The notes beneath the pieces were generated by a model, which saw nothing but the letters and a program-made list of their open reading frames with translations, was not told the DNA's origin and did no database searches. Positions 1-39,648 of a DNA stretch of 39,648 bases are shown here, in pieces. A program made the translations under genes and the position numbers. Source of the DNA: Candidatus Altimarinota bacterium (GTDB lineage Bacteria; Patescibacteriota; Gracilibacteria; UBA1369; UM-FILTER-53-11); contig JAGOUV010000005.1 in assembly GCA_018061065.1 (NCBI GenBank), positions 43,122 to 82,769 on the forward strand, read 5' to 3'. Every line of letters begins with the position of its first letter. Position 1 is the first letter of the stretch.

Positions 1-1
1 G

Positions 2-346
2 AATTGTGGCTCTGATGAGACGTTCCCAGGACTTGCACGATGTATTATTGATGCGAGAAAAGAGAGCTTATTGAATCGTGCTGCTACTGCAGCGACAAAA
101 GTAACGCGCATTCAATTCTATGAAGGATTATTAAATGCAAAGGGGATTGCACTTGAGCCAGCTACGGTAGAACAACTTCAAGATGTCTGTGTAGATGCAG
201 AAGGTCTGACTGAAAAAATGGCCAGTGTATATATCACTGCACGTAAGGCGGGAATTGCTTCACGCTATCTAGGCGGCAAATGCCGTTTGAATCTCTTCAT
301 GCCAAAATACGAGGCAGTGCGTTTTGCACAGAAGGCGATGAGGTAG
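2..346 (+). CDS. Hypothetical protein, 3' end of a gene cut by the window start
   Basis: The reading frame is open from base 2 to a TAG stop at 344-346, giving the last 114 residues of a protein that begins before the window. A TTG at 71 could be an internal start, but the frame stays open and protein-like upstream of it, so a truncated longer gene is more likely. The visible part is mostly helical-looking, with repeated Ala/Lys/Glu segments and a basic C-terminus ending in FAQKAMR. I recognise no family. It is convergent with ahcY, 19 bases away. Confidence 0.6.
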   Translation, partial: NCGSDETFPGLARCIIDARKESLLNRAATAATKVTRIQFYEGLLNAKGIALEPATVEQLQDVCVDAEGLTEKMASVYITARKAGIASRYLGGKCRLNLFMPKYEAVRFAQKAMR

Positions 347-365
347 GGGAGTGTGGGGCTACTAT

Positions 366-1625
366 TCAGGTGCCTTCCGACCACGAGCTCATGTATTTGA
401 GTTGTTCTTTTGTGGGAGTGTCGATTGCGATGTGGTACGCGGTGAGTGCTCGTGCGGCGATGGCTTCATCGATAGAAGCGGGGAGCGTGTATACCTGGTT
501 TTTGAGCGTGCCGCGCTGTTTTACGAGCCAGTCGCACGCGAGAGCTTGGCCGCAGAATGAGAGGGCCATGACTTCTGACGGGTGACCTTCTGCGGCGGCG
601 AGATTGATTAATCTGCCCTCGCCTAAAATGTAGATGCGCTTTTTTTGCGTGCCTGTTTTTAAAATATATTCGTCCATTGAGGTGCGTACATTTTGCTTGC
701 TATCAGCGATTTTTTCGAGCCCAGCGACATCAATTTCAATATTGAAGTGTCCGCTATTTGCCAGAATGGCACCGTCCTTCATTTTCTTCATGTGCTCGGT
801 GCGTATGACGTGCTTGTTTCCCGTTGCGGTTATAAAGATGTCTCCCAGTGAAGCGGCATCTGACATCTCCATGACGCGGAATCCATCCATAAGAGCCTGT
901 AATGCGCGTATAGGGTTTATTTCGGTGACAATGACATGAGCGCCCATACCTTCTGCGCGACGCGCAATACCTTTACTGCAATCACCATAACCAGCCACAA
1001 CGACGGTCTTACCTGCGATCAAAATATTTGTTGCGCGTAAAATGCCATCCCATGTGGACTGGCCCGTTCCGTAATAGTTATCGAACAGATGTTTAGTTTG
1101 ATTGTCGTTTACTGCAACCACGGGATATTTGAGCGCACGATCTTTTTCCATCGCCTTCAAACGAATAACGCCAGTGGTAGTCTCTTCGCATCCGCCAATA
1201 ATGTCTTTAATTAATTTGGGATGATGCTGATGAATCTCCGTCACTAAATCGCATCCGTCATCGATGGTAATGTGTGGTTTGGTTTCAATAACAGCGCGAA
1301 TAAATTTGTAATAATCTTCCGTGCTTTCGCCTTTGTAGCCATAGACTTCCACGCCGGACTTGGCCAAATATGCGGCAATATCGTCTTGAGTAGAAAGGGG
1401 ATTACAGCTTGCAATAGCCACTCTTGCACCTCCTGCCTGAAGTGTCTCAACGAGCACAGCGGTTTCCTTTGTGAGATGTAATGCCATGCCAATGCGCAGT
1501 CCCTTGAACGGCTTTCGTTTTTTGAAATCTGCGGCGACATGTAAGAGCGGCTGCATGCGCATCCGTGCGAGTGCGACATTTTTTTCTCCGGCTCCAGCGA
1601 GTTGTAGATCTTTAACGTGTGACAT
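366..1625 (-). CDS. ahcY: Adenosylhomocysteinase (S-adenosyl-L-homocysteine hydrolase)
   Basis: Cytosolic NAD-dependent enzyme that splits S-adenosylhomocysteine into adenosine and homocysteine, relieving product inhibition of methyltransferases. The protein is 419 residues from the ATG at 1625 ([11 protein letters not shown]), the usual size for the shorter bacterial/archaeal form. Family marks include IDDGCDL (about 121-127), GGCEETTTG (about 144-152), [11 protein letters not shown] (173-183), the Rossmann motif AGYGDCSKG (211-219) and AEGHPSEVM near the C-terminus. An in-frame ATG at 1682 would add 19 residues inside metK with no family counterpart, so the 1625 start is preferred. It overlaps the end of metK by 14 bases, implying one transcript and translational coupling. 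Family assignment is secure. Confidence 0.95.
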
Positions 1626-2769
1626 GTGAGGCGAGTAATTTTGCTTTATCAGTTTTTTCCCAAGTGAATTCTTTTTCTTCACGGCCGAAGTGTCCGTACG
1701 CGGCAGTTTTTTTATAAATAGGACGCAATAATTTTAATTCGGAAATAATATCCGCGGGTTTTGTGGGGAATAATTCGCGCACTGCTTTTACTAATTTTTC
1801 GTCTGCAACTTTTCCGCTGCCATAGGTATTTACTGAGATTGAAACAGGTTCCGCAACGCCAATTGAGTAGGCGAGTTGAATCAAACATTTATCGGCAAGC
1901 TTTGCAGCAACGATATTTTTTGCGATATAGCGTGCAGCATAACAAGCACTGCGATCAACTTTGCTCGGGTCTTTTCCGCTGAATGCGCCACCTCCGTGAG
2001 GTGCATATCCACCATACGTATCCACAATGATTTTGCGTCCGGTAAGGCCTGTGTCTGCCTCGGGGCCGCCCACAATAAATACACCTGTTTCATTAATAAA
2101 GATCTTCGTTTTTTTATCGATCCATTTTTTACAAACCGGATTAATGACATTCTCAATAATTTCTTCGCGGATTTTTTTCTGTGAAATTTCCGGTGCATGA
2201 TGCACTGCAATAACGATTGCTTCTGCACGTTTTGGCTTTCCATTTTCATACTCAATCGTCACCTGGGATTTTCCATCAGGACGTACCCACGGCAGGATTT
2301 TTTTCTTGCGAACCTCTGCTAGGCGCATTGCCAATTGATGTGCGAGTGAAATCGGAAGTGGCATAAGCGTAGGCGTTTCCGTGCAGGCAAATCCAAACAT
2401 CAGACCCTGATCTCCCGCGCCCTGCTCGTGTTTTTTGCCCGGGGTCACTCCAACTGAAATATTTTTGCTCTGCTCGTGAATTGCCGTCAATACCGCGCAG
2501 TCACTGTAGTCCAAGCCAAATTCGGGGTTAGTGTAACCAATATCTTTTATTGTCGAGCGCACCAATGCGGGAATATCTACATAGCAATCAGTGGTGACCT
2601 CGCCCGCTACCATCATCATTCCTGTTGTAGTGAGACACTCAACCGCGACACGTGAAAGGGGATCCTGTGCGAGCATCGCATCTAAAATTGCATCTGAAAC
2701 TTGATCGCAAATTTTGTCAGGATGACCCTCAGTAACAGATTCGGAGGTGAAGAGAAACGGGTTCAACAT
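1612..2769 (-). CDS. metK: S-adenosylmethionine synthetase (methionine adenosyltransferase)
   Basis: Makes S-adenosylmethionine from methionine and ATP in the cytosol. The protein has 385 residues, full length for the family. Diagnostic motifs are GHPDK (15-19), [12 protein letters not shown] (117-128) and a [17 protein letters not shown] block that helps build the ATP/phosphate site. The ATG at 2769 lies six bases after a TATACT hexamer, so the transcript may start at or beside the start codon. It is followed by overlapping ahcY, giving a SAM synthesis and SAH removal operon, and is divergent from a methyltransferase gene 77 bases away. No methionine synthase is in the window, so closure of the methyl cycle cannot be judged here. 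Confidence 0.97.
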
Positions 2770-2775
2770 GGCGGT

Positions 2776-2781
2776 AGTATA
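2776..2781 (-). promoter_or_regulatory. -10 box of metK-ahcY, leaderless spacing
   Basis: TATACT on the minus strand, followed by ACCGCC and then the metK ATG. The six-base gap places the expected transcription start at the A of the start codon. No Shine-Dalgarno sequence fits in the space. Confidence 0.6.
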
Positions 2782-2846
2782 CCAGTAACCCGCAGGCCTC
2801 AGAAGTCGTATTTAAAAACACCCACATTTCCTGTAATTTAGCTATC

Positions 2847-3725
2847 ATGAGCCATACGGAGAAAGTTCAGAAAGAAGGAGAATATTGGGAAAATGTTATA
2901 GCGGATCTTTCTGCAGAGGGCTTGGATTTTCGCACGCGAGAAGATTTTGTGGCAAAAGATCCTAAATATTATTGGGAGGATGCGCGTATAGCGAAGAAAA
3001 TTCTGGCGTATCCTAAGAAAGTTTTGAAAGATAAAATTCGGCATGGAATAAAGGTGCTGGATTTAGGGTCGGGAAGTGGGGGAAATGCGTATATGTTGGC
3101 AAAACTGGGCGGGGATGTTTTGGGAATCGATGTGCAGGAAAAGACGATTAAAGCACTCAATGAGGCGATGAAATCCGAGCCGCAGGTGAAACTTACGTTT
3201 CAGCATGGCGATCTTAATACGGTTGAGCTACCGGAAAATCATTTCGATGTGATTTTGTCCTGGAATACGTTTCATCATATTGAACAGGCGGAGCGTCTTA
3301 TTAAACAGATTAAAAAGTCGCTCAAGAAAGATGGCGTTTTTGTTTTGATGGAACATCAGCATACGCACTCGATGTTGAGGAAAGTGTTGGCGGCGTTTTT
3401 CTGGATGGTGCTTCCGACACGCGAAAAATTTGCCGAGAAGTGGAAGATAATTTCTAATCGTGCAAAGGGCAAAAGTGAGGTGGAGCTTTCACCTGCTGAA
3501 GACTCGGCGCCGCATGACTATATCGATATGTTAAAAAAGAATTTTGTGCTGAAGGAGAAGAGGGCGTATTTTGGCTTTACGACACCATTTATTGCGCGAT
3601 TGCGGGCTCCTGCGAAGATTCGATCTGCACTTGTTTCTGGACTGAATGCTCTTGATCAGGCGTTAATTAAGCTAAGAATAGTTGATGGGGAGCAGCTGTT
3701 TATGGTGTTCGGGAATAAAAAATAG
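2847..3725 (+). CDS. Class I SAM-dependent methyltransferase
   Basis: Predicted soluble methyltransferase of 292 residues with a Rossmann-type fold. Motif I is VLDLGSGSGGNAYMLAKLGG at about 70-90, followed by GIDVQ (acidic residue for the SAM ribose) and a post-motif FDVILSWNTFHHIE segment typical of the Methyltransf_11/25 group. The C-terminal third (from about residue 185) is a basic region that does not match a core methyltransferase and may bind the acceptor. The substrate is not identifiable; ubiquinone/lipid-type and natural-product methyltransferases share this architecture. It is divergent from metK and runs ahead of an aminotransferase and a glycosyltransferase, so a role in a cell-envelope glycan is possible but inferred. 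Confidence 0.88.
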   Translation: MSHTEKVQKEGEYWENVIADLSAEGLDFRTREDFVAKDPKYYWEDARIAKKILAYPKKVLKDKIRHGIKVLDLGSGSGGNAYMLAKLGGDVLGIDVQEKTIKALNEAMKSEPQVKLTFQHGDLNTVELPENHFDVILSWNTFHHIEQAERLIKQIKKSLKKDGVFVLMEHQHTHSMLRKVLAAFFWMVLPTREKFAEKWKIISNRAKGKSEVELSPAEDSAPHDYIDMLKKNFVLKEKRAYFGFTTPFIARLRAPAKIRSALVSGLNALDQALIKLRIVDGEQLFMVFGNKK

Positions 3726-3766
3726 TGCCATTGCCACAGAGCGCGTAGCCCACTATCTTATAGGCA

Positions 3767-5224
3767 ATGGGATTTTTTTCTTTTGGTAAAGCAGCGCGGA
3801 CGGATAAAAATAGCGATGTGATTGCGCATGCGCAGAGGATTTTGGCGATCGTTGAAAGTGAGATTGCGAGCGCGAAGGGAAGTCGTGAAAAAGTTTTTAA
3901 AAAACTCGTGGAAGTCGTTTTTGAGGATGTGTTGATTAGTCAGATGTTTGCGGGCATGAAGATTCGTCATACGGCCATGTGCGGCGCGGTGGTGAAGGAG
4001 GCGATGGAAATTCTAGGATTTGAAACGAATGATATTCAGCTGATGTCGTATGGTGACGTGGATTTGCCGGAAGAGATTGAGAAGGTGGTTTTTGGAATAA
4101 TTGATCGTGCACACGATGAGCATATGGAGCTGTTAAGACATTGTGGTGCGGGCTATGATTTGACGTCACGAGGCGCGCCGGAGGCGCGCACGGCTTTAAT
4201 CGAATACTATGACAAGCACTACGGCTTTTCGCATGTACAAGGCCTCAAAGAGCTCTTGAGTAATCAATCAACCATCGTGAACGGCGGCATGCGAGCGCTC
4301 GATGATTTTGCAGCAACGTTTGTGCACTACGCATTTACCACAAAAAAACGACCCCGTTTTATTAATCCGGACAACACATTTCCGACCTGGATTTCAGTTA
4401 TTAAAAATCATATTTTCGAGGCGCAGCTCGGTGAAATTCACAGCATTAGTACTGATCCTGCCGCGCGGTTGCATTTGAGTGCGGATGATGTGAAAACTTT
4501 TTACGGTGCGTTTTCGCCCGATGACACCACTGACTACATGGATATTTGGTGCATCACGCCCGTGGGAAATCCCTCTGGCACGGCAATGACACCTCAGCAG
4601 CTGCACGAGACATGCGCGAAGATCGTAGAGCATGCTCCGGGTGCGTGGATTTTACTTGATTGTGCCTATATTCGAACACTGACGGAAAAGCGTGCGCAGG
4701 CCTTGATGAAAGGCATAATGCGCGATGAGACCATACGGAATCGCATTGTATTTTTGGAGAGTTTTTCTAAGTCACACGGATTATGTGGTGAACGTATCGG
4801 TTGTTTTTTTACCACTAACAGCGAGTTATATTTAGTTTTGCAAAATTATAATACGACCGTTTCTTCCGGAAATGGCCGCTACAAAGATGCATTGGCACTC
4901 GCACTTGCACAGCCCACGGAACGCGAGACAGAGGCACTACATGAGTTGCATCATTTTTGGATGAAAGAGCGTGCGGGATTATTTACCTACATGATGGCAG
5001 AAAAATTCTCCGATTTGTTTGATAAAAAACAACTTCACATTACCGAAGACCAATTAAAAGAGCCGCAAGGATTATATTTATTTTTGAAAATGAAAAAAGA
5101 AGTCGATGTAAAACGTGTTTTTTTAGAGACCAAATGTTTGGGTGTGGAAATGAAGATGGGTTCGGGGAATTATATTCGTTTTGCGGTGTGTAAGATGAAA
5201 GAGCCTTTGTTTAGTAAGCAATAA
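3767..5224 (+). CDS. PLP-dependent aminotransferase, class I/II fold
   Basis: A fold type I aminotransferase of 485 residues. The PLP-binding lysine is K335 in ESFSKSHGLCGERIG, with the phosphate-binding arginine R343 nearby. The Asn of NPSG (268) and D298/Y301 in LLDCAYIR contact the cofactor in aspartate aminotransferase relatives. The first 75 or so residues precede the usual start of the fold and look helical; they are unusual for the family. The substrate is not evident from sequence. A TATCTT hexamer ends seven bases before the ATG. The downstream glycosyltransferase starts two bases after the stop, so the two are co-transcribed. Confidence 0.88.
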   Translation: MGFFSFGKAARTDKNSDVIAHAQRILAIVESEIASAKGSREKVFKKLVEVVFEDVLISQMFAGMKIRHTAMCGAVVKEAMEILGFETNDIQLMSYGDVDLPEEIEKVVFGIIDRAHDEHMELLRHCGAGYDLTSRGAPEARTALIEYYDKHYGFSHVQGLKELLSNQSTIVNGGMRALDDFAATFVHYAFTTKKRPRFINPDNTFPTWISVIKNHIFEAQLGEIHSISTDPAARLHLSADDVKTFYGAFSPDDTTDYMDIWCITPVGNPSGTAMTPQQLHETCAKIVEHAPGAWILLDCAYIRTLTEKRAQALMKGIMRDETIRNRIVFLESFSKSHGLCGERIGCFFTTNSELYLVLQNYNTTVSSGNGRYKDALALALAQPTERETEALHELHHFWMKERAGLFTYMMAEKFSDLFDKKQLHITEDQLKEPQGLYLFLKMKKEVDVKRVFLETKCLGVEMKMGSGNYIRFAVCKMKEPLFSKQ

Positions 5225-5225
5225 T

Positions 5226-6215
5226 ATGGTTTCAATTGTAGCGATCAATTATAACGGCAAGCGCTTTCTGGAGCGGTTTATGGAGTCTATTGAGGCTCTG
5301 AAGGGAGTGGAAACTGAGCTCATTTTTATCGATAATGATTCGCACGATGATTCAGTTGAATATATTGCAAAGCATTTTCCGCAGGTGCGCATAATTAAAA
5401 ATAAAATAAATAATGGATATGCTGGTGCGGCGGATCAGGGCATCAAAGAAAGTAAGGGTGAATTTGTGATGATCGTGAATCCCGATATTGTTTTTGAGCC
5501 CGATTATTTGAAACTATTAGTTGCAAAAATGCATGCAGATAAAAAAATAGGTGCGATTATTGGAAAGTTGCGTCGGTATGATTTTCAGCATGATAAAAAA
5601 ACGAATGTTATTGATAGCGCAGGATTGCTGATGTATCGGAGTCGGCGGTGCGTGGATCGTGGACAGGCAGAGGAAGATCGTGGGCAATACGATACAGCCG
5701 AGCAGGTATTTGGAGTAACGGGTGCGTGTCCGTTATATCGACGTGAGGCGCTTGAGGATATAGAAATTTTTGGTGAAAGTTTTGATACGCATTTTTTTAT
5801 GTATAAAGAAGATGTGGATATTTCATGGCGGCTTTTGCTTTTGGGTTGGAAGTCTTTTTACGAGCCTGTTGCAGTGGCGTATCACGGCCGGGGAACAGGG
5901 GTTTTTGATCGCGCGGGAGCCATAAAAGTCGCGCAGAATCGGAAAAACTTGCCGCAGTTTACCAAGCATTACTCGTTTATAAATGAGCGATTAATGCGTT
6001 TGAAAAATGAAATGCCCACGCATGTGCTCCGTGATGTTCTGCCGATTATTTGGAAAGAAATCTTGATGGTGGGATGGATGACCATTCGCGAGCCGTTTTT
6101 GTGGAAGTCGATGGTGCAGCTTTTCAAAAAAATGCCTTATGCGCTGAAGCAGCGAAAAGAAATTATGAAAAAAAAGCGTGCGAGCTACCGTGATATTGTG
6201 CGCTGGTTTGTGTAG
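5226..6215 (+). CDS. Family 2 glycosyltransferase (rhamnosyltransferase-like)
   Basis: A GT-A fold glycosyltransferase of 329 residues. The N-terminus VSIVAINYNGKRFLERFMES is the nucleotide-sugar-binding strand, followed by ELIFIDNDSHDDSVEY, NNGYAGAADQGI and VMIVNPDIVF, where the NPD takes the place of a DxD metal motif. A later MYKEDVDISWRL segment is the ED-type catalytic-base region of WbbL-like enzymes. The C-terminal 90 residues are basic and amphipathic, consistent with membrane association. It likely adds a sugar to a cell-surface polymer. It starts two bases after the aminotransferase stop, so translation is probably coupled. The exact donor and acceptor are unknown. Confidence 0.9.
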   Translation: MVSIVAINYNGKRFLERFMESIEALKGVETELIFIDNDSHDDSVEYIAKHFPQVRIIKNKINNGYAGAADQGIKESKGEFVMIVNPDIVFEPDYLKLLVAKMHADKKIGAIIGKLRRYDFQHDKKTNVIDSAGLLMYRSRRCVDRGQAEEDRGQYDTAEQVFGVTGACPLYRREALEDIEIFGESFDTHFFMYKEDVDISWRLLLLGWKSFYEPVAVAYHGRGTGVFDRAGAIKVAQNRKNLPQFTKHYSFINERLMRLKNEMPTHVLRDVLPIIWKEILMVGWMTIREPFLWKSMVQLFKKMPYALKQRKEIMKKKRASYRDIVRWFV

Positions 6216-6224
6216 CTATCAAAA

Positions 6225-6240
6225 GTGTGCGCGCGCACAC
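6225..6240. repeat. Perfect 16-base palindrome between convergent genes
   Basis: GTGTGCGCGCGCACAC is its own reverse complement. It lies just after the glycosyltransferase stop, between convergent transcription units. No T-tract follows on either strand, so it is not a classical intrinsic terminator. It may be an RNA hairpin, a protein-binding site or an alternating purine-pyrimidine stretch. Confidence 0.6.
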
Positions 6241-6286
6241 GAAAGGGCAATGAAATAGTAAAACGTCAAACTGGGATGGAGTGCCT

Positions 6287-7081
6287 TTATTCCCCCAACT
6301 CTTGGGCGCGTTTTTGGCCAGCAGCATAGGCTTTTTCCAGGACTGCCTGCCATTTTTTCTGGTTCAAAATTTTGAAGCCGGCCTCAGTAGTTCCACCTTT
6401 TGTTTGAACGGCGGATTTTACTTCTGAAAATTCCATACCCGTTTTTTGCATATACACCGCAGAGCCGATAACACTTGCGAGTGCGATATTTCGTGCATCT
6501 GATTTTGAGTAGCCGGCACTTTGCAGTGCGCGTTGAGATGATTCGAGAAAGGCTGCCACGTATGCTGGCCCGCCTCCAGAGACCGCCGTTGCCATGTCGA
6601 TTTTTGCCTCGCTATTTACCTCGGTTTGAAATCCAAATTGTGACAAAATCGTGCTCACTATTTTTTTCTCAGCTTTATTTAACCCCAATTGTTTCCAGAC
6701 TGAAACGCCTGCGAAAACCTGAGCAGGAAGATTGGGCATCACGCGCACGAGTTTTTTGTGACCGCGCGCCCAACGTTTAATAGAAGCCATATTAACCCCT
6801 GCGGCAATTGAAATCACAATGTGATCTGAAGTTAATTGTGGTGCAATTTCACGAAGTACGGACTCAACTATTTTGGGCTTCACCGCGAGAATGATGATCT
6901 TTGATTTTAGGGCAATTTCCTTGTTGCCACGCAGAAATACAAAACGCTTTTTCTGCTCTGCGCTAAGGGAAAAACGGGGGGTAGTTGGATTGCTTACGTA
7001 GACGGTATAATCGGGCGATTGAAGGAGCGATTTTGCGATCGCGGTTCCCATATGGCCACAGCCAATAAGTGAAATATTCAC
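6287..7081 (-). CDS. proC: Pyrroline-5-carboxylate reductase
   Basis: Last step of proline synthesis: reduces pyrroline-5-carboxylate to proline with NAD(P)H in the cytosol. At 264 residues it is full length. It opens with the Rossmann dinucleotide motif ISLIGCGHMGTAIA (GCGHMG at 7-12), has the VKP segment of the family, and carries the C-terminal dimerisation-domain signature around AVSGGGPAYVAAFLES and TKGGTTEAGFKIL. The start is GTG at 7081. A TAATAA hexamer ends seven bases upstream of it, again close to leaderless spacing. Transcription is separate from pgeF upstream, with a 23-base gap. proA is in the same block but proB is not seen in this window. Confidence 0.95.
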   Translation of the reverse strand: MNISLIGCGHMGTAIAKSLLQSPDYTVYVSNPTTPRFSLSAEQKKRFVFLRGNKEIALKSKIIILAVKPKIVESVLREIAPQLTSDHIVISIAAGVNMASIKRWARGHKKLVRVMPNLPAQVFAGVSVWKQLGLNKAEKKIVSTILSQFGFQTEVNSEAKIDMATAVSGGGPAYVAAFLESSQRALQSAGYSKSDARNIALASVIGSAVYMQKTGMEFSEVKSAVQTKGGTTEAGFKILNQKKWQAVLEKAYAAGQKRAQELGE

Positions 7082-7104
7082 AGGTTACTTATTACATATA
7101 ATAG

Positions 7105-7782
7105 TTAGGCTTTCAACATAATTCCCGTGCAGAAGCGGCCGGCGTTTTCTTTGTCACGACGGTATGAATGGTAGTGTTCAGGTGTACAGACCGTACAGAT
7201 GCGCGCAATTTCGATATTTTCTTTTGGTATGCCACTACCAATGAGCTGTCCTTCCACGGCACCCCATAAATCCACATAATTTTCTTCCAGGATATAAGCG
7301 TGGAGAAAAGAGGGAAGTTCGGTTTTGGGATCGGTGAACTCCGTACAACAAGGCCCGACCATAGGGCTTAGGCATGCGATGAGTTTGGTGCGATCGGTTG
7401 AAAAAGCCTGTTGCATAAGATCAATCGTACGCGGAATAATTTTCTGTGCGATCCCGCGCCAGCCCGCGTGAACATTGGCTATAGCTTTATGCTCCGGATC
7501 ATAGAAAAAAATGCTTCCGCAATCAGCCACACGAATGATAAGGGGCAATTGTGGAATTTGAGTCAGCAAAATGTCGCCCTCGTGCGGGCGCGACTCAGAC
7601 GGAAGTTCTTTTATTAGATAATGTTTTGTCCCGTGCAGCTGCTGAGTAAATTGGTACGGCTGTTCTTTTGAGCCGAGTAATTTTTGAATAGTCGATGTGT
7701 CAAAAGGGTCTATCGTACGATCAAAAACCGCATGTCCTATGTTGTCTTCGAATGGTTTTAGTATCTCGTACGTATGAATCAT
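7105..7782 (-). CDS. pgeF: Peptidoglycan editing factor / multi-copper polyphenol oxidoreductase (DUF152, YfiH family)
   Basis: A cytosolic Cu-oxidase_4 (YfiH/LACC1) family protein of 225 residues. Characterised members act on purine nucleosides or on misincorporated UDP-MurNAc-L-Ser during peptidoglycan synthesis. The zinc/active-site residues are visible: H50 in TQQLHG, C88 in RVADCGS, H105 in ANVHAGWRG and the paired cysteines 145-146 in GPCCTEF. It starts three bases after the nnrD stop, so nnrD and pgeF are one operon, which suggests a metabolite-repair pair. murA lies on the other side of proA, so a cell-wall quality-control role fits the neighbourhood. Which family reaction applies cannot be read from sequence. 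Confidence 0.88.
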   Translation of the reverse strand: MIHTYEILKPFEDNIGHAVFDRTIDPFDTSTIQKLLGSKEQPYQFTQQLHGTKHYLIKELPSESRPHEGDILLTQIPQLPLIIRVADCGSIFFYDPEHKAIANVHAGWRGIAQKIIPRTIDLMQQAFSTDRTKLIACLSPMVGPCCTEFTDPKTELPSFLHAYILEENYVDLWGAVEGQLIGSGIPKENIEIARICTVCTPEHYHSYRRDKENAGRFCTGIMLKA

Positions 7783-7785
7783 GAT

Positions 7786-8646
7786 TTAGAAGAGTCGGTG
7801 GAGCATGTACGGCAGCTCAAGTGCGACGTCGCTGGCGATAAAATAAGAGCCTTTCGTTTTATATAATTCGTCACCCGTTGTTCCGATAATAAATGCTGCA
7901 CATGCGGCGGCATAGTGAAGCGGCATATGTTGAGCTGCAAAACTTGCTGCACATCCCGCCAGGGCATCTCCCGTCCCGCCTACGGTCATTCCTGCATTTC
8001 CCGTAGTGTTGGTTATCACTTTTTCATCCGGAGAGGCGATAAGGTCATGCGAGCCTTTTAATAACACGGTAATGCCATATTGTTTTGCAAACGCATCGAT
8101 AATTTTCTTTCTTCCATCGTTATCTTCTGGAAGATGCACATCCAAAAGTGGTTCGAGTTCTTTGCCGTGAGGAGTGATCATGAAACATCGACGAGGATCG
8201 GGATTTTTCCCACATTCTTTTGCAATCGCAATGGCCTCTGCGTCGAGAATTATCGGACACGCTGCATCTGCAATAATTTCCTCGACTACTTTCAGGCGAT
8301 CCGCTCCTTTTCCTATGCCCGGTCCAATAAGCACTGCATCAACTTTTTTTAATAGTTCAAATGCGGGTTCAATTGCATTTTCATTTAATGCATCGCCGGG
8401 GTAACTGCGGACAATAAAATCGGGATAAAACCCGCGAGTAACCTCAAAATTGCACTCGGGAACAAGGAGATATACCAAGTCTGCACCGCTGCCTAAGGCG
8501 CTTAGGCCAGCCAAAATAGGTGCGCCGTAATATTCTCGTGATCCGCCAATAATCAATACCCGTCCGTTATCACCTTTGTGTGAGTCGGATTGCCTTTTAG
8601 GCAGATGTTTTCTGAATTCATCGAGCGAGAATGTATTTGAGAACAT
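7786..8646 (-). CDS. nnrD: ADP-dependent (S)-NAD(P)H-hydrate dehydratase
   Basis: Repairs hydrated NAD(P)H by ADP-dependent dehydration. The ribokinase-like carbohydrate-kinase fold spans the 286 residues: GRVLIIGGSREYYGAPILAG (28-47), VDAVLIGPGIG (102-112), and VGGTGDALAG (222-231) whose Asp227 is the expected catalytic base. The fused N-terminal NAD(P)HX epimerase domain found in E. coli YjeF is missing, so this is the single-domain form; no epimerase gene is seen nearby. It sits between proA (nine-base gap upstream) and pgeF (three-base gap downstream), consistent with a proA-nnrD-pgeF transcript from the proA promoter. Confidence 0.92.
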   Translation of the reverse strand: MFSNTFSLDEFRKHLPKRQSDSHKGDNGRVLIIGGSREYYGAPILAGLSALGSGADLVYLLVPECNFEVTRGFYPDFIVRSYPGDALNENAIEPAFELLKKVDAVLIGPGIGKGADRLKVVEEIIADAACPIILDAEAIAIAKECGKNPDPRRCFMITPHGKELEPLLDVHLPEDNDGRKKIIDAFAKQYGITVLLKGSHDLIASPDEKVITNTTGNAGMTVGGTGDALAGCAASFAAQHMPLHYAAACAAFIIGTTGDELYKTKGSYFIASDVALELPYMLHRLF

Positions 8647-8655
8647 AGAAGCGTG

Positions 8656-9963
8656 TTAGCGAATATGTCCGTTGCCTTCTACTATCCATTTATACGTGGT
8701 TAGCCCCTCGAGCGCAAAGGGACCGCGCACATGTAGCTTTTGAGTTGAGATGCCAATTTCCGCACCAAGTCCAAATTCACCGCCGTCAGAAAATTGAGTG
8801 GAGGCATTCCAATAGACGCAGGCCGCATCAACTTCTTTTATAAATTGTTCTGCGACGTGGCTCTGTTCTGTGACGATTGCCTCTGAATGTTTTAGTGAAT
8901 GCGCACGAATGTGCGCGAGCGCCTCATCAAATGAATTCACCGTTTTAATTGCCAAAATATAATCTAAAAATTCCGTATCGAAATCTTCTTCCATGGCTTT
9001 CTTAATATGTATATTGCATCCATGTGGCTGGGGATTTTTCTTAAGTAGTGCATATGCATTTTCATCTGCGCGAATTTCTAAATGGTCTGCGTGGTAGGGG
9101 TTTTTGTCCAGCGCTTCTAGGAATGCTGCCAAGAATTCCCCTGCTATTTTTGAATCCACTATAAGCGTGTCGAGCGTATTGCAAATCGAGGTTCGTCGTA
9201 ATTTTGCATTCATCGCAATTGCCACCGCTTTTGAAATATCCGCTGCTTCATGAATATAGGTGTGCACTACCGATGCCCCCGTCTCAATAATAGGGACGCG
9301 ACTATTTTCTTTTACAAAGTTAATCAGGCCTTTGCCGCCACGAGGAATCACCACATCGATTAAACGGTCGAGTTGCAATAGTTCATGAGTTAGATTGCGA
9401 TCCGTACCCGAGATAAGCTGCACCGCATCCACAAGATTATGCTCCGGCTCCGTTCCCCCGATCTCCGCCAAAACACTGCGCATAATCTCCACGAGTTTTT
9501 TATTCGTCTCGAGTGCCTCACTTCCGCCTTTTAGAATCACTGCATTGCCGCTTTTTAGCGCCAGACACGCTGCATCAACCGTTACATTGGGTCGTGCCTC
9601 ATAAATCATCAGGATCACTCCCAGCGGCACGCGAACTCGTTTAAGACTCAATCCATCTTCACGTACGCGTGCCTCCAATAATTCACCAACATAATCTTTT
9701 AACGTAATAACGTTTTGAATCGATTTCACCAGTTGTGCAATTCGTTTTTCATCCAGCGTCAGACGGTCAATAAAACCCGCCTCAAGATTATTATTTTTCG
9801 CACGCAGCAGATCTTTTTCATTTGCCTCGATGATCGCCGCAGAATGTTCCTCAAGTCGCTCTGCAATGGCCAATAAAATAGTATTTTTAGCCTCTGTAGA
9901 AAGCAGGGCAGTCGTTCGGCTGGCTTTTTGCGCATGTTGGCCAATAGTCTGTGCACTCATCAT
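8656..9963 (-). CDS. proA: Glutamate-5-semialdehyde dehydrogenase (gamma-glutamyl phosphate reductase)
   Basis: Second step of proline synthesis: NADPH-dependent reduction of gamma-glutamyl phosphate. At 435 residues it is full length for the ALDH-superfamily enzyme. Motifs include VPLGVILMIYEARPNVTVDA (112-131), IPRGGKGLINFV (206-217), and the catalytic Cys261 in TSICNTLDTLIV. The C-terminal GEFGLGAEIGISTQKLHVRGP block is characteristic of ProA. Two adjacent ATGs (9963 and 9960) could start it; the first is six bases after TATACT and is preferred. It leads the proA-nnrD-pgeF set and shares a 42-base divergent promoter region with murA. Proline synthesis would also need a glutamate 5-kinase, not in this window. 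Confidence 0.96.
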   Translation of the reverse strand: MMSAQTIGQHAQKASRTTALLSTEAKNTILLAIAERLEEHSAAIIEANEKDLLRAKNNNLEAGFIDRLTLDEKRIAQLVKSIQNVITLKDYVGELLEARVREDGLSLKRVRVPLGVILMIYEARPNVTVDAACLALKSGNAVILKGGSEALETNKKLVEIMRSVLAEIGGTEPEHNLVDAVQLISGTDRNLTHELLQLDRLIDVVIPRGGKGLINFVKENSRVPIIETGASVVHTYIHEAADISKAVAIAMNAKLRRTSICNTLDTLIVDSKIAGEFLAAFLEALDKNPYHADHLEIRADENAYALLKKNPQPHGCNIHIKKAMEEDFDTEFLDYILAIKTVNSFDEALAHIRAHSLKHSEAIVTEQSHVAEQFIKEVDAACVYWNASTQFSDGGEFGLGAEIGISTQKLHVRGPFALEGLTTYKWIVEGNGHIR

Positions 9964-9969
9964 GTAGGT

Positions 9970-9975
9970 AGTATA
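9970..9975 (-). promoter_or_regulatory. -10 box of proA, leaderless spacing
   Basis: TATACT on the minus strand, then ACCTAC, then the proA ATG at 9963. The -35 position of this promoter falls on the opposing murA -10 box. Confidence 0.6.
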
Positions 9976-9993
9976 CTACGTTCGCTAACCTGT

Positions 9994-9999
9994 TATACT
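9994..9999 (+). promoter_or_regulatory. -10 box of murA, leaderless spacing
   Basis: TATACT on the plus strand, then ATCTCC, then the murA GTG at 10006. This spacing is the main reason for choosing the GTG over upstream in-frame starts. Confidence 0.6.
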
Positions 10000-10005
10000 A
10001 TCTCC

Positions 10006-11265
10006 GTGTCACATTTTGTCATTCATGGCGGAGTCCCGCTCAAGGGTACTGTTCAAGTAGGTGCATCTAAAAACGCGATGCTGCCGATTTTGGCCGCAAC
10101 GCTGCTCACCGACGAACTCTGTATTTTAAATAATGTTCCGGATATAAAAGACACGCACAGCATGTTGGCGATTTTGAAAGATTTGGGAAGTGAGTTCGAG
10201 TTCAAGAATCACACCATTACGATTCAGACAAAAAAAATTAAGACACGTCAGGTAAATAAAGAAGTGGTGAGTCATATGCGTGCCTCAATTTTGTTATTGG
10301 GTCCCATGCTCGCGCGGTTGGGAAAAGTTTCCATGCCGTATCCGGGTGGCTGCGTGCTGGGCGCGCGCTCAATCGATACTCATTTGGAAGTGTTGAGGGA
10401 TATGGGCGTGAAGTGGGAAGGGGATATGGATGACGAGATTGTACTTGATGGAAAACCAAAACCCGCTGATATCGTTTTGAAAGAAATGAGTGTAACCGCT
10501 ACTGAAAATGCGGTGATTGCCGCGTCGTTGGCAGATGGTGAGACAACGATTCGTCTTGCTGCTATTGAGCCACATGTGCAGGATTTATGCCGCTTTTTAA
10601 TTCAGTTGGGCGTAGATATTAAAGGCATTGGAACTCATACGTTGGTTGTCTCAGGAAAAAAGAAACTGCATGGCGCGACCTATCGTATTACGAGTGACTA
10701 TTTGCAGGCGGGAACGCTTGTACTGGCGGCACTTCTCACAAAAGGAACGGTGACTATTCAGGGCGTACCGATTCATGATCTCGATGTGTTCTGGAATTTG
10801 TTGCGTGAGATGGGCGCTCAATTCACTATTAAAAACGATGTCGTTACGGTGCACCCGACTAAGCGTCTCGTGGCCTGTAAGCGTCTTCAGACAAATGTTT
10901 TCCCTGGTTTCCCCACTGATTTACAGCCGCCGTTTACCGTCTTGCTTACACAGGCGCAGGGCACGAGTTATATTCACGAGGCGTTGTTTGAAGGAAGATT
11001 TGCCTATGTATCAGAGTTGAAAAATATGGGTGCGGATATTCGCATTGAAAATCCACATGAAGCATATGTTGAAGGGCCTACGCCATTGTCAGGTATGACT
11101 GTTCGCAGCTTTGATCTACGTGCGGGTGCGGCGATGATTTTGGCAGGACTTGTAGCTAAGGGAAAAACAACGGTTACTCAAATTCAATATATCGATCGTG
11201 GTTACGAAGATTTTGACGAAACACTGCAATCATTGGGGGCAAAAATTCATCGTGTTGATGATTAA
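10006..11265 (+). CDS. murA: UDP-N-acetylglucosamine 1-carboxyvinyltransferase
   Basis: First committed step of peptidoglycan synthesis: transfers enolpyruvate from PEP to UDP-GlcNAc in the cytosol. The protein is 419 residues from GTG 10006 (VSHFVIHGGVPLKGTVQVGA), matching family length. K22-N23 in GASKNAMLP and the catalytic loop PGGCVLGAR with Cys116 are intact, so the fosfomycin-target cysteine is present rather than the Asp of naturally resistant homologues. An ATG at 9928 in frame would add 26 residues overlapping proA and crossing both promoters, and is rejected. It is transcribed alone, divergent from proA, convergent with a metallo-hydrolase gene seven bases downstream. It shows that the cell makes its own peptidoglycan. 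Confidence 0.96.
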   Translation: MSHFVIHGGVPLKGTVQVGASKNAMLPILAATLLTDELCILNNVPDIKDTHSMLAILKDLGSEFEFKNHTITIQTKKIKTRQVNKEVVSHMRASILLLGPMLARLGKVSMPYPGGCVLGARSIDTHLEVLRDMGVKWEGDMDDEIVLDGKPKPADIVLKEMSVTATENAVIAASLADGETTIRLAAIEPHVQDLCRFLIQLGVDIKGIGTHTLVVSGKKKLHGATYRITSDYLQAGTLVLAALLTKGTVTIQGVPIHDLDVFWNLLREMGAQFTIKNDVVTVHPTKRLVACKRLQTNVFPGFPTDLQPPFTVLLTQAQGTSYIHEALFEGRFAYVSELKNMGADIRIENPHEAYVEGPTPLSGMTVRSFDLRAGAAMILAGLVAKGKTTVTQIQYIDRGYEDFDETLQSLGAKIHRVDD

Positions 11266-11272
11266 TTAGTTT

Positions 11273-12106
11273 TTAATAAGTGAGCGATATTCTTCCCGCG
11301 AGGTCGGTCCGCATAATTTTTGAACCTGCTTGTTTTAGTCGTGCTAAGACGCCGGGATCCGGATGTCCATAGGTATTCTTCTTGCCGACAGAAATCGTCG
11401 CGAGCTCCGGTGTCACATGCGTTAAAAAATCCTTGCTCGTACTAAATTTACTTCCATGATGGCCGACTTTTAAAACATCGACATCGAGCGGCGCTCGGCG
11501 TGCGATGAGCAACTCTTCAATATGAGAGGGGAGGTCACCGGTAAATAAAAAACTCTGTTCACCACTGTCATAGCGCGCCACTATTGAATAATCATTGGCA
11601 TTTTCAGCGGTGATTTGTTTTTGAAAGGGGTAAAGAATGTCGAGCGTGCTGCCATCTTGGAAACGCACATCACTGTGTTCATCGGCAAAGATAATCTGCG
11701 TCCCCCGAGCGCGCGCTTTTTTTAATAATCCCACCCCGAGTGTATTTCCCTTGAGAGCTGAAGCGTACAGCGTCTTCACGGTATAGCGGTTGATCACCGC
11801 CTGCAGACCCTCGATATGATCCTTGTCTCCGTGTGTTGCAATTACCAGGTCGATGGCTCGCTCACCCTGAGGCATCACTTCCTGTAGCTCCCGAATCACT
11901 GCCGTCCCCATTCCGCCATCTATTAAAATCCGCTCGCCGCTGCGCGTTTGTATGAGGGTACTGTCTCCCTGCCCTATATTTAAAAAATCGACGTGAAGAC
12001 GATGGTCGAATCCTGGAGGAAGGGAAGATAGGTAATAATAGATGGCCACTCCACAAGCCACCACAACAATGCAGATCGTTTTAAAAAGCCTCATGCAACG
12101 ATGCAT
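11273..12106 (-). CDS. ComEC/Rec2-like metallo-beta-lactamase-fold hydrolase, membrane anchored
   Basis: 277 residues. An N-terminal hydrophobic segment (about 8-27) precedes a metallo-beta-lactamase fold facing outward. LNIGQGDSTLIQT, LIDGG and the metal motif THGDKDHIEG (H-x-D-x-D-H) are followed by a VGHHGSKFSTS segment and a C-terminal KNTYGHPDPGVLARL, all as in the C-terminal domain of ComEC. The ComEC channel and OB domain are absent, so this is the standalone form. The family member in ComEC is thought to degrade one DNA strand during uptake; for the standalone form the substrate is uncertain. Starts at 12106 (MHRCMRLF) or at the second ATG (MRLFKTI); a weak TAGTTT is six bases before the first. 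Confidence 0.85.
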   Translation of the reverse strand: MHRCMRLFKTICIVVVACGVAIYYYLSSLPPGFDHRLHVDFLNIGQGDSTLIQTRSGERILIDGGMGTAVIRELQEVMPQGERAIDLVIATHGDKDHIEGLQAVINRYTVKTLYASALKGNTLGVGLLKKARARGTQIIFADEHSDVRFQDGSTLDILYPFQKQITAENANDYSIVARYDSGEQSFLFTGDLPSHIEELLIARRAPLDVDVLKVGHHGSKFSTSKDFLTHVTPELATISVGKKNTYGHPDPGVLARLKQAGSKIMRTDLAGRISLTY

Positions 12107-12150
12107 GCTAGCAAACTAAAATGAACGCACGATGAAAAAAATATGAACCA

Positions 12151-13701
12151 CTATTTACTATTCTTCTTCTTGCGGCGATATAATCCCATGAGCAAGCTCG
12201 TTACTCCTGCGGCGAGCATTCCAGGACCTGTCTCGGGTAAGAATTTGCTGATGATCGAACCGCTGCTTTCATTGCCTGCATTGTCTTTTGTCGTGATTTT
12301 GAACGTATACCAACCTGTCTGAAGGTCCTGAATTTCTGCGGCGGTACTTGCAGCGCCTAATGATGATGCATGTCCAAAGTTCGACGTATTTTTGCCCACG
12401 CTCTGATACAATAACTGATCTGCTAAATCACGCTGCGTATTTGCACTTTCTTTCCAGCGCAACTCGAGAATACCTCTTGGTGCATTTTTTATATTTGCAA
12501 TAAGCTCGGTAATATTTTCTGGGGGAGTTGTGTCGCGTCCCGTTCCATCTACTTTTCCCGTTACTGTTCCACGAAGTCCCTCAATAGCAGTATTACCTTT
12601 TGCATCTGCGATATCACTCATCCATAGATCATAAACAATGCCCTGCATGGGGTCAGTTGTAATATAAAGCGTAGCGCCATCCGTACTCAAACTTACGTTC
12701 TTAACGGCAAGAGGTGCTTCATTATCATGATTTTTAACGGTGATGTGTGTAGTTGGATCCGTCGGCAATACAACCGGCTCGGAAAAAGTCACTGAAATGC
12801 GATCGTTGAAATCCGCAACTGATGCAGTGATCAAAGGTGGCTGTGTATCGTTGGCGCCACCTCCTGGAATATCAGTTCCTGGCGTTACAGTGGTTCCTGG
12901 TTTTTGTTTTGAGCTTCCCGTGAATGAACCAGTATCAGATGTTCCACTAATAACGGGATTATTGAAATAATCTTTTACTTCAATTCCTGCAGTTACTACA
13001 TATTCAGTTCCATCTTTTTGTGGAGCAGTAGTTAAAACAACCGTCTTGCCCGTGTCATCGCGTGTATCGATTTCTGCTTTTTGAACCGACAAGCGAGTTT
13101 TGTCCTCAGCCTCAATAACAAAGGCGCTCTCGGGATTTTGTTCAGGTAATTTTACTGGCTCAGAAAATTCTACGGTCACGGAAATTATATCTTCTGCGCT
13201 TACGTCTTCTACTTTTGGTGATTTTCCATCATCTTCAATAGAAGAAAGGCGCAGTCCCGTTTTAGGAGTAGTAGTTGCCTCGGGCGAATAGTATTCACTT
13301 TCATTTCCTGCTGCGTCAATTGCACTTACCGAAAAATAATATGCTTGGTTGTTTGTCAGATCTTTTATGCGATAGCTTGTGACATTGCCTACCGGAATAG
13401 AAGGCAAATCATAGCGAGGATTTTCTTCAGTCAGGGAATGAGTACCGCGGTGAACTTTGTAACCCACCACAGCTACATTGTCTGTTGCTGCTTTCCATTG
13501 AACTAAGACTTCGCCATCACCGGGCATTGCCTGTACTTCTTCTACATCTGACGGAACAATCGCATCCGCAGCGGCTACAAGCTCTTCACCTTGTGCACGT
13601 ACAATAGAAATGGAGCTCCCTGAGAACATGCTCGTCATGAGCACGCTCATTGCTACAAGTCCCAACATTCGATAGTTTTTTCGTTGTTTTTTGTTTCTCA
13701 T
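12151..13701 (-). CDS. LPXTG-anchored surface protein with fibronectin III and SbsA-type Ig-like domains
   Basis: 516 residues from ATG 13701 (MRNKKQRKNY), with a signal peptide (basic head, hydrophobic core, predicted cut near VRAQG). Domains in order: fibronectin type III (about 35-140), two Ig-like domains of the Big_5/SbsA type marked by VTVEFSEPVKLP and ISVTFSEPVVLP, a second FN3-like domain (TTPPENITEL...ELRWKES), then the sorting tail LPETGPGM, a hydrophobic span and RRKKKNSK at the C-terminus. The LPETG motif about 29 residues from the end is the classical sortase A substrate, implying covalent attachment to peptidoglycan. A TTG at 13749 in frame lies inside the promoter and is rejected. 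Likely a cell-surface adhesin or stalk protein; ligand unknown. Confidence 0.88.
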   Translation of the reverse strand: MRNKKQRKNYRMLGLVAMSVLMTSMFSGSSISIVRAQGEELVAAADAIVPSDVEEVQAMPGDGEVLVQWKAATDNVAVVGYKVHRGTHSLTEENPRYDLPSIPVGNVTSYRIKDLTNNQAYYFSVSAIDAAGNESEYYSPEATTTPKTGLRLSSIEDDGKSPKVEDVSAEDIISVTVEFSEPVKLPEQNPESAFVIEAEDKTRLSVQKAEIDTRDDTGKTVVLTTAPQKDGTEYVVTAGIEVKDYFNNPVISGTSDTGSFTGSSKQKPGTTVTPGTDIPGGGANDTQPPLITASVADFNDRISVTFSEPVVLPTDPTTHITVKNHDNEAPLAVKNVSLSTDGATLYITTDPMQGIVYDLWMSDIADAKGNTAIEGLRGTVTGKVDGTGRDTTPPENITELIANIKNAPRGILELRWKESANTQRDLADQLLYQSVGKNTSNFGHASSLGAASTAAEIQDLQTGWYTFKITTKDNAGNESSGSIISKFLPETGPGMLAAGVTSLLMGLYRRKKKNSK

Positions 13702-13721
13702 AAGCTTTTTGTTATCAAATA

Positions 13722-13749
13722 ATTGTATCACTGATTTGATCGAGTACAA
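13722..13749 (-). promoter_or_regulatory. Sigma70-type promoter of the LPXTG protein gene
   Basis: On the minus strand TTGTAC, a 16-base spacer and TACAAT precede the ATG at 13701 by 20 bases, leaving a short leader of about 14 bases. Unlike most promoters in the window this one has a recognisable -35. Confidence 0.5.
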
Positions 13750-13802
13750 TTACTTACGCTTGTTATAAGGCTTTTCAGTTGTTTGGTTCAGGTGTTAGCT
13801 GA

Positions 13803-15404
13803 TCAATAAACCTCCTGTAAGTAGCATTTTTTACAGAGGATCGTGAGGCCGCTATCGGGTTGATAGCCGGTATACATAAGCTCTGAGCATCTGCTGCACG
13901 GATATTCATAGATGGCGGGCATGGTACGGTTTGCTACGCGAGTGCGATGTCGACAGGCAAAACATTTCAGGGGTGGCGGTAAGTTGTGAGTTTTATAAAA
14001 TGCCAACTCTTGTTCAATAAACGCATAATTTTTTCCACAGCTTTCGCATATCAGGTGGTCAGATGTATGGTCGATCAGCGGTTCATCTTTCCAACGATAA
14101 CCGAGCGCGAGTGCCTGTTCTTTTTCCAGGGGGAAACAGTCCATCACGAGAGATTCATTGTAGGCGAGAGGAGCAACGTCTTGCGGGAAAAACTCTCCAT
14201 ATTCACCCGTTTTACGCATATGTTCTATGATTTTTGGCATCAGTAATTCGTAATCTTCTTTTGAATATTGTTTGTTTAAGATGCAGTATTTTTTTCGACG
14301 CACGCCCACGCATCCAAATAAATCACTCGAGCTGAAACATCCATCGCAGTAGGTAAGATTCTGGCAGTTGGTCCAACACATTGTGCAGAATTTGAGGTTG
14401 TAGACGTGGTCACCGCAGCTGCTCGATTCGTAGACGAGCTCGGCTTTATCCCCCCATGAGGTGTAGTCCATGGATGATTTAACGCCTAACGATACGCGGA
14501 AGCAGTAGGTGCAATCTTCTAGATCTTTTGAGTCGAAACAGTACCAGGCATTTTTTGAATTGAATAAATGATCGCCAAAACTATTTTCATTGTGCTCCTC
14601 TATGAGGTGTTGTTGTGGTTGAGTGGAGAAAAATTCCTCAGTTTTTTTCTTTAGTGCATCAATTCCTTGATGCGTATCTAACTTAAAATCCACCTTCATA
14701 TTTTCATAATCTTCTTTTGAATACTGCTTGTTGAAAATCAAATACTGGCCGCGACGAATATTGATACAGCCAATTGAGTCGGTAACGTTGTGGCAGTTTT
14801 TTAAAAAATAACTATCCTGGCAGCTCATGCAGTCTTGGGAGTAGAAGAGGCGATAGCACTTTTGGCAGTCGATGCACTCATAACAAACCTCGTCTTCGTA
14901 ACAGATACTGCAGTCGATGCAGTTCTGGCTGTGCTTGAGTAAGTTGGAGTAGTAGCAGTCTTCACAGTAGTCAGATTCCGCTAGCAGATAGCAGTTTTTT
15001 AGGTACGCGGTACAGGTATTGAACTCACTATTTTCTAACGTGCCGATGGTATTAAAGAGCGCCAGGTGTGGGACGGTATTTTTCAGCTCTTTAAACTGTT
15101 CAAAAAAAGGCCGATTGAAATCAAAGTCGCGTCCGTATGAAAGCGGATCCCATTGGTCAGACCACCAGACCTCCCCCTCGTAAACCGGAAAAGGAACTTC
15201 CGCAGCATATTGCGAGAGGATTTTTTTGCCCGAAAAACTACATGTTCTATAGTACGGTTTTTTCGTGTTGCGCTCATGTAAACGGCGAATAAGCCTGCAG
15301 TTGGGGCACTTGGTCGGCGCGGGTACCTGGATCTGGTCGTAGTAGGCACGGTCGCGGTCGGAGATGGTGAAATTTTGCCTGCAGACGGTACACGTTCGAT
15401 CCAT
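13803..15404 (-). CDS. Cysteine-rich protein with duplicated zinc-ribbon (zf-trcl-like) ends and a Cys-repeat middle
   Basis: 533 residues with about 40 cysteines. Residues 5-42 form a zinc ribbon (CTVC ... VPAPTKCPNCR), and a matching copy occurs at about 457-493 (CESCGKNYAFIEQELAFY ... PPPLKCFACR); both resemble the probable zinc-ribbon Pfam family zf-trcl. A third CxxC...CxxC ribbon ends the protein (YPCSRC ... ILCKKCY). Between them is a repetitive region of about 330 residues with CxxC pairs every 10-20 residues, suggesting a metal-binding solenoid, and a duplicated NKQYSKEDYE segment. No signal peptide or membrane span is seen, so it is probably cytosolic. Start ATG 15404 has an AAAGGA Shine-Dalgarno and a TATAAT 11 bases upstream. 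Function unknown. It is divergent from argS. Confidence 0.8.
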   Translation of the reverse strand: MDRTCTVCRQNFTISDRDRAYYDQIQVPAPTKCPNCRLIRRLHERNTKKPYYRTCSFSGKKILSQYAAEVPFPVYEGEVWWSDQWDPLSYGRDFDFNRPFFEQFKELKNTVPHLALFNTIGTLENSEFNTCTAYLKNCYLLAESDYCEDCYYSNLLKHSQNCIDCSICYEDEVCYECIDCQKCYRLFYSQDCMSCQDSYFLKNCHNVTDSIGCINIRRGQYLIFNKQYSKEDYENMKVDFKLDTHQGIDALKKKTEEFFSTQPQQHLIEEHNENSFGDHLFNSKNAWYCFDSKDLEDCTYCFRVSLGVKSSMDYTSWGDKAELVYESSSCGDHVYNLKFCTMCWTNCQNLTYCDGCFSSSDLFGCVGVRRKKYCILNKQYSKEDYELLMPKIIEHMRKTGEYGEFFPQDVAPLAYNESLVMDCFPLEKEQALALGYRWKDEPLIDHTSDHLICESCGKNYAFIEQELAFYKTHNLPPPLKCFACRHRTRVANRTMPAIYEYPCSRCSELMYTGYQPDSGLTILCKKCYLQEVY

Positions 15405-15415
15405 ATATTTCCTTT

Positions 15416-15421
15416 ATTATA
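15416..15421 (-). promoter_or_regulatory. -10 box of the Cys-rich protein gene, with Shine-Dalgarno downstream
   Basis: TATAAT on the minus strand is followed by AAAGGAAAT and the ATG at 15404. This is one of the few starts in the window with both a leader and a Shine-Dalgarno sequence. Confidence 0.5.
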
Positions 15422-15450
15422 ACAGAAGGCTGTTATACAATGCGCCCGTT

Positions 15451-17169
15451 ATGAAGCTGTATATTCAGACCGTTCGTAAGGCGATGCTGGCCGCAGTAAA
15501 AAAGGCCGGATATAGTTACGAAAATGAGATTAAAGTTGAGTACCCATCCGAGGCGGCACATGGAGATTATTCCAGTCCCGTCGCGCTTGAGCTGGCCAAG
15601 AGAGAGGGCAAAAAGCCGCGTGAGGTTGCGGATGAGTTAGTGGCAGCTTTAGAAAAGCCGGAGGGCGTGGAGAAGATTGAGATCGCCGGGCCGGGATTTA
15701 TTAACTTCTTTTTTGCTGCTGATTTTTTGGCAAAATTTTCTGCGCAGGTTATTGCGGCTGGAGATGATTTTGGAAACAGTGAGGTGATGAAGGGGAAGAC
15801 TGTGGTCACCGATACCTCACATCCGAATGTGGCTAAGCCCATGGGAGTGCATCACTTACTCTCAACGATTATTGGAAATTCACTCAATCGGATTTTTAAA
15901 GCGGTTGGTTACAATTTAGTGCGCGATAATTATTTGGGAGATTGGGGGACGCAATTTGGAAAATTAATTTGGGCATATAAAAATTGGGGAGATGCGGAAG
16001 TGGTGAAAAAAGATCCGATTCCTGAGTTGTTAAAATTATATGTGCGTTTTCATGAAGAGGTTGAGCAGAAGCCGGAATTAGAAGATCTTGGTCGCGCTGA
16101 ATTTAAAAAATTAGAAGAGGGAGATAGTGAGAATAAAAAATTGTGGAGATGGATTGTCGATTTGAGTGTCCAGGTTTTTTATAAGACATGGAAACGTTTG
16201 GATGTTGAATTTGATCACATCAATGGTGAGAGTTTTTACGAAGATAAAATGCAGGAGATTATTGCGATGGGTATTGAGAAGGGGATTTTTGTGGAAGGTG
16301 AGCGTGGGGCATTGATTGCGCCATTTAATCATGAAAAATATCCACCAGCGATTATTAGAAAATCGGATGGGGCAACACTGTATGCGACACGCGACTTGGC
16401 GCGCATTTTGTATTGGGAGCGCACCTGGCATCCTGACTTGATGGTGAATGTAGTGGATGTGGCTCAGGAGATGTATTTCAAACAGTTATTTGAAGTTACT
16501 GGAATGTTGAATATCACCGATGCAAAAAATATTCACGTTGCATTTGGGCGCATGAGTTTTCCGGAAAAACGAATGAGTACGCGCAAAGGGAATATTATTT
16601 TGATGGATGAAGTTTTGGATGAGGCGGTGGAACGTGCTCATGAAATGGTGAAGGAGAAAAATCCAGATTTAAGTGATGAGCAGAAAAAAGATATCGCGCA
16701 GATGGTGGGAATTGGCGCGGTGAAGTACGCGATACTCTGCCAAAATCGCACGACGAATGTGACCTTTACTTGGGATAAAATGTTGAGCTTGGAAGGGAAC
16801 AGCGCGCCGTATTTGCAGTATGTTCATGCGCGCGGCTGCTCGATTTTGAGGAAGGGAGAAGCGGGGACTGAGAAGGCTACAGAAAAGACTACAACCTATA
16901 ATCTACCGTCTGAGTTGGCGTTAGCGCGATTACTTCCAAAACTTCCCGAGGTTGCGGTTCAGTCTGCCATGGATTTTAAGCCGAATTTACTAGCGAATTA
17001 TTTGTTTGAAGTGGCGAGTGCTTTCAACTCATTCTATGCGAGTGCGCCCGTACTTCAGGCAGAAAAAGAAGCCGAGCGAGATGCCCGGCTTCAATTAGTT
17101 CGTGCGACGACGGTGGTTTTGAGAAACGGCTTGCAGTTGCTTGGAATTCAAGCGCCTGAGGTCATGTAG
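15451..17169 (+). CDS. argS: Arginyl-tRNA synthetase
   Basis: Charges tRNA-Arg with arginine in the cytosol. The protein is 572 residues from ATG 15451 (MKLYIQTVRKAML). The N-terminal Add-1 domain (1-95) is followed by the class I signature HPNVAKPMGVHHL (124-136, equivalent of HIGH), the KMSKS-type loop RMSTRKGN, and a C-terminal anticodon-binding helical bundle ending in QAPEVM. Ahead of the ATG lies TACAAT with a nine-base gap. An in-frame start 29 codons upstream would run through the divergent gene's start and promoter and is rejected. Complete, no odd residues seen. Confidence 0.96.
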   Translation: MKLYIQTVRKAMLAAVKKAGYSYENEIKVEYPSEAAHGDYSSPVALELAKREGKKPREVADELVAALEKPEGVEKIEIAGPGFINFFFAADFLAKFSAQVIAAGDDFGNSEVMKGKTVVTDTSHPNVAKPMGVHHLLSTIIGNSLNRIFKAVGYNLVRDNYLGDWGTQFGKLIWAYKNWGDAEVVKKDPIPELLKLYVRFHEEVEQKPELEDLGRAEFKKLEEGDSENKKLWRWIVDLSVQVFYKTWKRLDVEFDHINGESFYEDKMQEIIAMGIEKGIFVEGERGALIAPFNHEKYPPAIIRKSDGATLYATRDLARILYWERTWHPDLMVNVVDVAQEMYFKQLFEVTGMLNITDAKNIHVAFGRMSFPEKRMSTRKGNIILMDEVLDEAVERAHEMVKEKNPDLSDEQKKDIAQMVGIGAVKYAILCQNRTTNVTFTWDKMLSLEGNSAPYLQYVHARGCSILRKGEAGTEKATEKTTTYNLPSELALARLLPKLPEVAVQSAMDFKPNLLANYLFEVASAFNSFYASAPVLQAEKEAERDARLQLVRATTVVLRNGLQLLGIQAPEVM

Positions 17170-17178
17170 AGGGTGATT

Positions 17179-19809
17179 TTAACGTCCACCTGTAATCGTC
17201 ATCTCATTTCCTCCGATATACGGCATGTCGAGGTCGCCGTTTATGAATCCATTTGAAGTAAAGTTAATGCCCGTAGTTGGTTCAGTAACCCCATTGCGGT
17301 TATTTGCGCCGTCAATCTCTGCGCTGCTCATGCCCGTGTTTACGCGTGAGATGTAGATATCGAAACGGCGAGGATTGAATGAGTTAATTAAATCTTCTTC
17401 GTTGATATATATGCCCAAACGGATTGTGCCATGTGCTGCAAGGATTGCGTCAGGGCTTACGTATCCTTTTATGGTAATCACGCGTGGCTGGTTTGGATAG
17501 ACGGTGAAAAGAGGCTGGGTTTCGTCGTCATTTTGGAAATGTGCTACATCGTTTCCATCAAAAGAAACATGATTGGTAAGCTGGGCATTTCCATCGTAGA
17601 GCGCGACTGAAGTGAGCATCTGGCGTGTTTCACCCAACCCGGTAAATGCAGTGTTTACTACGGAGAGGGCATTTACGGTTATTGGCTCACGATCGGCAAC
17701 AAAGCGGATAGAAGTAAATGCAGTTGGTTGTCCCACCACTGCCTCATTTGCGCTGATTTGGCGAGTTGCTGGTGTTGAGCCGTCGAGTGAGATAGTCATT
17801 GTACCCAGGACCGCACGCGCAGGCCGTGAGTAACCTAATCGATTTCCTCCCAATGTATAATCTCCGTATCCAGTGGCATCGCTTAAGTCGCCAAAATGAA
17901 TGTGTGCATAGGCTTCGTCATTGAATGTTTGATTGTCAGCTTGCGCTTCAATTTGGTTAACCTCATCACCCTTAGTGACTACAAATCCTACGTATACGCG
18001 TGTGCCCGGTCGTGTGTCTACTGCAGGTGTGCCGCGAACGGTAATAGTTCGTGTAGTACCTGGTGTAACGGTAAAGAGTTCAGTTGCACCTTGAGCACGG
18101 GCGATAAAAGATACTTTGCCATCTGCGCCTACTGATCCGCGGAAACCAACGCCATTTGCATTAGTAACAGGACGGTCACCCTCAAATAAAAATAGTTGTT
18201 CAAATGGATTACGGCCACCAGCGCGTATTGAGTCTTCATCTTGTATAGCGACAGCAGTTAGTTTTGTAACTTTAACTGCGCCGTCGGCAGCACTCAAACG
18301 TATATTGGCGAGCGCAACATTTTCAGTTCCGGAAGGAATGCCTGCATCAGGCCCTACGATTTCTTCACCGGCACTTACCGTTAGCACTGCATTTGATTCT
18401 TGAACTACCGGTGCAGCTGCAGCTGCTCGTGGGTCCCAGTTGGATAAAATTGTTTCATTTGCTCCCAGTGTGTATGGTTGGACGAGCGTAATACTTCCGT
18501 CAGTTATTCCATTATTTGCCTCTGTAGCTGCATCGTGTGACTGTCCTTGGCTGTTGATACGTACCATCTGGAAGTCTGCTTGTGCATCGGCAGTATTGAA
18601 ATATAGGGATGGTATAGGATTGGTGCGTCCCGCCCGTGAGGGACGTGCGATAATTACCACATTTCGGTTGTTTTGAGGTGTAACCTCGAATAATCCTTGT
18701 GCAGCATCACTTTCAAAGCGTGCAACTTTTCTACCGTTGGCGAGTGTCTGTGGTACTTCTTCTGTTCCCGGTATCATGGCAAGTTGCCCCTCATTTTCTT
18801 GTGCTAAGTATACGGTCGATGCATCTCCTTCCACTAATACGCTTAATGTGCGAACAGAAATAGTCTCTGCCTGTGCTCTAAATGTTAGGGATAACTGTTG
18901 AGGATCTCGTAAAGCATTTTTGCTAATGGTAAGGTTTCCACGCAGATGTAACGTAACCTCTGCCGTTACTCTACCGGCTCCTTCTACACGCAGTACATGT
19001 GTACCGCCACTCAATCGTGGTGTTCCGTAAGAATACCTACCATCTTTATCAACCAGAGCTCGTCCTATTGCTACATTATTATCAAAAAACTGGAGTGTGC
19101 TTCCCGCGGGGCCACGTCCGGCAACTACCGTAGGGCTATCAGCAGTAGCGTAAACTCCTGCTGCTGGCCGATCGATCGTTATTGATAAGGTGTTTTGAAT
19201 AGCAACTTCTGGTGAGCGCAATGCTCCTGCACGAATACTGAAACGGTGTGCACCAGCTGCTACTGAGGGAACTGAATAAGAAAAATGACCACTTGGAGTC
19301 GGCTGGAATGTGCCGATTACTCTGTTACCATCGAGGAGCTCTGCGGCTGCACCGGCTGGCGCATCACCCTCTATCACCATGACTCCTGCGGTGTTATATG
19401 TACCGGCGGTAGGTGTTGTGATGCGTGCAATAGCGTCGACGGTTACCTTAACTACCGTAGAAGTATCACCTTTATTGTCTTGAGCTTTGAAATTATAATC
19501 GCCTCTTGGAAGTGCGGGTGTTCTAAAAGAGAAATTGCCTTTTACATCTGCAGCTGTTTCTCCCATCTTTGCGTTTCCATTGAAAATAGAAACAGTAGAA
19601 TTTGCCTTTGCAACTCCACTGACGACAATTTGTGGATTTACCGCATTATATGCTCCATTTATAGGAGTCACGATACGGATCGTAGAAGGTTTACTGAAAA
19701 GTATTTTTGAACTTCCCTGGAATAGTCCGCCGCCTGAAAAAGCGACAAGTCCTCCCACTATCACTAGCATTGCGACAAAACCAATCGCAATTTTTGTTCT
19801 AATACTCAT
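17179..19809 (-). CDS. Large N-anchored surface protein with three Ig-like domains and a triplicated C-terminal module
   Basis: 876 residues. A hydrophobic segment at about 7-25 (IAIGFVAMLVIVGGLVAF) acts as signal or membrane anchor. Three Ig-like domains follow (about 43-126, 128-208, 209-290), each beginning with a TP-x-xG-x-Y-type strand and containing a G-x-x/Y-S/F-Y/F strand. The rest holds three copies of a larger beta-rich module of about 115-150 residues (about 292-405, 474-620, 669-805), each marked by an L-F-x-V-x-P motif (LFEVTP 373, LFTVTP 578, LFTVYP 767) followed by an ITV-type strand. No LPXTG tail. I do not recognise the repeated module. Probably extracellular and structural or adhesive. 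Convergent with argS. Confidence 0.75.
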   Translation of the reverse strand: MSIRTKIAIGFVAMLVIVGGLVAFSGGGLFQGSSKILFSKPSTIRIVTPINGAYNAVNPQIVVSGVAKANSTVSIFNGNAKMGETAADVKGNFSFRTPALPRGDYNFKAQDNKGDTSTVVKVTVDAIARITTPTAGTYNTAGVMVIEGDAPAGAAAELLDGNRVIGTFQPTPSGHFSYSVPSVAAGAHRFSIRAGALRSPEVAIQNTLSITIDRPAAGVYATADSPTVVAGRGPAGSTLQFFDNNVAIGRALVDKDGRYSYGTPRLSGGTHVLRVEGAGRVTAEVTLHLRGNLTISKNALRDPQQLSLTFRAQAETISVRTLSVLVEGDASTVYLAQENEGQLAMIPGTEEVPQTLANGRKVARFESDAAQGLFEVTPQNNRNVVIIARPSRAGRTNPIPSLYFNTADAQADFQMVRINSQGQSHDAATEANNGITDGSITLVQPYTLGANETILSNWDPRAAAAAPVVQESNAVLTVSAGEEIVGPDAGIPSGTENVALANIRLSAADGAVKVTKLTAVAIQDEDSIRAGGRNPFEQLFLFEGDRPVTNANGVGFRGSVGADGKVSFIARAQGATELFTVTPGTTRTITVRGTPAVDTRPGTRVYVGFVVTKGDEVNQIEAQADNQTFNDEAYAHIHFGDLSDATGYGDYTLGGNRLGYSRPARAVLGTMTISLDGSTPATRQISANEAVVGQPTAFTSIRFVADREPITVNALSVVNTAFTGLGETRQMLTSVALYDGNAQLTNHVSFDGNDVAHFQNDDETQPLFTVYPNQPRVITIKGYVSPDAILAAHGTIRLGIYINEEDLINSFNPRRFDIYISRVNTGMSSAEIDGANNRNGVTEPTTGINFTSNGFINGDLDMPYIGGNEMTITGGR

Positions 19810-19854
19810 AGGTATTTTTGTTATTTATATATGTTTTTGATTCTCACGATTATA

Positions 19855-20562
19855 TCATTTTTGTTCAATTAATGCCAGGAAATTACGCATGAGAGTTTGA
19901 GTAATCGTCGCCATGTTTTTATTTTCAGTGAGCCAATCTTGGGTTAGTTGAGGTTGGTTAATTTCCTGCAGCCAGGGATCTTTCGCTTTCCAGTCATTAA
20001 ACATTTCAGCGGTGAGCTCGCAGTGAAACTGAAGTCCGTACGCATGTCTACCAACTTTTGCTATTTGATTTCGGCAAGAAATTCCCGTACCTAAAATTTC
20101 CACTTTTTCATTCGGGATAACAGTTTCTCCGTGTAGATGAAATACGTTAAATTCCTTAGGTATATTTTTTAAAAGCTGATCATTCATTGCTTCATCACAC
20201 AGTGTCACGGAAAATAACTGTCCATCAGATCCACGAAATCCTACTTCCTTTTCCGTATTTTTTACCACAGTGCCACCGGCTGCTTTTACCATAACTTGCA
20301 GCCCAAGGCATATGCCCAGGTAGGGCTTGTCAGTTTTAAGCCACTGCCGCACCTTGTCTACTTCTGTCGTCATCTTATCAACGCCATCATTTGCACTATT
20401 TGAACCGCCCATAACTATAAGACCGTCATACTTTTCTAAATGTGGCCATGTGTCTCCGGTATTTAGATCAATAACATCATAGGGGATGTTCAATTTGATG
20501 AGCTCTTCTTGGAAAATTCCGCCGCCTTCATGCGACTCATTTTTTACAATAAGTATTCTCAT
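19855..20562 (-). CDS. Class I glutamine amidotransferase-like protein (GMP synthase GATase-type)
   Basis: 235 residues of a standalone class I glutaminase fold. The triad is visible: Cys85 in the nucleophile elbow LGICLGLQV, with His180 and Glu182 in GLQFHCELT. LIVMGGSNSANDG (48-60) supplies the oxyanion strand. It resembles the amidotransferase subdomain of GMP synthase but has no ATP pyrophosphatase partner. Family members without a synthase partner include gamma-glutamyl hydrolases and YfeJ-like proteins, so it may hydrolyse a gamma-glutamyl compound. It starts in an ATGA overlap with the upstream MFS transporter, so the two are translationally coupled and the transporter may move the substrate or product. 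Confidence 0.87.
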   Translation of the reverse strand: MRILIVKNESHEGGGIFQEELIKLNIPYDVIDLNTGDTWPHLEKYDGLIVMGGSNSANDGVDKMTTEVDKVRQWLKTDKPYLGICLGLQVMVKAAGGTVVKNTEKEVGFRGSDGQLFSVTLCDEAMNDQLLKNIPKEFNVFHLHGETVIPNEKVEILGTGISCRNQIAKVGRHAYGLQFHCELTAEMFNDWKAKDPWLQEINQPQLTQDWLTENKNMATITQTLMRNFLALIEQK

Positions 20563-21803
20563 GACAATATTTTTCTTCTTTTATGGAAAAATAATAAAAA
20601 TACTATTCCGCTCAGTGCAATTAATCCGCTACCGATAATGATTGGCATTTCAGGGGAGAATTGCGATGCAATCACGCCGGCAAAAAGGGGAGGAAATATA
20701 TTTGAAAGAGCTTGCATGCTGGCGTTGATTCCCAGAACTTCGCCTTGTACTTCTGGCCCGGCAGAACGGCTAATGAGCGAGGTAAGGTTGCTGTTGCTGA
20801 GTCCGTTGAAAATGGCGAAAAAAGGTATTACCCAGACGAAAAGGCTCCATGCATGTTGTGGTATGACGTAGGCAAAAGTGAAGAAACCTTCGGCTAAAAT
20901 AGTGAGCTTCAGCACGGCGGCTTCCTTGATATATTTACTTACTATGCGCGTAATGAAACCCTGTGTGATGACTACCCAAATTCCCACATACGCAAAAAGC
21001 ATCCCGATATTAGTCTGGCTATAGCCAAATTTTGTTAGCAAAAATACGCCGAAAAATGAGGTGAAGAATGCGAAGCCTGATTGAAATAGAAATGACGTGG
21101 TGAAGAGTGTTCGCAGCCCCGGGAAACCGAATGCTTTAATGATATTGTGAATTGATTGTGACCAACGCAGCCGAATAGCCGAGCCAGTCGTCTTTAATGT
21201 TTCTGGTAAAAAACGAATAACAAAATAGATATTTATGCAGCTCAAAATACCGGAAAACCAAAATGGCGTTGCCGCATTAAAGAAAGAAGCAACCTCATGA
21301 TTTGAAAGTATACCTCCTAACAGGGGGCCTAAAATAAAGCCTAATCCAAAGACCATTCCCAACAGTCCAAATGTTTTTGTACGATCTTCAGGTGGAGTTA
21401 TGTCGGCCATGGCAGCTTGTGCAACGGCAATGCTTCCTCCCGTGAATCCGGCTATAGCGCGTGAAATGAATAATAACGGAATATTATGAATCACAATGCC
21501 AAGTCCAAACAGTGCATATGATGCGGCAGTTCCTGCGAGACATGCCAATAGAATGCGTTTGCGTCCGTAGCGATCTGAGAGCTGTCCTAAAATAGGTGCA
21601 GCAATAAATTGAGCAAAAGGAAATGTCGCCGATAATATTCCCAATAGAATGTAACCCGCTTTTGGATCGCTCGCAGCACTCAAAAGGTAGTATTGTGAGC
21701 CAGGATCGCCAAGTAGGAGCGGAATGACGGGAATAAGAATCCCAATCCCAATCATATCGAGAAACATGGTAAACAGAATCGTGATCAGGGCTTTTTTATT
21801 CAT
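20559..21803 (-). CDS. Major facilitator superfamily exporter (DHA1/TetA-like)
   Basis: 414 residues with 12 predicted membrane helices. Conserved MFS motif A is GQLSDRYGRKRILL after helix 2, and the helix 5 antiporter motif GLGFILGPLLGGIL is present, which points to a proton-coupled drug:H+ antiporter of the TetA/Bcr group. The first helix MFLDMIGIGILIPVIPLLL carries the Asp common in TetA relatives. Substrate unknown; resistance cannot be claimed from this. It overlaps the downstream glutamine amidotransferase by four bases and is divergent from a DMT-family transporter 25 bases away. Confidence 0.88.
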   Translation of the reverse strand: MNKKALITILFTMFLDMIGIGILIPVIPLLLGDPGSQYYLLSAASDPKAGYILLGILSATFPFAQFIAAPILGQLSDRYGRKRILLACLAGTAASYALFGLGIVIHNIPLLFISRAIAGFTGGSIAVAQAAMADITPPEDRTKTFGLLGMVFGLGFILGPLLGGILSNHEVASFFNAATPFWFSGILSCINIYFVIRFLPETLKTTGSAIRLRWSQSIHNIIKAFGFPGLRTLFTTSFLFQSGFAFFTSFFGVFLLTKFGYSQTNIGMLFAYVGIWVVITQGFITRIVSKYIKEAAVLKLTILAEGFFTFAYVIPQHAWSLFVWVIPFFAIFNGLSNSNLTSLISRSAGPEVQGEVLGINASMQALSNIFPPLFAGVIASQFSPEMPIIIGSGLIALSGIVFLLFFHKRRKILS

Positions 21804-21828
21804 GGATGTGGAGTAGAATTCTGCCGAA

Positions 21829-22707
21829 ATGAAATTATCAAATATTCGCGGAGAATACTACTTACTGGCGGCGATTCCTTTTTTTGGACTCTTTCCTGTT
21901 TTTGCAAATATTGGAGTGGGCTATTTTCCCCCATTATTTTTTGCGGGCATAAGTAACTTGATTGCGGCATTGGTCATGGTGCCATTATCGCTCACTACAA
22001 AACGTCGTGAGCTTAAGCTCAATCGCACAGAATGGCTCTATACAATGGGCAACACCGTCTTTAATATTATTCTGCCGTTTATTTTGATTTATATCGGCAC
22101 GCAGTACACCTCAAGTCTCAATACGACACTCTTGCATCAAACGGAGCTGCTGAGTGCATTTATTATCAACGGATTGATATTTGGAGAGGTAATTACGCGC
22201 AGTGTATGGATCGGCGGAGTATTGGTGTTAAGTGGCACGCTTTCGGTTCTGTATAATGGCAGTCTGCATTTTAATATTGGAGATCTCCTTATTATCGCCT
22301 CTACTTTTTTATATCCGTTTGGGAATATCTACGCCAAAAAATCTTTAAAAACAGTGACTCCGTGGACGGTGCTTTTTTTGCGCAGTCTTATGGGGGGAAC
22401 GGTTTTGCTTTTACTGAGCGGTATTTTTGAAGCCTCTGCATGGGGATCTATTGCAACATCAGCACGGCAACATCTTCTTTTTCTCTTTATTAATGGCGCG
22501 ATTATTCTTGGCTTTTCCAAATGGCTCTGGCTCTCTGGTATGCGCTCTATGCCGATCACGAAATCAACGATCTTTGCTATTTGTGGTCCGCCGGTGGGTA
22601 TTTTGTATTCAATTTTATTTTTAAAAGAGGTTCCCAGTATTTATCAGGCGATCGGTTTTCTGCTTATGATTCTAGGCTTGTGGGTGTTAGTTCCGAAGCG
22701 TCGCTAG
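21829..22707 (+). CDS. DMT superfamily transporter, EamA family
   Basis: 292 residues with about ten membrane helices arranged as two EamA repeats (about 10-140 and 150-290). The second repeat ends in PVGILYSILFLKEVPSIYQAIG, the typical helix 9-10 glutamate-containing region. Probably exports or imports a small metabolite across the cytoplasmic membrane; EamA substrate cannot be read from sequence. A TAGAAT ends nine bases before the ATG. Its 3' end overlaps the convergent methyltransferase by 21 bases. Confidence 0.88.
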   Translation: MKLSNIRGEYYLLAAIPFFGLFPVFANIGVGYFPPLFFAGISNLIAALVMVPLSLTTKRRELKLNRTEWLYTMGNTVFNIILPFILIYIGTQYTSSLNTTLLHQTELLSAFIINGLIFGEVITRSVWIGGVLVLSGTLSVLYNGSLHFNIGDLLIIASTFLYPFGNIYAKKSLKTVTPWTVLFLRSLMGGTVLLLLSGIFEASAWGSIATSARQHLLFLFINGAIILGFSKWLWLSGMRSMPITKSTIFAICGPPVGILYSILFLKEVPSIYQAIGFLLMILGLWVLVPKRR

Positions 22708-23262
22708 ATAACCTAGTGGCGTAATGGTGAGCTTTCCACCCCATGATTCTACCTGTTCTTGGGTGTATTTTTTAATTTTTGAGTAGTCGGAAAGTCCAAT
22801 CGATGAAAAATATTCCTGTGCGCGCTCTTCATTAAAATCTTCTCCATATACCGAAATAATACTGTGTCTGCCGAGTTTTTTCATATGCTTAAATGCGCCT
22901 GCTTCATCGGGTATATATCCGAGTGTGTTATTGAGACAGAGGACATAATCAAACTTAGAGAGGCCCGGTGGATGCGTTATATCTCCCAAAACAATATTCG
23001 CCCTTACGCCTGCCTCGGCAATATTCTTGCGTGCTAGATCATAGAGCTCATGATCAATTTCTAGACCCGCTAAAATTAAATCCGGACGTCGCTCATGAAG
23101 ACGAATAATACGCGTTCCATTTCCGCAGCCCACTTGAAGCACATGTGCATGGTGAGGAAGACTACGACTTAAAAAATCCAACTCATAGAGCCAGTTTTCC
23201 TTATTAATAGCCGGAATTCGCTCCAGGTCATCACATGCGCTGTAAATATCTTTTAATGACAT
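22687..23262 (-). CDS. Class I SAM-dependent methyltransferase, small
   Basis: 191 residues. Motif I is HVLQVGCGNGTRIIRLH (about 38-54), followed by LAGLEIDHELYDLARKN for SAM ribose binding and FDYVLCLNNTLGYI as the post-motif segment. The C-terminus is short, so the acceptor pocket is minimal; methyltransferase-12 or -25 type. It starts five bases after the asparaginase-like gene and is its operon partner. The 3' end overlaps the convergent EamA gene. Substrate unknown. Confidence 0.85.
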   Translation of the reverse strand: MSLKDIYSACDDLERIPAINKENWLYELDFLSRSLPHHAHVLQVGCGNGTRIIRLHERRPDLILAGLEIDHELYDLARKNIAEAGVRANIVLGDITHPPGLSKFDYVLCLNNTLGYIPDEAGAFKHMKKLGRHSIISVYGEDFNEERAQEYFSSIGLSDYSKIKKYTQEQVESWGGKLTITPLGYLATLRN

Positions 23263-23267
23263 GTAGA

Positions 23268-23756
23268 TTATTTTAATTCCTCGAATTCACCGATTGCTTT
23301 ATTTTTCCTTACATTATCCCAAGTGAAGTAGCGGCCATTCATAGCGATATACACGCCATGCGGAAGAGTCTGTGCAAATGCGATGGCACTGCCAAGGTTG
23401 AAGAGTCCGTCAGAGCTGCCAAATTTATAGGGAACCATTGCGCCGGTGAGAACGATTGTTTTATTGGGGACTTTTGCGGCGAGTACTTTTGCCGTTTCTA
23501 CCATAGTATCCGTGCCGTGAGTTACCACAATGCGCTCTTCTGCGGCTTTTAGGCAGTGCTCAGCGATGATCTGGCGATGCGATTCATCCATATCTAAGCT
23601 GTCGATCATCATCAGCGTCTCAATCTCCACGGGAATACGTGCACGTCCCAAGGTGAGCGTCTCAGGGAGGTGTGTTTCTTTAAAAAACAGTGAACCGTTA
23701 AGCTCATTATATTCTTTATCAAAGGTTCCTCCCGTGGCGAAAATACGAATCTTCAT
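23268..23756 (-). CDS. Single-domain asparaginase-like protein (N-terminal asparaginase domain only)
   Basis: 162 residues matching only the N-terminal domain of type I/II L-asparaginases. Both threonine nucleophile regions are kept: ATGGTFDKEYNE (7-18) and VVTHGTDTMVETA (77-89), as is the LTGAMVPYKFGSSDG segment with its lysine. The usual C-terminal domain of about 150 residues, which completes the active site across the dimer, is absent; the next gene in the operon is a methyltransferase, and no remnant is seen. Either a known short asparaginase-domain family or a reduced enzyme. The ATG sits six bases after TATAAT. Confidence 0.82.
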   Translation of the reverse strand: MKIRIFATGGTFDKEYNELNGSLFFKETHLPETLTLGRARIPVEIETLMMIDSLDMDESHRQIIAEHCLKAAEERIVVTHGTDTMVETAKVLAAKVPNKTIVLTGAMVPYKFGSSDGLFNLGSAIAFAQTLPHGVYIAMNGRYFTWDNVRKNKAIGEFEELK

Positions 23757-23762
23757 GTGCCG

Positions 23763-23768
23763 ATTATA
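23763..23768 (-). promoter_or_regulatory. -10 box of the asparaginase-like gene, leaderless spacing
   Basis: TATAAT on the minus strand, then CGGCAC, then ATG at 23756. No Shine-Dalgarno sequence. Confidence 0.6.
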
Positions 23769-23794
23769 CCAGATGTGTTACCCTATCTATTGCT

Positions 23795-24388
23795 ATGTTT
23801 GATATTGTTGAACTAATCAAGACAGTTGGATATATCGGCGTTACCGCCATTGTGTTTGCAGAGTCGGGCTTGCTGATCGGGTTTTTCTTGCCGGGTGATA
23901 GCTTGCTTTTCACTGCGGGACTGCTCGCTTCGCAGGGGTATTTAAATATCTACCTTCTCGTGCCTTTGTGTTTTGCCGCTGCGGTTTTTGGTGACAGTGT
24001 GGGATATGCCTTTGGCAAAAAAATGGGTCCCAAAATTTTCAATAAAAAAGAGTCAAGATGGTTTCACCCCAATCATCTTGAGCGTGCGAATGCATTTTTT
24101 GAAAAATATGGTGGTAAGGCAATAATTCTTGCTCGCTTCATGCCGGTGGTACGCACATTTACGCCGATTGTGGCGGGTGCGGGAAACATGACCTACCGGA
24201 AATTTGTTTTTAATAATGTGCTCGGCGGATTTTTGTGGACGTTTGGACTCACGCTTGCGGGTTATTTTTTAGGAAAATCAATTCCCGATATCGATCGTTA
24301 CCTTTTGCCGATCATAGGAGGAATAATCCTGCTTTCTATTTTGCCGGTTGTTTTTCACTTCATTAAGGAGCGCAAGAAAACCTCATAA
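23795..24388 (+). CDS. DedA family membrane protein
   Basis: 197 residues with about five hydrophobic segments. The family marks are present: PGDSLLFTAGLLASQG after the first helices, GDSVGYAFGKKMG, and FARFMPVVRTFTPIVAGAGNM with the conserved arginines that are essential in E. coli DedA/YqjA. Members are polyprenyl-phosphate or phospholipid transporters/scramblases that keep envelope lipid carriers and proton motive force in order. The ATG is 38 bases from the divergent asparaginase-like gene. Convergent with the BASS transporter, three bases apart. Confidence 0.9.
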   Translation: MFDIVELIKTVGYIGVTAIVFAESGLLIGFFLPGDSLLFTAGLLASQGYLNIYLLVPLCFAAAVFGDSVGYAFGKKMGPKIFNKKESRWFHPNHLERANAFFEKYGGKAIILARFMPVVRTFTPIVAGAGNMTYRKFVFNNVLGGFLWTFGLTLAGYFLGKSIPDIDRYLLPIIGGIILLSILPVVFHFIKERKKTS

Positions 24389-24391
24389 GAT

Positions 24392-25303
24392 TTATTTAAG
24401 ATACGGCACTATCTTTTTGAATGGACCCAATAGTGTACTCCACGGTATTTCCGAGAGTACCATGAGGATGACAATGGTAGGACTGAAAAATGTTGCGGCC
24501 AATACAATTCCCATACCATTATTGCGATAGGAATTTGATACGATAATGGCTATTTTATCGGCTTTATTTCGCCCTGTGCCCGCAAAATAACCGATCACAT
24601 GTAGTGCGCCGAAGAAAATATATAATAATACAAGCTGGCCTATGACCTGATCGAAATTGTCCATGATAAATTTCTGCTCAGTCCCGATGGCGGTGTACAC
24701 AAAAAAGAATATGATCACAACATTAATGGCGGCAAAATAGCGAACGCTCTGCGATATTTTTTTCGGAAAGATTTTTTTAATGGGGTATGACAAAATGAGT
24801 GGAATGAAAATCAAGGTCGTGAGCGTCACGAACATTTCCATGGCATCAATGGAGACACCTGCTGGTGTTGCGTAACTGAAGAGAAGGGGAATCGTAAAGG
24901 GTGCCAAGAGTGAACAGATAATCAAAATGCTCATGGATAAAACGACATTTCCGTTGACGAGGTCAGTGAGTGCCGGAGTTGAGCTCCCCGGTGGTACTGC
25001 AGCGAGCAGGAGAAAACCCAGGGCGATGGTTGGGTCAATGAAAACGAAAATGGCGTAGGTAATGATGGGTATGACTAGAAGGAAGAGTACCGCAAGGTAG
25101 CTCATGAGTTTATAGTCACTGATGCTTTTTGCTATGTCGCCGAGTTTTAGTTTTAGAAAGAGCAAAAAGAGCATGAACATTAATGCCGGTTGAAGTAAGA
25201 AACGCAGCGACTCGCTATACTGTGGGAAAATTAGACCCCCAATAATTCCCGCCAGGAAAAATATCCAAAAGTGATGCTCGATAAATGTGGCGATACGGTG
25301 CAT
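24392..25303 (-). CDS. Bile acid:sodium symporter (BASS) family transporter
   Basis: 303 residues with nine to ten predicted helices. The first helix LAGIIGGLIFP, the PPGSSTPALTDLVNGNVVLS crossing (Na+-site region) and SNSYRNNGMGIVLA near the end match the SBF/BASS fold, with two discontinuous helices. Substrates in bacteria include pantoate, organic anions and sulfonated steroids; which applies here is not evident. It starts one base after the DUF1697 gene, so they share a transcript with GNAT and TfoX-N genes upstream. Confidence 0.83.
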   Translation of the reverse strand: MHRIATFIEHHFWIFFLAGIIGGLIFPQYSESLRFLLQPALMFMLFLLFLKLKLGDIAKSISDYKLMSYLAVLFLLVIPIITYAIFVFIDPTIALGFLLLAAVPPGSSTPALTDLVNGNVVLSMSILIICSLLAPFTIPLLFSYATPAGVSIDAMEMFVTLTTLIFIPLILSYPIKKIFPKKISQSVRYFAAINVVIIFFFVYTAIGTEQKFIMDNFDQVIGQLVLLYIFFGALHVIGYFAGTGRNKADKIAIIVSNSYRNNGMGIVLAATFFSPTIVILMVLSEIPWSTLLGPFKKIVPYLK

Positions 25304-25304
25304 A

Positions 25305-25841
25305 TTATAATTCTGCTATTTTTAAGACGGTATTCCAGTTGCGTGTGGTTACATTTTTGCCGAATTCTTTTTCAATTATCGACATGAGTTCGGTTGTTTT
25401 TGTGCTGGGCGACAGCTGCAAAATACTAAAAAGTTCTCGATTAGTTTTCTCTAAAATACGGAATTCTTTTTTTGACGATTCATAGGGGATTCCCATAGCG
25501 CTCGTACTTTTTTCAGCCAGAAAAGTTATGTAGAGCCGTGTATTTTTGTCGACATGGATATTCTGAAATGGATCTGTTTTTATCAATTTTTCAATTTCTT
25601 CGGCGGTGCGCAAGATAACGGGAACGGTAAAATTAAACTTTTCTTCTAGCGCAGCCTCGAGCTTTTTAATGAGTTTTTTTTCATCTGATTTTGCACCCTC
25701 AAAGACCACATTGCCTGAGTTCAAAAGCGTTTTTATATTTTTGAAATCTAATTTTTCCAAACACTTTTTTAAATCGGCCATGGGAACTTTCTTATTCCCA
25801 CCAACGTTAATTCCTCGCAGCAGAGCGACGTATTTTTGCAT
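25305..25841 (-). CDS. DUF1697 family protein
   Basis: 178 residues. The N-terminus YVALLRGINVGGNKKVPMAD and LLNSGNVVFEG are the family signature; the rest includes LEEKFNFTVPVILRTAEE and a C-terminal FGKNVTTRNWNTVLKIAEL, also conserved. Soluble, cytosolic, alpha/beta. The family has a ferredoxin-like structure with no proven function. It begins two bases after the GNAT gene stop, with TATAAT formed at the stop, and is in a four-gene minus-strand cluster. Confidence 0.92.
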   Translation of the reverse strand: MQKYVALLRGINVGGNKKVPMADLKKCLEKLDFKNIKTLLNSGNVVFEGAKSDEKKLIKKLEAALEEKFNFTVPVILRTAEEIEKLIKTDPFQNIHVDKNTRLYITFLAEKSTSAMGIPYESSKKEFRILEKTNRELFSILQLSPSTKTTELMSIIEKEFGKNVTTRNWNTVLKIAEL

Positions 25842-25843
25842 AA

Positions 25844-26338
25844 TTATATTTTTCTTCCTAGGTATAAATGGCTGTATATTCTTCCTTCAATTTCTACGAC
25901 ATCGGGTAGTAGAGCCCACCTTTTGAAGCCATTTTTCTCCAATAATTTTATACTTCCAATATTAATATCAAATATAATTCCAAAAATATTCTTGTACCCC
26001 AACGCCTTGCTTCTCTCAAGCATTTCTTTTAATAACTTGTCGCCCACTCCTTTTCTCTTATATTCATTGTGAACGTAGTAGCTTACCATTATCGTATTCT
26101 TTAAGCCCTCACGCCCTTTCCTGTATGGGCTAATGGATATCCACCCGACTACTTTTCCTTCATATTCTGCGACTAAAATTGGATATTCTTTTGAGAACTC
26201 CTCGAACCATTCTCTTTTGTCCTCAACATTAAACGTTGCGATGTCTGATGTGGAAATTTTTGCTACGATTGCTTGATTGTAGATCTCTACAATTTCTTTT
26301 AAGTCTTTTTCTACGGCATCTCTAATTAGTATATCCAT
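25844..26338 (-). CDS. GNAT family N-acetyltransferase (phosphinothricin-acetyltransferase-like)
   Basis: 164 residues of the PAT/bar-like GNAT group. The opening MDILIRDAVEKDLKEIVEIYNQA, VVGWISISPYRKG and the acetyl-CoA loop VHNEYKRKGVGDKLLKEMLE (pyrophosphate-binding R/K-x-x-G-x-G) are all visible, followed by GFKRWALLPDVVEIEGRIYS. It probably acetylates an amine or amino-acid analogue. The substrate cannot be assigned and resistance is not claimed. Eight bases after the TfoX-N gene. Confidence 0.87.
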   Translation of the reverse strand: MDILIRDAVEKDLKEIVEIYNQAIVAKISTSDIATFNVEDKREWFEEFSKEYPILVAEYEGKVVGWISISPYRKGREGLKNTIMVSYYVHNEYKRKGVGDKLLKEMLERSKALGYKNIFGIIFDINIGSIKLLEKNGFKRWALLPDVVEIEGRIYSHLYLGRKI

Positions 26339-26346
26339 AAGCTTGG

Positions 26347-26670
26347 TTAGGGTTTTCTTTTTTTGGTTTTTTGTACGTCTTTTGCGCAGGCCTTCAGCAG
26401 CTCGCGCAATTTTTTGCGATCTTCAATATATCGCTCGTCTATAACATAAGATGGCTTTGCAGTGGGATAGGGCGGCCCCATCTCGGCATCGTTTCCCAAG
26501 ATTTTCTTAGTGCCCTCAGTTATTTTTACAAACAGCGTATCATCGCAAATCAAAGCCACAATAACGTCATCATAATACAGGCCATATTCACCAAACATCG
26601 CCCGCGCCCGGGCTTTTGGATCGTCGATTTGGTCGAGAATATAGGCGACGAATTCTTTCGTGGTCGACAT
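26347..26670 (-). CDS. TfoX N-terminal domain family protein
   Basis: 107 residues containing the TfoX-N fold: YILDQIDDPKARARAMFGEYGLYYDD, VALICDDTLFVKIT and a C-terminal PPYPTAKPSYVIDERYIEDR. Proteobacterial TfoX activates competence; this one has only the N-terminal domain, as in many bacteria where function is unknown. Basic tail (KKRKP). First gene of the TfoX-N/GNAT/DUF1697/BASS set, just downstream of a tRNA-Ser gene on the same strand. Confidence 0.85.
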   Translation of the reverse strand: MSTTKEFVAYILDQIDDPKARARAMFGEYGLYYDDVIVALICDDTLFVKITEGTKKILGNDAEMGPPYPTAKPSYVIDERYIEDRKKLRELLKACAKDVQKTKKRKP

Positions 26671-26689
26671 GTGAATGCTTAGTTACTAA

Positions 26690-26779
26690 TGGCGGAGAGG
26701 GAGGGGTTCGAACCCTCGATACCCTTGCGGGTATACCGCTTTTCGAGAGCGGCGCGTTCAACCACTCTGCCACCTCTCC
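26690..26779 (-). tRNA. tRNA-Ser (anticodon CGA)
   Basis: 90-base type II tRNA on the minus strand. Acceptor GGAGAGG pairs with CCTCTCC, the anticodon loop is CTCGAAA (anticodon CGA, codon UCG), a long variable arm (TACCCGCAAGGGTA) and GGTTCGAACCC T-arm are clear, and CCA is encoded. An extended -10 (TGTTAGAAT) lies upstream on the same strand. Confidence 0.95.
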
Positions 26780-26806
26780 ATTAACTAACGCGCACCTATT
26801 CTAACA

Positions 26807-26837
26807 GAAGTCTGCCGCCTACGCGGCGACAGACTTC
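26807..26837. repeat. Hairpin between tRNA-Ser and the bactofilin-like gene
   Basis: Arms GAAGTCTG and CAGACTTC enclose an inner CCGC/GCGG pair. There is no T-tract next to it on the minus strand, where the flanking genes lie. It may end transcription of the bactofilin-like gene imperfectly or separate it from the tRNA. Confidence 0.5.
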
Positions 26838-26866
26838 CTGAGCTGCTTTTTGCCTTATATGAGCCA

Positions 26867-28012
26867 CTATTTTCGCTGCATTACTATCTGCAAAGCTGCG
26901 CCGGTACCAGCCCAGACCGCCACAGCCGAGAGCGCCCAGCCCAATAGGGGAATAGCACAGATGATAACTACAATTGGCATACCTAATACTAATCCCCATG
27001 CTAAATGTGTTGTCTTGCCATGACGAAGTTTCAAAAGTATTTTTTGTCCTACGAGCATTGCAATATAAATGCGGCTCACAGCCACAGTGATACCGTAGAG
27101 CACCGCACCCACCAGCGCGAGTGGGATCCCCACAACAGTCATCATCAGAACAACAAATACGATAGGCGCAATAATCATTGATGCCGCACCCCAGAGAATA
27201 GATGATCCTGCATGTTTCTGAATCATCTCAAGCACCTCTGCCACTTTCTTTGGTCGTGCCCATATCATCGCCAATCCCAATACGATCAATGCAAAAATCG
27301 AATAGAGTTTCCATCCCGCCCACATTGCAATAAACATATTTCTCAAGCGTTTTCCCTCAGGTTCATCTCTTCCTTGAAGCGATGCGCGTTTTTCAATTCC
27401 ACCTTTCACTACACCATCGTCAATTTTTGCGTCGCGCTTACTTGCGTAGACTAATTTTCCTTTAATAAGAGCTGGTTTTGTTGCGGTAAAATCCTGAACT
27501 TCGGCTCGTACATCACGTTCAACTACGCCCTGAATAATAACACTCTGACCCGCCACGCTAAGATCTTTTTTAATGTTTCCCAATACTTCTAACCACTGAC
27601 CCGCAAAATGCACTTCTCCACGCACCACTGCTTTTTGTCCCAGTATAAATTTTTGTCCAAACATCATTACGTTGCGCTCCACACTTCCATTAATCGTCAA
27701 AAACTGCCCCGCACTGCGGACATTTCCATTTATATGACCGTCAATGGTAAGCGACTGACCTCCACAAATCACGTCACCATTTACGGTTCCAGTGATCGTC
27801 ACACTTGAGCCTGCACAAAAAACATCTCCGTTAATCACGCCATCCACACGCACATTTTGACCTGCAAAAAATCCTGTAGATTCAAGAGTTTCCGCAACGT
27901 TCACGAGTACATTTTCCTCGTTTCGTATGATATTTGCAGATGCACTTGCCGGCAGTAAAAATAGTACGGCTAAAGCGCTCACCACCATGAGTTGTTTTGT
28001 AAGATGTTTCAT
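26867..28012 (-). CDS. Bactofilin-like beta-helix protein with C-terminal membrane helices
   Basis: 381 residues from ATG 28012 (MKHLTKQLMVV). A signal peptide ends at ASASA (about 27). Residues 40-190 are a left-to-right series of short beta repeats of the polymer-forming cytoskeletal/DUF342-like type (GQNVRVDGVINGDVFCAGSS, and related copies with G-x-V-N-G-D-V). The last 170 residues hold four predicted membrane helices. The combination of an exported beta-helix and a polytopic tail is typical of a family annotated only as polymer-forming protein; function unknown. An upstream start at 28027 is less likely because TACTAT ends six bases before the 28012 ATG. Confidence 0.82.
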   Translation of the reverse strand: MKHLTKQLMVVSALAVLFLLPASASANIIRNEENVLVNVAETLESTGFFAGQNVRVDGVINGDVFCAGSSVTITGTVNGDVICGGQSLTIDGHINGNVRSAGQFLTINGSVERNVMMFGQKFILGQKAVVRGEVHFAGQWLEVLGNIKKDLSVAGQSVIIQGVVERDVRAEVQDFTATKPALIKGKLVYASKRDAKIDDGVVKGGIEKRASLQGRDEPEGKRLRNMFIAMWAGWKLYSIFALIVLGLAMIWARPKKVAEVLEMIQKHAGSSILWGAASMIIAPIVFVVLMMTVVGIPLALVGAVLYGITVAVSRIYIAMLVGQKILLKLRHGKTTHLAWGLVLGMPIVVIICAIPLLGWALSAVAVWAGTGAALQIVMQRK

Positions 28013-28018
28013 GTCGAT

Positions 28019-28024
28019 ATAGTA
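28019..28024 (-). promoter_or_regulatory. -10 box of the bactofilin-like gene, leaderless spacing
   Basis: TACTAT on the minus strand, then ATCGAC, then ATG at 28012. A GGAGG lies just ahead of the box, too far from 28012 to act as its ribosome binding site but 9 bases before the alternative start at 28027 is not possible either, since it falls inside the longer frame's first codons. Confidence 0.45.
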
Positions 28025-28030
28025 CACCTC

Positions 28031-28450
28031 CTACTTCATAAGCGGCAGTCCGACTTCTTCATTCATTGCACGCTCTATGGTGCCGTTATAAACCGTCAGC
28101 GCGATTTCGCATGAAGCCCCCACGATAAGCTGCTTTATATGCCCGCCAAACGTCTGCATTTCCTGATTTGAGAAGACTCCGTGAGCATGAATAACTGGCG
28201 CACCGTCCTTTAGGGCAATATTTCCCGTGATGCTGACTATTTCCAGATCTTCACTAAAGCTTCTGTCGATATAGGTCTTTTTTTGCAGCTCGTAGTATCC
28301 AAGAGTTAGTTTTTGAGTGGCTCCAATTGCAGTAAATGAGGCTGCGGTGATGGTATGTTCTTTTGCAAAAGCCACTACGCTCGTCATAAAATCCTCGCCG
28401 AGAGTGAGGCGCAGTACGTAGTGTTGGTTGTCGCGAAGAATGATGTTCAT
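28031..28450 (-). CDS. PPC domain protein (DUF296 family)
   Basis: 139 residues. The PPC/DUF296 fold is marked by LGEDFMTSVVAFAKEHTI, ITAASFTAIGA and IHAHGVFSNQEMQTFGGHIK, whose histidines match the conserved metal-binding-like triad (HAHG plus H). In plants the domain is joined to AT-hooks; bacterial copies stand alone as trimers with no settled function. A TAGAAT ends six bases before the ATG. Divergent from the CHAP-domain gene by 34 bases. Confidence 0.9.
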   Translation of the reverse strand: MNIILRDNQHYVLRLTLGEDFMTSVVAFAKEHTITAASFTAIGATQKLTLGYYELQKKTYIDRSFSEDLEIVSITGNIALKDGAPVIHAHGVFSNQEMQTFGGHIKQLIVGASCEIALTVYNGTIERAMNEEVGLPLMK

Positions 28451-28456
28451 GGCTCT

Positions 28457-28462
28457 ATTCTA
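28457..28462 (-). promoter_or_regulatory. -10 box of the PPC-domain gene, leaderless spacing
   Basis: TAGAAT on the minus strand, then AGAGCC, then ATG at 28450. It lies back to back with the -10 box of the divergent gene, only ten bases away. Confidence 0.55.
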
Positions 28463-28472
28463 CCAGATATGG

Positions 28473-28478
28473 TATAAT
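28473..28478 (+). promoter_or_regulatory. -10 box of the CHAP-domain gene, leaderless spacing
   Basis: TATAAT preceded by GG, then TACCCG, then ATG at 28485. It fixes the start at 28485 over an in-frame upstream start at 28428 that lies inside the divergent gene. Confidence 0.6.
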
Positions 28479-28484
28479 TACCCG

Positions 28485-29339
28485 ATGGCTGAAATTGTCA
28501 AAATAACGCCTCCCGAGGAGGGAAAAGAACCTTCAAAACCTTTGGAATCGGCTAAGCCTATACCTGGAGAAGTTCTTGCAAAACGAAAAGAATTTGAGCA
28601 ACTCGGTCGTAAACAACAAGCAGAAATTGTGAAGAATCTGATACGTCAGGTGGACGAAGAATCTAATGTTCCGCGAGATAAAGTAGCCGCTGCGTTAAAA
28701 GATGAAAATAAAGCTGATCGATTTGAAACGTTAGCCCGAACCATAGGCACCATGGCCAGTTTAATTGGAAATGTTGCTGATATTATGAGTCGCTTGTTTG
28801 GGGAGGTGGGTGATAATAATGAAGAAGATTACAAGCCAGAACAAATTGCGGCAGTAAAAAAAGAAATCTCAGAACGAAAATTCGACACTCCTAATCGCGA
28901 GAAAATAGTTAACATAGCTCAAAGTATGCTCGGTTCGCCGAATTTTAGGGGCGAAGAGGTGGATGGTGGAAATTTAGCTTGTGCGCAAGTAGTCAGTAGA
29001 ATTTTAAGACTGAGTGGCTGTATAAATAAAGAGCTTCTAGGTGTTACTGCTACGCGGGCTGAATTACGAAAACAGAATTGGACAGAACATCAGGGGCCTC
29101 CACGTCCAGGTGATGTGGTTATCTGGAATCGCACACAAAAAACTGAAAATGACGGCAATGTAAAGCTAGGCTATCCGCACATTGGAATCGTAGTTGGATC
29201 TAACACGGCGATTTCTAATAGTTCTGGTGCACGTATGCCACGCATGCATAATATGGGGTACAAAAAAGATAATGGATATTGGAATAGACGTGGTATCGAC
29301 ACCTTTATGAGCCCACCAGAACAGCAAGCAGTTTCCTAA
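28485..29339 (+). CDS. Putative CHAP-domain amidohydrolase with an uncharacterised N-terminal region
   Basis: 284 residues from ATG 28485 (MAEIVKITPPEEG). Residues 135-275 look like a CHAP (cysteine, histidine-dependent amidohydrolase/peptidase) domain: a nucleophile candidate Cys166 in GGNLACAQVVSRIL, RPGDVVIWNRT, and His232 in YPHIGIVVGSN, with polar residues after it. The first 130 residues are charged and partly coiled, with one hydrophobic stretch (about 86-103) and no signal peptide. CHAP domains cleave peptidoglycan stem peptides or glutathionyl compounds; secretion is not obvious here, so a lysin-like release or intracellular role is possible. Convergent with msrA, two bases apart. 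Confidence 0.72.
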   Translation: MAEIVKITPPEEGKEPSKPLESAKPIPGEVLAKRKEFEQLGRKQQAEIVKNLIRQVDEESNVPRDKVAAALKDENKADRFETLARTIGTMASLIGNVADIMSRLFGEVGDNNEEDYKPEQIAAVKKEISERKFDTPNREKIVNIAQSMLGSPNFRGEEVDGGNLACAQVVSRILRLSGCINKELLGVTATRAELRKQNWTEHQGPPRPGDVVIWNRTQKTENDGNVKLGYPHIGIVVGSNTAISNSSGARMPRMHNMGYKKDNGYWNRRGIDTFMSPPEQQAVS

Positions 29340-29341
29340 AT

Positions 29342-29812
29342 TCAAATGTGGCATGATGCCGCCCCGCGTTTGGCCAAATACTTTTGGTGATACTCTTCTG
29401 CTGACCAAAATGTTGGTGCGGTAACGATTTCAGTGACGATCGGATTCATGAAGCGTCCCGCTTTTTCCAGCTCTGCCTTTGACTCTTCGGCGATTTTTTT
29501 CTGTTCGGGTGAGTAGTAAAAAATCACTGAACGATACTGTGAGCCCACATCCGGCCCCTGTTGGTGGTACGTTGTTGGATTGTGAGACTTCCAAAAAATA
29601 TTTAGCAATTTTTCATAAGAAATTTCCTTGGGATCAAATTTGATTTGAAGAGCCTCGGCATGGCCGGTTGTACCACTGCAGACAGTTTCGTAGGTGGGAT
29701 TCTCGGTCTTGCCTCCCATATAGCCCACGGTGGTTTCTTTTACCCCCGCGAGTGTGCGGAATGTCTCTTCCACTCCCCAGAAACACCCTGCGGCAAATGC
29801 TGCGATTTCCAT
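29342..29812 (-). CDS. msrA: Peptide-methionine (S)-S-oxide reductase
   Basis: 156 residues. Repairs oxidised methionine in proteins by a thioredoxin-coupled reaction. The catalytic motif AAGCFWGVEETF places Cys10 at the active site; GYMGGKTENPTYETVCSGTTGHAE and YHQQGPDVGSQYRSVIFY complete the family pattern. The C-terminal GAASCHI carries a candidate resolving cysteine. The start ATG is six bases after TATACT. No MsrB domain is fused or adjacent. Confidence 0.96.
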   Translation of the reverse strand: MEIAAFAAGCFWGVEETFRTLAGVKETTVGYMGGKTENPTYETVCSGTTGHAEALQIKFDPKEISYEKLLNIFWKSHNPTTYHQQGPDVGSQYRSVIFYYSPEQKKIAEESKAELEKAGRFMNPIVTEIVTAPTFWSAEEYHQKYLAKRGAASCHI

Positions 29813-29818
29813 AGGCTA

Positions 29819-29824
29819 AGTATA
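29819..29824 (-). promoter_or_regulatory. -10 box of msrA, leaderless spacing
   Basis: TATACT on the minus strand, then TAGCCT, then ATG at 29812. Confidence 0.55.
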
Positions 29825-29876
29825 GCGGAATAGAAGCGTTGACGGAACATCAGACAGTTATATATATTGTCTCACT

Positions 29877-30656
29877 ATGGGAAATGAACTAAATGAAAAT
29901 GCCGAGGGTTATGTAGGGTACTCACTACGCTTGAATATTACCCGGGAAGGAGGAGTGAGTTTTGTGGATAACTCAGGTGCGGTATTTGAGGTGATCGATA
30001 GTGAATCGCTTCTTTTTATGGAAAAATCGTCAGGGCATTTTTTTGAAATGCATGCAGAAGATGCGGATGTATTTAGTACCTATCTCAATAAAGCTGCGCA
30101 GAATTCGAATGAACGAATGCGAAGCGTCAATGTGCGACTCCGTGAACTTTCTAATCAATCAGCCGAGCCTGCAGAAGAATCCCGTCCTTCATTTTTAAAT
30201 GTCGAAGCGCAAGGCCGTATAGTGCTGGATGTTCTGGATGGCAAAACAGATTGTTTCGATGTTCCAAACATAGTTATCGACGAGCATGATGCAGATCATT
30301 ATCATGTTGATGCACCAACCCGTCCGCGCATTGCTGAAGTAGTACAAACGGGAAGGGCCCATCACGCTGCCGGTGTGGAAGCTCGTGCTTCATTGCGTGG
30401 GGAAACGCATATCGTGAGATTGGAAGATCTAAAGGAAGTGGACGGCAGTGATCTAGTGGACGACAGTATTTTTGAGCCAATGGCTATTGGCGGTTTGTCT
30501 GCGCGACTACCGCTGGGTAAGAAAGTAGGAAGATATGCAATCCCCATGCTTTTAGCGGCGAGCGGTATTGCGGCGGTTGGATTAACGCGAAGATGTAATG
30601 AAGAAGCTCCCCGTCCCCCGCAGGAACTGAGACCGGTGCTTTTGCACGTTGAATAA
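29877..30656 (+). CDS. Hypothetical tail-anchored protein
   Basis: 259 residues with no recognised family. The first 220 residues are soluble and acidic (frequent Asp/Glu), with two beta-like stretches at the N-terminus (GYSLRLNITREGGVSFVD). A single hydrophobic segment near the end (IPMLLAASGIAAVGLT) followed by RRCNEEAPRPP suggests a C-terminal membrane anchor with the bulk on the cytoplasmic side, as no signal peptide is present. A TATTGT hexamer ends six bases before the ATG. The AHSA1 gene follows 27 bases downstream. Confidence 0.65.
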   Translation: MGNELNENAEGYVGYSLRLNITREGGVSFVDNSGAVFEVIDSESLLFMEKSSGHFFEMHAEDADVFSTYLNKAAQNSNERMRSVNVRLRELSNQSAEPAEESRPSFLNVEAQGRIVLDVLDGKTDCFDVPNIVIDEHDADHYHVDAPTRPRIAEVVQTGRAHHAAGVEARASLRGETHIVRLEDLKEVDGSDLVDDSIFEPMAIGGLSARLPLGKKVGRYAIPMLLAASGIAAVGLTRRCNEEAPRPPQELRPVLLHVE

Positions 30657-30671
30657 GCCTCGTATAGAGCG

Positions 30672-30677
30672 CATAAT
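30672..30677 (+). promoter_or_regulatory. -10 box of the AHSA1 gene at 30684, leaderless spacing
   Basis: CATAAT, then GAGGGT, then ATG at 30684. GAGGG here could also act as a weak Shine-Dalgarno from the upstream transcript, though the spacing is short. Confidence 0.4.
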
Positions 30678-30683
30678 GAGGGT

Positions 30684-31082
30684 ATGAAGACCGTCAGGCA
30701 GAGATACAGCATCAACGCTCCTGTAGAGAAGGTCTGGAGGGCATTGGTGAGTCCTAAGCTTATTGACCAGTGGGGTGGAGGTCCCGCAAAAATGAGTGCG
30801 CGTGTCGACGCAAAGTTTTCGCTGTGGGGTGGAGATATTTACGGAACAAATACTGAGGTGCAGCCGGAGGTAAAGTTGGTGCAGCAATGGTATGCCGGTA
30901 ACTGGGAAGAGCCCTCGATGGTTTGTTTTTCGTTGAGCGAAAAGGTTACTAAAAAAGGAAAAACAACCCTCGTTGTATTAGTTCACAAGAATATTCCCGA
31001 TGAAGAGGTGCAGGGGATTCGAGACGGCTGGAAAGAATATTACATGGAGCCGCTCAAGGCGTTTGTGGAGGATCAGGTGTAA
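30684..31082 (+). CDS. SRPBCC/AHSA1-domain protein
   Basis: 132 residues of the START-like AHSA1 fold: opening RYSINAPVEKVWRALVSPKLIDQWGGG, then GGDIYGTNTEV, VQQWYAGNWEEPS and a C-terminal GIRDGWKEYYMEPLKAF helix that closes the hydrophobic pocket. Members bind small lipophilic ligands or assist chaperones; role here unknown. A second, different AHSA1 protein is at 35236-35706. Followed by a strong intrinsic terminator. Confidence 0.9.
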   Translation: MKTVRQRYSINAPVEKVWRALVSPKLIDQWGGGPAKMSARVDAKFSLWGGDIYGTNTEVQPEVKLVQQWYAGNWEEPSMVCFSLSEKVTKKGKTTLVVLVHKNIPDEEVQGIRDGWKEYYMEPLKAFVEDQV

Positions 31083-31092
31083 AAATAACATC

Positions 31093-31131
31093 AAAAAGGG
31101 CTCTCTTACTAAGATAAGAGGGCTCTTTTTT
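31093..31131 (+). terminator. Intrinsic terminator after the AHSA1 gene
   Basis: A 16-pair stem with two G-U wobbles (left arm AAAAAGGGCTCTCTTA, right arm TAAGAGGGCTCTTTTT), six-base loop and a T-run. The A-run on the left means it could also work for the opposite strand. It separates the forward gene from the minus-strand tRNA-Ser. Confidence 0.85.
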
Positions 31132-31140
31132 AATTGCTTC

Positions 31141-31234
31141 TGGCGGAGAGGGGGAGATTCGAACTCCCGCGGGCACTTAACGTACCCCTAAGGGTTTAGC
31201 AAACCCTCCTCTTCAACCACTTGAGTACCTCTCC
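31141..31234 (-). tRNA. tRNA-Ser (anticodon GCU)
   Basis: 94-base type II tRNA on the minus strand. Acceptor GGAGAGG pairs with CCTCTCC, anticodon loop TTGCTAA gives GCU (codons AGC/AGU), the variable arm is long, the T-arm reads GAGTTCGAATCTC, and CCA is encoded. A TATAAA lies four bases upstream of the 5' end. Confidence 0.95.
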
Positions 31235-31478
31235 TTACTTTATAAGCTCGCCTTCGTTCGGTCGCGCTAATTGCGCGCTCCCTCACTCGGCTCGCGGCGC
31301 CACCGTGTGGCGCCCGGGGTTCTCGTGTGGCTTTCCCCTGCCTATTCCCGCACTCAGTTTCCTTGGTTGAAGCCTGCCCACTATACCTAAATACGTATTT
31401 TACGTCTACCTTGTTCTCATTCAATTGTAGTTGTATACTTCGCCTGCTATTTTAGCCTAGCATAAGCTTAAACAGTAA
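31235..31478. other. GC-rich noncoding island between divergent tRNA-Ser genes
   Basis: About 245 bases without a convincing gene. The part from 31246 to 31330 is much richer in G+C than its surroundings and full of short inverted repeats, including GGCGCCAC-CGT-GTGGCGCC (31296-31314). A 78-codon minus-strand reading frame runs through it but overlaps the tRNA. The half nearer the plus-strand tRNA is AT-rich and contains TATACT at 31433, a possible promoter. Confidence 0.5.
31296..31314. repeat. Perfect 8-bp hairpin in the GC-rich island
   Basis: GGCGCCAC and GTGGCGCC separated by CGT. No T-tract follows on either strand. Confidence 0.6.
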
Positions 31479-31568
31479 GGAGGGATGCGTGAGTGGTTGA
31501 AACGGATAGTCTTGAAAACTATTAGGCTCGCAAGAGTCTCGAGGGTTCGAATCCCTCTCCCTCCTCCA
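31479..31568 (+). tRNA. tRNA-Ser (anticodon UGA)
   Basis: 90-base type II tRNA on the plus strand. Acceptor GGAGGGA pairs with TCCCTCC, anticodon loop CTTGAAA gives UGA (codon UCA and wobble partners), long variable arm, T-arm GAGGGTTCGAATCCCTC, CCA encoded. The discriminator base reads T rather than the G usual for serine tRNAs. Confidence 0.95.
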
Positions 31569-31588
31569 GGAAATTGAATTGCAGAGTA

Positions 31589-32518
31589 TTAGCTCTGTAA
31601 CACTGAGATCCAGAACGGCAAGGTTACGACAGAAAGAATGATGCTGAGCACTATTGAACGAGTAATAAATGCTTTGTTCAAGTTATATTTGTCCGCTAAT
31701 GCAAAGGGAGTGATAGCCAACGGCATTGCAGCCTGAATTATTGAGCTGGGGAATTGAGGTAACGTGGCTCCTGAAAATAATGCACCAAAATAAAAAATAG
31801 CTGGCAATATGAGAAGTTTTAATAGTGAAAATAATAATACGGGAAACCATTCCGATAGTTTTCCAAACGTCGATTTTCCAATAAATAGACCTATGACGAT
31901 AAGCACTGTAGGTGTTACTGATGCGGTAATCATGTCCAGTGACTTCAGGAGGATTGAGGGAAGGGGAATGCGGAAACTGCCCACGATGATTCCCAAAATA
32001 ACGGAAATCAAAAGGGGATTGGTGAACAGGTTTTTTAAAATATTTATCACTACATCTTTTTTATTTTTTTCGATTGAGTAATCCAAATAGCCAATTTCAA
32101 CGGTGAAGATCCAGAATAAATAAATCGCTACGATTAACGTGGCGGTAGGAAGAATTTGTTCCCCGGAGGTTTGTACTAGTATCGGAATACCCAGATAAGC
32201 GATGTTTCCAAAGACAAAGCAAATGGAGAGTGTTCGGAACATTTGCTTATTGAGCCGCAGGATTTTTCCTAGTACAAAAGCCAATAATAGACTTGCCAGT
32301 ATAAATAGTGAGTTCGAGATGATGAGGCTCGCTTCTGTGGAAAACGAAAAAGGCACTTTAGAAAGTGCAGAGAAAATCAATACGGGAAGACCAATTTTTA
32401 ATGAGAATTCATTTAAAACGGTAGACCAGTTGTCTCCCATATTTTTGAACTTCTGCAGTAATGCACTCGCAAAAATTATGAGAAATAGCGGAGCGATGAC
32501 GGTTAATATTTGTATCAT
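31589..32518 (-). CDS. AEC family transporter (auxin efflux carrier fold)
   Basis: 309 residues from the ATG at 32518 (MIQILTVIAPLFLIIFAS), with about ten membrane helices in two inverted repeats. FSLKIGLPVLIFSAL near the start and IIQAAMPLAITPFALADKYN near the end are the paired helix-break motifs of the AEC/PIN fold. Bacterial members carry malonate, malate or other organic anions; substrate unknown here. A longer in-frame start at 32575 overlaps the upstream gene and is not preferred. It follows the 121-residue membrane protein gene by two bases. Confidence 0.87.
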   Translation of the reverse strand: MIQILTVIAPLFLIIFASALLQKFKNMGDNWSTVLNEFSLKIGLPVLIFSALSKVPFSFSTEASLIISNSLFILASLLLAFVLGKILRLNKQMFRTLSICFVFGNIAYLGIPILVQTSGEQILPTATLIVAIYLFWIFTVEIGYLDYSIEKNKKDVVINILKNLFTNPLLISVILGIIVGSFRIPLPSILLKSLDMITASVTPTVLIVIGLFIGKSTFGKLSEWFPVLLFSLLKLLILPAIFYFGALFSGATLPQFPSSIIQAAMPLAITPFALADKYNLNKAFITRSIVLSIILSVVTLPFWISVLQS

Positions 32519-32520
32519 AT

Positions 32521-32886
32521 TTATAAACCTATCCAAAAGTAAAATGCGCCTATGAGAAATATAATGAAGCCCCAAAATATCTGTGCGTTTTTAAACATCT
32601 GTGCTTTTTTGTGAACACGCTCAGGGAATCCAATTTTTTCAATTCCTTTAAGCAGGGTAATCCATCCCAAGATAGTGATAGCAACTCGCCAGTCAGCAAC
32701 CCAAACATTATGAGCAACAACCGTCGCCAAACCCAACAAAAAGGTAATATAACCGGTAGATACGGTAACGGCTTTATCTTCCGTATATCCGATAACTCTA
32801 CCTAGGAACCGTGCACCAACAGACAGCGCGCCTAGAATCATAAAAAGACTTCCCCAGAATTTTGCTAAAAATATTGTAATTTCCAT
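32521..32886 (-). CDS. Small four-helix membrane protein, unknown function
   Basis: 121 residues with four predicted membrane helices (about 4-27, 41-60, 66-84, 100-120). Helices 1 and 4 are linked by a short basic loop (PERVHKKAQMFKN). No family recognised with confidence. GGAG four bases before the ATG is a likely Shine-Dalgarno. It is preceded by the promoter/operator block shared with the gene at 34173 and is directly coupled to the AEC transporter downstream. Confidence 0.75.
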   Translation of the reverse strand: MEITIFLAKFWGSLFMILGALSVGARFLGRVIGYTEDKAVTVSTGYITFLLGLATVVAHNVWVADWRVAITILGWITLLKGIEKIGFPERVHKKAQMFKNAQIFWGFIIFLIGAFYFWIGL

Positions 32887-32898
32887 GCTCCAGCTTTA

Positions 32899-32939
32899 AG
32901 AATTACGTTAATTCTAAGCGTGAATAAACATAAGCGCAA
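32899..32939 (-). promoter_or_regulatory. Promoter with overlapping inverted repeat, copy 1
   Basis: On the minus strand TTGCGC, a 17-base spacer and TAGAAT. The inverted repeat AGAATTA-ACG-TAATTCT (32899-32915) overlaps the -10, a typical repressor position. The same arrangement recurs before 34173. Confidence 0.5.
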
Positions 32940-32953
32940 TGGCGGATGCTGCC

Positions 32954-33448
32954 TTAAAGTACCCAGCCTAGAAAATAGAAATTACTTCTAGAGCCCTGAG
33001 AAACATGAGCCTCAATTTTACTTTTTGTTAGTCCCTTTTTCTGATAGGTATTCCAGCAAGAGTTTTCTGTTATAAAACACAAAAGAGAAGTTTTCTTCTG
33101 GAAAATAATTTCGTAACTGTCGGGTGATACCGGGCTTACATCCAACTGTATATTTTTAGCTTCTTCATAAGTAATTTCCTTATTTTCTCCATTGTGAAAT
33201 AGATATAGCTTTAAATGTTTTCGCTCGGAGCCGCACTGTTTGGATTTTTTAATTAATTTTCCCTCAACAACTTGATAGGTATTATCATTACTAACACTAT
33301 AATTTCGGTTGCAGTAATCTTGATCAGCATATAGAAAACCGTATTGTGATGATGCCGTCTCGTTAGATTTAGATAGAGATAGAGTTGCGGTTATGGCAAC
33401 AACAAATAATCCAAGGACGAACCACACATATTTTTTTCTAACAGACAT
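32954..33448 (-). CDS. Hypothetical membrane-anchored exported protein
   Basis: 164 residues with one N-terminal membrane helix or uncleaved signal (YVWFVLGLFVVAITATLSL, about 7-25) and the rest predicted outside. Five to six cysteines lie in the exported part (DQDYC, SKQC, LLC, NSC), so disulfides are possible. No family recognised. A TATAAT ends eight bases before the ATG at 33448. It partly overlaps a possible 57-codon gene upstream. Confidence 0.65.
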   Translation of the reverse strand: MSVRKKYVWFVLGLFVVAITATLSLSKSNETASSQYGFLYADQDYCNRNYSVSNDNTYQVVEGKLIKKSKQCGSERKHLKLYLFHNGENKEITYEEAKNIQLDVSPVSPDSYEIIFQKKTSLLCFITENSCWNTYQKKGLTKSKIEAHVSQGSRSNFYFLGWVL

Positions 33449-33611
33449 ATATATGCATTATACCTGGTTTTATGGTGCGTGACGGCCGGGTGTGGGAGAT
33501 GTTGTCTGATGTGTTTTTTGACTCGATCACTTGCAGTAGGGTTTCGGCAGAGACATAGTACCCGTTTGGATTCTCGCCCGACGCAATAAAACTAGCTACT
33601 CGGTCTTTCAT
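33438..33611 (-). CDS. Possible small protein of 57 residues
   Basis: Reads MKDRVASFIASGENPNGYYV at its start and continues to a TAG at 33438, overlapping the next gene's start by 11 bases. The first 32 residues have a natural composition with a helix-like end (ETLLQVIESK); the tail after SDNIS looks less protein-like and crosses the next gene's promoter. It could be a real small gene, the N-terminal remnant of a broken one, or chance. No ribosome binding site is obvious. Confidence 0.3.
   Translation of the reverse strand: MKDRVASFIASGENPNGYYVSAETLLQVIESKNTSDNISHTRPSRTIKPGIMHIYVC
33457..33462 (-). promoter_or_regulatory. -10 box of the gene at 33448
   Basis: TATAAT on the minus strand, eight bases before the ATG at 33448, giving a leader of at most a few bases. 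Confidence 0.45.
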
Positions 33612-33657
33612 ATGAGTTGATTTGGGCGAGGCGCAGCCGAGCTGTATATTCGCTGTT

Positions 33658-33680
33658 AGCGCATTTTGCGCTTATTTTTT
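33658..33680 (+). terminator. Hairpin with T-run after the gene at 33679
   Basis: AGCGCA-TTT-TGCGCT followed by TATTTTTT on the plus strand. It touches the stop of the minus-strand gene; on that strand the T-run becomes an A-run before the hairpin, so it would stop plus-strand (antisense) transcription better than the gene itself. Confidence 0.35.
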
Positions 33681-34173
33681 ACTGCACTAATCGTTGAAGT
33701 TTTCCTTCAAATGGTCCGTAGAAATCTACTGTGTTTGGTTCGGTACAGTCAGGCTTAGACCAACATGGAGAAGGTCCACTAACTTCTAAGTAAAATGTTT
33801 GGACATCTTCCATATTGCCGGTATCCCAATTCTTTTTCGCAAGAACGTAAACACTCGTAGATGCGCCGTCAGGTGCAACATTTATCTCACCACCTGTATC
33901 ACCAAACTTTGCTCTTTGAAACTCAGAAGGCTTGCTGGTCTTATATTGATTATTAGTTGATGGATTTACAACCAAGTCTACGTAGGTATCCATGCTGCTA
34001 TATTGCGGTGATGCTTTCTGTGATGCCACTACGGTCGGTTGCGCGAGCGATTCTGGCTGTTGTGTTTGAGTAACAGTATTCGTTGGCTCGCCAGTTTTCT
34101 GTTGTTGCCAGAAATAAACACCTCCACCAGCTATTAATGCAGTAAGGATTATCGTGACGACTGTTTTTTGCAT
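33679..34173 (-). CDS. Hypothetical exported protein with N-terminal anchor and Gln/Thr-rich linker
   Basis: 164 residues. A membrane helix or signal (VVTIILTALIAGGGVYFW, 4-21) leads into a low-complexity Gln/Thr/Pro linker (about 22-60) and a globular domain to residue 164 with a Cys pair (PSPCWSKPDCTEP) and aromatic-rich strands. No family recognised. The promoter block upstream is nearly the same as that before the gene at 32886, suggesting shared control. Confidence 0.65.
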   Translation of the reverse strand: MQKTVVTIILTALIAGGGVYFWQQQKTGEPTNTVTQTQQPESLAQPTVVASQKASPQYSSMDTYVDLVVNPSTNNQYKTSKPSEFQRAKFGDTGGEINVAPDGASTSVYVLAKKNWDTGNMEDVQTFYLEVSGPSPCWSKPDCTEPNTVDFYGPFEGKLQRLVQ

Positions 34174-34188
34174 AGAATCGTTTGTTTA

Positions 34189-34229
34189 AGAATTATGCTA
34201 ATTGTAAGCCTTAACAAAAATATGAGCAA
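34189..34229 (-). promoter_or_regulatory. Promoter with overlapping inverted repeat, copy 2
   Basis: On the minus strand TTGCTC, a 17-base spacer and TACAAT. The repeat ACAATTA-GCA-TAATTCT (34189-34205) overlaps the -10. Identity with copy 1 extends over about 46 bases (36 matches by hand alignment). Confidence 0.5.
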
Positions 34230-34254
34230 TCATAGAGTATTTTTATACCGTATT

Positions 34255-34728
34255 TCACTCAGTTGTTACGCCTTTAAACTCTGGATCGCTCGCTTCGGCG
34301 CTTGTATGAAGGCCATGTTTTTTCTTTTTCTTAAAATGGTCAATTAACAGGACTAAAAGAACAATAAAAATGCTAAGGATGAGCACAGAAAGGAATGTCG
34401 AATTATATATCTGGACTTCATTGATTCCTGGATCGTTGATGTTGCTGCGGATAAACCATAAATCGTCAATAATTAGGCCGAATGCAATTCCTGCTGTAAA
34501 CAGGTGAACAGGGAGGTTGGGCTTGCCGAATAGCAACAAAAGATTAGTGATAAGTAGCAAGAAAATACCATAATCAAAATGATGTATCTCAAAGTTGAAA
34601 AAAAGCGGATTAGGATTGTGAACTAACACGGAGAGTCTCGTAATCGCTATGGTTAAAATCATTATCACAATGAAGGCTATGATTCGATGATGTAATTCCA
34701 GTTTCTCTAGCTTTGTGATTATTTTCAT
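34255..34728 (-). CDS. Hypothetical four-helix membrane protein with intramembrane His/Asp motifs
   Basis: 157 residues with four predicted helices (about 15-35, 50-65, 72-88, 108-128). Polar motifs sit in or next to the helices: FEIHHFDYGIFLLL and GIAFGLIIDDLWFI. The C-terminus is a basic KKKKK tail on the cytoplasmic side. No named family recognised, though the two motifs look like a conserved site. It begins seven bases after the gene at 34736 and is very probably co-translated with it. Confidence 0.7.
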   Translation of the reverse strand: MKIITKLEKLELHHRIIAFIVIMILTIAITRLSVLVHNPNPLFFNFEIHHFDYGIFLLLITNLLLLFGKPNLPVHLFTAGIAFGLIIDDLWFIRSNINDPGINEVQIYNSTFLSVLILSIFIVLLVLLIDHFKKKKKHGLHTSAEASDPEFKGVTTE

Positions 34729-34735
34729 ATTGTTC

Positions 34736-35188
34736 TCATTTTAACAAAACCTCTTGCAGATACATTGAGTGGGGAAGAATAAAGACATGAACGATAAGCC
34801 AAGCTATAGAAAGAAATCTTGCTGGCCATACAAGGAACGGATATTTTTTTGCTATCATATATCCCAAAACGAGCATAAGGGGATCTGCGATTAGTCTATT
34901 TGGCCAAAATTCTACTCCCTGGAGCCAATATGCTACGCGAGAACCCGCAATCCCCGTTTCAAGATAGTGCTCTATGGTCTCCCAAAGGTATGCAAAGAAG
35001 AGAACTCCCGTTATATCGAACCACCATGAATGGTGCTTATGATCAGCGATATTCAATATTTTCTGAATAACTTTGTGATTCTTTTTTTTCACGGCAGATC
35101 CAACGGAAATACCACTTAGTAAGTGTTCGATTGTCCAAACATCAAGGATCGCGTGTGTTTTTAGTCCAAATAAAATATCTAACAGCAT
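34736..35188 (-). CDS. Hypothetical membrane protein with His/Glu/Asp-rich helices
   Basis: 150 residues. Polar motifs include WTIEHLLSGISVG, HKHHSWWFD, WETIEHYLE and WPNRLIADPLMLVLGY, with three to four hydrophobic spans around them. Such acidic and histidine residues within membrane segments suggest a metal or substrate site. No family recognised. TAATAT ends six bases before the ATG at 35188. First gene of a pair with 34255-34728. Confidence 0.7.
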   Translation of the reverse strand: MLLDILFGLKTHAILDVWTIEHLLSGISVGSAVKKKNHKVIQKILNIADHKHHSWWFDITGVLFFAYLWETIEHYLETGIAGSRVAYWLQGVEFWPNRLIADPLMLVLGYMIAKKYPFLVWPARFLSIAWLIVHVFILPHSMYLQEVLLK

Positions 35189-35194
35189 GTTTGT

Positions 35195-35200
35195 ATATTA
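35195..35200 (-). promoter_or_regulatory. -10 box of the gene at 35188, leaderless spacing
   Basis: TAATAT on the minus strand, then ACAAAC, then ATG at 35188. Confidence 0.45.
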
Positions 35201-35235
35201 AAGAAAAAAATGGATTTCAGCTAACGCCTGATGAA

Positions 35236-35706
35236 TTATTCATTCTTTAAAAGTGCTTCAAGTTTATCAAACATTCCATTCCATCCTTTTGTCATACTTT
35301 CTAGCATAGAATCATCGTGGGGATTTTCACCGACCATTTTCATTGTAGTAATGCCATTTTCTACTGTTAAGCTAAATTCCACTAATGACTCGATCGTTTC
35401 TTCACCAGACATTCCATAGTGTGAGGATGGAACGGGATTTCCTTTTGAATCAGTGAATGTATCTAGCCAGGATAAAAATTTAGGCTCCTCAATTGCTTGA
35501 TAAACTCCGCGGCCCCAAAACTCTTGGCCTTCTGAATTTTTAAAACAATATCCAAATATTCCGCCCTTTTTAAAGTCAACGGAGATATCTGCTGCCTTAA
35601 AACCAGGTGGAGACCACCATTTTTTTAGTTTATCTGCGCTCGTTAATGCTTCCCAAACCTTTTCTATTGGGGTCGAGAATGAACGTTCTAAAGTTAATTT
35701 TTTCAT
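35236..35706 (-). CDS. SRPBCC/AHSA1-domain protein, second copy
   Basis: 156 residues of the AHSA1 fold in its full-length form: LERSFSTPIEKVWEALTSAD, KKWWSPPGFKAADISVDFK, GRGVYQAIEEPKFLSWLDTF and the closing helix MLESMTKGWNGMFDKLEALL. AAGG six bases before the ATG is a likely Shine-Dalgarno. The family binds hydrophobic ligands; role unknown. It differs clearly from the protein at 30684, so it is not a recent duplicate. Confidence 0.92.
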   Translation of the reverse strand: MKKLTLERSFSTPIEKVWEALTSADKLKKWWSPPGFKAADISVDFKKGGIFGYCFKNSEGQEFWGRGVYQAIEEPKFLSWLDTFTDSKGNPVPSSHYGMSGEETIESLVEFSLTVENGITTMKMVGENPHDDSMLESMTKGWNGMFDKLEALLKNE

Positions 35707-35775
35707 ATTGCCTTGGTTAAGTGTTAGTAATTTTTTTATTTACGCTTACGTTCCGCGTATTCGATGATGTTGGCA

Positions 35776-36225
35776 TTAATCAATTAGATGTTTTTTTCGT
35801 AACTCGTAACTAATAACTGTGGGAATGTAGAAAATTACATCGGCAATAATTTTGCCAGTGAATACGCCTAATTGGAGATTATCAATACTGGACACGGTAA
35901 AAAACATTGTGGCCGGCCTTACAAAAAGTGAATCTGCAGTTTCTGCCAAACCAAATTCTAAGAAAATATTCCTGATACTTTTTCCGAAAGAAACAATTCC
36001 ATAATTTTTGTTCAACTGCCTATGTTTTTTTCTACTTTCATTCACTTCTTGAAAAATCATTGTTCCATAGAAACCCATATTCTCACCCCAAGTACCAGCT
36101 AAGGCTATTATAAGAATATTTTTTGTAAAAAAAGAAACTACAGTTGGAAAAATTATTGCCCCTAATGTTCCAAATATTTCTGCAGGTAAATATCGTTTGA
36201 TCCAGTTTTTAATTTTACTTTTCAT
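35776..36225 (-). CDS. Hypothetical membrane protein
   Basis: 149 residues with three to four hydrophobic segments (about 13-33, 36-55, 100-118, 122-140). Basic N-terminus (KSKIKNWIKRYLP) and a basic tail (ELRKKH). A short polar loop EVNESRKKHRQLNKNYG separates the two halves. No family recognised. Ahead of its ATG is GTTAGGCGAAATC, which resembles the sequence ahead of the gene at 35188. Confidence 0.65.
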   Translation of the reverse strand: MKSKIKNWIKRYLPAEIFGTLGAIIFPTVVSFFTKNILIIALAGTWGENMGFYGTMIFQEVNESRKKHRQLNKNYGIVSFGKSIRNIFLEFGLAETADSLFVRPATMFFTVSSIDNLQLGVFTGKIIADVIFYIPTVISYELRKKHLID

Positions 36226-36464
36226 ATGGTTGATGCCGATTTCGCCTAACTCCTAAGTTGGCGTAGTCTTTGCTGTCTGGCAGGGGAGAGATGATTCATA
36301 GTATATCCGGAATTTTGTAGATCATGGACTATTAAGTAGTGAAGTAATCGAATCCTTACACATTGCTGCGCGATAATACTCCCAAAACGCCGTCGCTGTG
36401 GACCCTTTACTAAAGGGCTACAATAGTGGATAATTTCCACTACTCTAAAATGTAACAAATACAT
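36226..36464. other. Intergenic region between divergent genes, with inverted repeats
   Basis: 239 bases. A minus-strand frame of 72 codons fills it but has no gene-like character. Inverted repeats: CGCCTAACT-CCTA-AGTTGGCG with one bulge (36242-36262), CCCTTTA-C-TAAAGGG (36403-36417) and TAGTGGA-TAATT-TCCACTA (36424-36442). TACAAT (36419-36424) or TAAAAT (36446-36451) could be the -10 of the exported-protein gene at 36465; the third repeat lies at either start and could be its operator. Confidence 0.45.
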
Positions 36465-37073
36465 ATGAAACTCATACGATTTTCGCTGGTTATTGTTCTC
36501 CTCTTTTCTTTTGCTACAAGTGCTTTTGCGGCCCCACTGTCAGGCGCTGACACGGATCTTTCAATATTTCTACATGAAGTTGGCAGCTCATACAATGATG
36601 ACACCACCGATGCCTATGACAGCGATAGTGCGGGAGATATTGACTGGCCGGGAGTGGGGGGTGATATCGTTTACTATGGTTCAACGGGGAAGTTTAGCAA
36701 GATAGTTTTTGATGTCTCGTCTACTTCTTACATGACGTTTATGCTTCCTACGTTGTCCTACTGGAATGGCACGTCATCAGAATGGATAACCTTGAGCCTC
36801 AATGAAACTACAAATCTTTTTGCGAGCACGGGCGTGGGAAGTTTCTCATGGACGGTGCCAGCAGAGTGGACACAAAGTTCTCTCAATGAGTCTCCCAATT
36901 ATTATTATATAAGAATGCAGGCGAGCGGCTCACAGGGTGCTCAAGTAAGTCAGATCTCAGTGCTTGCCGCAGCTACACCGGTTCCTGAATTTTCAACGGT
37001 TGTCTACATGGTAACGTTGGCTTTGGGTGGACTCTTTGTAATGAAGAAGTACGGATTGACAAAGACTGCTTAG
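36465..37073 (+). CDS. Exported protein with PEF/PEP-CTERM-like sorting tail
   Basis: 202 residues. A signal peptide with likely cut after SAFA (about 23) is followed by a beta-rich domain with many Ser/Thr/Trp/Tyr residues. The C-terminus reads TPVPEFSTVVYMVTLALGG, continues hydrophobic, and ends FVMKKYGLTKTA: a VPEF motif, membrane span and basic end as in PEF-CTERM/PEP-CTERM proteins processed by exosortase-type enzymes. No exosortase is in the window. Alternatively the end is just a membrane anchor. First gene of a forward set of exported proteins. Confidence 0.72.
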   Translation: MKLIRFSLVIVLLFSFATSAFAAPLSGADTDLSIFLHEVGSSYNDDTTDAYDSDSAGDIDWPGVGGDIVYYGSTGKFSKIVFDVSSTSYMTFMLPTLSYWNGTSSEWITLSLNETTNLFASTGVGSFSWTVPAEWTQSSLNESPNYYYIRMQASGSQGAQVSQISVLAAATPVPEFSTVVYMVTLALGGLFVMKKYGLTKTA

Positions 37074-37090
37074 CAAGTATTATTCTCCTG

Positions 37091-37507
37091 ATGGGGAATA
37101 ATTTAAAGTTAGCAGTTGGTTTATCGGCACTCCTGAATTTGGAGGCGTGCGGTGGTGCACCTCAAAAATGGGAAGGCACCTGTACCCCAATCGCCCCAGA
37201 AGTGAGTTACATTAATGCAGCGGTATTAGGCGAAGTTTTAGAAGATTTAGGAGTTGAACATGTGGGTATTCAACAGGATTTTTCTTATGTTAATTGTGCG
37301 CGTATTACCGATTGGTGGAATGTTGATGAGCAACGCCTTGATATTGAATCAAAGTTGAGCGCAGATGGGCTGCAGGCTTCATGTACGGCGCAATACGGTC
37401 GTTTAAACTGTCTAGGTGGTTCTCGGGAAGCGCGCGGTACAATGGATGACGGAAGTGAGCTCATGTGTTTTATAAGTAAAGCGACTGGTCCAGGCGGCAA
37501 GATGTGA
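37091..37507 (+). CDS. Putative lipoprotein, unknown function
   Basis: 138 residues. A short hydrophobic leader (LKLAVGLSALLNL) ends at LEAC-GG, a loose lipobox, so Cys20 may be lipidated and the rest extracellular. Five further cysteines in the mature part (GTCTP, VNCAR, ASCTA, LNCLGG, LMCF) suggest disulfides. No family recognised. A TATTAT ends seven bases before the ATG. Confidence 0.6.
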   Translation: MGNNLKLAVGLSALLNLEACGGAPQKWEGTCTPIAPEVSYINAAVLGEVLEDLGVEHVGIQQDFSYVNCARITDWWNVDEQRLDIESKLSADGLQASCTAQYGRLNCLGGSREARGTMDDGSELMCFISKATGPGGKM

Positions 37508-37537
37508 CACTTGTGCATGCATTTTGTATGTATGTGC

Positions 37538-38872
37538 ATGAAAAAATTCTTTTTAGGCTTCTGGGCAGGAGCGCTTTGTGCAATCGCTTCAGTAGGATTC
37601 GCCTCTGGCGTGCTTTTTAGCGATGTTAATAACGCAGCATGGTTTTCCTCTGCGGTGGGCAATATGACGCAGATTGGGGTGATTACGGGATATCCTGATG
37701 GGTCTTTTGGCCCGGGTAATCCTATCTCTCGTGCCGAGGCGGCCGTGATGTTTGATCGATTTAAAAACTATGTGGATGCGCGTGTTGAGGGGAAGCCAGT
37801 GCCGGGTCCACTTCCACACCCGGTAGCAGTAACGGAGCCAGTTACCGTTGCCTCTACGAATGTTGCAGCTACTTCTTGCGCTCCTTTTTCTTTTTCACAA
37901 AATAAGCAGATTCCCGTATCGAATGTTCAGCAGTTAGTAAGCGCGGTAGAGCAGGCAAATGACGAGGGGAATGTCACGATTGTTCTGAAAAAAGGAACCT
38001 ATCAACTTTCTCAATTTCTATGGATAAGCGGAAATAATGTGACTCTGCGTGGCGAGACGGGGAATCGTGATGATGTGATTATTCGCGGTGCGGGAATGAA
38101 TGGAAATGTTACTCATGGAATTCAAATTGTGAGCGATAACGTGACGATTGCCGATCTTACTATAGGATGGGTAGCGAATCATCTGATTCAAATTCACGGA
38201 GAAAATGATGCGGATAATGTGGTGATTCATAATGTGCGTTTTGCGGATGGCGGTGAGCAGTTATTAAAAGGATCCTACAATGCGAATAATATGAGCATCA
38301 GGAGCGATAATGGTTTAGTAGAGTGCTCGCTTTTTGAATACACCGCAGGAATGGGACCCCAGTATTATATCGGTGGAATAGATGTTCATAACGGAAAAAA
38401 CTGGATTGTGCGCAACAACGTATTTAAAAATATTGCCTCACCAGAAGAGTCACTTGCAGAACATGCAATTCATTTTTGGTCGAGTTCAGAAGGCACGCTG
38501 GTAGAGGGGAACACGATTATTAATTCTGATCGCGGTATTGGTTTTGGTATGGGAGATCGGGGACATATTGCGGGCATAATCAGGAACAATATGATTTATC
38601 ATAATAATACGCGTGGCGATGCGGGAATTACTTTAGAAAATTCGCCGGGTACAAAAGTTTCAAACAATACGATTTTTTTTGAGAACGATTATCCCAATGC
38701 AATTGAGTATCGTTTTTCGGGAACGACTAATGTTGAGATCACCAACACAATTTCTAATCGCATCGTGAAGGGTCGTGATGGCGCAACTGGCTTGGTGAGC
38801 GGCAATAGAAGTGATGCGGTTCGTGACTGGTTCCAGAATCCCGTTATTGGCAATTTGAATTTAAAGGTATAA
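37538..38872 (+). CDS. SLH-domain protein with right-handed parallel beta-helix
   Basis: 444 residues from ATG 37538 (MKKFFLGFWAGALCAIASV), which gives a clean signal peptide; an in-frame ATG nine codons earlier would put polar residues in front of it. One S-layer homology domain follows (about 25-75: LFSDVNNAAWFSSAV ... GYPDGSFGPGNPISRAEAA). After a Pro/Val linker (about 82-115) residues 130-435 are a beta-helix of the NosD/pectate-lyase type, with N-x-x-I/V repeats and many Asn ladders (GNTIINSDRGIGF, RNNMIYHNN). Anchored to cell-wall polymer by the SLH domain and probably binding or cutting a polysaccharide. Confidence 0.82.
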   Translation: MKKFFLGFWAGALCAIASVGFASGVLFSDVNNAAWFSSAVGNMTQIGVITGYPDGSFGPGNPISRAEAAVMFDRFKNYVDARVEGKPVPGPLPHPVAVTEPVTVASTNVAATSCAPFSFSQNKQIPVSNVQQLVSAVEQANDEGNVTIVLKKGTYQLSQFLWISGNNVTLRGETGNRDDVIIRGAGMNGNVTHGIQIVSDNVTIADLTIGWVANHLIQIHGENDADNVVIHNVRFADGGEQLLKGSYNANNMSIRSDNGLVECSLFEYTAGMGPQYYIGGIDVHNGKNWIVRNNVFKNIASPEESLAEHAIHFWSSSEGTLVEGNTIINSDRGIGFGMGDRGHIAGIIRNNMIYHNNTRGDAGITLENSPGTKVSNNTIFFENDYPNAIEYRFSGTTNVEITNTISNRIVKGRDGATGLVSGNRSDAVRDWFQNPVIGNLNLKV

Positions 38873-38877
38873 TCGCC

Positions 38878-39165
38878 GTGCTCATGGATATTTTACATAG
38901 AAAAAATGGCAGTGATGTAGAGCGCATCTGGATTGAAATTAATCCGGATGGTTCGCTGGTATTGCATGGACAAGATCTGGGGCCGCGCGTGGAAGAACAG
39001 TGGGGAAGAGATGAGTATGAATATTCTCTTACGATTCCTGCGAGTGAAAAAGATCGGGTGTTGCTTGAGCTTTTAAAGGAAAAATACGCAGATACACGCT
39101 GTAGTCAGCAACTCCGCGATTGGCTTACAGAAAAGAAAATTCCCCATGAGTTCTCAAATCATTAA
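38878..39165 (+). CDS. Hypothetical small cytosolic protein
   Basis: 95 residues from GTG 38878, or 93 from ATG 38884. The sequence LHRKNGSDVERIWIEINPDG, LVLHGQDLGPRVEEQWGRDE and a C-terminal LRDWLTEKKIPHEF look like a compact alpha/beta domain that I have no family name for. TATAAT (38868-38873) lies at the end of the previous gene, four bases before the GTG or ten before the ATG. The 3' end overlaps the next gene by 20 bases. Confidence 0.68.
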   Translation: MLMDILHRKNGSDVERIWIEINPDGSLVLHGQDLGPRVEEQWGRDEYEYSLTIPASEKDRVLLELLKEKYADTRCSQQLRDWLTEKKIPHEFSNH

Positions 39166-39648
39166 TTCATTTTGGATACCGTTACTTATTGTTATGGGAG
39201 TCGGATTGTTTGTCGTGGGTCTTGTGATATTAGGACGTCGTATGCAAGAACAGCACCTGCAACGATTGCAGGAAATTGCACAAACGCTCGGACTACACTT
39301 TTTCCCCGCTGAACAGATTCCAAGTGAATTTGTAGAAATTATTCAGACGATGCAGCATAAAGAACGTTACTGGAAACCATATTTTTTTATGGAAGGAAGA
39401 TATAACAGCGTTCGTGCGATAGTTTTTTCAGCCTCCCGACAACAGGGAAGATCACGCACATTTCGTACGTATATTTTAGGATTTTTTAGTGAGCCGTTTA
39501 AGCGGGAATTGTTTGTTACCAAAGGTAACTTCTTATTGGATATTGCGGGTCGTTTAACGGGAAAAGCGGATTTTAAAACGGGCGACGAGGCGATTGATAA
39601 AAAATACTTTATCAATGCAGAAAATGGGGATGAGGTTATTCCCTTTCT
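39146..39648 (+). CDS. Hypothetical membrane-anchored protein, cut by the window end
   Basis: The frame opens at ATG 39146 (MSSQIINSFWIPLLIVMGVG), inside the end of the previous gene, and stays open to the last base, so at least 167 residues. A single N-terminal membrane helix (about 10-32) is followed by a soluble domain on the inside or outside with GRYNSVRAIVFSASRQQGRS and a strand-rich stretch. No family recognised. The 20-base overlap with the upstream gene supports a shared transcript. Confidence 0.7.
   Translation, partial: MSSQIINSFWIPLLIVMGVGLFVVGLVILGRRMQEQHLQRLQEIAQTLGLHFFPAEQIPSEFVEIIQTMQHKERYWKPYFFMEGRYNSVRAIVFSASRQQGRSRTFRTYILGFFSEPFKRELFVTKGNFLLDIAGRLTGKADFKTGDEAIDKKYFINAENGDEVIPF

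Follow-up and report, generated by a model that had tools for sequence, protein, structure and literature searches.

A cysteine-rich protein family of Patescibacteria with putative zinc ends, predicted beta-solenoids and a recurrent VirD4/TrwB-type ATPase neighbour

What does a protein do that carries 40 Cys among its 533 residues (7.5%), when other ORFs of the same window and of neighbouring loci mostly have 0-3%? The question was raised by the gene P0001 in a stretch of 39,648 nucleotides from a Candidatus Altimarinota bacterium (assembly GCA_018061065.1, contig JAGOUV010000005.1, positions 43,122 to 82,769), and this whole stretch is called the window here. A first-pass annotation of the letters had given the Cys count correctly. 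Full-length homologues (over residues 1-533) were present in many Patescibacteria, and P0001 can be taken as a real protein because a 38% identical full-length relative (L019, 5001-6674) stays open through 18 in-frame TGA codons (code 25). That gene is open only when its 18 TGA codons are read as glycine, and this recoded Gracilibacteria-type genome retains the family. A hydropathy scan of P0001 found no TM segment and no hydrophobic signal segment, and the protein is probably cytosolic, in line with its earlier description as cytosolic-looking. P0001 is solitary in the window, with the argS-like gene on one side and the fn3/Big_5 gene on the other (Table 1); the former is not part of the system described below, and we found no evidence that the latter belongs to it. 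Elsewhere in the window, three tRNA-Ser genes (cga, gct, tga) lie within 5 kb (26690-31568).

Table 1 Coordinates of P0001, its parts and its neighbours in the window
Feature	Position	Strand	Description
Downstream neighbour	12151..13749	-	Secreted fn3/Big_5 protein, LPETG-type C-terminal end, same strand as P0001
P0001 CDS	13803..15404	-	533 aa A-B-B'-A' protein; start ATG 15404, stop 13803
Module A' CxxC-x17-CxxC	13824..13898	-	Residues 503-527; four Cys conserved in 92-96%
Module A' zinc ribbon	13947..14051	-	Residues 452-486 (C453, C456, C481, C484); best zf_Tbcl stretch 450-489
NKQYSKEDYE copy 2 and conserved cap	14085..14276	-	Residues 377-440; copy 2 is 377-386
Module B', solenoid 2	14277..14597	-	Residues 270-376; period 3 weaker than in solenoid 1
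NKQYSKEDYE copy 1	14703..14732	-	Residues 225-234, 3' of solenoid 1; helix in predicted model
Module B, solenoid 1	14757..15044	-	Residues 121-216; turns of about 12 residues, one residue in three inward
Module A second part	15159..15257	-	Residues 50-82; degenerate CxxC-x17-CxxC copy, only C55 remaining
Module A zinc ribbon, treble-clef	15294..15395	-	Residues 4-37 (C5, C8, C33, C36); second zf_Tbcl stretch
Divergent neighbour	15451..17169	+	argS-like arginyl-tRNA synthetase, assigned by reading

Profile comparison with hhalign matched the N module (1-112) to the C module (445-533) with P 99.7 and E 9e-27 (4-82 on 452-530), and one half of the core (100-245) to the other (262-405) with P 99.9 and E 5e-34 (112-240 on 263-392); control pairs of unrelated parts gave P < 1, except 1-112 against 100-245, which have residues 100-112 in common. 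These alignments show that the duplication spans the whole of P0001, as two nested duplications in the order A-B-B'-A'. The first-pass annotation was right that the ends are duplicated, but a duplication of the ends only was too narrow a reading. The repeated NKQYSKEDYE element that it had noticed is present in two exact copies.

Module A consists of a treble-clef ribbon and a CxxC-x17-CxxC domain. The Pfam profile zf_Tbcl (PF13451, cut-off 24 bits) matched P0001 in two stretches, the better one with E 1e-7 and 32.2 bits, which together with the alignment of A and A' confirmed the proposal of matching zinc ribbons at both ends; the C ribbon is real, although it had been placed a few residues too late, at 457-493 (Cys at 453-484). 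The N ribbon reads C5-x2-C8 ... PAPTKC33-PN-C36-R, and its Cys are conserved in 94-98% of 52 homologues. The C ribbon reads C453-x2-C456 ... PPPLKC481-FA-C484-R; among the same homologues C453 is conserved in 96%, and C456, C481 and C484 in 46-60% only. A third Cys4 motif stands at the C-terminus (C503, C506, then 17 residues, C524, C527). Its N-terminal counterpart can still be aligned (40-112 vs 490-533, P 98.4), and the Cys of this copy are gone in most members and retained in some paralogues. From the Cys conservation in the ribbons and the last domain we infer zinc occupancy, with three sites likely per P0001 chain and fewer in some relatives. The TIGR04272 model gave no match to P0001 in an NCBIfam search up to E 10, although the spacing CxxC-x17-CxxC is the same; stand-alone relatives match it at 49-54 bits (cut-off 36). 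Module A' corresponds to the pair of domains known from the small zf_Tbcl and TIGR04272 zinc proteins, whereas the present family has two copies of it flanking a double solenoid.

Conservation in the family is found in the zinc ends and in the cap that follows solenoid 2, and the outer faces of the solenoids are variable. The cap has the lowest entropy in the central part (N377, Y385, G403, N416, W438) and a pLDDT > 90. The ends are basic (mean charge +4.1 and +4.7) and the solenoids acidic (-6.2 and -5.3).

The Cys of solenoid 1 follow a period of three, with a mean autocorrelation of 0.263 at multiples of 3 against -0.008 for shuffled sequences (0/5000 shuffles as high) and an additional peak at lag 12; P0001 taken by itself surpasses every one of the 5000 shuffles. 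The structure of module B, predicted alone from 56 aligned B and B' modules, had a pLDDT of 85.5 overall and 91-98 over residues 123-212, so that period and model both agree with the solenoid that had been proposed between the ribbons. In this model DSSP gave E--E--E, with single bridges at every third residue. The Tenebrio molitor antifreeze protein 1l1i aligned to it end to end (84/84 residues on 96 model residues, Z 5.8, rmsd 3.3), where a structural Z < 8 means likeness of arrangement and not relationship. In comparisons with wider solenoids among PDB chains, about 125 model residues aligned to about 220 of theirs. With the left-handed hexapeptide helix of gamma-carbonic anhydrases (18 residues per turn, Z ~6), 90 model residues spanned 139 target residues, which puts the turns at about 12 residues. 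The prediction thus shows module B as a narrow beta-solenoid of about 12 residues per turn with the geometry of the beetle antifreeze protein, which has 12-residue turns with every third residue inward in an in-out-out pattern (PMC8038014).

A pentapeptide repeat of period 5 was absent from P0001 (Cys autocorrelation at lag 5 -0.15, z -14), TBCC/RP2/CAP-like and pentapeptide solenoids were middling structural matches only, and LIM-domain matches were explained by Cys spacing. Foldseek against the PDB and viral models gave no match below E 0.001. The middle region, searched against Pfam, NCBIfam, PADLOC and PDB sequences, returned nothing besides the ribbons, and the insect antifreeze profile PF02420 matched neither P0001 (E up to 10) nor eight core-only paralogues (E up to 1). 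To our knowledge, the 12-residue beta-solenoid occurs in beetle antifreeze proteins only. A cold or structural scaffold of the insect antifreeze type is nevertheless extremely improbable here: the 12-residue, every-third-inward geometry and the Cys-rich core are shared with the Tenebrio-type proteins (PF02420; 1EZG, 1L1I), but P0001 has no regular TxT ice-binding face, the family has no Pfam match of this kind, no signal peptide and no alternating Cys-Ser-Cys-Ala order, and it has two solenoids, a conserved cap and zinc ends. The TrmB and ATPase partners described below also make no sense for an antifreeze protein.

Whether the solenoid Cys bind metal was judged from 82 homologues, in which the inward positions held C in 47%, S in 19%, L in 12% and V in 6%, followed by I, G, T and A. 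Cys facing each other across one turn (lag 6) were rarer together than expected (z -4.3), hydrophobic residues stood beside Ser as volume compensation (z +12), and Cys in stacked turns (lag 12) were coupled above expectation (z +6.7) while Ser and hydrophobic pairs were not; the row shuffles behind these statistics leave the relatedness of the homologues in. Since inward Cys are replaceable, core volume is compensated and Cys pairs across a turn are fewer, this analysis favours core packing, with most solenoid Cys as ladder residues that Ser, Leu or Val can replace. Because of this interchange, the earlier suggestion that CxxC pairs of the solenoid provide many metal sites is not supported, and metal sites are supported only for the ribbons. 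Some coupling remains, and we keep a metal or disulfide ladder along the stacked Cys, with a chemistry of its own, as a possibility. A metal store, in which such a ladder (some 26 Cys that point inward or nearly so) holds Zn, Cu(I) or Fe-S on the axis of the solenoid, would make use of the stacked pairs (i, i+12), but single Cys are freely swapped for S, L, V, I or G, opposing Cys avoid each other, and there is no metal transporter or metal regulator among the conserved neighbours, which makes it quite improbable. Among the roles suggested at first, the metal store is the least likely one; the protein may instead be a scaffold or have a nucleic-acid link.

The family is large, Patescibacteria-centred and multicopy. 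In a class sample it was found in 62 of 116 genomes, and 21 of the 192 genomes of a phylum-wide sample gave a match, several of them to the stand-alone zinc module only; such zinc-module relatives of 90-130 aa are present in many Patescibacteria. The window genome (1.30 Mb) has 10 family loci, four full length and six core-only, and in a genome that decodes TGA as an amino acid 47 stretches match, corresponding to about 30 family genes. Copies stand head to tail in several loci (L059-L061, L011, L018). Genomes of Patescibacteria are tiny, yet some devote 15 to 50 kb to diverged copies of this one protein. In G291, a genome of 1.3 Mb, most of about 30 family genes are packed into 50 kb of contig 4 (48,791-99,621), with full-length and shorter (~370 aa) types interspersed.

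In the family tree, 43 of 47 cherries join different genomes: the paralogues are old and mostly common to different genera; recent paralogue expansion was rejected, as only 4 of 47 cherries lie within one genome. P0001 groups (support 0.999) with array members of G188 and G135 (L058, L059) that are directly linked to the ATPase. Because its orthologues lie inside arrays, the window copy is a stray, and the tree shows its descent from an array-resident group. Elsewhere in the window genome, family genes are accompanied by TrmB (C26, C5) or by the ATPase (C14).

Core-only copies were also seen, by reading, in apparent housekeeping operons, between pheS and pheT (L055, 1499-2464) and between purC and purE (L053, 8005-8979), and, in two related genomes, behind a SecD/F-like gene (L054, 7693-8649; L068, 6642-7604). 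In L051 (7262-9826) two hydrophobic-looking proteins that resemble each other (271 and 275 aa, neither matched by Pfam) enclose a core-only copy, and a divergent TrmB stands upstream.

Comparison of gene neighbours in other genomes, as the first-pass annotation had suggested, gave two recurrent partners, a TrmB regulator and a VirD4/TrwB-type ATPase, which bears out its view of P0001 as a component of an undescribed system. In ten family-positive genomes, 15 of 48 TrmB genes lay within 1.5 kb of a family gene, where 1.06 were expected (P 6e-14), and 22 of 26 near TrmB genes were divergent. The PF01978 winged helix was found in six neighbours, five above the cut-off and one (L063) just below it (24.6 vs 25.6 bits); the genome-wide matches were above the cut-off.

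The neighbour ATPase has 740-780 aa, Walker A and B motifs, and matches above the Pfam cut-offs to the T4SS-DNA_transf and TrwB profiles (PF02534, PF10412); its sole solved relative is TrwB. Its superfamily is near-universal in Patescibacteria (189/192 genomes), and the dedicated version was defined by E up to 1e-180. This version was present in 51 of the 116 class genomes, namely in 50 of 62 family-positive but only 1 of 54 family-negative ones (odds ratio 221, Fisher 4e-20, an optimistic P as the genomes are related, though presence and loss vary within families). Among the 12 family-positive genomes below the threshold, eight still have a diverged ATPase no more than 2 kb from a family gene (9 genes, ~1 expected). 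The ATPase is usually the next gene: of 29 ATPase genes, 24 had a family gene at most 1.5 kb away, and 23 of these were codirectional; the 29 genes come from loci fetched around family or ATPase matches, that is, from a selected set. Four family-positive genomes had no adjacent ATPase, and in G268 (230 contigs) the ATPase was present and no family gene was detected. A hydropathy scan of 27 family-linked copies for an N-terminal TM anchor found no window above 1.6, except one marginal value of 1.67 just after Walker A in two copies. In the loci read we noticed no T4SS genes; since pilin is found in 116 of 116 genomes, co-occurrence with T4SS tells nothing.

In the explanation that we consider best, the family supplies the many copies of a genetic system with three parts: a divergent TrmB regulator, a tandem array of A-B-B'-A' genes and a VirD4/TrwB-type ATPase without TM helices. 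Each family protein would be an adaptor or cargo unit of this ATPase; the zinc ends and the cap may attach to the motor or to nucleic acid, the variable, acidic outer surfaces of the solenoids may bind differing partners, and the ATPase would spend ATP on loading, moving or exporting whatever molecule is bound. The conserved basic ends and cap, the variable acidic solenoids and the dedicated motor fit such a role, which, unlike the well-supported architecture and genetic association, we put forward tentatively, as somewhat short of an even chance. In its wider form, TrmB-regulated arrays (up to ~30 copies) of zinc-ended, antifreeze-like beta-solenoids could act as exchangeable units, for recognition or as cargo, of a dedicated soluble VirD4-type motor that handles DNA or proteins, possibly in host contact; this too is a candidate reading and not yet a probable one. 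Several findings speak against the adaptor role: the window copy lacks both TrmB and ATPase as neighbours, the ATPase of the window genome stands beside a core-only copy, and the four genomes and G268 mentioned above are exceptions to the association. The core-only copies among housekeeping genes have no zinc ends, so that docking by these ends leaves them unexplained, and the missing TM segment counts against a coupling protein of the canonical type.

The adjacency of a VirD4-type ATPase and arrays of diverged paralogues would also suit secreted effectors, with the ATPase delivering the family proteins through the T4SS of Patescibacteria into a host or neighbour cell and the array as effector repertoire. 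A C-terminal E-V-Y end is frequent (e.g. KEVY in 31/82), and Patescibacteria have T4SS and thousands of VirD4 homologues (PMC12102498). However, the ATPase has no TM segment, P0001 has no TM or hydrophobic signal segment, the paralogues are old and mostly common to genera instead of fast-changing, and the four zinc-ligand Cys at the extreme C-terminus are nearly invariant, so we regard delivery as effectors as unlikely.

Other recurrent neighbours were passengers only: ORF6N, S24 peptidase, PIN and a protein of 717-759 aa in three genomes. The last of these lies between TrmB and ATPase (L077, 7079-9244; L085, 6029-8182; L086, 10982-13261), and the two copies scanned had no Pfam match; ORF6N-type genes stand inside or beside arrays in five loci (L010, L079, L080, L081, L087). 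The passengers ORF6N, S24 (LexA-like) and PIN give the arrays an island-like look, which speaks for genome defence or DNA handling. Here a HerA/VirD4-like motor would work with an array of recognition proteins: their basic zinc ends would hold nucleic acid, and the faces of their solenoids would sense ligands or mimic them. The ATPase has weak matches to mad8 (3e-12) and HerA, the solenoids are acidic, and pentapeptide proteins (DNA mimics) are among the structural matches. Against this, no nuclease or other effector recurs in family loci, the PADLOC anti-phage models did not match P0001 up to E 0.01, and members are vertically retained; we consider a defence or DNA-handling function unlikely too.

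Among known motors, the neighbour ATPase is closest to the type IV coupling proteins TrwB/VirD4. It resembles them in profile and in Walker A/B, but differs in having no TM segment and no T4SS genes noticed around it, and in being accompanied by family arrays. In Legionella, DotL is part of a coupling complex with the zinc adaptor DotN, a single small protein. The likeness, a motor ATPase with a zinc-binding adaptor, may serve as a lead only; DotN is not in an array. Among thousands of VirD4 homologues in Patescibacteria, only 148 of 5,713 are near virB4, and the present system offers a possible role for some of these orphans (PMC12102498). The dedicated, co-inherited motor ATPase is the first handle on the function of the family.

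The single pieces are known. For the family, its A-B-B'-A' architecture and the TrmB-array-ATPase system, we found no description in the libraries or in the open-access PMC literature searched, and the earlier statement that no function had been described still stands. Bacterial proteins without signal peptides, widely multiplied, would be a new context for the 12-residue beta-solenoid. The Cys-rich proteins of Ca. Peribacter riflensis also come from related bacteria, lie in a gene cluster and contain ~7% Cys, but they average 1,655 aa and mostly have signal peptides (PMC4736985), whereas the family proteins have ~550 aa and none. A phage origin of the family was rejected, since full-length relatives were not found in phages or IMG/VR; one IMG/VR fragment (L069), possibly chimeric, matches over ~30 residues at the end of a contig. 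Solenoids without visible zinc ends occur in phages: phrog_15341 and a gene of Vibrio phage 1.238 match module B at 7e-13 and 6e-4. The Vibrio phage gene (L070, 3986-4360), also matched by a core-only paralogue of 318 aa, is small and module B-like and was labelled 'insect antifreeze protein' by its depositors.
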